Shown here: positions 1-64,000 of the stretch, one piece after another
Position numbering within the stretch: the stretch's first letter is position 1
Layout of the letters: each line of letters begins with the position of its first letter
Assembly: GCA_011033025.1 (NCBI GenBank)
Contig: WFMF01000615.1
Location: 1-64,000 of the forward strand
DNA: 64,000 nucleotides
From: Beroe forskalii
Taxonomy: Eukaryota; Ctenophora; Nuda; Beroida; Beroidae
Direction: 5' to 3'
Made by a program: the position numbers and the translations under genes
The notes under the pieces: generated by a model
What the model saw: the letters and a program-made list of their open reading frames with translations, nothing else
Databases searched by the model: none
What the model was told of the DNA's origin: nothing

Positions 1-1537
1 AATAATAAGAGCTGATAATTCGGGACCCAATTTATAAAGCCGAGATCTCAAGAACGGAAATGGTAGAGCCATGATCGAGGTCAGGTTTTGTTGATCTAAG
101 ATAGGAAAGTGTTATAGGCTATAAGAAGTTCTGGTGACGCCATTTTCACGTCATTATGACGTCATCAACTTAGCGAAATTTTATTGCTTTTTAGCGAAAA
201 TAGGCCATTTTTGAGCGCATTTTTCACCAAGAAGGAAAGGCGATAGCTCAAAAAATTTTGAAAAATCGTTAGTTGGAAATTTAAAGAGCTTTCAGAAAAT
301 CATATGGATCATTGGGCTATCTCGATTTTTCATCGAGATATACGCGATTTTCTAAGGTACGGTGAAAAATCAATTTCAAAATTTTAGGAGAAAAACTTAA
401 ACGAGTGATATGTCACGAACTGCAGCATATCTTGAGATGAGACCGGTCAAAGTATGTTGTACTAAGGCGGAATTGTCTTATAGGCTATATGGGAAGTTGG
501 TTTTGAGCTTATTTGTGTGCTGTGATGACGTCATCAAAATCGCGTAAAACCACTAAAATAGCGTATTTTGTAATAGAACGCTATTTTTGCGCTACTTTTA
601 CATCTCCAACTCATAGAGTTTTCATCGGATTATGGGTCCGAATAACGGGGGTCCGAATAACGGGGTTCCGAATAACGGGGGTCCGAATATCGGGGGTCCG
701 AATAACGGGGGTCCGAATAACGGGGTCCGAATAACGGGGGTCCGAATAATGGGGGTCCGAATAACGGGGGTCCGAATAATGGGGGTCCGAATAACGGGGT
801 TACAAATAACCGGGGTCCGAATAACGGGGGTCCAAATAACGGGGGTCCGAATAACGGGAAATATACGATGGACTAGTGAAGCACGTGAGATCACGCGGAC
901 GTTTTGTAGAAATTAGGGGATTTGAAGAAATTGATATTTACGCAGGATTTTCGACTTGATTATGTTGAAATGAGTTTAAATACGACTAATGCACATGAAA
1001 TCAGATCTGGTTGCCATATTTATGCACGTGATTACACACAGACGTTTTGTAGAAATTAGGGGATTTGAAGAAATTGATATTTACACGGGATTTTCGACTT
1101 GGTTACGTTGAAATGAGTTCAAATACGACTAATGCATGAAATTAGATCTAGTTGCTATATTCCAGCACGTGAGTTCACGTGGACGATTTGTAGAAATTAA
1201 GAAATATATCAATTCTAGTAATTCCAAGTTAGAATAACGTAGTTTTGGACTTCGTCAGGGTGAGTTATGTGGGTTAGACTTGCGTGTGGGCTAGTAACGT
1301 GGGTTCGGACTACGTGAGGGCAAGTTACGTGGGTCCAAACTGCCTTTGGGCAAGTAACATGGGTTCAAACTACATACATCTGTCAAGATATCGTCACCAA
1401 AACCGTTGGACGGTTGGTCAAGTAACCCCGCGGGTTTGGATGTGACAACGGAACCTGAAAAGAGACAAAATGGGCTGATCACATCCAAACCAGCGGGGGG
1501 TTACTTGACCAACCGTCCAACGGTTTTGGTGACGATA
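1..1537 (+). mobile_element. Dispersed repeat with fold-back 3' end, copy 1
   Basis: This stretch matches 56846-58511 along most of its length, so the window holds two copies of one repeat family. The left boundary may lie outside the window. Internal structure: a 5' segment rich in TGACGTCA sites, a 15-bp minisatellite (632-861) absent from the other copy, three ~142-bp repeats starting with GCACGTGA at 881, 1024 and 1165, short repeats of about 30 bp containing AACGTGGGTTC, and a terminal hairpin. The hairpin arms are 1389-1445 and 1479-1537, separated by about 33 bases. No transposase-like reading frame is visible, so it looks non-autonomous. Confidence 0.75.
632..861. repeat. 15-bp minisatellite, unit GGGGGTCCGAATAAC
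   Basis: About fifteen units of GGGGGTCCGAATAAC with small variants (GGGGTTCCG..., ...AATAATG). The other copy of the surrounding repeat has about 200 bp of unrelated single-copy sequence here (roughly 57463-57690). The array therefore replaced that segment or expanded within it. Open frames on both strands here are low-complexity by-products of the 15-bp period. Confidence 0.9.
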
Positions 1538-3660
1538 GATACATGTACTATTCAATGAAACACGGGCTGCGGAAATTGATTTTCAATATTTCAAACTTGA
1601 TATTGAGTAACAAATCTATTAGAAAAAAACTGAATCTGATAAGTAGGAAATGTGCTGTAAAAACATCTTTAAAAGCGGGCTTAACATAAAAATATGTACA
1701 AATGTAGGAAGATTTCATTGATTTATCAAACAAATTTAAAACAAAATAAGCTATTGAAACATAAGGACTGAATAGATAAAAAGAAAGTTTTAAGTTTTAG
1801 CTGAATAATACACCCATTCGTTCAATGCTGGATTTTACATTGCATAATTAACAAAACGAATTAACCAATTACACCTAGTTAGATAATGAAGCTTAGTTTA
1901 CTCTTTCACTGAATTAGGCCATACAACAGTGACACATAATACGAGAGAAGATTTATCGAGTATATATTAAATCTACCCAAGAAAATTACTAATAGAAACA
2001 AAATTTATCAAAATAGATGATTCAATCGATTCAGAAATTATAAATCATCATTTTAAACCTCATTTCCTTATTATACAATTATCTTAAATCACTCAGGCAC
2101 GATTTATATATTTACATATTTACAATCAATCAACTAATTAATCCAAAAACTTAATAAAGTTGATAAACTTAATTAACGAGTTATAAGTGACTTCATGAAT
2201 AATTTGACAAAAATTCCTATATCTTGTAAGGTGTTTTATTAGGCTTATCGCTCAACTAAGGGTCAGCAGGAATTATGTAAGGGTCAACAATAAGCTTCAG
2301 CCTGATATCAACTCTTACCAATTAGCGTCGACGAGGGGTTAGTGGTACACTTTTATGAAACGAACTTCTTTTAGTGCAATTTGTACAATTCAAGGCGTCC
2401 AATCAGCAATCATTCTAAAACTTCTTAGAGCTGAATCAAACGATTTACAACGAATACATCAACATTCAACATAAAAGTGTAAGAGCAAGAATTTGGAATT
2501 CTGCTCAGACGTTGAATTGCCAAACACTAGATACATAGATAGCACAATGTAATTTTGTCATGGCAACAATACAACTCAAAGACAGATTTCATTTAATTAC
2601 TCTCAATTCTATAGAAATTATTTATCACGGTTGGACGTTGGTAAAACGGTAAGATTATGATTGCTCAAGGTCTACCGATAGCAGCCAATATCGATAGAAA
2701 ATATTCAAATTACGACAAAAGAACATTATCATCTAGGATAATTACTTAATTGTCTGAGGGCCAAATTGAGTCGAAGAAACGATGTCATTGCAGTTTTGTA
2801 GCTGTAATGTCCGACGGAATCCTAATCTTTACAATACTGTCTCTACGCTTTACTACCAAACGTAATAAGGTAGTAAATACCAAAGACAATAATATGTATT
2901 GGATGTTCGTCTTTAGCAGATGATAATTGTTATAAGGCAAATAATCGACCTACCTGGGAGGTAATTTTCGGCTATTTAGAAACTATAATTCTGCACGACT
3001 ACATAACTACGAGAAGCTCAGAATATTCGACCAAATATTAATATTCTTACAGCGAAGTGCATACAATTTAATCGTTAACTTCGGCTAGAAACTTTTAAAT
3101 ATAATATGTCAGTTTATATCCATGACATCTAATTAGTCTTGGGAAACGGTACAGCTCTCTCTATAACTTGACGATAGCCATGATGTGGCATATTTTGGTG
3201 GGTATGTAATACATTATTTAAATCGGGTTAATTTATATAATCTATAGGTGAGCATAATGCTTTGCAGAGTTCCTATGAAATAAACCAACGAGCGTTCAAA
3301 TCAGCATTGACATAATTATATACTGACATTATAACATTATAAGGTCCATTTCGATATGTCGGGAGGAAATTCATTTTGGATGTCCTGTGTTGAGGAAGCA
3401 GAGATAATTTAACAACACTTCCAAGACACCAAGTTCCACTTCAGTTGCAAGACTTCTTGGCATAAACGAGATCATCACAATCGATAATCAGTGACATACC
3501 CACAATTAGCCCAGAAGTGCACCTTCATTAACTTCACATAACCTGAGTTGTTGGTAAACAAAGGAGAGTTCCCTGCCTCTGGATTGCGACATTATGAGCC
3601 GGGAATCTACCGTTAACCACATTCCTATAACATGAAAACAATTTGATTTATTCCTCCAAA
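1538..3660. other. AT-rich stretch with no gene seen
   Basis: Both strands were read. There are only short open frames without splice context and AT-rich unique-looking sequence. No inverted-repeat element was recognised. Confidence 0.5.
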
Positions 3661-3665
3661 GGATT

Positions 3666-4821
3666 TTAATCAGAAGGATTTTGTCTTTCGAGTGCACTCT
3701 TGAGGAACTCGTTTGTCTTTCTAAGTTCATCGATTTTCTTCTCAGTTGCAACCATCCAAGCCTGATACTTCTCTCCCCAACTTTTCTGGATTTGTACTTT
3801 AAGTTTTTCCTCCAGCTCACACCACGCTGCTTCCTTTTCAGATAGCTCTGTGAGAGACTCTTTGACCCGAGCTTCAAGTGTCACTATCTGAGAAGCTTGT
3901 AATCTGGTCTCCTCTGTAAGTTCTTTGTTTTCCCTCTGCAGTTTCTCTATTGTACTCTTGTACTGATCATTGTTAGATGAGGATTCGGATAGAAATCCGT
4001 CTCTGAACTTTTGGAGCTGAGTCATTTTACTGTCCAGGTCTCGGTTGTATTCACCGGAAAGTTTAGCTATCTCTGCAATATGGGCATCTCGCAGGGCTTT
4101 CATGTCTTTCAACATTTCTGATTTTGCAACTGCAAGTTCTGATTTATGTTCTTCTTTGATATTGTCAAGCTTTTCCTTCAAATCATTTACCTCTGATTTG
4201 TATTTTCTAAGATCGTCCTCTAGCTTTGGGTCTGCAGAACGATTGCAATTACGAAATGTCAAAATATGCTTTTATTATTATTTAATACTTACATGTAAAT
4301 TTAAAATCAAGGCATTATCTAACTATCTAATGACTAAAATGAATATTGAGCTACATAATAACTTCATAGCTAAACTGGTATTTAGAAAGTAATTGATAGG
4401 ATAAGTTTTAGGTAGGTGCAATGAATCACAGAACATTCAAACCAATTCTGGTACCCACCATTTTGATAAACTAGGTTTGATTCAGGGGAGGGACTCTCAT
4501 CCGATGAAGTGGTGCTGGTTTTGCGACCAAGGTTTGGCCCCTTAGGAACGGTGTGACCCTCTTTCTTTATGATCGTTTGCAGCTTAGCCTTTTCGCAGCT
4601 CTTCTAGTCTGTAGAATATCTTCAGTAAGAAGTTTTTCAACGAATTACCTTGAAAACTGTGGTTAAGTGGTGATAATTTATTTATACGTTTTACTTTTAG
4701 GTGTATGATAAAAGTTCAAATACCTGTTTTTGAGGGTACCGTTCTCCTTTTCGAGCTCTTTCACCCTGTTCTGGGCATCTTTCAGCTCCGTATTCTTAGG
4801 AATTGACTTCTTTGAAGACAT
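3666..4821 (-). CDS. Coiled-coil protein, unrecognised (3-exon model)
   Basis: Modelled exons are 4821-4724, 4598-4459 and 4231-3666, in phase, giving 267 aa. Exon 1 starts MSSKKSIPK and ends at a CAG|GTATTT donor. Exon 2 ends at a G|GTGGGT donor after a serine-rich stretch. Exon 3 follows a TTCTGCAG acceptor. Exon 2's acceptor (GAAGAG|C) is weak and was chosen because it keeps the phase. Exon 3 is a nearly continuous charged coiled coil ending in a Trp-containing segment (EKYQAWMVATEKKIDELRK). There is no signal peptide or membrane segment, so it is probably cytoplasmic. An AATAAA lies just past the stop on this strand (about 3650). I do not recognise the family. The long exon is confident; the 5' exons less so. 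Confidence 0.65.
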
Positions 4822-5591
4822 ATTTTCATCATTTGGATGCCATAAATCCCTGACCATAAAATGACAAATGGTTTAAAAGTGTAAAATATGAATCATCAGA
4901 AGCAGCAACTATAGTTGAATTCTGTCAATATATGTTGACTGTTATTGAACTTTGAAACTGAAATATCATTTATATGCAGTGGGTATTGGTCATTGTAATA
5001 TTACAGAGTCACATAGCAAAGTCACATAGTGAATCGTTATAAGGCTCTATTCCAGTTTGACAATTGATACCAAGTATTGGATTGAGGCCTCAGGATACAC
5101 AGTATTTGTAAGCAAACCTTTTAGTTTCCTAAATGGCCTCTATTCATAACACAAATTATATACAGAGCTCCAAACACAACAAGATAATAAAACATCGTTT
5201 GATTATAAGAAGATAGGTAAGACAATTACAAAGTTTGTAACAAAATAAAATAAAAATCATAATTCTCAATAAATATCATGCAACACTTTAAATAATAAAA
5301 GAAATCGCTGTTTATCTATGAATACAAAAATAAATAACTAGAAATAACTCTGTGAAATTGCCAATTCAGTATAAAACTATTTATCTGTTGATACCTAATG
5401 ATATCAAACATTTAACAAAAACATTATACAAAATTCCCAGCATACACAGATTGCCAAATAAGTGCCATGAAAGTGATCACAGAAACATATGGAATGGTTA
5501 ACATGTTGATGCAGATTTTTACTGGTGATACTGGTGTTACAACGACCAGATAGCTAATATGCTTCATTATAATAGGATCTTCTCTTGACAT

Positions 5592-5799
5592 TCTGAAGGA
5601 ATAACGACTTTCCTTAGGCGGACCTAAGCAGACTTGCTTTAGTGGACCTAGGGATGGGGAACCTAATCAGTGAAGGATAAACTTAAGGTTTAGTGTTAGG
5701 GTTATGGTATTAAGGATATGATATTATGATTATGGGTAGGGTTCCAGATAGGGTGAGTCTGCCTTAGGTCGACCTTAAGAAAGTTGGCGTTCCTTCAGA
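5592..5799. mobile_element. MITE with ~42-bp inverted repeats and telomere-like core
   Basis: Imperfect terminal inverted repeats at 5592-5633 and 5757-5799 both begin TCTGAAGGAA and share the CTTAGG...GACCTAAG block. The ~120-bp interior contains degenerate TTAGGG-like words (GTGTTAGGGTTATGG, GGGTAGGGTT). It has no coding capacity. No clear target-site duplication was seen. A second element with the same plan lies at 59499-59762, with unrelated ends. Confidence 0.65.
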
Positions 5800-6006
5800 C
5801 TGCCCTTATCTTTTCTCAAAGTTGTGCTAAGTATAAAGCTTTTCAAGAAAATATGAAAATGTTCCATAACCTAAAAAATAAAAAATAAAATGTTATTTTG
5901 CAACAGTATAAATTTGAAATTAAGTAATATTATGTTGCTTCAATCTTTATTGCTGTAGGTAATACAGTCTATAACATAGGAAAATAGTTGGACCACCAAC
6001 ATAGTC

Positions 6007-9000
6007 TCACAAAAAAATATTGGCTCTGTAGTGACCACTACTGGGTTTGCATTTCGAAATAACACTTCTGAGATATTTCAATAGATTTGCTACTCTCAAT
6101 TGATACTTATTATTTACAGAATTGAGGGGATACCAATCATACACAGATTTGATGATATCATACGCTGATCCAAAATACCGTATTTTTATCAGGGCAATAA
6201 CATAGTTGTACACATCTTCAAACACAGATATATCAGATAAATCCTGGTGTTTAACAACTTTTCCCAGAAAACTTTTGTACAAGTTTATTGCATCAGAGGG
6301 TCTGTTCAACTTCATATAAACCAATGCAAGCAACCGAAAACATCTGATTCGATATACATCAGACTGAATTTTGATAGAGTGTATAGCATATTCTAAAAGT
6401 GATGCAGCACATTTATATTTTTTCTTAGAAATATGATAAGATGCATATGATGTTAAAACCATACATATAATTTCATTTGAGTTGCTGTTACTTAATTTTG
6501 ACATCAACCCCTGCAACACTGCATCGATTAAAGTTGATCTGTTTATAACAGTCAGTAGTGAGCAGTAACCAAAGACATTTTCTAGTTCTATCAACTCAGT
6601 GTGATGATGAAAGATATTAGAAGCATGTTCAAAACACTTTCTGGATCTATTGCAATTTTCCATACTTTTGAGAATACCTGACTGAAGCAGGAGCATCTTG
6701 ATAGCTTCATCAAGTAATCTATTTTTCATAGCATAGCAACAGGCTTCATACAATATCCATTCTGAATTGCATAACTTGAATCTTTCAGTAGACAACTTGG
6801 CATATAGTGCAAGGTTAGTAAAACAAGGTTCAAATCCAAAGTATACTTCAAGATCCTGGGATAATTTTGAAAAAAAGCGACTTTGATAGTGAGATTTATC
6901 TGAATAATACAACTGAGAAATTATCCTGAAAATCAGGATCTGTTCTGAGCTTGGGTAGTTAATACTGTAGAAATATTGAAAATCATTCATGAGACTTCTT
7001 CTGTCCAACTTTGAATATTTATTGAGCTCCTGAATCAAGTGTGAGAATGTCTTATTATAGACATTATAGGCCAAGGCTTCAGGATTCCGAGCAATGGCAT
7101 GTTTTGTCTCAAGGTTAGGAGAATATTGGAAGAAAGTTGACAGGTCATTCAGATGCAAGTGATAGTTTTTACAGGTAATAAAATGTTGAAGACAAATATT
7201 TGTGATCTTCTTGGGCAACTGACTTTGCTCAAGTGAGCATAGACTTGTAGAGAGTTCAATAAGTCCTGCCTGATCACTAATAATCTGAGCAGTGATCAGT
7301 GTCCTCTTGATATTATAGAAATTATAGTGGTCTGATCCAATTAAACTTCTTAGGCAGCTATCACTTAGTCCAGACCGAAACACAGTTAAGAATTGGGCTG
7401 CCAAGAAGCATTTATCGGCATATTCTTTATCAATTTGGCAAATACTAGACTTAAGAGAGGTCAATTTTGACTTATGCTTCATAGCAGGTATGTGACTTTG
7501 TGAAAGAAAAATGGAGTCACATAACTGTATTACTTTTACAAGAACAGAGGGCCCAAATATAACACATATTGATTGGGATTTCTTCAAGGCCAGAAGAAAG
7601 CTTTCTAAGCACTGGCTTTGTATGGAAGAGTTAACAACTATTGCAATAGTTATTTTGAAATAGAGAGATAAATAGTCAATTATCTCAAAGATTGACTGAT
7701 TTGAAATAGCAAAGAATTTGGACTCCAATTTGATTTGATAAAAAATGGATGCATAAATCTTTTGCACTAAATCATCATATGAATCTCTTGCTCCAATCTG
7801 AATAGCAACAAGCAATTCACCATTGCAGATCCTGTGTAAATAGGAAACAAACATGCATGCATCTGAATATGAACAGGATACATATAAAGTCTTTTTCATG
7901 TGATTGAAGTGGTAGTTGAAATCATGACAAGAGTCATTTGAAAACTGAAGTTTACTGATATTTTGGGTGAATATTGCATGCTTGCATTGCATAAAGAAAA
8001 ATGCATAATCAAACACCATTGGAGTAAAACTATACACATCACATTGCCATAAGTTCATGACACACAATTGAAGACTTGGGCCTAGAGCTAACTCAGATAC
8101 ATTATATTTTGTGATTGACTTGCTTACCTCTCGCATTGGTGGGCACTGCCGCTTTTCTGAAGTATACTTTATGACATGAATTGGCTTCTTAGTGAGGGTG
8201 TCAATGCCTTCAGAGCAAGAACAGCTATTATCATCAATAACAATAATAGCATCACAATCCAATGAGTATTTCTTCACATCTGTCATGGAATTGGTAACTG
8301 CAATAATGTCTGTAAAGGAAAAACTTGAAATCAATGAAGCAAATGACAACAGTAGTTCATCTATGATTCTTGAGGATACCTCACTATCTAAGCTATAACA
8401 AGCATATACCACAATCTTTTTCCTTGTTATAATGATATCATTATAACATGAAAGTTCAAACAATGGGATTTTCTGGGTTGTTACCATGAACTCAATAAAT
8501 GTGGTCACAATATGATTATTGATGAATTTTGAGAACACTTCTAAATTAGGCAGTGACTTTATATAGTAGGTATCTTTTCCTTGAACTGTTATAACATTTT
8601 GAAGTTCATTGACCTTCTGTTGATAGAACTGCATATTTTCCTTCATTGCCAGTTGGTTGTCAAGGGCACATAGAAGTTCCTCATGGATTTTGTTCTTTGA
8701 AGACTTTATTTGATCTATTTCACTCTTGAGCTTAAAATTTTGATTCTTTAGAGTCACATTTGATGTCAATAAGTTTTGAATTTGATATGTCATCTTGTTT
8801 TTGACATCATCTAGTTCATATTTCAACTTTTCATTTTGCCGCTTATACTCAGACTTGTTAATTGACACAAATGAAACAAAGCTCCCATTATTCTTATTTG
8901 AACTAAGATTTGAGAAAAAAGATGATGACCTGTTATTGACAGAGTCACCTCTTAGTGAAACACGTTTTTGTCCACCATTAAGTTTTCTCTTTGGCTTTAT

Positions 9001-9111
9001 TTCAATTGGAACAGCAGTGTTTGGGGATTGGTTATATATCTTTCCAAATGCATCTTCATCCAAGCAAATTGATGTTTCCTTTGATTGAAGCCTTGATGTT
9101 CCACTTCCCAT
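6007..9111 (-). CDS. NPHP3-like: Nephrocystin-3-like protein, intronless, degenerate NTPase
   Basis: A single uninterrupted frame of 1034 aa from the ATG at 9111. An upstream in-frame ATG at 9177 is rejected because a 3' splice-like signal (TTGTCTGCAG, about 9122) lies between them, suggesting a 5'UTR intron. The chosen start gives MGSGTS, an N-myristoylation signal; nephrocystin-3 also starts with a myristoylated glycine used for ciliary targeting. Then come a PIEIKPKRKL motif (residues 35-44) like the IPVEVKPK segment of NPHP3, a coiled coil (about 88-175), a region matching the NPHP3 middle in spacing, a NACHT-like region, and helical TPR-like repeats (about 850-1000). The place where a GxxGxGKS Walker A should lie reads YVSCSYSDACMF, so ATP binding is probably lost. 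It is shorter than vertebrate NPHP3 (about 1330 aa). AATAAA on this strand lies near 5948. The family call rests on remembered similarity; a retroposed or fast-evolving paralogue is likely. Confidence 0.6.
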   Translation of the reverse strand: MGSGTSRLQSKETSICLDEDAFGKIYNQSPNTAVPIEIKPKRKLNGGQKRVSLRGDSVNNRSSSFFSNLSSNKNNGSFVSFVSINKSEYKRQNEKLKYELDDVKNKMTYQIQNLLTSNVTLKNQNFKLKSEIDQIKSSKNKIHEELLCALDNQLAMKENMQFYQQKVNELQNVITVQGKDTYYIKSLPNLEVFSKFINNHIVTTFIEFMVTTQKIPLFELSCYNDIIITRKKIVVYACYSLDSEVSSRIIDELLLSFASLISSFSFTDIIAVTNSMTDVKKYSLDCDAIIVIDDNSCSCSEGIDTLTKKPIHVIKYTSEKRQCPPMREVSKSITKYNVSELALGPSLQLCVMNLWQCDVYSFTPMVFDYAFFFMQCKHAIFTQNISKLQFSNDSCHDFNYHFNHMKKTLYVSCSYSDACMFVSYLHRICNGELLVAIQIGARDSYDDLVQKIYASIFYQIKLESKFFAISNQSIFEIIDYLSLYFKITIAIVVNSSIQSQCLESFLLALKKSQSICVIFGPSVLVKVIQLCDSIFLSQSHIPAMKHKSKLTSLKSSICQIDKEYADKCFLAAQFLTVFRSGLSDSCLRSLIGSDHYNFYNIKRTLITAQIISDQAGLIELSTSLCSLEQSQLPKKITNICLQHFITCKNYHLHLNDLSTFFQYSPNLETKHAIARNPEALAYNVYNKTFSHLIQELNKYSKLDRRSLMNDFQYFYSINYPSSEQILIFRIISQLYYSDKSHYQSRFFSKLSQDLEVYFGFEPCFTNLALYAKLSTERFKLCNSEWILYEACCYAMKNRLLDEAIKMLLLQSGILKSMENCNRSRKCFEHASNIFHHHTELIELENVFGYCSLLTVINRSTLIDAVLQGLMSKLSNSNSNEIICMVLTSYASYHISKKKYKCAASLLEYAIHSIKIQSDVYRIRCFRLLALVYMKLNRPSDAINLYKSFLGKVVKHQDLSDISVFEDVYNYVIALIKIRYFGSAYDIIKSVYDWYPLNSVNNKYQLRVANLLKYLRSVISKCKPSSGHYRANIFL

Positions 9112-9121
9112 TAAACTTAGT

Positions 9122-9122
9122 C
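9122..9122 (-). promoter_or_regulatory. Probable 3' splice site of a 5'UTR intron, NPHP3-like gene
   Basis: Read on the minus strand, TATTATTGTCTGCAG stands about ten bases before the MGSGTS start codon. It decides the start: the longer frame from 9177 would run through an intron end and would bury the myristoylation signal. Confidence 0.5.
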
Positions 9123-9506
9123 TGCAGACAATAATATTCAATAACAATATAATTGATGAGTCAGCAATTATCAACACCTATAAAAAAACAATCATTAAAA
9201 TGAACTTTTTGATGAGCTTTATAAGGTACAAAAATTGACTAACAGTCAATATCTATAAAGTTATGGTTGGGAAAACCCTTTCAGAACCAAAGCAAAGCAG
9301 TTTTTACAGCACAAACTTATTTGTGCATCAAGATCTATATAATTTAAGACATGAACTATTTGAGAAATTTTCAAAATGAGAAACATTAATTGGCCTTACT
9401 CCATTTATTCCAGTAAGAAAAGCAAAAGGAGTGATGAAGATTCATTTTGATAAGATAAGATAATCTAAAATTAATGGCATTGAACCATCACAAATCTTAA
9501 CAATGA

Positions 9507-9537
9507 TGGATTGAATATTGTAACAATATTCAATCCA
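9507..9537. repeat. 31-nt near-perfect palindrome
   Basis: Perfect 15-base arms (TGGATTGAATATTGT and its complement) around one central base. It lies between genes, downstream in sequence of the NPHP3-like 5' end. No surrounding element was recognised. Confidence 0.85.
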
Positions 9538-9775
9538 CTGGTTTACATTAAGAACACACTTTTGAACACAGGTGTTGTCTGACCCACTGAAACAAGGTGC
9601 ATAATTCTCACAAGGGTCCATCAATCATGACAGGCAAAAATTAATGTATGTGAAATAAAGTCAAACAATTATTTGATATCACATCAACTACCAAGACTGA
9701 AGGACAAAAAAATTTTTATTTTAAGATTATAGAAGGGTAAAAATCTCCAAAGCGAATAAAATATTATGATTAGTA

Positions 9776-10625
9776 TAGGGGGGGGTGTCACTGTCCCAAT
9801 TCAGTGACGTAGCCAGAGGGTATGCAGACTATGCATTGCATACTCTGAAAAAGTCCCTTGCATAGTCTCAAATTTTGGGAAAACATCTAATCAAAGCTAA
9901 TTAAGCTTAATTTTACTTCCAGATGCATACCCTAGAAACATTTTGCATACCCTGGCCTCGAATTCTAGCTACGTTACTGTCCCAATTGTTCCAAACTCAA
10001 GAAAAAGTGGATTGGGACAGGGACAATTGGGACAAATGGGACATTTGGGACAAATGGGACAATTGGGACAAATGGGACAGAGAAAATAGAACAAATGGGA
10101 CTCAAAAAGTGAATTTGGACTGGGAAAATTGGGACAATTGGGACAAATGGGACAATTGGGACAAATGAGGCAGACAAAAATTGGACTCTAAAAGTGAATT
10201 GGGACTGGGAAAAATGGGACATTTGGGACAAATGGGACATTTGGGACAAAAGTAGCAGGGACAAGTGGTGCTCAAATGTTTGTGTTTTTGAGTGACAGTT
10301 AAGTGTTTTTGTCTCTCAGCCTGTTGCATGGCGGCACTTGCTGAGTTGCAACTGCCACTGTCTTTTTTCCTTTGATAGGTTTTGGTATAGGGAAGTGGGA
10401 ACACTAAACAACAGCAAACAAACACCACCAAAATATGTACTTAGCATAGTAGTATGAATATAAAAACTTGGATCAATGTAAAAATGATAAATGACTGATT
10501 TTTTGAAACTTTTTATTTGTCCCAATTGTCCCAAATGTCCCAGTTGTCCCAAAAACCAGTCCCAAACTCAAAAAAAAGTAAATTGGGACAGGGACAATTG
10601 GGACATTTGGGACACTGATACTCCC
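9776..10625. mobile_element. GGGAC-rich dispersed repeat, copy 1
   Basis: Arrays built from GGGACAATT, GGGACAAAT and GGGACATTT flank a non-repetitive core. A second copy at 13180-13672 shares both the arrays and the core: the GGCTCAAATGNTTGTGTTTT block, the GTAGTATGA...GATCAATGTAAAA block and the CCAGTCCCAAACTC end. Two independent copies with the same internal order indicate a dispersed non-autonomous element, not a simple satellite. A hAT-type MITE has inserted near its left end. Confidence 0.7.
9802..9979. mobile_element. hAT-type MITE, 178 bp, TSD TCCCAATT
   Basis: Inverted ends CAGTGACGTAGC and (complement) CAGTAACGTAGC, with GGGTATGCA further in on both sides. The 8-bp sequence TCCCAATT is directly repeated at 9794-9801 and 9980-9987. 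CAG ends and an 8-bp duplication are the hAT pattern. It has no coding capacity. It is younger than the GGGAC-rich repeat it interrupts. Confidence 0.85.
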
Positions 10626-10786
10626 CCCAGTATAGTAGTATTGTAGTTTGAGAAATGTATCAATGATTAATCATTATGATATTATATTTAATAAAACTGC
10701 TGTCTTTCATTGAAAGTAACAATTAAGATTCAAGCCAAATAACTATTAACTACTCCTTGCTAAACACGTATATCCCTGTCTGCGTT

Positions 10787-11176
10787 GCGCGCGTACACAC
10801 ACCTATGCGGGCTCCACAATATCAACTGACAGTTTCGAAACATAACTTTAAGATTGACTTTATGAAAAGCTATGGATCATCTTCAGGATCTCCAAGGAGC
10901 AGCCTCAACACATCCTCAGTTAGTTAATTCAATATGTGTTGTGTTTTAAGTTGAAAACTTTTGTCTGCGAGTCGTGGCGCGCGCGGCCGCGCGAGGGGGT
11001 CTGGAAACGCCTTACGCGCACTCCGTGCGCGTAACCAGGGCCCTGGTTAGGGCAAGGCAACGCCGCGCCTGACAATAAAGCTTATAATATTATAATTAGA
11101 AATTTAGCTGGATCTGATCCAATATATAAATTATTAAATTATTCCTAAGCCGGAAGCCCGCATAGGTGTGTGTACG
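10787..11176. mobile_element. CpG-rich element bounded by inverted repeats
   Basis: The ends at 10787-10814 and 11152-11176 are inverted copies sharing GTACACACACCTATGCGGGC. Between them lies CpG-rich sequence (about 10975-11070, GCGCGCGGCCGCGCG) unlike the AT-rich surroundings. CpG-rich sequence continues to about 11440 outside the right end. No gene was seen; short frames here are base-composition artefacts. Confidence 0.5.
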
Positions 11177-11729
11177 CCCCAGGCATGGCACTTCTGGGGC
11201 CGGGGAAATACTGCAAACAGGGCCGGGATATACGTGTTTAGGAAACGTGAACGCCCGCCGGGAATCAACGCCACGCGCGGCCCGGCATTCATGATTTTCG
11301 AGAGGGTTTTGCTTTGCACTATAGGCACCCCCGGCACTGGGTGCGCGGAAATTCGGCGGTCGCGCGCGCCGTACAAATCATAATTCGACGCGACATTCGA
11401 GATTCGAATTCCAGTAGCACCGCGCCGCGCACTCCTTCATTGTGATATACAGCAAAAATTTTAAGTTATGAAATAATTTATAAAATTTTATAAAATAGTG
11501 AAATATTTTATAATATATAGAAGATTTGAAATCTGTCATTATGTTTTGGCAGTATCGTTTAAATTAAGCCTGTTGTTTTTCTGCAAATATTAATTTTGCA
11601 AATTGGTGCATATAGACAATGAAATTTCATGTTGAAATTTTATTTGTTAATTATACAAGTTTGGTCAGTGGGAACATTCTGACAATGTCCTTCTTATCAG
11701 GATGCATTACTTGATCCAGGATCCTAGGT

Positions 11730-12660
11730 CTGATTCCTTGTTCATGAGGTGGAATTATTGACCCTAGAAGAGTCTCCTTGATCCTGAGAGTTCCTTTGAT
11801 ACTGGGAAGGACTCATTCATCTGAAAATTTCCTTCATCCCAGGATACACTCCCTCATCCTAGGATTGAATTGCAGCTTATTTTTAATCAGTTGATTATTG
11901 ATGTTAAGCCCAACTAATATTTCCCCAAATCATCTGGATGAAGATATTTACTTGATATAATCATGGTGTAACTGCTGAAAAAATATTAACCATTGTTTCA
12001 TTGATCCTAGAAGAGTCTCCTTGATCCTGAGAGAGTCTCCCTCGTCCTAGGGAAGACTCTATGATCCTGGGGGCTGGGATGGGCTTCTGATCCAGAGAGA
12101 ATCTCCTATATAATATTGGGAGAGGGTCATTGATCCTGTGAAAGATTCCTTGATCCTGGGATAGACTCCATCTCAAAGACTTCTTCATATCACTCCTTGA
12201 TTATTGGACTGACTCTTTGTTCCTGGGATTGAATGCTTGATCCTGAGAGAGTCTCCTTTATCCTGAAGAGTCTCCTTGATGCTGAGAGTCTCTTTGATCC
12301 TAGGGAAGCCTCTTTGATCCTGAGAGAGTCTCCCTGATCCTAGGGGAAGACTCTATGATCCTGAGTGAGTCTCCTTGATGCTGAGAGTCTCCTTGATGCT
12401 GAGAGTCTCTTTGATCCTAGGGAAGCCTCTATGATCCTGAGAGAGTCTCCCTGATCCTAGGGGAAGACTCTATGATCCTGAGTGAGTCTCCTTGATGCTG
12501 AGAGTCTCCTTGATGCTGAGAGAGTCTCCCTGATCCTGGGAAAGTCTCCTCGACCCTGGGAGAGTGAGAGTCTCTTTGATCCTTGGAGAGTCTCCTTGAT
12601 CCTAAGAGAGTCTCCTTGATCCTGGGAGAGTCTCTTTGATCCTGGGAGAGTCTCCTTGAT
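11730..12660. repeat. Minisatellite, ~20-24-bp unit GATCCTGAGAGAGTCTCCTT
   Basis: Irregular tandem array of GATCCTGRGAGAGTCTCCTT-like units. Copies become more regular toward the right (12230-12660). It ends about 120 bp before the IFT74 start codon, so any proximal IFT74 promoter or 5'UTR intron is squeezed between or beyond the array. Confidence 0.85.
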
Positions 12661-12778
12661 TATCACATAATTACTAACAATGTGATATTCGAATTTGATT
12701 GTTCATGGTTTGAACAAAGGAATTACCAATAGTTTAAACAATTTATTATTAACAACATTATCATGGTTAGTCAGGGCC

Positions 12779-15700
12779 ATGTCTAAAAGACTAGCTACTG
12801 CAGCTAGACCCATGTCTAAATCAGGAAGAGTTGGAACAACCCTCCAACGCCCACCCACAGGTATGTTCATCTCAAATGACCTTTACTTATTAGTTATCAA
12901 TTTTTGAATAATAAGTAAACATATCAGAACACAGATTTTCCTTTGAGCAAGAAATTACTTTCTACAATTGGAATCATTCAGCTCCAAAGCATAAGCAAAT
13001 ATTAAGAATTGTTTAAAAAGTTTTTTGACCCAAATCTGAACCATCAGGTGCTAGGTTAGGAACAGCTAGACCTGGAACAAAGTCTGGTGTTGCTCCAGGA
13101 ACAGGTGCTCTCTCTAGTTCAGTTCAAGTGGCAGATAGGCCCATGACACAGCAGGTATGAAATGTTTTTCAAGAAAAAGTATTATGGGACAAATGGGACA
13201 TTTGGGACAAATGGGACAATGGGACAAATGGGACAGAGAAAATGGAACAAATGGGACTCAAAAAGTGAATTTGGACTGGGACAATTAATGGGGACAATTG
13301 GGACAAATGGGACAGAAAAATGGAACAAATGGGACTCAAAAAGTGAATGACTGGGACAAATGGGACATTTGGGACAAATGGGACATTGGGACAATTGGGA
13401 CAAAAGTGACAGAGACAACTGTGGCTCAAATGATTGTGTTTTGAGTGGGTGTTTAGTGTTTTGTCTTACAGCTTGTTACATAGCAGCACACAACCAAAAC
13501 TTGTACTTATCAGCACAGTAGTATGATAGAAAACATTGATCAATGTAAAATGATAGATGACTGATTTGTCCAACTTTTGTTTGTCCCAATTGTCCCAAAA
13601 AATAATTGTCCCCAAAACCAGTCCCAAACTCAAAAAAGTAAATTGGGACGGTGGGACAATTGGGACAGTAACCCCCTATGAACAATGCAAGTAACCTAAG
13701 ATTATACTCCCAACCTAGTAACATTGTAGGTACTTTCACTTTCTATGAAGAAATCAGCATCAAATTACTGTCTGAGTAGTATTTGTAGGGTCTACTCATT
13801 TGGTTTTGTACTATGATTTTTCTTATGAGTAGTAGACATTTTATCACTGGTTTCTTAAATGCCCTAATTCAATCAACAGGGGCTAACTGGAGTCAAGACA
13901 GGTGGGCTAGGCCCTCAGAGACAGGTGCTAGATGCAAGCTACTACTCTGGTGTCTTACGTACAAAGATCATAGAGTTAAAGGATGAAATTACAAGGATGG
14001 AAAAAGAGAGTGGTGCACTCAATGCTGAAAATGCTACATATCTTACTTTTGAGAGGAGAGCTGAGGCTCTTGCCACACAACTTAAAGAAAGACAGGTTTA
14101 GTTACAAAATTTATTTACAGGAAGGTTAAAAATGTTGATACAATAAAGTTTACAGTGTAATATCAGAAGCTTTTGAAATCATGTGATTATTGCTGCAAGT
14201 TACTCAGTTACATATTTCTTTGATTACATGGCTCAATTTAAATGATATTCAGCTTTTTTTCTAATGAATTGTGATATCCTTTCTGAACTGAAGGTACTTA
14301 AACTTTCACCAATCGTCATTCCATTCACAAACCTATCCTCCAACTACCTTCTGACCAGGGAGAGTTAGCTGATTACAACCTGCTTATCGACAAGATCAAC
14401 ACCAACACAGATGTTGATGAAATCGCTGAGGATTGCACAGCCCTCCAGGCTCAGAATAACAGAGACAGCAAAGGAGTAGAAATACTGTTTGGGGAAAAGA
14501 GGGAGAAAGAGAACCAAGTAAACCAGGTTGGTCAATCAAATGAATTATTAATTCATTATATTGTTCGCCACTTGCAAAAAATAAGGCTTCATTCTTTAAC
14601 CATAATGACCTCACTGTGCAATTTCCATAAAATATAGCAATAGAATTTACTTAAATCAAATCACAGGATCATAATGACTTGTTCTTGTGACCATGACATC
14701 TGGTATGATAATGTGGCACATTTAAAGTTGTGATTTTGATTAGATTTAGTACGACACAATTCATTATCAATCATTGATTTGGAAAGTAGCCAATTTCTCA
14801 TTGGGTCCCCTGGTTTATAAAGATTCATTCGCCTATTTATAAGTTTATACTATTTTGATACGCCATTCCTTTAGTAGTTTACAATGTAATCTTTTGCTAA
14901 GCTCTTCAAACTTACTATGCATATAAATTTCTGTTGTTATTGATGCTGTCAAAATCTGTGACTTATGAGCTGTGACACTCTTTTAGACATTACCTATCTT
15001 ATAGTGTCATTTCAACAACGGCTCAAAATTCAGCTAGAAAATGATCTCAGGTTCTAGGAGCTTGTGAATTAATCTGAGCTTGTGTTTCAGTTAGAGGGAG
15101 AGATCAGGAAACAGCGAGAAGCAACGAATACCTTGCTCCAGGAGCTGGACTATGATACTCAGGCTAAGTACATGCAGATGAAGGAAGCAAACTTCAACCT
15201 TCAGCAGAAGGCTGAGCAGCTTCAAAGTCAGGTAATAATAGTATGGTCCTGTCACGTCGTACCAAAAATGACCAAGCTATAACAGAATTTAATATTCAGT
15301 TTCGGAACGAAACTGCCAGTTTCGGTCCGAAACTGATTTTATTTTAATTTTGAAATATCTTCTTCATTTTCGGATGAAAATGCTTCAAATTTTCACAGAC
15401 GCTGTCTAATGTTACAAACTGTATCCATGCGAATTTTGGCATCGATTGGACATTCACACATGGTTTTATGATTGAAATGGTCGAAATTTGCGCGCAGCAC
15501 TTTCGGTCCGAAACTGATTCATGTTGTGCACAGTAAGGCTGATTAATGCGAAAATTTCAAATTCTCCCTGATATCAAATCATGATATCAAACTATTCATA
15601 CGTTCCAATTCAGTTCAATATTGATTAAATTTACCTGACTTACCTCTTTACTTATCTGTACAACCAACCATTGATCCCAGGCTGACAACTTGGGTGAGAA

Positions 15701-18700
15701 AGAGAGCAACCTGCAATCAGAACTGGAATCCAACCCCTTGAAACAGCGTGCTTTTGAAATCAACAGACGTATCTCGGAACTCACAGACAAGAGAAATGCT
15801 CTGAAAATAGGTCTGTTCTAAGTTTTTAAACTTCTATAGGTATACAGGTAGTAGGTACCTAAGACTTTACTATTGTCACGGAAGTCTACCTATGCGGTTG
15901 AAAAATCCCATTTTATGGTGTGATAAAACTCATATTTTTGTCCTTCAGAGATTGAGTCGGAGGCTCAGTTATCCCCCGAGGAGGAAAAAGCGAAGCACTT
16001 GAACCAAGTGAAGGAAGATAACAAGGAAATATCAGGGTTCGAGGGCAGGATCAAGGAACTGAGGAACAAGATAGAGCAGTGCCAGGAGGAGGTCGTGCGG
16101 TGCGAGGACAGCATCCAGGATCAGGACAGCGAACAGGTGTGTGGGGGACAGAATAGGACAGCGAACAGGTTCGTGTAGGACAGCTAACAGGTGCGTGAGG
16201 GGCAGAAAGGGACAGCGAACAGGTGCGTGAGGGACAGCTAACAGGTGTGTGGGAGGGGGGCAGAATGGGACAGCTAACAGGTGCGTGGGGGGCAGAATGG
16301 GACAGTGGACAGGTGCGTGGGGACAGAATGGAACAGTGAACAGGTGCGTGGGGACAGAATGGGACAGCGAATAGGTGCGTGGGGACAGAATGGGACAGCG
16401 AACAGGTGCGTGGGGGACAGAATAAGACAGGGAACAGGTGTGCGGGGGACAGAATGGGACAGTGAACAGGTGCGTGGGTGGCAGAGTAAGACAGTGAACA
16501 GGTGCGTGGGGGGCAGGTGCGTGGGGGGCAGGTGCGTGGGTTAGGACAGCGAACAGGTAGGTGAAAGAGTTGGAAAATGGGACGGAAAAGAGACATTTGT
16601 GATGGCGTGGGATAGAATGTAACAACTCAACACGTAGGTATTCTTTTGCTGTATTGAAACTGTGTTCTTTATTTGCCTTACAAGTAGTTATTATACAAAT
16701 GTAGATTAAAATGAAATGTATTTTTGATGCACTCTGTATATAGTACACTAAATTTGGTATAGATTAATGTTGCCATGGTTACTGTACGCTATTAGAGTAT
16801 TAGTTATTAGGTATGACATCGGACTCTGTAAAGCTTGCATAAATGTATTCTATGTATTTCAAGAGCTCTCATGATCAGAGAAACAGTGCTCTGCATGATA
16901 TTGTTAGTAAGCACTAAATCACTAAGTACGTCAAATGATACATGTCAGAAAATGCTCAAGTAATGTAGGTACGGCACTTGTGCATAGCTTAAAGGGGTAG
17001 TTCACTATAGAATTGACTTTTAAGAAAATTAAAATGGTTATGATTTTATCACTTCTCACGTTGCATGTTATACAATGGTGAAATCCCCATGCCTCTATCT
17101 CAATTAAGTCGCGAGTTATTGCGGTTTATAGATTTCAGCGCGATGACGTCACGTGGGCACAACAGGTTGCCGCGCAGCGTTACAATACGTGTGAAATCTA
17201 TGTATAGAGGTGTTAAATTGGGTACAACTGTCGGAATTTCAGTTGATCGTTTAAAATTTTGTTTTCTTTACTGTTTGCAATTGTATGATACTATAAATTT
17301 CAAGTAGATGTATGCAAGAAAAGAGTAATATTTACCAAACATTATGATGACACATATTTAGTTGCAAAATGATTACACGCTATAAAAGTATACTTCTAGT
17401 TCTTGAATCATGATTTGTGTAGACTGTACCTACCTATCGAGTCATATGTACCGTTGATTCATCATTCAACGATGTTTTTGTTTTTCTGATAAATTTTCAT
17501 CCAACAGTACATAGCCGTGTAAAATGACAATTTATCAGAGAAGCAAAAATTTGATTGCATATAAATACCTTTATTGTCCAATGTCCATCTCTGCCCTTTG
17601 GTCATGTATGTGCACTACCTTTACTGTGAGAATCGTAGTACTATTTTTTGCCCTGTTTTTCTACCCCATCTTAATAGACCTTAGTGTCTGTTATAGGATT
17701 CTTACCCATGAAACTGTGGAAAGAATCACTGGCACGACAACAGTAGCCATCTTCAAGTCTGTGGAAGATCGTCGGAAGATCATCTTTACTGTTTCTTACA
17801 CCAGTGTTATAGTCACCTTATTCTCTGAACTGTCGTGTTAACGTTCATATCCAACTGAACAACCGAGGTTGGCTCTTTGTCAGCAGCTTGATCACTCATA
17901 TCCTGTTGTCTTGCCCTTGGTTGAGACTAGAATTTAATAATATTGTCGTTGCAACCAGTAGTTAGTTAGTACTGCCGTTTTCCTTGCTTTTTGAAGTTTA
18001 GAATGTCCCGTCTTCAAACTCACTTCCTGCTCAAATATTTGAGCCATTTGAATCTTGTAAAGTTGTAGGGTTTATCTCCTTCTGAGCAGCTTGAAAGGGA
18101 GTAACTGTCACAGCTTTCCGAAATCATTATACTATTATACCTGCTTACTTTCAATACCTTATCGGTCATCATCACAGTTTGTTCATAGTTGTGTTGTGGT
18201 GTTTTGTATAAACTTTATTAAAGTACCATAAATTGCTGTCAGATACATTTGTGGGTGTTGTGAAAGCTGAATTACTAAGCGTGAGTGGTATTTTACTATC
18301 ATTCCTGTGATCTACATTTACACATTCACTGTGTCCACAGATATTTATTTAAAAATTAATATGAATCATGATCATACGAGCAATACAGGATGTAAAATAC
18401 ATAATATGATTCATTATTGTGAGTTGTGACATATATTCACGTGCCTTTTTTCCACCCTGAATCGTGTTATACCTCGCTATTGCTTGTCTAAATAAGTACC
18501 TACATTACATCATGGGCCGAGAGAAAGTTTAATATCAATAATGAAAACAAAAGTAATCCAAAATACACGAAACTTCCGGCAGGAAAACACATTTATTACC
18601 TTTCACATACAGTAGCGTATCTGATAGCGTTTGTTGCGGTGATGTGCCCACGTGACGTCATCGCGCCATAACATAAAGGTGCGATTTCTCGCGATCAGAG

Positions 18701-20796
18701 TAACTTAGAAACACAGGGATTTCACTAAACATATGTTTGCAGTAATGGTAGATAAATTAGAACATAAAAAGTGGCACTTTTTCTAGAGTGTACTACCCCT
18801 TTAATATTTGTGAAGATTGTTCTTTTCTTGATAGAACTAGTCAAATGTTTAGGTGATTTGCTTATCAGTATCATGACAAAAAAACAGTCCAAGTCCATTA
18901 CTGCCCCAGGCCCATTTTTAAACGCCACTATAATTTCTCAGGCTAAGAAATATAAAGAGTTGAAGAAGAGAGAAGAACAGATAGAAGACTACCTCAGTAA
19001 ACACGATTCTCTGCTGGCTGAAGAAAAGGAGGCTAAGTCAATTCACGAGGAAAATATTGTCAAACTTCTTGAGGCAATATCTACAGGTATAACGTTTGCA
19101 CCAATTCCACGGTAAAATGATATCTACTAGGGCGTTCGGAAATGATTGTCACTACAGGCATAAAATGAGAAATATGACCAAAAATATCAAAATTTCAACA
19201 TAGTCGAGTTAGGTCTCTACCAGACTGAATTGCAAATTTTCAGTGTTAACGAAGATTTTGAGTGGGTCATCTAGCCTGTTTTTGATTGTTTTCAGGTGCT
19301 CCGCTGTATGGCGAATTCTTCTTCTTCTAGACCATGTTTTTATGGCCCGATTTTACTATTCAGGACATATTCAGGGCCTTCAGGTCCATAACTAAAGAAT
19401 AGGATACGCACTATTATGTTCTGTTTTTGTCTGTTTTGCTTGTTTTCTCTTTTTTTTTCAATCCTATTCCGCATAATATAATTTTGGTCATCGCATATCT
19501 TTATCAGCCGGATAAGTTACTTAGAATTCTCCACGTCCCATGCAGGTTTATCCCGAGCTAAGATGCTCCCCTCTGTACGTGATTTCAAAGAACTCAAAGA
19601 GGACTTGGAGTTCAAGGCAACCGAGGCAGACAGAGCCAAAGATACCCTACAAACCCTGGAAACTGACAAGACGAAACTCAAGAGTGACTTCCAGAAACTC
19701 GAACAGTTGGAGCAGAAGATAAATACTGAAATGGTGAGGTGACATATTTCAGTGCTTTGTAAACTGCTATTTTTGTTAATATGGTATTCTGCATTTCTTT
19801 TTATTCTGAAAAACCTTCTTTTTTTTATGTAGTAACATTTCTGTTTGTTCACCCAGTCACTTCTTCCACTGAACATTACCATGCGGTCTATTCCAGGTGC
19901 AACTGCAAGACAAGATCGCTAGTATGAACGAAGAGCTGGAAGTTTACAGCGACACAGAGAAGCTGAAGACAGATCTGCAGAAGAAGAGGGAACAACTTGT
20001 GACAGAACGAGAGAAGATCCTGGGTACCCGGGATGCTAGTAAAGCTAACCTCGAACAACTCCAGTCCGAGGTAGGTATTATTGAAACGCTGTTACAGATC
20101 TAAATGTAGCTAAATTAAGTATTATAAAGGAGCAAAATTATGCACATTACATTAACCATATCAAATGAATGATTCAGGATAAGCGACATCTAAGACTGTT
20201 CTTCATCGTGCATTCCTTTTGTAAATTTACGCCAATTTTCGTTGCGGAGGGTTAGGTGCCTTAAATCTTTAAACACCTTTTGGTATTTGGGTGAATCACT
20301 CGAAGTTTCCTCGTGGCGTAAGGAGCTTATTCCACTCGGTCCGTTACATATTGAATAGGAATGCTGCCCTTTGTCGCAGTATCCTGTAATAATTGCTACT
20401 ATCGCAGCATGATGCTCTGAAAACATCGCTTGAGGAGAATGAGACGTATGTACAGCTCAGTAACCTTGAAAAGAAGTGGCAGCACATCGAACAAAATAAT
20501 CAGTTCATGAAGGATTTCATTGCTACCAAGGTGAGAGATTTGTTTGACCCAAGGTTATTTTTCATTCTTTAATAAAATAAATTTATTAAATTAATTTCGT
20601 ACCATTATGAGGCATTTAGATTTATTGCATCTATCTTCATGAGGTATGGATGTTGGATTTTTTGCATCTATCAACTTTTCATTATCCTCAGAGCCAAGAA
20701 TCAGACTACGTTCCAATCCGAAACAAGGTGAAAGAAGAAGTCCAGGGCATAAACCTCATTCTGCAGCAAGCCCTGGCTACTGCTGCAACGCAATAA
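12779..20796 (+). CDS. IFT74: Intraflagellar transport protein 74 (IFT-B subunit)
   Basis: Twelve in-phase exons: 12779-12860, 13048-13154, 13880-14095, 14359-14526, 15091-15231, 15681-15810, 15949-16136, 18942-19086, 19546-19733, 19897-20070, 20408-20530 and 20692-20796, giving 588 aa (vertebrate IFT74 about 600). The basic, Gly/Pro/Thr-rich N-terminus ([33 protein letters not shown]) is the tubulin-cargo-binding part that works with IFT81. Then come the [16 protein letters not shown] block, long coiled coils, [13 protein letters not shown], and the C-terminal [22 protein letters not shown] signature. The start was chosen at [11 protein letters not shown] because the upstream in-frame extension is not IFT74-like. 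AATAAA signals lie near 21209 and 21217. Intron 2 carries a GGGAC-rich repeat, and intron 7 carries a donor-copying minisatellite and a 1.8-kb TTAA element. Confidence 0.95.
13180..13672. mobile_element. GGGAC-rich dispersed repeat, copy 2 (IFT74 intron 2)
   Basis: Same order of GGGAC arrays and core as the copy at 9776-10625, without the hAT insertion. It lies wholly inside IFT74 intron 2. Confidence 0.75.
15299..15520. repeat. Three copies of palindrome AGTTTCGGNCCGAAACT
   Basis: Copies at about 15299, 15319 and 15500 in IFT74 intron 5. Each is a perfect or near-perfect dyad around GGWCC. It could be a degraded element or a repeated binding site; nothing else in the intron is recognisable. 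Confidence 0.5.
16124..16564 (+). repeat. Minisatellite made of the IFT74 exon-7 end and splice donor
   Basis: The exon ends GACAGCGAACAG|GTGTGTGG. This 19-base exon/intron junction then recurs about 14 times in full, as GACAGNGAACAGGTGCGTG, with GGGGACAGAATGG spacers, plus two partial CAGGTGCGTG units. The array therefore contains more than a dozen potential 5' splice sites. The last copy (about 16548) reads CAG|GTAGGTG, closest to a consensus donor. Open frames through it on both strands are repeat artefacts. Confidence 0.85.
16993..18800. mobile_element. TTAA-type DNA element, 1808 bp (IFT74 intron 7)
   Basis: The target duplication TTAA stands at 16989-16992 and 18801-18804. The ends read AGGGGTAGTTCACTATAGAA and (complement) AGGGGTAGTACACTCTAGAA. 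Similarity of the two arms extends inward to a shared GCGCGATGACGTCACGTGGGCAC block at about 17137 and 18644, giving roughly 160-bp inverted repeats. TTAA targets are typical of piggyBac and Kolobok families; the AGGG start fits Kolobok-like MITEs better, as inference. No transposase frame was found. Confidence 0.85.
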
Positions 20797-21207
20797 TCAC
20801 GTGTGATGGGTCACGTGACGTAATCACGTGACTTGGGACAGTAGCAAAAGAAACAGGGATCTACATCTGTTCATTACGTGTGGAATTGGGATTTTTATTT
20901 TACCTCTATAATTGGTGCTGGGCATCATTTATCGAATTTATAGCTGTGATTGTAGTCATCTAGCTGGCCGTCATATTTGATTGTATTTAAAGCTGTCTGA
21001 AGTCAAGTGTGGAATGCGCCACAATGACGCTGAATAACTATCTAACTATATTCCCAAATATTCAACCAACACGTTTTGATGTTTACCATTTACATACTTA
21101 CATGGGCCATGGCTTCTTCAAATTTTTCAGAGATATGTTGTAAATATGTTATTTTGTGTATAGAAGTGTGTATAAGTCAGGGGACTAAGCAACGAGCATA
21201 TAACGTG

Positions 21208-21222
21208 AATAAAGGAATAAAT
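21208..21222 (+). terminator. IFT74 polyadenylation signals
   Basis: Two AATAAA hexamers in GAATAAAGGAATAAATC about 410 bp after the IFT74 stop and 290 bp before the MLF start codon. Confidence 0.5.
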
Positions 21223-21504
21223 CACAAATGCCTATGTTTTGAGAAACATGTTATGTTGCCGTATACTATTTATTTGTTTTTGTCGTATTTCAAAAGTCAA
21301 AATATTATTGATCTTTATCAAAATTGCAGCTATGCTTAAAAAATTACTTTACTACTTCTTATTTCAGTCAGATTTACAGTGATACAGCTCATAAATTGAT
21401 TCAGTATAATCCAACTGACCCTTCTATTCAATCATATCCAGTATATCAATAACTTATTTCAAATTTGAGGAAGACCCAAGCGCGGCAGCGCTAGCTGCTT
21501 AAAA

Positions 21505-24500
21505 ATGTTTCGCGGATTTGATGACGACCCTTTCTTTAGGTAATGTTTAAGAATTGAGCTTCTTTACGACTCATTTTCTGTTAGCATCCAGTTTTATTAA
21601 TTTTTTTTGCCTTAAAATTATGAAATTTTGTACGTCAAGTTTCTCCATTTCATGGCTTAGGGATTCAAGTGTTAACCCCTTTTTTAGTTTTTACACCAAA
21701 TGCCATCCCTTTTAGAGATTTTAACGAGGGCATGAGACAGCGGCACGGTGACATGTTGGGAGGCATGCTGGGAGGTGGTGACATGTTCAGAGACATGGAT
21801 AACATGATGAACAACATGATGCGAGGATTCAGACCTGACATGGTACGTGCCCAGGCATTGACTTCTTTATGTTTGAATCAACCATCGAGCGTAATCGTTT
21901 AATATAAAATTCAAAAACTATCCATATGTTTTGAGAATTGACTATGATATTTTGATAATGATATTTTTATAAACTTTGACAATAATATTCTGCTTTACAC
22001 TGAGGTCCTCTCTATTCCAGGGTATGATAGAAGGGCCGGGTGGTGGAGGTGATGCAGACAGAACAAACAGACGACCAGACAGACAGGGAGACAGACAGGT
22101 CGCTGAGCGGCCATCCATGAGATCATTCTTCCCAGACATGGGAATAAAAAGTTAAAACTTAAGAGTTGTCCCACGGTTCATAACGAAATTCCTTCCAATT
22201 ATTTGCACGCATCAGAGTTCTAAATTCTTTTCAGTCTTTGTCGTAATATGTGCACTACTTAACTTCATTCCAAGCTTGATTGATGATGATTATCGTACCG
22301 CCAATCTTTAAATCCTCCCCCTAACTCCTGGTTCTCCCCCTCAGGGTGCTCTGAGTAGACAGATGGATGAGATGGCTCGGAATGGCAACGGACACAGCTA
22401 CTCCTCGCAGCAGGTGTACAGTTTCCGTAACGACGGGAGTGGAGAACCCCAGGAATTCCAGGCGATATCCTCCACTGCTACTGCTCCAGGCGGGGTAAGT
22501 CTCATGCGTGATGTGTGATGCGTGATATGTCAAGTAATTTGTTGTGTGATTTATTGCGTGATGCGTGGCACAATCTTTATAATTCTTTCTACTTTTTTCT
22601 GTGGTCGTTGGGTTTCTTGGATCGTATAGCTGACTTTTTTGGTACACCTCCGTAATAGCAATGTACCCACTCTTCAGGTAAAAGAGACGAAGAAGGGGTA
22701 CAAGGACTCGTCTAGCAAGACTCAGAAGATGCAGTATGGGAGGTATCTGGGTGATAGATCCACCATACAGGAACGATCTCAGGTCATTCATTTATTATCT
22801 GCTAAGAGAGAAAGAGTCGAATTTCTGGGAATTTCCATGCGTTGTCCTATGAAATGTAGGCTTGTAAATGATGAGAAATGGTTCAAAAAACCTCTGGTAC
22901 TTGGAGTTAGTTTAACTATGGCTATTAAAGCCCCCTTCCAGCAGGTGCCCCTGCCGATTTAATGTTAAATTCCGCCTAATTTGAATGAATCCTGCCAATT
23001 TATCGTGCCTGCCAGGTGATCTAATTAAGGCAGGATTGTTCGCAGTATAATTCACCGATTTGGTAGGATTTGATTGTAATTATTTATCCACTAATCCTGC
23101 CAAATTAGCTCAAAAGCATGCCCTCAACAACGCGATGTCCAGTAATTTCGCAGGATTCTCTGCTAAATTTGGACGTCTTCATCTGAAGCATGATTTGATT
23201 AGTAGTAACTACATTATAGCTGTTTCAAACCTTAATTGGCAGGATTTGACTCTAACTATCTACCTAAGCCTTCGTATTAACAAACAAATTTATTCAGTAA
23301 TTTTGGCAGTATAACATCTCTATCGGCTGAAATCTCTCCTAGATTCGCAGGTTTTTCTGTTTTGAGTTTTCTCAAACTCTGGTAAGGAAATATAGGACAA
23401 TAGAATAATGTAAAGAAAAATTAGAATATTTGTCATTTATATCCGTCACTGTAGCTATTCTATTGTGGGAACTAACCCCGGCTTTACTCAAAAAAACGAC
23501 AAAAATCTGCCAAGACACTTCCAAGAACCGGCAAAATTGTCAAAAAGGCAGTAAGCCATCAAAACTACTCAAAAACCGGCAGAAAATCCCCAAATGACAG
23601 AAGTTGCCAGTTGACCTGACTTGACTCGACTTGACTAAGAGTGACTTGACTTCGACAGCTTGACTGACAACAACTTGACTCGACTTGACTCCAACTTGAC
23701 TCGACTTGACTCTGACTTGACTCGACTTGACCTGACTTGACTCGACTTGACTAGTTGACTGACTTGACTCGACTTGAATCGACTTGACTCTTAACTTGAG
23801 TCCGACTTGACTCGACTTGACTCGACTTGACCGACTTAACTTGGAATCGACTTTGACTCGACTTGACTGACTTGACCTGGACCTGACCGACCTGACCTCG
23901 ACTCGACTCGACTTGAATCGACTTGACCTGACTTGACCTCGACTGACCTCGACTTGACTCGACTTGACCTCGACCTGGACTCTGACCGACTTGACTCGAC
24001 TTGACTCGACTTGACTCCTGACCTCTTGACTCGACTTGACCTCGACTTGACTCGACTTGACCTCTTGACTTGACCTGACCTCGACTTGACTCAACTTGAC
24101 TCGACTTGACCTGACTCGACTTGACCTCGAATTGACTGACTCGACTTGACCTCGACTTGACTCCTGACTTGACTCGACTTGACTCGACTTGACCTGACTT
24201 GACCTGACTCTGACTCGACTTGACTCGACTTGACTCGACTTGGACCTCGACTTGACTCGACTTGACTCGACTTGACCTCGACGACCTGACTCTGACTTGA
24301 CTGACTTGACTCGACTGACTCGACTGACCTGACTCGACTTGACCTGACTTGACTCGACTTGACCGACTTGACCTGACTTGACTCGACTTTGACTTGACTC
24401 GACTTGACCTCGACTTGACCTCGACTCCTGACTGGACTTGACCTGACTTGACTGACTTGACCTCGACTTGACTCCGACTGACCTCGACTGACGACTTGAC

Positions 24501-27234
24501 TCGACCCTGACTCGACTTGACTCGACTTGACCTTGACTCGACTTGGACCTGACTGACGACTTGACCTCGACTTGACTCGACTTGACTCGACTTGACTTGA
24601 CTGACTTGACTCGACTTGACTCGACTTGACTCGACTTGACTTGACTTCTGACTTGACTCACTTGACTCGACTTGACTCGACTTGATTCGACTTGACCTGA
24701 CTTTGACTCGATTTGACCTCGATTTGACTCGACTTGACTCGACTTGACTGACTTGACTCGACTTGACTCGACTTAAATCGACTTGACCTGACTTGACCTC
24801 GACTTAAATCGACTTGACTCGACTTGACTCGACTTGACTCGACTTGACCTCGACTTGACCTCGACTTGACTCTGACTTGACCTGACTTGACCGATTTGAC
24901 CTCGATTTACCCTCGACTTGACCTTTGACTTGACCTCGACTTGACTCGACTTGACTGACTTGACTCGACTTGACTCGACTTAAAATCGACTTGACTCGAC
25001 TTGACTCGACTTGACCTGACTTGACTCGACTTCGACCTTTGACTTTACTCCCGGACTTGGACTGAATTGACTCGACTTGACTCGACTTGACTCGACTTGA
25101 CTCGACTTGACTCGACTTGACTCCACGAACACTACCTATTTAAAGGGTTATTAATACTTTAATAAGTAGGTATCGAGGAAGTCATGTCACATTTGGTCAT
25201 AATATATTTGACGATTTCAACTATGATTGTTGAAGGGCCATTCCATGTTGTCTGACCGATTCTTCACCAAGGTGAGGTTTGAACATCTAATCAGTAATTC
25301 AGTAATCGTTACACAATGTTTCATTAAAGTGTCCAATACACGTAACTTTTTGAATGTTCAACAATCCACACTTTCATTGCAATGCACAGAGTAGCCCTGT
25401 AAACCCTCCAATAATTACTTCATGAGGTTTAGCATGAAATTTGTTAGTTGCCAGGAGCCCAGACCCTCCTGACACCAATCGGCACTTCACAGCTGGCGGC
25501 AGTGGGTCAATGGGTCATACATCGTACGGCAACATAAAGCGACAAACAACTTCCTAAACTGAACTGGAAGCGGAAGCGGAAGTCGGAACTGCATAATTGT
25601 TTTGCTGATGGTGATCTCATAGTATGTGTGTTAAATGTGATTCATTAATCAAATTAACAAGCTGTCTGCTGTCTTGTTGTTGTAAAAGAGTGCAGGCGTG
25701 ATAACCATATCATTAGTTCTCATGAGAGGGTTTAGTTGCGTGTGTTGAAACAAGTGTTTCGCTTGGCCGCTTTTGCAGTTTCTCGTTCAGAACCTTTTAG
25801 TGCAAAATCCACAGACCATCACCATCCCTTTCGGAATGCGATGGCAACCTCGAAGTGGAGCTGTTCTGCTGGAACCCACCTGGGTGCACTTCGTGAGGAG
25901 GACCTTGTTAGGATTTAAAAACATGATTGTATGATTATCAGCTCGATGAGTACCTTATACCTACCTACTGACCTGCTTTCAGAGGAGCGTTAAGCCCGTG
26001 TAGGTATTATAGCATACAATTGCAATGAAAGTGCGATAACTCACCTACTGAAGATATGCAGCATTCACAGAAAATCCGTTTAAATATGAGGTTTTTATTT
26101 TTTGGCCAGGTGTCGGCTAATTTTTGTTGACATTCTCCCTGTTTTGGTGACAATCGCCGGTTTTAGCCACACTTTTCTGGTTTTGGGACTAATTGCTGTA
26201 ATTTGCCATTTTTCTATTTGTCATTTCCATTTGTCACTCGCAAATGACAATTTGTGAATGACGATTAAATGTCATTCAAATTTCTAAATTTTCACATTTT
26301 ATGTGTCTGCGAAGCAAAGTCTACAACAAGAGAGCAAAGTTCGTGGTGTGCACAAAATATTGTGTGTAAGGGAATGTAAGAATGTACATATAAACATATG
26401 ATAGTGCTACAGAAAATTGGTGTAAATGCAATTAGTTTACACCTCAAGTTAATCAATAATCCTGCGGAACAATTCACGACTGCCTTAATCAAATCTCCAG
26501 AACTTCCAGAATTTTAGTCCTAAATCCTGCGCTTTTGACCAGCAACCCGCGAAAATTGAATTTGAATTTTGGAGGAGAAACCTGCCGAAATGGTATAATC
26601 ATGCCTCTGTCGGTGGTGGACGGCGCAGGATTTGACCACAATTCGCAGTATTCATCAACAAGACTTAATATAATTATGTAATTTAGTGAACTGGATTAAG
26701 CAGGATCGGCCATCTTTTTCGCAGGATTGATATGGATTCAAATCAGTGCCTCAAAATGCGATATTTGTCTTCAAGGCAAATCCTGCCGAATTAGATCCGC
26801 AGGTGCGCCTGCTGGAAGGGGGCTTATTAAGGATTAACTGACTTTTACACTCTGCAGGTTCGTGATCACCGGGAGGAGAAGACAGACTATAACGGCTTCA
26901 CAGAGGGAGAAGCCCCTGAATTTGAGAGGGAGTGGGGCACTAAGGCTGGGAGTCTCTACAGACCCTCCATGGGGGCTGAGCCACCAGCAAGAAACAGGAA
27001 CAGAGACAGAGGTTAGATTAATAATGGATAATTTGAGATAGATCATCAATTAGCAAACTTTTGTCTATGGAGTATGGAACAAATCGCTACATCAGTTTGA
27101 CGCAAAACCAACCTTCTCAATTGATAAATTTTGTATTGAATTTCTGTCTTTGATGATTTTCTATTTTTCCAGAGATTGAGAGGCCCCGGAACAAGCACAA
27201 GGCCCTCCCAGCACCAAGAAGAAGTGACAAATAA
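21505..27234 (+). CDS. MLF: Myeloid leukemia factor (MLF1/MLF2 family)
   Basis: Seven in-phase exons: 21505-21539, 21716-21842, 22021-22098, 22345-22494, 22678-22782, 26858-27011 and 27173-27234, giving 236 aa (human MLF2 248). It starts MFRGFDDDPFF. A Met/Gly-rich stretch (MLGGMLGGGDMFRDMDNMM) is followed by the family core: VYSFRNDGSGEPQEFQ, KETKKGYKDS, MQYGRYLGDRS, and EAPEFEREWGTK before a basic tail. MLF proteins are nuclear/cytoplasmic adaptors linked to 14-3-3 binding, transcription and chaperone complexes. The exon 3 donor (CAG|GTCGCT) was chosen for phase; sequence beyond it stays open to a stop (PSMRSFFPDM...), a possible alternative end. Intron 5 contains a 3.9-kb element. ATTAAA near 27356 may end the transcript. 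Confidence 0.92.
22928..26825. mobile_element. 3.9-kb terminal-inverted-repeat element (MLF intron 5)
   Basis: The ends AAGCCCCCTTCCAGCAGG are exact inverted copies at 22928 and 26825, and similarity continues inward with scattered AATCCTGCC/GGCAGGATT words. ATTA flanks both sides (22924-22927 and 26826-26829), a likely 4-bp target duplication. The interior holds a 1.5-kb decamer satellite and no transposase frame, so it is non-autonomous. Superfamily not assigned. Confidence 0.8.
23612..25122. repeat. Decamer satellite, unit GACTTGACTC
   Basis: About 1.5 kb of GACTTGACTC units with CTGACTTGAC and GACCTCGACT variants, carried inside the TIR element of MLF intron 5. A 373-codon minus-strand frame of Ser/Gln/Val/Lys/Arg repeats across it is an artefact of the repeat composition. 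Confidence 0.95.
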
Positions 27235-27909
27235 GAAGAAGAAACACTGAAACTGAGAGATTTCCATGTGCCAATGAGGAGACTTTATTTTAGATCATTT
27301 AAAGAGCATGAAATTGTGACTCAGTATTTTATATTAATCCTGCTGAAACAGACATTATTAAAAAAGCATCCGTGATTTTTGCATTTGTAATGAAATTGTT
27401 AGTGTTTATGTTGATGATTTCCAGAAAAGAATATACAATCTGCACAGTGCACGTAGAAAAATAATTAGACTTTTTTTCCATTTTCATCACATTTGAAATC
27501 AAAAATGTTTTAAAATCTTTGTGTATTTCGAAATTGTAAATTTTCTATCCAAAAAACCCGTTCTTTATTCTCCTCTGCAGAACATGACTACTGTAGTCAC
27601 ATATTTGTTTTAAGATAGCGAGATGTATATTGCATTTTCGACAGCTATCAAGAAGAAAGCAGTTCGGCAATTTGAATTAATCTGGTGTTGAATGCAATTT
27701 ACACCTCATTAAACTTTCGACTTCGGACATTTGAGTGAAGTCGGACATGCACCGGGTATACGACTCAATGAATGACAAATGTTTGCTAGGGGCAAACACG
27801 ATCGGTCGCACGCGCATTCTTATTATTTGGAACGCGCGACGTGTGCAATAAGTACAAAATACATCTTTTCATATCGGTCGCTACCATATATGGTCATTAA
27901 TTCTTGTTC

Positions 27910-27923
27910 GTTGTCATGGAAAC
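27910..27923 (+). promoter_or_regulatory. RFX X-box-like motif GTTGTCATGGAAAC
   Basis: Matches the ciliary X-box consensus (GTNRCC, short spacer, RGYAAC) closely, differing mainly at TC for CC in the left half. It lies 39 bp before the first ATG of the small gene model at 27962. Confidence 0.5.
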
Positions 27924-27961
27924 GAGATCGAAAACTGAAACGTACATGTTTATTTTGTAAA

Positions 27962-28372
27962 ATGACGACACGAGTTCACATATCCAACATTTTAACGCTA
28001 GTAGAATTCAGACTTTGTGAATACAAAGTATAGATAATGCGAAAGTTCAATTCCTAGCGTGTTCGACTCTTGAAGTTGCACAATTATATTGGCATTTAGT
28101 TGTGCTCATCGGTCGAAAGCAACGTCGAAACGTAGGTGAAAAGGGTAGGTATAGGGATAAAAGGGCGGAGAAAATATTATCCACCAATTCTTGAATATAT
28201 TGCCCCAATCTACCAAGACAAAGAGTTGCAGGAGATAGAGACATCGATCCTGAAGGAAAAACTGCACGAACAAACTTTCAAGGGCTATACAATGCTCTGT
28301 TCTTTCTACCTGTTCTTTTCACATTGCGTTTTGTTGAAATACTTTCGACCTAAGAGCATTGAGCACGCGTAA
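27962..28372 (+). CDS. Possible small two-exon gene beside an X-box
   Basis: Model: exon 27962-28027 (MTTRVHISNILTLVEFRL...) with an AAA|GTATAG donor, a 108-bp intron, then an exon from a CGTAG acceptor, 28136-28372. The phase is kept, giving 100 aa. Exon 2 has a protein-like stretch (YPPILEYIAPIYQDKELQEI, then a charged helix) and a hydrophobic cysteine-containing C-terminus. I recognise no family. Support is modest: correct phase, plausible splice sites and the X-box upstream. The acceptor lacks a pyrimidine tract, so chance is possible. Confidence 0.3.
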
Positions 28373-29100
28373 TCTAATCTATTTGAGGATCCAGCGAATG
28401 CCATAGCATGGCACATTTTCTCTGTCGTTGCAAAAAGCGTATTTTTATTTTCTAAGACGTCTCAATTTCATGGAAAGGTTGATAGTTTCAAACTATACTG
28501 TCATCGGACCTTAATTTTGTCGTTCAAATTGAGATTTGTTGTTTCTTTAAATAGAACTAATGGAGAAGTGAAAGAGGAATGTAAAATTATCGAAACAGAT
28601 AGATCATGATCACTTTATTTACAATTAAAACGGTTCCGTTTACAAATACAATTACAATACTCGAAAACGTTACTCGGCATCATAAAATTCCTGGCATTTT
28701 AATTTGATAGTTTAATTCCATTCTTCCATATTGCATCTATTTGCAAACAAAACATCCATGAGTTTCCATTTTGAAGAACTATTAATCGGACTATTAAATC
28801 TTTGATATTTTGAATACAAACTGAATATTTTCATTGTCCTTCAACTGACGCTTTTTTATAAAATTAATATATCCACAAGGCAAAACTCAACCACATCTTT
28901 TAATCTCGGAACAGTCGCAGAAAAGTTTAGCAGTAGGAAATTTATCCTCGATAGTCGATTTCTACGTAAAATTAATCCGTGTTGCTTGTAATTTCTCTCT
29001 CAAATTAGCATCAGTAACAGTACATCAGTGCACAAAGTTAACGATTTAGATTGACGGTAGATATTCTCTTCCTCTCTCTCAGTCAGTCCGTATGTTGAGT
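28373..29100 (-). other. RSPH3 3'UTR and intergenic sequence
   Basis: AT-rich, without a supported coding frame. A minus-strand AATAAA near 28614-28619 could be the RSPH3 polyadenylation signal, giving a 3'UTR of about 480 bases. Confidence 0.4.
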
Positions 29101-32100
29101 CTAGGAGGGAGGGGTTTGGGCAGCACCTTCTTCAGCAATGGGACCCATTCCACTTCCTGGTTTCGGGGTGGGGGTTGATGTGACCGGGGCGGAGGGTGCT
29201 GCCGGCGCCTCGTCGTCTTCTTCCGTTTCTAGCATCTCCCACGGTCGCCTATGCCTTGTGATGTCTGTTTAATTTTAGTAACACGAAATTCAAATTCAAA
29301 GTCAACTTTTCAACTTTCCAAGATAAATCAGAGCCAAAACTTCATAAAAGATATAACTTTAAAACAAAGCTGCTTATCATACCAACCTCTTATCGCAAAC
29401 AGTTCTGATGAGCTCGTCCACCATGACCCTAGACAGCAGCACATGTCCCATGTTCTCCTTGACTCGGGTCAGCAACCAGGGCACAAAGTTGCCCTCCACA
29501 TCCTTGGCAACTGGATCGTAGAAGTACCCGTTCTCACTCAGTGCACCGAACACTGATGGCACCAAGTCAGAGAGGTAGTTCTGAGCAAATGCCCGGGCAG
29601 CAATCTTCCTGGCTGTTTCAGCCTCGACTGCCAGGACTTCCTTTTGTTGAGCCATTCGGCGCTGCTTCTCCTCACAGTGACGCCTTTCCTGTTCTTCCAG
29701 ACGCTGGGTTTCGACCAACTCGGCGTGTCGGAGTTCTTCGAATTGTCTCTGGGATAGAAATTGGAATGGTTATTTGGTGTCTAAAAATGTATGTTTCGTT
29801 TATTAAACACATTTAATGGGACATAAATTGTACTTTCAAGTGTCATCTGAATCTACAAAAAGGCAAGTAAAACTGCAGAAGTTCTGAATTCGCACGAACC
29901 TGTTGTGCCCTGAGGTTGGCCAACTCTTCCTCCTCCATAACTTCCATCAGGGCTTGTTCTATCGTCTTACCAACAAGTACTTCTAGTATTGGCTTCACTT
30001 CAATGTCGAAGTCAAAGAGCTGAAACAATGGATACGTAAAAGTCCAAAAATGCGTAAAATCACTTGAACAAGTGTAGTTGTACATCATGAACAATGAAAA
30101 TTTGAATGGATATTCTTGAGACTTTAAAACTGGGTATTCTCTTCCTCAAATTACCTCTCCATCAAGGATCTGGGTCTGGTTGTCAACTCCTGTCTTAGCA
30201 GGGACAAACAGCGGAGTTGGGGGTCTGTCCAGGAATGCATCTGTCTGACATTCAACGTCTGCCTCCTCCACTCGATCTGAAAATCGACGATATTTAGATG
30301 GGAGAACAATTTAAATCAGGCAATTGACAAAAATGCTCCCCCAACGAGCCCATGATCCACTTTCTTGATGGTTTTTGGTGGATACTGGATTCTTTGAGCT
30401 CGAGTAGCGGGTCAAAATTGGCCTCAACGTTTGGACACTGTCATATTTCGCATTTAAAGGTGGTTCCTTTCAACTTTATTAGATCCAAATCTCTAATTAA
30501 TAAATTACCTTTGATTTCTTCGAGGTAAAGTTCGGTCTGAACATCAATATGTTTCCTGCCGTCGACTGGTTCAGCTGACCGGGGTCTCAGTTGGTCTGTG
30601 GCTCTCTTTCTGGCGAGGATCCGCCTCCTGGCTTCTGCTTGCCTCTGAACTTCAATGGGGTCTGGCTGAACGGTCTGAAATAATGAAAATTACTCAACAC
30701 GATTCACAATTCACACTCTTAAACTATTTCTGATCAATTTCTTGCTCCAGTTTATAAAGCATTAAGATGACTGATTAGTTAAAATCGAAATTTAAAACCA
30801 TAACTTTCATCTCAGATAAATAACAAAAGAGGTTCAATGATCATGATCTGATTACTGATGGCCCGCAGTTATTCGAGTCGTTGCCATTAGAATGTAGACA
30901 AATAATGCGCGGCGCAAAATTTGTACGCGCGCGCTGACTTTGAACACACTACGTTTGGCTTTTTATTAATTTTCTTGCTCGTTTCTACGGCAACCAAATA
31001 CAAATTTGCTAGTACTTGAAGTAATTACACGAAAATTTACGGATTTCAGCTAAATCGTTTATCATGTGAAACAGTAAAGCAACAACAATGCAAGCAGAGT
31101 AGTTCCTTAAAACTAGCGAAGGGAAGATGGTAAATATTTCGGCAGATTATTTCAACTTATTTCACCGTCAGCAACCGCGTAGCTGGTAGAATTTGCACCA
31201 ATCAGCCAGTAAGATGATTGAAAATAATGATACAAAACAATTGGGTGTCACTTAAGAGCCGAAGCGTGTCGTTTAAGAACTAACAGGGTTTAATTAAGAC
31301 TAGGATAATTTATCTTCATCATGATAAACCTAACCTATGACGAAGATATGTCAGTTACAGCTTTAGAGAAGCATTTTGTATTCCTCTAATTTTAATGTTT
31401 GTTCTATGAAGTTAGTTAGCATTAGTTTCAGCTTAATTTGGACGGAAAGGCATTTTTGACTGATAAGGCAATGTCCTCATCGATAAGGTGTATGACCTAT
31501 AGAAGTATGAACAGAATGCCTTAACCTTATCGATGACGAAATAATTCGCGAAATTTGATATCACACAAGTTGGAGAGTCGTGAACATGCTCTGATATTAA
31601 ATTTTCACCTCGAATATTACGATAAGACTAGGCTAGTCAGCTGATTTAACCGCAGTACCTATTACATATTTCGCATGTTGCTATGTTCCTTCGATTGTTC
31701 CTGTTTTCACTACAATTAACGAATTTCTGCCGATGTTGCTCTGACTCATGTTTCTTTCTCTGGAACAAGTCAAAATCTACGAGTAATGGCAGAAGTTATG
31801 TGAGCACTGGTAGAATTTCATCAAATGATGAAATCAGTCGACCAGTTGTTACAATTGATGGCAGTACAAGAATCAAGCGATCAGATCTTGATGAAAGTAC
31901 TAACATAGCATTCATAGATGAGTCAGACCAAGTTCTCTTCAATCTTAAACTTGAAACAGACAATTCATCAGACGTTCATTTCAGTTCAGGTGTTAATCCT
32001 GATACTATTACGATGAAATTTCCCTCAGAAACTACTGATATACATATCCAGATCACAGACTCTCAGAAGCACGGATATTACAAACTTTTTACAGGCTTAT

Positions 32101-35100
32101 CAGGGGATTACTTTGAGTGGAGACCAGACAATCAGGCAATCAATCTGTCAAGTATTGTACGAATTGCAGCCAGTGTCTCCACTTATCACACCTTAAACTC
32201 CATCTCATTATGTGAGACCACTGCTCCTACCATCTGTCGATCTCCCCTCCCCCTTCCTACCCTCGGAGAGGACTACAACATCACGTGTACTGGCTCTGGA
32301 GCTCCTTATCTCACGCTAGAATGGCAGTACGACACATCTCCATCCGTGATAGAACACCCTCCAACACGTGACATGTCACGTGCTGATCACGTGATCACTT
32401 CAGTCCTGACAGTCCCAAACTACTCGCTCCATTCCTCTGCAAGCAGTTTCAGATGTGTCGTTACCAATGGTTACTTAGGGGATGTTACGGGACTGTGTTT
32501 AGAATACCTTCAGCAGAACGCGCTCAAGCGACTTCGTCATCACCCTTGATAATGGCGTCACAAACTGATTACAGTGTAGTGTTTCTATCCGATATCATGT
32601 TTATTGGGGGATCTAACACTTCTCTTCAATGGAATATCACAGGAATCCCTATTGACAACTTGCACGTGCAATGTAACACATCAGTCCCCATCACAGAACT
32701 CAACTGCACTTCTCCAAATGTATTCACAGCTATACTAACCTCTGATGATGACGTCATCACCTGTACACTATACAACCACTCGGCCCCTCTCACCTCCACC
32801 ACTCTCTACCGAGTGGGATGGAACTGTTCCGCCGGAGAGCGAGGTGTTGGGTTACAGTGTGTAACATGTGATACTGGGTACACCAGCACACCAGGGAGTG
32901 ACACTTGTTACCATGGCAACAGTACGTGTCTCCAGGGACAGTATGGGGATGCCGGGGTGTGTGCGTGGTGTCCGTGGGGCATGACGAGCAGCAACCATTC
33001 CGTCAAAATACAGGAGTGTTACACACCTAATCCAGTGTGCCCTGAAAACCATTACTCTAACAACACTGCGTGTTCTGTGTGCCCCTTTGGGTATGTTTCT
33101 CAGTCGGGAGCAGGTAAAGTACAGGATTGTGTCCGGGCGTACAGCAAGTGTCCGGTGAACTACTACAAATCAGGGAGTGGCTGTTTATCCTGTCCGGAGG
33201 GGATGGTCAGCAGTGAGGGGGCAGTGAAGGAGGAGGATTGCGAGAGGAATAGGAGTGGCTGTACTGCTGGTTATTACGGGGTGGAGTCGTGTCACCTCTG
33301 TCCTTGGGGACAGACTGGTGTCGGGGGTTCTGAAGGGGGTTATGTTCAAGGTGTTGTGAAGGCAGAGGATTGCTTTACATCCTCAGCTAACTGCTCAGCT
33401 AACTATTACACTGCAGTGAACTGCACTGGGTGTCAGAGTGGTGAGTGTGGTGCTGGTTGTCTGGTAACAACGTGTACACCATGTCCAGCAAACCACACGA
33501 GTGTGTCAGGGGCAGCTAAACCACAGGACTGCAGGGTTCAGTGTTCAGCAGGGTGGTACCAGGCACCAGCTGGTAGCGATGCAACAGATGGTTACATTGT
33601 TCGGGAAGAGAGTGTTAATGATGCTTCAAACACATCAACTGTACTTATAGTAACTCCCGATAAAAACGCTTCAAATCCTCGTGCTAACAGCGAATATAAC
33701 ACCTCAACAGACGCCTGTCTGCCGTGCCCTGACGGAGACACAAGTCCAGCGGGCAGCACCCGTCAGTCAGACTGCCACTCTGCCGGGGTGAGTGTCCAGG
33801 TGCAGTTTGTAATCGGGGTACTGGTGGTCATGGTACTCCTGGGACTGGTAATGGTGGGTACCATAGTCAGGTACCATGTGAGGACAAAGTACAAAAAGAG
33901 GAGGATCAGGGACTTCTTTGAGAAGCAGAGGAATGTGCATGGAACGTACATTCTGCAGAGTAACTTGCCAGGTATGCAGGCAGATAAGGAGGAAGGTAGG
34001 GACGCTTTCGACTTGTGACGATAGAATGAGAAGTTGAAAAACTTGATTTTATTTATTTTATAGCCTGCAGTTTACATTGAATTGAAAATGCTCGAATTAA
34101 GGACGATTGGCTGTATGATATGTTTAAATGCAGATTATTATAAGTTCTATATTTCACTCGGTTTATTACATGCCAAATCTTAATCTTTGTAAGCATGAGA
34201 ACGAGACGAATAATTATGCGAATCATAACATATTATAATCGGTACAAGAACACTCAGATGAAATAAATTTGAGAAATTGTAAGGTGCATGGGGCCTAAAT
34301 TTGAGGCTTTTTGAACGAATGAAGTTATCAATTCAAGTGTACACTAATATTAACGATCATTTATTACATATCATTGGCAGAACTCATGTATTTCACTTGT
34401 TACGTACAAACTTTCGGTTTTGGCAATTCCTTTTATCAATAAACATTTCAAGATATAGACTGTGAAGTCATAGATACCGATCCGGGTAACATCATAGGAA
34501 ATTGTTGCGTTATAAAATACCCAATTGCACGTGTTTTCCAAGGCATCGAATAATAACGTGCGCGCGTAATTGTCAGTGAAATGTAACTGTTAACTAATTC
34601 AGCAATTCAACTCACGGCTGGTAGGACATGCTGGGCGTAAGTGTTGCCTCGAACAATCCTTCTGTCGTACATAATGTTACCATAAATCCCTGGTCCATCG
34701 TTAGTCCTGAAAATAACATAGATTTGGTTGGATAGAGTAACACTCTTTTATTCAGTTGAAAATTGGTGATCAAAACTTTGCTGAAAAACTAGGATCTGAG
34801 AAACAATTTGGTCTGGTTAGTCTAATTAGAAATAAATAGTCCGTATGAAGTGATGGAGTAATAGGAAAAGTTTTAGGTGGAGTATTTTTAACAGAAATGA
34901 AAAATGATACATGAAATTAATAGAAAAGTTGAATGTAGAACCACATGATCCATGTACATTGACACAATGTGAAGTATTCGTATTGTCGCAAATGTTTTTG
35001 TCACCACACTTTCCATTCCTGGATTTCTCCGGAAAATTACAAGCATAAACACATACCTACCAGCTTATTTCATCATTTTTGCACATATCATGTGGCATCC

Positions 35101-35756
35101 TTAGATTATGGCTAGGATTTAATATTAAAATTACTAGCGTGTCTACTGTCTGGTCTGGTTTGAGACCGTTATTAATTCAACATGATTAGGTATGGTTAGT
35201 GTGTCTGAGGGCATTGTCTGGGGTCATTCTGTATGGAAACAATTTCAAAATTCATATGAGGGCATTGTCTGGGAATATTCTGCTGGAACATAATTTAAAA
35301 GAGATCGTTCCCATAGTACGTAAGCAATCAATTTCCGGATCAAAGGTGGTTAAATTTGCCAATTAATTGTTTGTGTGAACGATGCCAAATAAAAATCAAA
35401 AAGAAACAGTCAACAAAAAATCCCTGCTGCACCATTTTGAAAAAATCTATTCTTGAAAATTTTTCCATTTCAGAAAACGAAATATCAACAAAAAATGGTA
35501 CCATTTCAAAAAAAGACAGTAAAATGCTTTCCACCCTCAAATAACGAATGCATTATATGCCATTAGCATGCTTCTTTGACAGGTTCTGAAAGTACCACCC
35601 CACTAAACACACACAAAGTTATTCATAAAAAAGATTGTACGTTACTCACGTCATATAGGGGTCTCTGAATTTCATGCCGGGTGGTCCCTCGTGGGGTTTG
35701 GACTGGAAGGTGTAGGTACCACCCTGGTCGGGCATCTTAGCGGCTGTAGCGGCCAT
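29101..35756 (-). CDS. RSPH3: Radial spoke head protein 3
   Basis: Seven in-phase exons on the minus strand: 35756-35650, 34706-34616, 30674-30509, 30276-30155, 30019-29900, 29748-29387 and 29254-29101, giving 373 aa. The family signatures appear in order: GNIMYDRRIVRGNTYAQH, VDVQTELYLEEI-type linker, EADVECQTDAFLDRPPTPLF, then LFDFDIEVKPILEVLVGKTI and EQALMEVMEEEELANLRAQQ (the helix region that in RSP3 docks PKA regulatory subunits), RLEEQERRH, and ARAFAQNYLSDLVPSVFG. RSP3 dimers form the stalk anchoring radial spokes to outer doublets. The C-terminal acidic/Pro-rich tail is short. Intron 2 (30675-34615) contains an entire gene on the other strand. An X-box-like site lies about 190 bp upstream of the start codon. 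Confidence 0.95.
31683..34018 (+). CDS. Single-pass receptor-like protein nested in an RSPH3 intron
   Basis: Two overlapping frames join if a 44-nt intron is removed (32470-32513, GTTACT...TTCAG), giving 763 aa. Otherwise a frameshift must be assumed. The N-terminus is a plausible signal peptide (MFLRLFLFSLQL...). An Ig-like domain lies at about 185-262 (DYNITCTGSG, LEWQYD, SFRCVVTN). A second Ig-like stretch precedes a cysteine-rich region (about 365-640) of five or six ephrin-receptor/GCC2-GCC3-like modules, with the pattern C-x-x-C-P-x-G-x-x-S-x-x-G-A-x-x-x-x-D-C. Then come one membrane helix (FVIGVLVVMVLLGLVMVG, about 693-715) and a 48-residue basic tail. Many N-x-S/T sites are present. 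It is oriented opposite to RSPH3. The ligand is unknown. Confidence 0.75.
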
Positions 35757-35941
35757 ACCTTCCTTGAGGAGGGAAATACAGTGTTAGGTATATTAGCAAT
35801 GATTTGGACTCTCAAAGTGGCGGAAATTAAACAATAATTCAAAATTCAAAATAAAAGTTTACAGGTACACCTACCATTAAGTTCATGTATTGTACTTAAA
35901 TAGATCTAACGTATATTATAGCAAGAGGAATGACGTGAAAC

Positions 35942-35955
35942 GTTGCCAAGGAAAC
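35942..35955 (-). promoter_or_regulatory. RFX X-box GTTGCCAAGGAAAC upstream of RSPH3
   Basis: Both half-sites (GTTGCC and GGAAAC) fit the X-box, which is near-palindromic and works in either orientation. It lies 186 bp before the RSPH3 start codon, the usual distance in ciliary promoters. A second, weaker match, ATTGCCATGCAAC, lies at 36034-36046. Confidence 0.65.
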
Positions 35956-36639
35956 TGCGACTAATTCTAATAGTTGTGCTGCAATCGAGTAAAATAAATA
36001 TATAGCTCAACCTGCACAGTCTTACACGCTGCTATTGCCATGCAACGTTCAACGCACGACAGAGAATGACAAAATTGTGTATAACAAGCAAATAATTTAA
36101 ATCACACATCGCATCACAAAAACATGATATATAGATCGGAGCATTATCTAGCAGCAAATATAATATATAGAAAAAGTATGATTCAATAAACGATAGATCA
36201 ACGATCATGAAATGTACCGCAATACATTTTAAATACCGAAAAGTTTATAAATTTTAGGGGTGTTAATAATAAATTATCTTGAAAGTTCTAAAACGTTAAA
36301 CTAAAATCAAACTAAACCAAAAACTAATCTGAACGGATCTGAATCATATTATAATCTAATCAACTATTGTATCTTATTTTAATCCTAACCAGATATTCAA
36401 GGTATGGTGATGAGCTATCTTATTTCAAAGTCAAAAGTTTAAAAATTCTTATGCGAGTCTGTTATAGATAACAGCATTTGAAAATTGAATATTAAGAAAA
36501 TTCCCGGAGTACGAAATTAATCCCCATAATAATTTCAAAGTAGCAAAATACCTTATTAAGTAAACAGAATCATTCTCATATCAAATTGCATTGCATCTAG
36601 TGCAATAAGACTTAAATGCAACATTGCAAAAAAACTCTT

Positions 36640-36645
36640 TATTTC
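36640..36645 (-). terminator. Polyadenylation signal of the VWA3-like gene
   Basis: AATAAA on the minus strand about 95 bp past the last stop codon. The signal is intact although the reading frame upstream is broken. Confidence 0.45.
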
Positions 36646-36739
36646 AGGAGTATCATATCAGGATTGAAAATCTCATGAATAGTTCTAAGAGGCATAAAAA
36701 GCAACAAAAAGCCACAGCTACATAAACTGTAAAATAAAC

Positions 36740-37942
36740 CTAAACCCCGTAAGCAGACCGTTGGTTTGGATCAGCAGCGGGTATCATAACAGATCCATCA
36801 ATCTTCAAATCCATGACCTTAGTCTCCCCCGAATGCTCTCCAAGGAGATCTCTATATTTCTGACTATTACACATGAACTGCCGAGCTTTAGCAACTTCCT
36901 TTGCAAGCAATCGCAAATCATCCCCCGAGTAGACAGGGATTTCCAGGGTTTTCTCTTCCTCGCTAAGGAGAGAAGCAGGGAGGTTGTTACTAAGCAACTG
37001 GTGGGTGATGACATTTCCTTCAAAACCCGTTACACAGTTGTGGTAACGCCCTTTGTCTGCTTGCTCAACTTCTTCAGGAAGTCTATGGCATCCTGGTCGA
37101 GTGTATTGAGGGAGATCGTGTGGATTTTGTGTTTGTTTTCCATTTTGCTGACATGGCTCAGGACAGCTCGGCAGCTGGTGTCTGGTTTTCCGTCCGTCAC
37201 GAGATACGTGGCACGAGCCTCGGGATCACCCAGCGCCTCGGTCAGTGCTTCTAAAGTACACGTGTTTCCACCGGCCATGATGTTTCCAATGAACTCAGCT
37301 GCAGCGATGCAAGTGTCATAATCCGGCTCCACAACGGTATCCCGAAACTTCGTGACAACACTGGCAAACTGAACGAAGTTAAACTTGATCTTGTTGGGTT
37401 TGAGAACTGTCCAAAGCAGGGCACACAACTCTCGCTTCAGTTCGTTAATAACCGTGATCATACTGCCACTAGTATCGATACAAATCACCACAGCCTCCTC
37501 TAAAATCGTTCCAAACACCCGATGAGGGCCGAGTAGCAGCCAATTCCACCGCTTCAAATACCGGGTTATCACGTGATCGAGGTTTTCTTCGTACTGCACC
37601 AACTCGTGATGGTGGAGCTCCATGTGCATCTTCTCTCCCCTGACCTTGAACTTTGGGGAACACATCACAATACCGTGCCCCGATCCGGTGACCGGTGACC
37701 CTGATGTACTGCGAGGCGTGCTTGTGGGCTGACATCAGCTTCTCCAAGTGGAGTCCCAGGGCTTTTAGTCCATATTTCTTCAGCCATTCTTTGGACGAGT
37801 AAAGCTCTTCATCCTCCGGGATGTATTTTAACTTCTTCTGTTTGCTGCTCTTTGGTCGACGTTCAGTTTCCTTCTTTACTGCAGGCTCTTTTCTGACGGC
37901 AGGAGCAGATTTACTTCTAACCCGCTCTACTTTATTTGTCAT
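36740..37942 (-). pseudogene. VWA3A/VWA3B-like gene, one exon, two frame breaks
   Basis: Three consecutive frames together read as one protein of about 400 aa. It starts MTNKVERVRSKSAPAV. A WLKKYGLKALGLHLEKLM segment typical of VWA3-type proteins follows. A von Willebrand A domain has all metal-site motifs: DTSGS, GGNT and TDGKPD. A C-terminal helix, DDLRLLAKEVAKARQF, closes it. Break 1 is at 37686-37699, where CGGTGAC is tandemly duplicated; one copy would be in frame. Break 2 is near 37047-37053, a net loss of one base next to the family's G-R-Y-H motif. Relatives are much longer and many-exon genes, so this intronless piece may be a retrocopy. Relatives are cilia-associated. It could be a young pseudogene, an assembly error, or a true allele difference. 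Confidence 0.7.
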
Positions 37943-38710
37943 TTTAGCATGATTAACTTATTACCTGCTCAAAGAATGAAGCTGAATAATATGAATAGCA
38001 AATACATTAATAGTATAAAGGGTATAGATACGTCAAGAAAGTGGCTTGGTTGTGGAATTTGGAGCACATCCACAGAAAGCCCGAATAGGAATAAAAGAAC
38101 TTATTGGAAATAAGCAAATTTAATATAAATCGTCCCTTGAAATATAATCAGAATAGAAGTGCATAAAACTTGGTCTAAAAGGCACAAAAAGAATGTGACG
38201 TTCGAGGAGACGTATAAAACCGATACAACAATCACGTAGCTAGTGAAAAACCGTAATGTGGATGGATATAGCGCTTCTCTATCCAGTGCCGATATCAAAC
38301 TCTTATTTCTGTCACGATAATCACGAAGCACTTTTGCGCGGCGTAAAACGATCCAAGAGGCGCGCGATATTCAAAAGAGCATTAAACATTCCCCTAACCA
38401 GGGGTGGTTTATTTCAAAGAAAATTGTTAGGGCAATTAGTTATGAATCAATTATTTTTTTTCAATGAATTTAATTTGATTTGTATTTAAAAATAAGAATA
38501 TATATTCAAAACACAATTTTCTGTTTTTGTTTCACTTTTATAATTTCCATATTCCTGTTGCTTCAGAACGCCGCGCATGGTGAATTGTAAACGTTGCGCT
38601 AGCTCAAAAATCGAGCGCTAAATTTTGCAAACATTTCAAATCCTTGCGAAGATTAGTCCAAGATCAGACATATTTGGTTTGTTTCGGGGAAGTCGTGTTG
38701 GTTTCTGTCG

Positions 38711-38723
38711 ATTGCATGGCGAC
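38711..38723 (+). promoter_or_regulatory. X-box-like site upstream of WDR93
   Basis: ATTGCATGGCGAC; on the other strand GTCGCC is a full half-site and ATGCAAT a weak second half. It lies about 175 bp before the WDR93 start codon, in the gap between the divergent VWA3-like and WDR93 genes. Confidence 0.35.
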
Positions 38724-38895
38724 TGCTTACTGCTCAGGCAGACTTTTATTCTCTTATTGTTGTTTTGCAAATTTTCATCTCGACATTTCATTCTTATCAT
38801 TGATATTTGTTTTAGGAATTTAGGAATTGTTTTATATTTCCAAATTTTAATAGATACCTAGCTATAGCCTTATTCACCAGAGAAATCCTGTCAGA

Positions 38896-41800
38896 ATGGG
38901 CGTTTTGAGGCCATTCTACGTGGACTCTCCCTCAACCTGGGATGACCAGGATGATGGGTTGGATTTCCCCACGGACCCTGACCAAAGAGTAGACAAGTTA
39001 CCGCAGCCCTTCAGACTCGTTGACAAGATCCTTAACTCAATATTTGACGATGCCTGGACAGAGATTACAGCAAGACAAGCTGTCAAAGCAGAGCAAGCAA
39101 GCTACCGAACACTTCCTTGTGTGAGAAATTTTGAACTGAAACCTTTAATCTAAATCATGTTATAACAACGACGAATTCTATCCAATTCTTTAGAACCTTC
39201 TTAAAAAGATCTTGAATTTTACATTTCCTGTGATTCTTTATTCAGTCTTCAAAGCGCAACAGAAAATATCAGGTTATATTATTCAATGAACAATTGCCCC
39301 TCAGCTAGAAGGCCGACAGAGCGTCACACTCCCGTACAAAGTGTACCAGCTCTGCAGCACGCCAGACCACGACATGGTGATTGCAGCAGGAGAGGGAGGG
39401 CTCCTTGCCTTCTCCCCTGATGACGTCACCAGACCTGTTTTCAAGTACAACATTGAGGGGTGAGTTGCATTACATGCGCTTTACCAATCTACATTCTTAT
39501 TAAATTCGATTTCCCCTTATGGATCGTGCGAAGTTATCCATTTATCCATATTCAGTATTCGTTGACTTTTCTAATGACATTGAGATTGTTATCTAATCTC
39601 ATTGAGAAGTTAAAAGAGGTACACACATTTTGATACATTTTGAAGGGTTTAGCAGGGATTGCTGTGATGTCCACGTACTCCATATCCTCGTTCACAGCTC
39701 CAGTCGAGTAAGGAGTTGCTGTTTCGAGGTGTGTAACCCGGATCGGACCAGGTGGTTTATCCGGGTTTGGGCAAGGAATTCTCCCAGGGCTATCTTGAAT
39801 GCCTCTAGCTCCTTATTAAAATTAAAGGTTTCCCTAACATTAAAAGTTTCAGTTCCTCCAATCAGCTGGGAATGATTGTTCTGGGAATTAGCTATCGATC
39901 AATAAATCAATTGGGCGTAGCCAAATTTCTTATTGTTATTAAATCAGGCCGTTAACTGCGCACAGAGTTCCATGGGGTTCAACTGACGTCGAGTTTCCAT
40001 TTGTATTTGTTTCCTTTCCCAACCCCAGATGTTAATCTATTTGTCTTTGTTTCCCTTTCCTAATTGTTATTGCATCGGATTTCTATCACTGAGCACCACA
40101 ATTGAGCGAATATTAACTCATAAGTCATACTGTAACTGCGTAATAATACTATAACCAAGACTTAGTGACACTGCTATTAAATAGGTCAATGTGTAACAAG
40201 TAACAACGTATCGGCAAAACTGGCTGAAGACGATCAGCACATGCTATTTGAAAGCTACCAACTAACCAACCTCGTGTCAATTATAGTCTCAACAACCCCC
40301 ACCACAGTGGCAGTGCCCCCTCAGGAAGGCCCTCAGACCACCTCACCTCGACAAACTCTTGAACTCTTGAAGTCTTGAACACATTCTTCCGTGTACACCT
40401 GAGACGATAAAAAGAATTAAATACATTATCATAAGGAATTCTGGAAATGTCGGAAACTTACGGCGGGTACCCATAAAGGCTTTGAAACAAAACATAATTA
40501 TCAGTATAATAAATAATGGAAAATCTTACCACACGTACAGTGTACCCAATACTTTGTGGACTCATGCAACTGCACAATACTATGTTACGAAGAGTTTTTC
40601 GTGAAATTTGTGTCTGAATTCTTCCATAGACCTAGATAGCTCCAAATACATAATAATTGAAATACTGTACCTACAGTCCATGGATCTTGTACACATAAAT
40701 CGAGAATCCCACTTTTGGATTTACCAAAAACCTGGTTCAATCTCATCAAATTACCCATTGATTTGGGTTAGATGGTGCTTATTAAGTTATTACTATATCA
40801 TTCTCGTAAATTTAACTTGTATGTTCGTTATGTTGCAATATGATTAAGCATTGCTGGTAACTAAGCTACAAATTCATAACAATTATAAGAAAGAATGGTT
40901 TATATTAGACTGAAAGCTTGGTTCAACATGTAGCTACTATAGAAGTATAGAATAATTTTGCCTCTCGGTCAATTGGCGCCAAACAGACCACTGATTGAAA
41001 CTCTTTCCACAGCTCCCTCTGTAGCTCGCCCATATTCAATTTTCTTTGAATTGCTTTACAGTCGTTTAAACTTGACAAATCAATCAAATTCTTTTAAAAC
41101 TTTGTAACTGTTTATCAATTGAATCTCTTAGCTGCTATTGTTTTAATCGAAAACTTTGCTACTAACTAATTAGATTCTTTGTTACTGTAGCTTGCCCAGA
41201 TTCAATTTGCTGCATTGCTTTACAGACGTTCAAGCTTTACAAATCAATCAAATTCTTTTAAAGCTTTGTCACTGCTAATTAATTGAATCTCTTAGCTGCT
41301 ATTGTTTTAACCGAAGACTTTCTGACTTTGCTACTAATTAATTATATTCTTTGTTATCCTTCATTTTAATCAGAACTATGCTTCTAATTAATTTTATTCT
41401 TTGTTTTTGCAGTAATTGTAGTTAATTATCCGACCTGGTGTCGCCTGTTGACAATGTTTGGTTTCACTCACTGGTCAATTACTCCCATATAGCTAGATAA
41501 TAGCCAAGCACACAAATCGTCTCAATATGATTGTTAAGAGGGCTTAAAGGGTTACATATAAATTGAAGCAATCACTTCAACATCATTTGTATACCTAGTT
41601 CACCAAGTTGATGCAATTTGTGAAATTCTCAGTGAGCGATGGTCGATGAGAGTTTTTAGCGTTAAGTCGTTAAAATCCACCGTTTGGGATCGTTCACATA
41701 TTACGTAATCATATAGGGGGTGGGGTGTTTTAAGCTGATTATGGGAGGAGGCCCACATCCAGAAACACCGCAAGTCTGCGAGTCTGACTTGGAGGAAATT

Positions 41801-44800
41801 GATCTTGAGAGGAAATTTTTGGCCGTTTTAGAGGATTTTTTGTAGGTATGTAAATGTTAATTTTTGAATATGAAGGCAGAGGAAATTTTCGTATTTTTAA
41901 TAAGGGGTGGGGGGTCTTCGGGGTGTCGATGGCCAAAATTGTTAGAGGAGCACCGTATCTAAGTATCTACCAGAAAAACTTTCAAAAAACTTTCAAAATC
42001 TTGTTCCTAGCCTGAGTTATGCGATTTTAAAAATCGGAATTTGCCTTTAATTAAGTAATTACAGTACGCGTGCAAACTTCAATCGCGATTTGCCGAAAAT
42101 GATCTTAAAAATCTATCTCCTCCTACATTTTTTGGAGAATCGTCCTGAAACCGAAAAAAAACGTAAAATTTTGGCTCCTTGGAAATTCAAAATCGAATAT
42201 TTTCGGTTCTGAGGCCTAAAATCCGTTGGACAAATCTCTTCATTTTAATCCCTAGAACATATCTGGAAAGTTTCAGGACGATTCTCCAAAAAATGTAGGA
42301 GGAGATAGATTTTTAAGATCATCTTCGGCAAATCGCGAGTGAAGTTTGTGTTCCACCCCAAAATAAAAAGTTTCCGCTCGTACTGTAATAATACAGGCAA
42401 ATTCCGATTTTCAAAAAAAATAACTCATGTTAGGATCAAGATTTTTTCATCCCGTAAAGTTTCTCTGGTAGCTACGATGCTCCTCTATCAAATTTGGCCA
42501 TCAAAACTCCGGTTTTGGCGTGCTACTGGCACGATAACGGCGTGAGGTAGGCCTGATACTGGCGCGATACTGGCGTGATACTGGCCTAGACGGATCGCTC
42601 GATTTACCTATTCTCCTCAAGAGAGGGGGTTGGGCTTTGATTACTTTTGATTACGAGGGGTAGGGAGGGGGTTGAAAATGACCAAAAAATGATTACGTGA
42701 TATGTGAACAATCCCTTACAGCCTTAATCGGTTAATGAGTTAATGATAGTCTGAACCTGACTATTCAAAAATCAATAAGGTCGTCTTCCGCCAGCGGCCA
42801 GCTACCTTTCCAGTTTTGTGCTCATTTATTGTTTTATTGGATCGTAGCATCATTCGAAATGTTTTCGTATTTACTTTCCAGTAGGAATACCTTCGTTCCT
42901 ATTGGGTTTCACAATTTTGGGTTTCACAATTAAAATGTTGGCCGTTGGGGGCCAAGTTCTTTTTAATTTAAGTCCTATGGGCAACTCTTCAAGAATCAAA
43001 CCAGAAACAATTCCCTTTGCATATTTAAACTTTTAAATGTCTAGAACTAACAGACCCGTGATAATATCCTTCAACAAGAGAACCTGACCACACATTGCCA
43101 ACAGTTTATACATATGCACTCAATATAGTTATACTAATCAATCTACTATTTCATAGGTGTCCAAAGTCTGAACGTCGTGAACCTATTGGAAGATGCGCCC
43201 GGGTTCGAAGATTTGGACGTTCTTCGTGTTGATATCACTGGCTCATGTGGTCTCAGCAACGGATTGTAATGGAGACGATGAATATTCCTTGCCTTGCAAT
43301 CGAGATGCTGATCCATGGAAACCTACCAGGACCAAAATGGATTCCCTCAGTAGCCAAGTTAACCCCCCGACCTTCAACGTGTGGACAAGGGCAAAATATG
43401 GAAAGGAGAAGGTGGAAACGATCGTTGAAACACCAGAAAAGCTGTCTAAGGCTGCCAAAGCTACAGCAGAAGCAGCTAGGAAGAAAACGAAGGAGGCTGC
43501 TGCTAAAGCAACAGAAACTATCGAGAAAGTTGCGGAGCAGGCTAAAGGGGCTAAGAAATGGATACAAAAAGCATCAAAGATGTTGAGTGTGTTGTCAGCT
43601 GCGGCTCAATTCGCCGGACCAATAATAGACATAATTCTACTCTTCGCACCTCTGTCAAAATCTTCTGAATTAACAGCAATTGAGTCTGGGTTCGCAAAGG
43701 TGAATGCACAGATAAAAGATGTATCATATAAGTTGGAAAAGATCCAAGACGCGCTGGAATGGAATGCAGTTGTGGGAATTCTGATTACATTCGAAGGAGC
43801 TGTTGATCACGGAACAGAAAAGTATGAAGCACTTGTGGATGAGATTGAGGCCATGGACCCAGATCAGGAGTTGACAGATGACATTAAAAATCAGATTGAA
43901 GATCTTGTCAACACGATCAGAGACACTGGAAACATTGGCAACAAGTTGCAAACTATAAAGACCATCTGGAATGGAGAGTCAGGATACACCAATGGAAAAA
44001 CTCTTCTGGAGACTTTCGTTCTTGCGTCGGACAACGACTGTAGTAAAATCCTGCCTATGGCCAACAAGCTCATGAAGTCTGTGAAAGATGGTCAACGTTT
44101 GCAGTACTTCTACGAAATTAACCAGCAGTTAACTACAGCTGATAATGACAAAGGGTATCCAAAGGACTTATATGACATGTATACAGACACCATGGCAGCA
44201 TACACAACATGCACCAAAAATGCTCCGACTTATGCTCAGAAGCAGATGAAAATAGAGCATGGTGCAGGCAAAGATCTGCTTGATATCATCGATGAAATGA
44301 CAGACAAATACGATCTCTACAACTGGGCAGCAATGAAAGAGTTTACGAAGAAAAAGGGTTACTTTGCCATGATAGACAACTGTGGCAGTCAACAGGAGGT
44401 GGAGCTTACAGGACTATCAGATGATGACAAGAAGAAGCAACGACTCATACTATATGGCGTGAAGAAGTCCAGTGTTACAGAGGTACAGGATGCCGCTGCA
44501 CGAGCCACCACTGTCCTCGCAGATTTGGTACAAGCTGATTTACCAGTGATAGATACCGATGAATACTGGGGTAAGTCAGAAGCTTTTCGACTAGGGATAT
44601 TAAAAGAAGTAAGGGACCTTCTCAAAAGGGATAGCGTCCTGAAATCCTTGATTGAATCCAATAGATTGACTCTAGTTATGTTTGAAAAGGCCACCCAGAT
44701 TAATTTACATGGATGGCATTTCAAAAGCAACATGGAAGTTGTGAAGCGAAGCAAAGATGGTGATAATAATATATATCTAACACACCCTGAATTCACTCTG

Positions 44801-47800
44801 GGCTTTATGTTTACCTTCAAAGAAGACAGCAGTAACTTCGCTTGTACCAATGGTCACAGAATAGACATGTCCTTTGAAGAGAGCCATCCCCATTGTGTCT
44901 GTAAGATGGGTTTTGGAGATTCTGCTTGTGACATGTCTCTTAAGGATGATACGAGGGCATCGCTCAGCAATGATGTTATTGACTTGATACAGCTTTACAG
45001 AGTGCCAGGAATGTTCGATCTGAAGAAAGATATCCAAAAAGGAACAGATACTGTCATGACAGAGTTAGAAAATAATAAAAGGGAAATTTTCAATGAGATG
45101 CGGAAAACTGGGCAGGACATGGAAAAAACTAAGAATGCTATTCTATCCGCTCAGTCTGTAATGCTCAATGACATTAAAGCAGGGAATGCTAAGGTTTTGA
45201 AAGAAGTTGCTGGGCTAAAAGAGGCAATGGATGCTGCTTTTGAGAGAGAACGTAATGACCGCATCTACCAGACTGACAAGGGAAACAAAATAGTGGTTAC
45301 AACGATCAAGGAATCGAACAGGAAAGTAACAGACGACATCAACCGATTGACAGGTAAAGTTATTGAGAACCGGTATTTCAAGGAGCTGAAGTTGCACATT
45401 CCAGTGTTCCAGGAGAAATGGGAGAAAGCTATTGACTATGGAGGGTATGCTGAGCAGGACTTTAACGAGTACATGCTGCGACACGAACAGGACTTTCAAA
45501 CATCCAAGGTCGCAGCAAAGAAAGGAGTTACCGAATCAACAGACTCCTTCGTCACTGCTCAGATGCAGATCAACATGGTGTCTGGGTGCACTGCTGACTA
45601 CACTCAAATGATTGATAATACCTGGACAGAGATGTTTGAGCTTAATCTTGCAGTTTCTTCAATGGAAATGTGGGATTTGGACTATCAAATAAAAACCAGT
45701 GACGATCCAGAGAAAATTAAGTTCTTTAGGCATGAACAGGAAGTACTGAAGGAAAAGTCCAAGGCCGACTCAGTGGAGCTTAAAAAAGTTTATGAGGAAA
45801 GAAATTGTCCGGCATTTTCTCTGGCAAGCGTGGTAGGAGGAGGATGTAGGAAAGCAACGTCGTACCCCGGTCAAACCATTCCAATTAGTTGTTCAGATAG
45901 TGACAAGACACTTGTCCTTGCATCAACAGGAAAAGCTGTCTCTGACTTGCTGTGTGAAAGTGCGGGGGCCTGGGCAGTGGATGTTAAAGATTTCGCCTGT
46001 GTCTCCAAATGTGAAACTGATGACGTCTACTTTGATATTGGAGATACAAGACAGGTCCCTGATGCCCCGAATGGTTACAAGTTTGTAGACCTGGATGGCA
46101 ACGTGGCTACCCAGACTACTTGTCTAGGACCTAAGGAACCAGGCTGGAACATACCGACTGTCTGGGTGGAAGTGGTTCGAGGAACTCCAAGTGAATTCTA
46201 TGAGACTAAAGCTTCTTTGGAAATTAAAACCAAAAGTGCCCGTGGAAGTGGGGACATAGTCCACTTTGATCTTAAAACTGAAACACTGCAGCCAGCCGGT
46301 GGGGTGTCATTGCATTTCAATGACCCCATAGAATATGAGTTATCAAGCTGCACAGGAAGCAAGGTCCCAATGAGCAACGTTCCAGCTGGCAATGAACTAG
46401 TGTGGACGATAACCCGACAGAGAACTCCCCTGAATACTATCAAAATAGAGTGCAATGGAGTGGAAGTTGCTGCCTTTGACATAGGAGGGGGATGTGTAGC
46501 TTCAGACCATGCAATGTATGGGAATACTGTTGCCAGGGTGGAATTCCAGGCTGATGATAATGCTTCGGTTTCTTTCAGACAAAAGAGAATTTCTGAAAAC
46601 TGTGTAGAAGACGGAGACCCCAAGGGAGCGCAATACCGGGGCACCACAGCCGTTACCAAATCAGGTAGACAATGCCAGATGTGGGATTCACAGTTCCCGA
46701 ATGTGAACACACATTTCCGAGAATCAGATTACCCTGGGGTATTGACAGAGAACTACTGCAGGAACGCACTCCCCTCTAGTGATGATGTGTACCTGTGGTG
46801 CTACAACAACGAAGAAACCGTGCCCCGATGGGAATGGTGCACCAATGTGCCAATGTGCTCCGCTTCCAACGAGGAGAAGTTGCGAGCACAGTGGAGTCTG
46901 GTAGTTAGACAAGACATAGACGAGTGTGCAACAGCTGGGTTCTGTAGGTTCGGAGGAACCTGCACCAACACAGAGGGCTCCTTTACCTGCAGCTGCGCCT
47001 CAGGGTACGAAGTGGGGGCTGATGGGAGGTGTGAGGATGTGAACGAGTGTGCGGCAGATGCAGTAGGCTACAAGAAGTGTCTGGTACGGGATAGTCTGGG
47101 GATGTGTACTAACACTCCCGGCAGTTACACCTGCAGCTGCTTGTCTGGGTCCTGGACACGGACAGTCGGCGGCCAGGAGTGTCTGGCGTGTGACAAATGT
47201 GCTGATGACGGTGTGAAGAACACCGTGTGTGAAGGCAACACAGGCAAGTGTCTGTGTAAAGACAACGTGGTGGGGGATAGGTGCGATGCTTGCAGGGCCG
47301 GTATTGCCACCTATCCTGTGTGTGCCAGGTGTGCTGACGGCTACTCCAACTACCCCCAGTGCACGCAGTGTGACTGTGCTGCTGCCGGGGTCACTTCCTC
47401 CAAGTGTGATAAGAAGACAGGGAGATGTCTGTGTAAACCTAACGTGGCTGGAACTAAGTGTGATTCGTGCAAGAAGTACTACATTAACTACCCCTCTTGT
47501 GTTGCGGATGTGAAGCATGGTACACTGAGTGAGTGGGGAGCCTGGTCGAGCTGGACTGACAAGGGCGAGTGTGGGCCCAGCGACGCTACAGGATACACAC
47601 AGGAGAGGACGAGGTCGAGGACCTGTGATGACTCCACTAAAAACATACACGGTACCAGCTGCAAGTCAGCACCGACGAAGGATGTGGAATCGAAGTTCAA
47701 CGCAGTGTGTTCCCAGATAGATCAGCTGTACCTCAACCTGCCGAACTTATACTATGCAGGGACGACTGCCTTCCTCTGGATGAGCATCAGACAGGGATCT

Positions 47801-50800
47801 AACGAGTGTAAAACTTCAAAGCCTACATGGAGGGCACCTTGTCATGGACCGGGCACCTCATGTGGAACCTACTACGAGGATCCCTCTGGGTGCCCTAAAA
47901 CATTCGACAAAACCAGGCCAGTCGATCTTTGGCTGCACTCTGACTCCAATAACAATGTCTTCATCGCATACATGGGAGCGAAAATTGGAGGTGTTTACAA
48001 AACCTGGGATGCTCCTGGCAAATTTAAGAGCATTGATCATGACACAAATAATGGTTGGTGGTCGACAGCTACGTAGAAGTGGAATCTGAGGACTGAGATT
48101 TGACACCAAACAGAACAATATTTCAAAGTGAATGTTAATTATAGTAGTATAATGTAATAATCAAATAGACGAGGGAAACAGTTACACCTTTTTTGGATTT
48201 TTAATGGGAGACAGTAATTTATCACCCTTCCCAAGAAGACATTTTGAAAAAAGAGCAATTAAATTTGATATTTTTTCTAAGCAACATCCCCCTAGAATGT
48301 GAAACACCTAATTATGTCTGCTGCCACACGATTTTTTCCGTGGGCAGCGCAAGCTCATCTCAGGAAGGTCCTAAGACATGAGACCAACGATTTTCTGGGG
48401 TAGCATCCTACGTGTAGTGGGGGTAGAGCACCTCAGAAGCGCCCTGAAGCACTTCAATGTTTTTGTTGTTCACTATTAAAGGAATTTATCACCGGTGCAA
48501 CTAATCAACTATGTGAGACATTGAGGCATCTAAGCATTGAATTTTAATGACATGAATCTTTTGCTTCCATCATCATGGAACACCAACATCACCATAATAT
48601 CTGGAAAAAGCAAATTTTTTTATTGCCTTAAATAGCTAACAAGTGTTTTAGGGCGTTTCCTAGGTGTTCTACCCCCACTGAGCGTAGGATGCTCCCCCAG
48701 GAAATCCCTGTCTCACGTCTCTAGAACCTTTCTGAGTTGATTTGCTTAAACGGCGCCCTCAGGAATAAAAAAGGTGCGGTGGCAGGCTTAGAAATTGAGC
48801 AATTGATCCGTAATTTTAAACTCGTGATTTTTTCATGGAACCTCATAGTTTAGTCACAATTGAAACTTTTTTGAATATACGAGGGCTGGTGGATCAACCT
48901 AACTGGGTGACAAGAATTACGGCCCTCCGTCTATTTGATACTGATAATTTACTTGAATTTCAATATTTTACATTTTTGACAAACTATTTTGACCAATGTC
49001 TAAGTCAAGATTCTATTCTCTTCATAATAATACTGTAGTGGTAATTAATACGGCTTGGATTTCAAGAGTTGTTTTTGGACCACAAAATTTTAATGGGTTA
49101 GGGTCTAGGGATCGTTCACAGATGTGATATAATTCTTATTAATCAGGCGGTGGGAGGGGGTTAGATCATCTGGTAGCAACTGTCCTGAAATGGAACCGCG
49201 GCAGAAGGGCGTTGCGAAGTGAATTCAGAATTGGCGCAAGGGGAGGATTGTTCCCAAATTTAATGTCAATTAATTTAATGTCAATTTAATGTCAATTAAT
49301 TTAATGTCAAATTTAATGTCAATTACAATCAATGAACACTGAAATAGGGAGTACTGCTCCCTCACTCAACACAGAAATAAGTAACACGTGTAAGTGAAGC
49401 ACTCCAAACAACACTTCCTCACCAAGTGGCAATTGCCAATGAGTTCTTTGGGAAGTGGTGTTTATAGTCAGTAGCGTATCAATGACCATTGACCCATGTG
49501 GCTGAGTCTGCCTTATCATAGGCTATCGAGGCTCAGTGTCCTCAAATGTGATAGTATAAAGTAGTGTTATAAAAGTATCAAGTTTAGATACAAGAAAAAG
49601 AGATAATGGCAATTTCAGGGGTTATTTGAAAGCTGTGGTCACCAATGGAGCTGAGTCAGGGACATATATCATTGCTGCTCTTGATCCCGAAGGTTTGATT
49701 AATGCTCGTTTGTTCATTTCGTGAAGCATCTAGTACAGTAGATAGTTTATCATACCATGAGCTCGGAAGAGATATGTCTGTGCATTGCCACTAAACTTTT
49801 GTCAAACAACTTTATACCAAAGTATCAATTTTCTTCCCTGCAAACAGTTTTCGTTGACACCACTTTTTTTATGACATTCCTTTTCCTTGCACTATTTCCG
49901 AGTGACACCATTTTCATCAGTTTTCATGATTTAATTTCAGGAATGGTAACAATTATTGCTGTTACAAGAGCGGGCTTCATCGAAGTTTCAAAACTAATGA
50001 TTGAGGTGATTTTTATATCCTTGTTACAGACTTACAGTTACACTTATTTCTTTAGTGATTTGAAAATAAGTTTGGTATTAATTCCTTAATTAATCATTTG
50101 GAAATAAGTTTGGTATTCATTCCTTAATTAATCATTTGAAAATAAGTTTGGGATTTCTTCCTTAATTAATCGTCCATTTCACTTGTTCTGCAGAATGAAG
50201 AAAAAGTTTTAAATGTTTGGCTCGAAGACTCAAACCTTGTGCTCTCCATTGCTGGTAAGATTATCTTAACTAGTCTTATCAAGAAATTAGGGATAAATAT
50301 TGCTCCCAAGTCAGTTCCTTGCAAAGAAAGTCGTTGGGAGTTTTTTTACTTAACATCTGAGTTCTAAGTATCTGAGGTTTTAACTTTTCTTTCAGAAAAT
50401 TATCGAAATGGTAGACTGAACGTTGTTGCAATTATAATGCCTTGAGCCGCAAACGACATGCGCATGAGTAATGTGTACTCTTTCAGCGTCTTGTGTGATA
50501 TCGCGCGCCGCATAAATTGCGCGCTAATTTGATGAAAAAGATACCCAGTTTTCCCCGAAAAAACAACAAAACAAATCCCAATGTTAAGCAGCATCCTCAG
50601 GAGAAAGGAGCATCGTCCACCTCTCGTTCTACTCACTCCCCCTCGCCGCTTGGACTGAACCACTCGAACAAATCAGCTCCCAACGTCTCCAAGGCAACGA
50701 CGAAGAGGAACAGATGTTTGCTAAGCCAGACACTAAAACTAAAGTCAAGTGCCCGGGAGCCGTGATGCCGTGCCCCAAGAACAACTTGGGAGAGGCACTG

Positions 50801-53800
50801 GGACCCATAATGGGGACCATCGAGAGACCTGTGAACCTGGGACAAGGGTTGTACCATATGTTACCTGCTAGTTACTTCGAGAAGAGGAGAGAGATTTTGG
50901 AGAAACTGCCAAAATATCAAGGGATAGACTGGGACAATGCGGATACTAGGTACATTTTGCGTTATAAGGTTACTTTTCATTTTCATACACTGCGTCAATT
51001 CAGCACAAGTTCATGAATTCTTCTGGACAATCCAGATAAACTAATTGAATGACTCGATCTTGCTTGATCAGCTTTGAAGATATTGATGTTTATCAAAAAA
51101 GCAAAAAGCTGAAACTGCTTGTTTCCAGTGTCAATGTGGGTCACGTAGTATTTCTCTCCAACGACAGAGTACTGGTTTGGTGGACTGAACATCACATCGC
51201 CACTCTACATTCAATGCAAGGTATTTACTAGAAGGTAACAACTATTAGACACTAGTTTTCTTATTTACTCAAATCATGGGAATTTCTTAGTTTCAAAGAT
51301 TCAATTACCCAGTTTAGGGAACCTTGAATCTTCCCAATCTTTGCAGATATGGACACAGTTCTGGACAGTTTTGTTTTCTGTTCTGACATCACCTGTGTAG
51401 CCGCTAACCAGACTAGAAATAAGATCGCTGTTGGTCTGCAGAGGGGCCTGTGTTCTGTCATCGATCTCGAGGTATCTTATCTACATTTATATACATTTGT
51501 GTTACAACTCATCAATTTTGAAGAATAAATAAGTATGGAAATTTGGAACCTATTATTCCCTAATTTTAAACCCCTTTTCCTTTCCCAGGAGGGGCTATCA
51601 GTCCAGTGTTCCCTGGTCTCCAGATCGCCTGTTTGTCACCTGGAGTTCGTGGAGAATAAACTACTCGCTGCTACCAAGGTACTTAGTTGTACTTGATTGT
51701 ACCATAGCGACTGCCTTGCCCGTGGTACATTCGTAGTCCTCGAACTCTTGAACACCAAATGATTCATTTACTTGCTAATCTACTTCATATTAACAATCCC
51801 AATCTACCACAGTTACCACACTGAATCTACCACACCTAAGTTACCACACATCCCCGCAGGACGACAAGGTGGCACTCCATCTACCACACCTAAGTTACCA
51901 CACATCCCCACAGGACGGCAAGGTGGCAGTGTTGAGCGGGGATGAAGAGTGTAGCTGTGCCATGATACAACACATAGCAAGCTACGATGCCAAAGACGCA
52001 GCTGTGGCACAGATCAACAGACTTATCCCTTACTCCAACCTTGCAGGTATTGCAGGCTGAGAACATGACCATTTGTATTTTGTTATAGAGACAAATGAAT
52101 CTTATGCCATGATTGGGCTGTGAGATTTTTATGCGTTCGGACCAGAATTTGTAGCAATGATGAACTATTGAAACACCCTGCTCAGTGCCCATTTCCGTAT
52201 GCTGAGTGAATGACCCTATGTTGTATGTGTTCCCCTGTTTCAGTTGTTACGCTGACCCCGGGCAAAGTGGCTGTTGTGGACGTGGACAGCTTCAGAGCTA
52301 CCGCTGTTATACCAGTGTGGAACACTGCCACGCCCAGTGAGTTTGAATATTGCACTGGCAACCTGCCTACCCCTAATGCAAGACGTCTTTATCTAGTGTT
52401 TGCATTAAAATTTCATTTGAAAAAAATTCAGTAAAAGTAAAAATACGAATGTAAAATGCACATGTAATTCTAATTATTTTCTTACAATCTCCTACTGTTG
52501 ATCACTCCACGGCTTCCCAAGGAGAAGGTTCCCCATTGCTCACTTCCTCAAACAACCCAGCCCAACCTCTCCACCTTCCACCGATCTTTATTTTCACCTC
52601 GTCAAAGAACGCACTGTTTCTGCACTTCTCGGATAAAACCCGAATTTGGATGGGTTTCCGGTAATCAGGGTTAAATTTTGTGTCTGCACACGTTCCAAAC
52701 TTTTCCCTGTCCGTCAGTACGTAGTGGTATCCTCTTTTAGGGTCCACAACCAGGTCAATTTCCGTTTCACAGCTGGTGTGAGAGCCTTGCCTGACTCCGA
52801 TTCTAAGATTTCCTTTTGTTCCCGCGACACTTTCATCTGACATAGTGATGGCAAACCCTCTGATCAGTACTCCGTCCGGAATGTCTGAAACGAACGTCTT
52901 TCTCCAATCACTCGGTCTGTTCTTCTCCACGAGCACTTCTTTGTCTTCCCAGTTCCTCCATTCTCCCGCTATCTTTACCTCCACTTTGTCAACGAAAGCA
53001 TCGTTTCTGGATGTTGAAAGTACCCTGACTTTTATTGGCACCTGACTCCATGGGACGAATGCTTTGCTAGGACACGATCCAAATAACGACTTATCATCCA
53101 CTTCGTACACCTTGGCACTCTCAGGCTCCTTCACTGTGTCCTCTGCAGTCTCGCACTGTGTGGACCCTTGCCTCACCCCAAACCGGAGACTCCCCTTGGT
53201 CTCAGCGATGGGAAGGTCCGACATTCGTACCCTGAAACCCTGGATCCGGTTCGGTCGCAACGCACCCACATTAACTCCCAGCAGATCGTCATCCTGGGGT
53301 TCTTGAGCACTAGTTAGAGTTAAAATGGATGCTAGTAGGAGGTAACTTGCTCCAAAAGTCTTCATGGCTCTGTTGACTTCCCGTGCGAGACTTTCTTGAA
53401 ACAAAATGAAATGATTTGGATTTTGGAAATGCAACTTTACCACCTTAATAAAAACCTTGGAGGTTTAATTGAAAATTGATTAACTTTCGGCTTTCGTACC
53501 TGCCCTTGTTAGTTATCACTTAGTGATAAGATATTTAGTGAGGAAATTATTGAAGCCACGGAAGCTCATTTTACTAAACGCCCACGTCTCTGTGAGTGAA
53601 TAGTTGCCTCCGACTCCTTTAGGAGGTATTTACCAACTTAATGAAATTCCAATTTATTATCTCAGCTGATATAAATTCATTGAAGTGGAACCTACCAACT
53701 CAATGTAATTTATAGGGCGAGGTTTTAATATGAAATATAAGCGCTGAGGTAAATATTCCTTATTTTATTTTTTTAAACACCAAAAGAGCATAAGTTAATA

Positions 53801-55594
53801 CTAATCAAATGTGGTATGGCTTGTTGTAAAATCCTCATTATACCTTTACTGTATAGTAGCTTTGTCTGCCATGGATTGGTTAAAATGTGAATAAGTTGAT
53901 AAAATGTAAATAAGTTAAAATGTGAATAAGTGGGAACATGGAACTGAAATTTTGTCTCGCTGCTATAGCTTAATAGCTCATAGCAGACCCTTCGTCCTTG
54001 CCCTACTGTGCTCATTGTGTAACCCTCTACTCCTGTCCTCATTTTTTCCAACTCTTATTCCCTCCCAACTTTCCTCCGTCCTTAAATGCAGCCCTATCAC
54101 CTTGCCCCGTCCTCTCCACCCCTCCTCTCCGCCCCCTCCCCTCTTGCCCCCTGCTGTCCTATCCCTCCCCTCTTGCCCCCTGCTGTCCTATCCCTCCTCT
54201 CTTGCCCCCTGCTGTCCTATCCCTCCTCACCACCCCTCCTGCCATATCCCTCCTCTCCACCCACTCCTGTCCTATCCCTCCTCTCCCCCACTCCTGTCAT
54301 ATCCCTCCTCTCCCCCACTCCTGTCATATCCCTCCTCTCCACCCACTCCTGTCCTATCCCTCCTCTCCAACCCCTCCTGTCCTATCCCTCCTCTCCAACC
54401 CCTCCTGTCATATCCCTCCTCTCCACCCACTCCTGTCCTATCCCTCCTCTCCAACCCCTCCTGTCATATCCCTCCTCTCCACCCACTCCTGTCCTATCCC
54501 TCCTCTCCAACCCCTCCTGTCCTATCCCTCCTCTCCACCCCTCCTGTCCTATCCCTCCTCTCTTGCCCCCTGCTTTCCTATGCCTCCTCTAGTCCTCTCC
54601 ACCCACTCTTGTCCTATCCCTCCCCTCTTGCCCCCTGCTGTCCTATCCCTCTCCTCTTGCCCCCTCCTGTCCTATCCCTCCTCACCACCCCTCCTGCCCT
54701 ATCCCTCCTCACCACCCCTCCTGCCCTATCCCTCCTCTCCAACCCCTCCTGGCTCCTGTCCTATCCCTCCTGTCCACCCCTCCTGCCCTATCACTCCTCT
54801 CCCAAACCCGCCTCCCTAGCTTTTTACCCTCCCTTCTCTCTCTCCTCCTCATCTTTGCTTCCACCTTTTCAGAGTGTGCTAGTCTGACTAAGAGATATCT
54901 GTGTCTGATAGCAGAGAACTACCGGGAGCTAATGACTCGATTAGAAGCTATTCACCACTTTGCTCCCCTCTACACCAACTCTCCGCCGAATACTGCGGAA
55001 CAGGTTTGTCTCACTTCAACTTAACATGTTTTGAGACTTGAGTGCGAATACTGACGTCTTAAGTTATGCTGTGTCTTGAGAAGCTTTGAGAAGCTTGTAT
55101 CTTTGATTTCGAGATAGTTTATCATAACTTTTGTCACATGCCCATTCCCCTCCTTACCCCTGCTCTCCTGAATTCAGTGTTTTACACTTTTACAGGCCGA
55201 AGGACCCTGTCAAATGTATGTTGTTGACATCGGAAATAACCCCGAAGTTTCTGACAAGGGTTATGTCAATACAGCTGAGTCAAAAGCTCCCTCTCTGGCT
55301 ACATTATCATTCAACTACTTCACAAAGGTAGGCTAATGGTTTTTATAACTATGTTGTGTTTTTCTATGATTACAGATATTTTGGACTAACACTAACAGTT
55401 ATCAATCTGCAACTCTAAAAATAGGAAAATCCATAATTTCTGGTATAAAACAAGATTTTCTCCTTTTTTCTCCTTTGCTTGTTAATCTTTATCTAAGGGT
55501 TACACCATACTTCAGGGATGCAGATAAGAGGAGTCGTCATCAGCGTCTCAGGGAACGTTGGTTCCAATACACAGAGGAGCTAGAAGCTTACTGA
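38896..55594 (+). CDS. WDR93: WD repeat-containing protein 93
   Basis: Exons: 38896-39120, 39305-39459, 49619-49692, 49941-50005, 50194-50254, a possible 15-nt micro-exon 50397-50411, 50601-50949, 51072-51220, 51347-51471, 51589-51678, 51914-52046, 52244-52336, 54873-55003, 55196-55327 and about 55516-55594. Phase is kept except at the last junction, where the acceptor is unsure. About 620 aa (human 686). The N-terminal signature LPQPFRLVDKILNSIFDDAW matches WDR93. After it come beta-propeller-like blades (MVTIIAVTRAGFIEVSKL, IAVGLQRGLCSVIDLE, KVAVLSGD, KVAVVDVDSF) and a charged C-terminus. WDR93 is testis- and cilia-associated; its mechanism is not settled. Intron 2 (10.2 kb) and intron 12 (2.5 kb) each hold a nested secreted-protein gene. 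Confidence 0.8.
41012..41420. repeat. ~165-bp tandem repeat, about 2.4 copies
   Basis: GCTTTACAG...AAATCAATCAAATTCTTTTAAA...GAATCTCTTAGCTGCTATTG recurs with about 90% visual identity. A third partial copy ends with the ATTCTTTGTT block. Confidence 0.7.
41686..42715. mobile_element. 1.03-kb TIR element containing a ~540-bp palindrome
   Basis: The ends GGGATCGTTCACATATTACG and (complement) GGGATTGTTCACATATCACG form 25-bp inverted repeats. Inside, arms at about 41947-42195 and 42225-42485 are inverted copies, including AAAAATCTATCTCCTCCTAC and GGAGAATCGTCCTGAAAC-type blocks. A short GATACTGGCGT array lies at 42545-42590. No coding frame. A relic of the same end (GGATCGTTCACAGATGTGAT) is at about 49110. 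Confidence 0.7.
43193..48076 (+). CDS. Secreted cephalotoxin-like multidomain protein, nested in WDR93
   Basis: One uninterrupted exon, 1627 aa. Signal peptide 1-22. A Lys/Ala/Glu-rich amphipathic helix (about 70-125) precedes a hydrophobic segment (about 130-153) and long helices (to about 540), an arrangement resembling SE-cephalotoxin-like proteins. Then: an EGF-like turn (551-580), helices, a sushi-like stretch (about 872-939), a beta-rich region, a kringle domain (1137-1221), two EGF modules, the first with the calcium-binding DIDEC motif (1241-1330), laminin-EGF-like modules (1335-1436), a thrombospondin-1-like segment (SEWGAWSSW, about 1443-1506) and a C-terminal domain (1507-1620) also found twice in the small gene at 52502-53365. 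Likely extracellular. Toxicity is not shown; many animals carry such proteins with unknown roles. The family name rests on architecture recalled from memory. Confidence 0.7.
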   Translation: MRPGSKIWTFFVLISLAHVVSATDCNGDDEYSLPCNRDADPWKPTRTKMDSLSSQVNPPTFNVWTRAKYGKEKVETIVETPEKLSKAAKATAEAARKKTKEAAAKATETIEKVAEQAKGAKKWIQKASKMLSVLSAAAQFAGPIIDIILLFAPLSKSSELTAIESGFAKVNAQIKDVSYKLEKIQDALEWNAVVGILITFEGAVDHGTEKYEALVDEIEAMDPDQELTDDIKNQIEDLVNTIRDTGNIGNKLQTIKTIWNGESGYTNGKTLLETFVLASDNDCSKILPMANKLMKSVKDGQRLQYFYEINQQLTTADNDKGYPKDLYDMYTDTMAAYTTCTKNAPTYAQKQMKIEHGAGKDLLDIIDEMTDKYDLYNWAAMKEFTKKKGYFAMIDNCGSQQEVELTGLSDDDKKKQRLILYGVKKSSVTEVQDAAARATTVLADLVQADLPVIDTDEYWGKSEAFRLGILKEVRDLLKRDSVLKSLIESNRLTLVMFEKATQINLHGWHFKSNMEVVKRSKDGDNNIYLTHPEFTLGFMFTFKEDSSNFACTNGHRIDMSFEESHPHCVCKMGFGDSACDMSLKDDTRASLSNDVIDLIQLYRVPGMFDLKKDIQKGTDTVMTELENNKREIFNEMRKTGQDMEKTKNAILSAQSVMLNDIKAGNAKVLKEVAGLKEAMDAAFERERNDRIYQTDKGNKIVVTTIKESNRKVTDDINRLTGKVIENRYFKELKLHIPVFQEKWEKAIDYGGYAEQDFNEYMLRHEQDFQTSKVAAKKGVTESTDSFVTAQMQINMVSGCTADYTQMIDNTWTEMFELNLAVSSMEMWDLDYQIKTSDDPEKIKFFRHEQEVLKEKSKADSVELKKVYEERNCPAFSLASVVGGGCRKATSYPGQTIPISCSDSDKTLVLASTGKAVSDLLCESAGAWAVDVKDFACVSKCETDDVYFDIGDTRQVPDAPNGYKFVDLDGNVATQTTCLGPKEPGWNIPTVWVEVVRGTPSEFYETKASLEIKTKSARGSGDIVHFDLKTETLQPAGGVSLHFNDPIEYELSSCTGSKVPMSNVPAGNELVWTITRQRTPLNTIKIECNGVEVAAFDIGGGCVASDHAMYGNTVARVEFQADDNASVSFRQKRISENCVEDGDPKGAQYRGTTAVTKSGRQCQMWDSQFPNVNTHFRESDYPGVLTENYCRNALPSSDDVYLWCYNNEETVPRWEWCTNVPMCSASNEEKLRAQWSLVVRQDIDECATAGFCRFGGTCTNTEGSFTCSCASGYEVGADGRCEDVNECAADAVGYKKCLVRDSLGMCTNTPGSYTCSCLSGSWTRTVGGQECLACDKCADDGVKNTVCEGNTGKCLCKDNVVGDRCDACRAGIATYPVCARCADGYSNYPQCTQCDCAAAGVTSSKCDKKTGRCLCKPNVAGTKCDSCKKYYINYPSCVADVKHGTLSEWGAWSSWTDKGECGPSDATGYTQERTRSRTCDDSTKNIHGTSCKSAPTKDVESKFNAVCSQIDQLYLNLPNLYYAGTTAFLWMSIRQGSNECKTSKPTWRAPCHGPGTSCGTYYEDPSGCPKTFDKTRPVDLWLHSDSNNNVFIAYMGAKIGGVYKTWDAPGKFKSIDHDTNNGWWSTAT
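48316..48790. mobile_element. Fold-back MITE with ~130-bp inverted arms
   Basis: Arms at about 48316-48446 and 48655-48790 share GCATCCTACG, GTGGGGGTAGA and the outer CTGCCAC...TTTTTT blocks in inverted order. Lies in WDR93 intron 2, just after the nested gene. No coding frame. Confidence 0.65.
49259..49325. repeat. Short tandem repeat TTAATGTCAA
   Basis: Six units of TTAATGTCAA/TTAATGTCAATTAA in WDR93 intron 2. Confidence 0.8.
50050..50168. repeat. 46-bp tandem repeat, ~2.5 copies
   Basis: GAAATAAGTTTGGTATT...CCTTAATTAATCATTTG repeats two and a half times in WDR93 intron 4. Confidence 0.8.
51806..51913 (+). repeat. 54-bp duplication of a WDR93 splice acceptor
   Basis: CTACCACACCTAAGTTACCACACATCCCCGCAG|GACGACAAG-type sequence is followed 54 bp later by a second copy ending CCACAG|GACGGCAAG. 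Both have an AG acceptor, at 51859 and 51913. Use of the upstream one would add 54 nt, 18 in-frame codons without a stop. Confidence 0.75.
52502..53365 (-). CDS. Small secreted protein with two PLAT-like repeats, nested in WDR93
   Basis: One exon, 287 aa. The start at 53365 is preferred over the upstream ATG at 53443 because it yields a clean signal peptide (MKTFGASYLLLASILTLTSA). Two ~100-residue repeats (41-139 and 168-269) share TKGxLRxGVRQGS, a Cys pair, KPIQIRVLS and FFDEVKIKIGGRW. The spacing of the GxxTKG start and the FxDxVxxKI end resembles PLAT/LH2-type beta sandwiches, a structural guess. Four conserved Cys suggest disulfides. The same domain closes the large nested protein at 43193-48076 (IRQGSNECKT ... 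YMGAKIGG). It is antisense to WDR93, within intron 12. Function unknown. Confidence 0.8.
   Translation of the reverse strand: MKTFGASYLLLASILTLTSAQEPQDDDLLGVNVGALRPNRIQGFRVRMSDLPIAETKGSLRFGVRQGSTQCETAEDTVKEPESAKVYEVDDKSLFGSCPSKAFVPWSQVPIKVRVLSTSRNDAFVDKVEVKIAGEWRNWEDKEVLVEKNRPSDWRKTFVSDIPDGVLIRGFAITMSDESVAGTKGNLRIGVRQGSHTSCETEIDLVVDPKRGYHYVLTDREKFGTCADTKFNPDYRKPIQIRVLSEKCRNSAFFDEVKIKIGGRWRGWAGLFEEVSNGEPSPWEAVE
54090..54810. repeat. Pyrimidine-rich minisatellite, ~28-bp unit
   Basis: Units of CCTATCCCTCCTCTCCACCC and ACTCCTGT repeat for about 700 bp, with nearly no purine runs on the plus strand. It ends about 60 bp before the WDR93 exon 13 acceptor, so it acts as a very long upstream pyrimidine tract. 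Ser/Pro/Leu-rich open frames in three phases are artefacts. Confidence 0.9.
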
Positions 55595-55608
55595 TGACGA
55601 GAGTGTCT

Positions 55609-56308
55609 TAATCTATTATTATAATCGAGAGAGGTAGTTATAAGTAGGAGCCTCCGCTATCCCAGAAAATCTGACACACTAGTACTTGAAAACCCGCGAT
55701 TTTTTGCTGGGTGGTTATTGGTTAAGGGGGGGTTCACTCCTCACATTTTGGAAAACACTAATTTGAGATATGAGTTGACCAGGATGGCCATGGCGTGTAC
55801 CAACATTTTGACGGTGGTCTTGAGTCCATAAGTCAAGCATTGCCCATGTGAGGCCTCGGAGCAAAAATGGCGTCCAAAAATCGAAATTTTTCCTGATGAA
55901 GATAAAGCTTAGCTTTTGGTTGTATTCGATTCGTCTCGACGAGCTGATCATTTTAGTGTATTTGTTTGTCAAAATCGGATGAAAAATGGCCAAGTTATGC
56001 CCATGTGAAGCGCGCGCGCCAAAGTGGAAGTTGGCCTATTTTGGGCCTTAAGATGGCCATTTTGGCCACATTTTTGGAGATATGAGCTTCAAACTTGTTT
56101 TGCCCATCATTTAGGTCAAAATTGATGGGCAAACCAATTTTTAAGTGAATTGGACCTTATTTGGCCATTTTAGCCCATAAAAACCTTCAAAAATCCACTT
56201 AATCGCTTATAATCTATTATTATAATCGAGAGAGGTAGTTCAAGGTAGGAGCCTCCGCTATCCCAGAAAATCTGACACACTAGGAGTTGAAAACCCGCGA
56301 TTTTTTGC
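55609..56308. repeat. 100-bp direct repeats 600 bp apart
   Basis: 55609-55707 and 56209-56308 match almost exactly (TAATCTATTATTATAATCGA ... GAAAACCCGCGATTTTTTGC). The sequence between is rich in GGCCATTTT and CATGTGA words and has no coding frame. The first copy begins 15 bp after the WDR93 stop, so it forms the start of that 3'UTR. Either an element with short direct ends or one tandem-duplicated segment. Confidence 0.75.
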
Positions 56309-56845
56309 AGGATGGTAGAAAAAAGGTGTCTCCGTATTGCCACATTCTTCTTTTTTGCGTAAAGGCTTTAGATTTTTTGTAGTTTTCGCTCAAAGTTGGA
56401 AAAAGGGTCGCTAAAAACAAGATCGAGTTATAGATTTGATTCACCTGTTGCACGCGTTGCTATGGATACATGGGCTAGCGCGCGCAAAACTGCACGTGCA
56501 TTTTAACGAAGAATCTGCCATTTCGTTATTGTGTATTTTGGAAACGTTTCCACTGTTAAAATTCATAATTTACGTTCCCAATGGAATGTTTGAGTTCGGT
56601 AAAAAGTATACGACTGTAGGAGACTATCAATATTTTAGGAGAGGAGAAAAGGTAAGAGTTGAACATTTTGTTCTATAGTGAACATCAGCGATAATTCATT
56701 CATGTGAAGTTTCGATGGTTTGCTGCGATAAATCGACGGAATGAAGATTCCCGCCCTGGCCAGGGCGGTAACCCCCCGCGGTAATAGAAAAGACTGGCCA
56801 GGGTATATATTAGAGATTTGAGTGTCACAGGGTGATATTAGATAT

Positions 56846-58511
56846 ATCATGATAATTGGGACCCATCTTAAAACGATGAGATCTGAAGAACGGGAAATGG
56901 TAGAGCCATGATCGAGGCCACGTTTTGTTCATCTAAGATGGGAGTGTGGCTTAGGCTATGTGAGAAGTTCTGGTGACGTCATTTTCACGTCACTATGACG
57001 TCATCAACTTAGCGAAATTTTATTGCATTCTTAGCGAAAATAGGCCATTTTCGAGCGCATTTTTCACAAAGAAGGAAGGGAGATAGCTCTCTGATTTTTC
57101 GGAATGATTTTTAGCAAATTTAAAGAGCTTTCAGAAAATCATATGGATTATTGGGCTATCTCGATTTTTCATCGAGATATACGCGATTTTCTAAGGTACG
57201 GTTAAAAATCGATTTCCAAATTATTGGACAAAACTTAAACGAGTGAGATGTCAAGAACTACGACTTATCTTGAGATGAGACCGGCCAAAGTATGTTATGC
57301 TAAGGCGGAATTGTGGCTTAGGCTATATGGGAAGTTGGTTTGAGCCTAATTGGGTGCTGTGATGACGTCATAAAATCGCATAAAACCACTAAAATAGCGT
57401 ATTTTGCGATAGAATGCTATTTTGCGCTACTTTGGACATCTCCAACTCAAAGATTTTTCATCGGATTATGTTTTACTTTGATATGATGCTTCAAGACCTT
57501 AAGATTTAGCTATAAAACGAGTTTCAGGGCGATCGGTCGAAGATTGTTGTCGTGAGAGGCTTCTAAAAATTGAACTGCAAATTGATTGAAATTACGTTTA
57601 TAACGAAAAATTGTACTGCAATCCTATTCTGTGATACGTTGGTCTACTGATTATGGTTTTTCTATGTCTCACAGTGAATAGGGATGGGAAATATACGATG
57701 AACTAGTGGAGCACGTGAGTTCACGCGGACGTATTGTAGAAATTAGGGGATTTCAAGAAATTGATATTTACATGGGATTTTCGACTTGATTACGTTGAAT
57801 TGAGTTCAAATACGACTAACGCACATGAAATAAGATGCATGTGCTTTACTTCAGCACGTGAGTACACACGGACGTTTTGTAGAAATTAGGGGGTTTAAAG
57901 AAATTGATGTTTACACTGGATTTTCGACTTGATTATGTTGGAATGAGTTTAAATACGACAAATGCACGTGAAATGAGATCTGGTTGCCATTTTTCAGCAC
58001 GTGAGTACACACGGACGTTTCGTAGAAATTAGGGGATTTGAAGAAATTGATATTTACACGGGATTTTCGACTTGGTTACGTTGAAATATGTTCAAATACG
58101 ACTTATGTACGTGAAATTAGATCTGGTTGCTATATTTAAGCACGTGAGTTCGCGTAAACGATTTGTAGAAATTAAGAAATATATCCATTCTAGTAATTCC
58201 AAGTTAGAATAACGTAGTTTTGGACTTTGTCAGGGTAAGTTACGTGGGTTCGGCTTGCGTGTGGGCTAGTTACATGGGTTCAGACTACGTGAGGGCAAGT
58301 AACGTGGGTCAAAACTGCCTTTGGGCAAGTAACATGGGTTCAAACTACATACATCTGTCAAGATATCACCACCAAAACCGTTGGACGGTTGGTCAAGTAA
58401 CCCCCCGCGGGTTTGGATGTGACAACGGAACCTGAAAAGAGACAAAATGGGCTGATCACATCCAAACCAGCGGGGGGTTACTTGACCAACCGTCCAACGG
58501 TTTTGGTGGTG
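56846..58511 (+). mobile_element. Dispersed repeat with fold-back 3' end, copy 2
   Basis: Sister of 1-1537. It has four internal repeats starting GCACGTG at 57711, 57854, 57997 and 58140, exactly 143 bp apart (copy 1 has three). The terminal hairpin arms are 58367-58423 and about 58455-58511. Just upstream, GGTAACCCCCCGCGG at about 56769 repeats a piece of the hairpin, so the true left end may lie near 56740. Confidence 0.75.
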
Positions 58512-59498
58512 TTCATATAATTACACAGATAAACAGATAAAATTGCGAACAATTTTGATCTCAATGAGCTCGGATTCAACTATGTTGCCCATCTATTATT
58601 CTAATCTGAACTTTAGATTAAAAACATTGTTCTTGAGTTCTTCTTAATTACCAACTGTTTGCTCAAGGTTAATATGCAATCGTAAAATTTTTTCATTTAT
58701 TTTTAAAGCCTAGGTATGTGAATACTTCGCAATTTCGTTACGTTGCACCCCCACCCCCAATAACAAAAAATTGCATCAACGACTTACTTAGTGTTAGAAA
58801 TCACATTTTACACTTCCAAAGTTTAAAAAACGCAATTGATCATGTTTCAATTCCATACGTTTTACAAACATTTGTTTTCGTCATTAATTTCTATGATTCA
58901 ATATTTACGAAATCTGCGTTGTGATTCATGAATTTTGAAAGTAATGTGTATGTCCATATTTTAAGAAACCAGGGTCCTGGATAGGGCAATTATATGTTAC
59001 CATTGTGGAACTCTGTAGCCAGCATTGAAATGGTCGGGTGTCCTGTGGCCTAAAACCCAACGGGCCTTCTAGTAAGTTATATCTCAGTTAGCGCTTTTGC
59101 CCAAATGGACTTTACTCTTTTCGCTACTCCTCCGCCATTTTTCAATGTTTCTGCATGAAAATTTCAGAATCGCGAAATTAAGTTTCAAAGCTTAATGGTA
59201 TATAGGTGTGCGAAATCATAATAGTCCCACTGATCATTAGTCGGGGGATAACAAGCAGTACCGTGTTTCGAACTGAAACCGGAAACTCTCCCTGCGCTAT
59301 CACTGACAGGCTAATCAGATCATCTCGAGTGAGCGAGTCCTCCTCCGGTACAGAGGAGGACTAATTATCCCCTTATAAGGAGATAATTGGAATGAACTAA
59401 AAACCAAATTTCCAGGGGTTAAATGACGGTCAATTTTAAAAAGCTTGGTACCATCTGATTCGTCATAAAAATCTCTATCACATATCACGAACCTATGA
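58512..59498. other. Intergenic, no gene seen
   Basis: Short frames only. A stretch at about 59240-59350 has, on the minus strand, a TAGC...GATAGCGCAG block followed by CAGTTCGAAAC, faintly like the A and B boxes of a tRNA-derived SINE, too weak to call. Confidence 0.35.
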
Positions 59499-59762
59499 AG
59501 ATCTGGGTATGTGTCCCATATAACGCCGGCTGAGTGACGTCACAGATCTAAACGTCAATTTTTCTGTATCCTAAACCTAACCATGACCCTAACCAAAACC
59601 CTAACCTTAATCCTTATCCTAACCCTAACAAATCCTGGTCGTAATCCTGACCCTAACTCTAATCCTTAAAGCGCTAGGTGCGCTTAAACGCAATTTTCTG
59701 AGTGACGTCATTATCATAGATAATGAAGAGCTCAGAGTTATATGGGACACTAGCCAAGATCT
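59499..59762. mobile_element. MITE with telomere-like core
   Basis: 26-bp ends beginning AGATCT and sharing GTGTCCCATATAAC are inverted at 59499-59524 and 59737-59762. The interior (about 59573-59668) is a degenerate CCCTAA array flanked by TGAGTGACGTCA on both sides. No coding frame. Confidence 0.7.
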
Positions 59763-60109
59763 GAGATCCGACCCCAAAAACCCAACAGTGAGTAATGAGT
59801 ATCGAAAAGATTTTCCTTTTACTGTTCGAAAATCTACAAATTAATGTACAGCCATCGCAATATCAAGCATACCCGCAGTGTATTTAAAGTATTTCGTATT
59901 TACTAACTATAGATTAAAGTTTCCACGCGTTGTCTTGTACATAATGTACATATTGATTGTTTGTAAATATTGATGATTCATATAATTATACTTGTAAAAT
60001 GTAAAGTTATCTATAGAATTAGCAAGTAAAAGTTGTACTTGTATAGTTAATATTGCATAAAACTATTCAAAATATAATTATAATGGCATATTGTCATGAC
60101 ACGTCATTT

Positions 60110-60985
60110 CACACGAGGAAGCGTGCTTCCACGAGAAAGCGTTCTGTGCGCGCATCCATGAGAAAGCGTGCCGCGCGCGCTTCCATGAGAAAGCGTGCCG
60201 CGCGCGCTTCCATGAGAAAGCGTGCCGCGCGCGCTTCCATGAGAAAGCGTGCCGCGCGCGCTTCCATGAGAAAGCGTGCCGCGCGCGCTTCCATGAGAAA
60301 GCGTGCCGCGCGCGCTTCCATGAGAAAGCGTGCCGCGCGCGCTTCCATGAGAAAAGCGTGCCGCGCGCTTCCATGAAAGCGTGCCGCGCGCGCTTCCATG
60401 AGAAAGCGTGCCGCGCGCGCTTCCATGAGAAAGCGTGCCGCGCGCGCTTCAATGAGAAAGCGTGCCGCGCGCGCTTCCATGAAAAAGCGTGCCGCGCGTG
60501 CTTCCATGAGAAAGCGTGCCGCGCGCGCTTCCATGAGAAATCGTGCCGCGCGCGCTTCCATGAGAAAGCGTGCCGCGCGCGATTCCATGAAAAAGCGTGC
60601 CCATGCCTATTGCCTGATGCCGCGCGCGCTTCCATGAGAAAGCGTGCCACCGCGCGCTTTCATGAGAAATCGAAAGCGTGCCGCGCGCGCTTCCATGAAA
60701 AAGCGTGCTGCAGCTGTACTTGTCAGCGGACGCGCGCCCGGCGAAGGGGTATGAAATGCACTATGCAGCTGCGCACGCTTCAATGAGAAAGCGTGCCACG
60801 CGCGCTTCCATGAAAAAGTGTGCGTAGGCCGTGTGCGTTTCCATGAGAAAGCGTGCCGCCGCGCGCTTCCATGAGAAAGTGTGCCTAGGCCGTGTGCGCT
60901 TCCATGAGAAAGCATGCCGCCGCGCGCGTCCATGAGAAAGCGTGGCGCGCGCTTCCATGAGAACGTGTGCTGCGCGCGTCCATGA
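60110..60985. repeat. 27-bp GC-rich minisatellite
   Basis: More than 25 units of GCGTGCCGCGCGCGCTTCCA plus TGAGAAA. The period is a multiple of three, so frames stay open on both strands (RAASMRK-like and HAFSWKRAR-like repeats). No splice context, start context or composition typical of a gene. Units degrade toward the right, with a CTGCAGCTGTAC interruption at about 60708. Confidence 0.9.
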
Positions 60986-62153
60986 GAAAGCGACAAAGCG
61001 TAAGACGGTAAGATTTTAATTTGGAACCCGATCAAAAAACACACAATTGATTTATTTAATATTTTTAATTTGACAAAAATTATTTACAAATATGAAATGT
61101 ATGATAATGAAGAATTAGTGTAATTAATCTTTACCTTTCAGAGTTTCAGCTTTATTGATACAATTACATATAGTATTTACTGGCGAAGAATTGTATCCAG
61201 TTGTGTTGTCATATGACAAAATGTTATCTTACTTGATCATGTGTATGGTGTATTAAGTTGAAAATTTGAACTCAATTCAATCTAATTTTATTTTTCTTTG
61301 TTTGTTATTCACACAGCTCGTATTTATTTTCTGCCATTGAACATGTTGATCATATTTTTATTTCACATATATCAACAATTAAAGAATAGACCTGCAAGAC
61401 TCTGCAACAATCAACTCTGGACTTTTTGAAAAATTCTATGTAAGAAAAGCCAAATCCAAATGAGTCACACCTAGATGAATGGTGTGCAGGCATCATCAGT
61501 CCAATACCTACCTCATTCATGATCCATGACCCATGTCATATTCAAAAAAGTAAACATGCATGCTGGTATAATACAGGGTATTTTGCTGAATTTATAGAGG
61601 AGAAAATGTTTGATTGTCATTTTGTGGTTAAGGGTGCCCAACGCTCCTTTAACCACAAGATGTAGTGTGTTAGTTTCAGAAGCTCCAAGTTCATCAAGGA
61701 AATTAAGTTCATCAATGTCTTTATCCAGTGTAGGGAAGATAAAGTTCCATCTGGTCCTAAAAAGATCAAAAGATCAAGTCGACTGTGTTTACTTGTAAAC
61801 ATAAAACAGGCTGTGACTCCGAAGAGATGAGAATGAACCAGAGAAACAATAGGACTCCATTCTGAACGACTTTACCCTTGCTTGCAAGATTAAAACATCT
61901 TCTTTGTAGAACAAATACAGTCATCTTTGCAGTCAAGCCACAACTGTCCACAACTGTCCACAAATGTGGATATCATCCCCATTTGTGGAAATTTTTGCAA
62001 TTTTCAGCAAATTCTTGACCACAATTGTAGACGTCCACATATGTTTTTGTCATGCTTTTTTTCACAGATTTTTTGCCACTAATTTTCTGGGGTTGAACCA
62101 GCTCAGAACGATAAAATACTGACTCACATTTTAATTCTAGGTTTCCTCTTCAC
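60986..62153. other. Intergenic, no gene seen
   Basis: AT-rich. A small hairpin (TTGTGGTTAA ... TTAACCACAA, about 61621-61656) and TGTCCACAACTGTCCACAA repeats at about 61938 are the only structures noted. Confidence 0.4.
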
Positions 62154-62877
62154 CAGGGGTGGATCCAGGCTGAAAAAAGTGGCGGGGTTGTTGGCAAGCA
62201 AAGCGATCCAGCCAGCCACACCCAAAAAATTTTAATTTTCCTCTCAGATCCATTCTTAAGATTTTTTTGGCCCGCTCGCTTCACTTGCAAAAAACAAAAA
62301 CAAATACAAGGAATGGCAATATTATTTTGGATCATAATCCTTATTAATCTTTCTGGCAGGTAAAATTTTGAAAATCTTATACGTATCAAAGACTGTGTCT
62401 TTAGCCAATTTAGTTACATAATTTATTACAACAGTCCACTGCTGTCGAAAATTTTCAAGGTATTTGGTATCTGAATCTGTCACTCAAGTCAATTTGGTAA
62501 TGTATAATTTGATAACAAGCAAAAAAATCAATGATTCACATAGCTGTGTCAGTGTCTATGAAGGCCAATGTGATAACAAACCTAACATAGGAAATTCATC
62601 ACAACTGCCCGCCGCAGGCGAAAATTTCTATATCTGTGGCTGTGTCTAAGACCAATTAAGTCACGAAATTTTATCATAAAAATTTTTCAATATTTTGCAT
62701 CTGAATCAGCCTCTAGGACCAATTTGGTAATGTATAATTTGATTACGACAGCCCACTGCTCACAACCCCAACAACCCCACTCTGAAAACAACAACCCCAC
62801 AACCCCACTACAACCCCACAGCAGAAAAAGTGGCGGGGTTGCAACCCCGCCACAACCCCATTGTAGATCCACCACTG
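62154..62877. mobile_element. hAT-type MITE, 724 bp, TSD CTCTTCAC
   Basis: The ends read CAGGGGTGGATCCA and (complement) CAGTGGTGGATCTA. The 8-bp CTCTTCAC is present at 62146-62153 and 62878-62885. AAAAAGTGGCGGGGTTG occurs near both ends in inverted context. Internal CAACCCCAC repeats. No transposase frame. It lies about 160 bp upstream of DNA2. Confidence 0.9.
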
Positions 62878-63038
62878 CTCTTCACTCCCAAGTCCAAATT
62901 AAGCAAAATGGATTAAAATTGAGTCTGATATGCAATTTTGAAAATTGTCTATCAGGTGTCCGCATATATGTGCTCGTCTGGCACTAATGGGTTAATGTTT
63001 ATTGTCTCACTATTGCCTCACTCAAATTTCTTAGAAAA

Positions 63039-63928
63039 ATGACAAAGAAGAGAAAAGATCATGAGAGTTGTTCTAATGAGGATAGTAAAAGATCAAGACC
63101 ATTAAATGATCCAGTAAGCCCTGAATCAAATGCCTCTATTCTTGTTCCAGATACTCCTCAAAGTCCAATCAAGAAAAAAGTGTCTATAATTGTTCCAGAT
63201 ACTCCTCAAAGTCAGATAAAGAAAAAAGTCTCAAGTGCAAATAGTTCACTTGGAAATGGCTGCGATTTGTCTAAAATTGAACAAGAAGGAGCTGAAGATG
63301 GATTTTCTGATGAAGATTTTGATATTGATGATTTTTCTATGACAACTATAGAGAATCCCCTTCATGAATTTACAAAGTATAACCGATACATTGTGTTAGG
63401 CATTGAGAACACTGGAAATTTGAAGGTTGTGTACTGCAAACAGGCAAGCAGTGAGGCAAAAGTCACTCTGAAGCTCTCAGGAGAGTGGTATCATTGTAAT
63501 ATTGTGCCTGAATCATACATCCATGTTATTTGTGACACTGATCTAAATAATGAGGTAACTGCTAATTTTACTTCTTGTATAATGGATAAACCCAAAGAGT
63601 GTTAAAAATTAGGTTTAATTTCTTGGATCTTGAAAATTTTCATATATGTCACCTCATTTGCCTTATCTAGTTACATTTGAACAATTTCTGGTAGCTTCAA
63701 AATCTAGTTATTCGTTTTCATGAAATGAAATATAAACATCTACAGTTACAATGATAGCATCAATTTAATTTGCAGATAATTCTATAGCTGGTGATAGTTC
63801 TTACTTCTTATCAGATTGACATTTCAAATGAGAATTCAAACATGGTCATCCTTCATCCAGACATCCTTGTCTCTCCTACAACTATCTCTAGCAGTGTTAG
63901 ATGTCCTAGACAAGCTGTTCTTGGAGAG
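63039..63928 (+). CDS. DNA2: DNA replication helicase/nuclease DNA2, 5' end (truncated by window)
   Basis: Exons 63039-63554 (GAG|GTAACT donor) and 63815-63928 (GAG|GTTAGT donor), both phase 0; the gene continues past the window. Residues 1-100 are a basic/acidic low-complexity tail with a tandem repeat, ILVPDTPQSPIKKKVS then IIVPDTPQSQIKKKVS. From about 118 it matches the DNA2 N-terminal domain: NRYIVLGIENTG, LSGEWYHCNIVPES, then MVILHPDILVSPTTISSSVR and CPRQAVLGE. The Cys in VRCPR corresponds to the first iron-sulfur ligand of the RecB-like nuclease. DNA2 trims long Okazaki flaps and resects breaks. The frame past 63554 stays open to a stop at 63605 but is intron. Confidence 0.88.
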
Positions 63929-64000
63929 GTTAGTACCTAGCATCATTAGTAATGAGTTTCCAAGCATTTCAGTAAAAATTTTGACTATTTCAAAATCATT

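Follow-up and report, generated by a model that had tools for sequence, protein, structure and literature searches.

Two intronless genes for apparently secreted proteins, one large and one small, lie nested on opposite strands in different introns of a WDR93-like, cilium-type host gene of the ctenophore Beroe forskalii, and they share a domain. The locus therefore raises the question of whether this domain was duplicated locally, from one intron of the host to another, or captured to make a new gene, as an earlier note on the sequence had proposed. The window analysed comprises 64,000 nucleotides (assembly GCA_011033025.1, contig WFMF01000615.1, positions 1 to 64,000, forward strand). The reading developed below is that the domain is an old module found in three kinds of protein, that the large gene originated as a retrogene, that the two genes entered the host independently, and that the module docks its carriers on a surface; taken together, we regard this as likely. 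The features on which the argument turns are:

38896..55594, + strand: WDR93/FAP297-like host gene (in-frame exon joins, PDB match, stop codon at 55592-55594)
43193..48076, + strand: large intronless gene, P0001, 1627 residues, apparently secreted, multidomain (open reading frame, Pfam, relative P0004)
46622..46858, + strand: Kringle domain of the large protein, residues 1144-1222 (Pfam PF00051, E 3e-14)
47717..48073, + strand: C-terminal copy of the shared domain in the large protein, residues 1509-1627 (blastp, alignment, profile searches)
52244..52336, + strand: host exon before the small gene in host direction (sequence reading, frame; a GT donor follows)
52502..53365, - strand: small intronless gene, P0002, 287 residues, apparently secreted, two domain copies (open reading frame, relative P0003)
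52895..53257, - strand: D1, domain copy of the small gene, residues 37-157 (genome search, blastp, alignment)
52514..52879, - strand: D2, domain copy of the small gene, residues 163-284 (blastp, alignment, model with pLDDT 86)
54873..55003, + strand: host exon after the small gene in host direction (sequence reading, frame)

The first five host exons (38896-39120, 39305-39459, 49619-49692, 49941-50005 and 50194-50254) join in a single frame, the splice borders fit, and the large gene accordingly falls within intron 2, as the earlier note had it. A candidate WDR93 exon over the start of the large gene, at about 43158, where an alternative frame looks protein-like, was set aside: its frame does not follow on from that of the exon ending at 39459, no good donor comes after it, and exon 49619-49692 joins in frame instead. 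For the small gene, the flanking host exons end at about 52336 and begin at about 54873; its nesting holds, and the intron previously numbered 12 is intron 11 in the present model, whose exon count between 50254 and 51080 is provisional. Both nested genes are uninterrupted open frames, in agreement with their description as intronless. Among PDB sequences the host has two matches, the better being FAP297 (E 0.0036 over 44 residues, a weak match) and the other Ika8 (E 0.023). FAP297 is presumably the algal counterpart of WDR93, and its match, so far as it goes, agrees with the tentative WDR93 assignment. Two repeats were noted in the host: 54 bases duplicated in tandem where an exon begins or ends, near its splice acceptor (51825-51928), and a minisatellite with a 28-base unit, repeated about 24 times, in the same intron as the small gene (54110-54802).

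The domain occurs once at the C-terminus of the large protein and twice in the small one, and the copies are homologous far beyond chance. In single-pair blastp comparisons the large-gene domain is 28% identical to D1 (E 1e-9) and 25% to D2 (E 7e-5). Searched with a profile computed from nine copies of the small-gene and MACPF-linked types, the large-gene domain scores E 7e-10, against a best E of 2.5 among 10,000 shuffles, and the reverse search recovers D1 at E 8e-9 and D2 at E 6e-7 (best shuffle 0.23). Profile-profile alignment with hhalign, as a single comparison, gave 98.1% and E 1e-13, so that the significant similarity on which the earlier note had staked its proposal is present. Eleven alignment columns, two of them cysteines, are invariant in all ten copies. 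Of the marks that had been picked out, RQGS is common to the copies, with a spacer before the cysteine of two or three residues (RQGS-NE-C, RQGS-TQ-C, RQGS-HTS-C) instead of the single one of RQGS-x-C; the KIGG near the end is KIAG in D1.

Structure prediction, also suggested earlier, was informative for one copy. D2 is the sole copy modelled with confidence (pLDDT 86), and its predicted structure has the fold of a PLAT beta-sandwich; for the small protein as a whole, single-sequence modelling gave a poor, uninformative result (pLDDT 44.5). PLAT-type domains occur in lipoxygenases, at the C-terminus of pancreatic lipases and at the C-terminus of clostridial alpha-toxin. A Pfam search with ten domain copies, at E up to 10, matched neither PLAT nor any other family in any of the ten, for which reason we call the domain PLAT-like and do not file it as PLAT. 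Likewise, neither the C-terminal domain of the large protein nor any part of the small one has a Pfam match, the small protein has none among PDB sequences, and the better of two PDB matches to the domain profile has an E of 0.31. We take the domain common to both genes to be an ancient module with a PLAT-like beta-sandwich, usually located at the 3' end of its gene.

Elsewhere in the genome, the small protein has ten further matches (11 with itself) and the large-gene domain four (five with itself). At nine of the ten loci L002-L011, of which L008 and L011 overlap, the sequence upstream of the domain, on the domain's own strand, resembles a MACPF exon by tblastn; L010 is the exception, and the MACPF exon of L003 is frame-broken. 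Family PF01823 was recognized in all four exons scanned, at 22.1-27.0 bits (curated cut-off 21.5); for L005 and L007-L011 the comparison was by tblastn only. The exon of L002, on contig C414, was found again by a family search of the genome. Neither window gene matches PF01823 at E up to 1. At C470:116301-118790, a single open frame of 1043 residues has three separate, successive MACPF matches and would encode an unusual tandem perforin-like protein.

The large protein also has multi-exon paralogs, on contigs C316 (two readable genes and one with many stop codons, at 178160-180052, apparently a pseudogene), C172, C197 and C537. A phase-0 intron near residue 350, absent from the window gene, was read in four paralogs and deduced in a fifth from a break in the match, and additional splits divide the paralogs at borders of EGF, TSP and domain. 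The paralogs that carry the domain at their 3' end are two on C316, matched to it by order and strand, and those on C197, C537 and C284, where it is in two pieces; it was not found near the C172 paralog in the segment examined (304001-324000). In a large protein collection the domain profile matched 17 proteins, of which five are of the large-gene type in the tree and the rest so by eye; that search takes only proteins of similar length and so says nothing on MACPF fusions elsewhere. Two short proteins from other sources, P0013 and P0020, show a further compact layout: a signal-like start, a TSP1-like part (by eye) and then one copy of the domain. The module thus appears to have spread among at least three kinds of protein: large multidomain, cephalotoxin-like; MACPF, perforin-like; and the stand-alone secreted protein with two domains.

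Against this distribution, the possibility that the small gene is a copy of the 3' end of the large one, placed in another WDR93 intron, can be judged. It has in its favour that one host carries both genes, that they share one domain and are both uninterrupted, and that, among the small-gene and MACPF-linked copies, the large-gene domain has its strongest blastp match in D1 (42.0 bits; next L003, 35.0). However, compared with MACPF-linked copies from other contigs, D1 reaches 33-42% identity and D2 32-48%, above their identities to the large-gene copy. Three trees, of 17, 25 and 22 copies, separate the large-gene type from the small and MACPF type with branch support of 99/97, 100/100 and 100/100. 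The rows of C197 and C537, incomplete and sitting on a long branch, group with the MACPF side in the tree of 25 rows, and the large-gene family is then not of a single module type. Approximately unbiased (AU) tests rejected all seven groupings that unite the copies of the window, under the model used: p was 2e-8 in the 17-copy analysis, the only grouping named before any tree was seen, 3e-67 in the 25-copy analysis, 5.6e-5, 4e-7, 4e-4 and 5e-3 as the set was enlarged step by step, and 1.4e-5 once the long rows were removed. The trees omit L010 (in two frames), C172 (no domain) and a separate row for L011 because of its overlap with L008; the 25-row tree left out 12 of the 17 proteins of the large collection, and one run L005, C197 and C537. 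An eighth grouping, which sets the small gene and the entire large-gene family apart from the MACPF-linked copies, was neither shown nor rejected (support 57/28); if real, it would place the origin of the small gene before the spread of the large-gene family, which again leaves no local duplication. Local duplication between the WDR93 introns is accordingly highly improbable, and the domain copies of the two genes come from different lineages, the outcome that had been named as contrary to the proposal. That two genes lie close together in one host is not evidence of such a duplication. Capture of the domain into a new gene holds in a broad sense, the small gene being almost nothing but domain. 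The trees are unrooted and give no direction to the spread of the module.

The two copies in the small gene, which lie closer to the MACPF-linked version, probably stem from an old internal duplication shared with P0003, a protein from another source of the same length (287 residues) and two-domain layout that is 47% identical to the small protein; the latter has a hydrophobic, signal-like start by eye. In blastp comparisons with P0003, D1-D1 and D2-D2 identities (52% and 54%) exceed that of D1-D2 (47%), and in the first tree, of 17 copies, D1 pairs with D1 and D2 with D2 (support 88/88 and 89/87), so the internal duplication predates the split from P0003. The four small-gene rows form one group with support of only 84/81, 58/63 and 77/69 across the three trees. 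P0003 is absent from the matches of the small protein in its own genome, and could in principle be a paralog missing from the Beroe forskalii assembly.

The large protein has a hydrophobic, signal-like start and a TSP1-like stretch, both by eye, and EGF_CA and laminin-type EGF repeats by Pfam. Its relative P0004, which carries a precomputed PF27742 annotation, is 63% identical over 98% of the length, and the gene is therefore old; its domain is the old C-terminal module of its multi-exon family. A copy on contig C396, 89% identical over 1282 bases, gives a dN/dS of 0.46 over 351 codons, which indicates some constraint on the protein. When C396:62409-63461 is compared with window positions 47003-48073, the 235 codons of the EGF/TSP part show a silent divergence of 0.15 and the 116 codons of the C-terminal domain one of 0.50, an unevenness that suggests gene conversion or a mosaic copy. 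The idea that C396 holds a truncated retrocopy was not upheld: its upstream side resembles poor assembly, and its downstream flank has a piece in common with the window (72.5% over 142 bases), and we regard it as a duplicated locus whose quality is uncertain. On the Kringle, open frames of 450-787 residues on C588, C255, C180, C580 and C207 match the Kringle-EGF part of the large protein (about 1120-1260), and the Kringle had no match in the fetched stretches of the multi-exon paralogs; a chimeric origin of this part is possible. Just upstream of the gene, at 41686-42715, lies a palindromic, foldback or MITE-like element of nested inverted repeats, with 27-nt ends 93% and inner 79-nt arms 97% complementary.

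We infer that the large gene most likely arose long ago as a retrogene, from a multi-exon family in which the module was already present: it is the intronless copy in a family of genes with introns. No poly(A) remnant was seen in its flanks, nor is it bracketed by a direct repeat of at least 12 bases, a search that shorter repeats would escape. Without such scars it is the missing introns that point to retroposition; an old retrocopy would have lost both its poly(A) and its target-site duplication. The converse history, in which the intronless form is ancestral and the paralogs gained introns, would account for the missing scars and fits the age of the gene to which P0004 points, but the paralogs share the phase-0 intron, as well as further splits at domain borders, and loss of all introns at once through retroposition requires fewer events. 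We consider intron gain unlikely. The large and small genes would have settled in WDR93 independently.

What the module does is suggested by its neighbours. According to a review (PMC5483515), MACPF proteins are often brought to the target membrane by a beta-structured C-terminal domain, and the module sits where they carry that domain; from this position we infer docking on a surface. By this analogy the module probably docks proteins on membranes; the surface could be lipid or glycan, with lipid the most likely. The small protein would then be a bivalent docking unit without an effector, acting as a bridge or a decoy. PLAT-type sandwiches can also bind proteins, as with colipase at pancreatic lipase, and the large protein has Kringle and EGF parts, which are typically protein-binding; the domain might therefore be lectin-like or protein-binding instead, and the small protein an extracellular scaffold or inhibitor. 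The location directly after MACPF exons fits the membrane-binding C-terminal domains of the superfamily, and we hold this alternative to be possible, though rather less probable than docking on lipid. More speculatively, and with greater doubt, the mobile 3'-end module could serve a secreted arsenal, for defence or venom, as a shared address label, with the two genes settling independently within one ciliary host: MACPF pore-formers, giant cephalotoxin-like proteins and the two-domain protein would meet on one target surface, where the last would bridge them or, as a competing decoy, shield self membranes. A venom role is not to be assumed, since a paper on nemertean toxins describes SE-cephalotoxin as being of unknown function (PMC4986456) and a cephalotoxin-like matrix protein is listed in a paper on coral skeleton (PMC4043741).

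The PLAT fold, MACPF proteins and nested retrogenes are all known kinds, and a full-text literature search for cephalotoxin or MACPF together with the wording 'PLAT domain' returned no paper naming them jointly. One domain, not described by the Pfam models used, here ties together three kinds of secreted or pore-forming animal proteins, and the C-terminal end of cephalotoxin-like proteins gains a testable function. The domain resembles PLAT/LH2 in the beta-sandwich fold of the D2 model and differs in having no Pfam match and in its two invariant cysteines, which we assume to form a disulfide. Members of the SE-cephalotoxin-like family are large secreted proteins with EGF/TSP-type parts, as is the large protein, whose putative cephalotoxin-like label is that of the earlier note; a difference is its Kringle domain. 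As to MACPF/perforin-like proteins, the closest genomic copies of the small gene's domains sit behind MACPF exons, whereas the small gene has no MACPF part and consists of just two docking-type domains. Like other intronic nested retrogenes, the large gene is a single-exon member of a multi-exon family in a host intron; it differs from them in that no poly(A) or duplication scars were seen, and in sharing its host with a second nested gene that carries a related domain.
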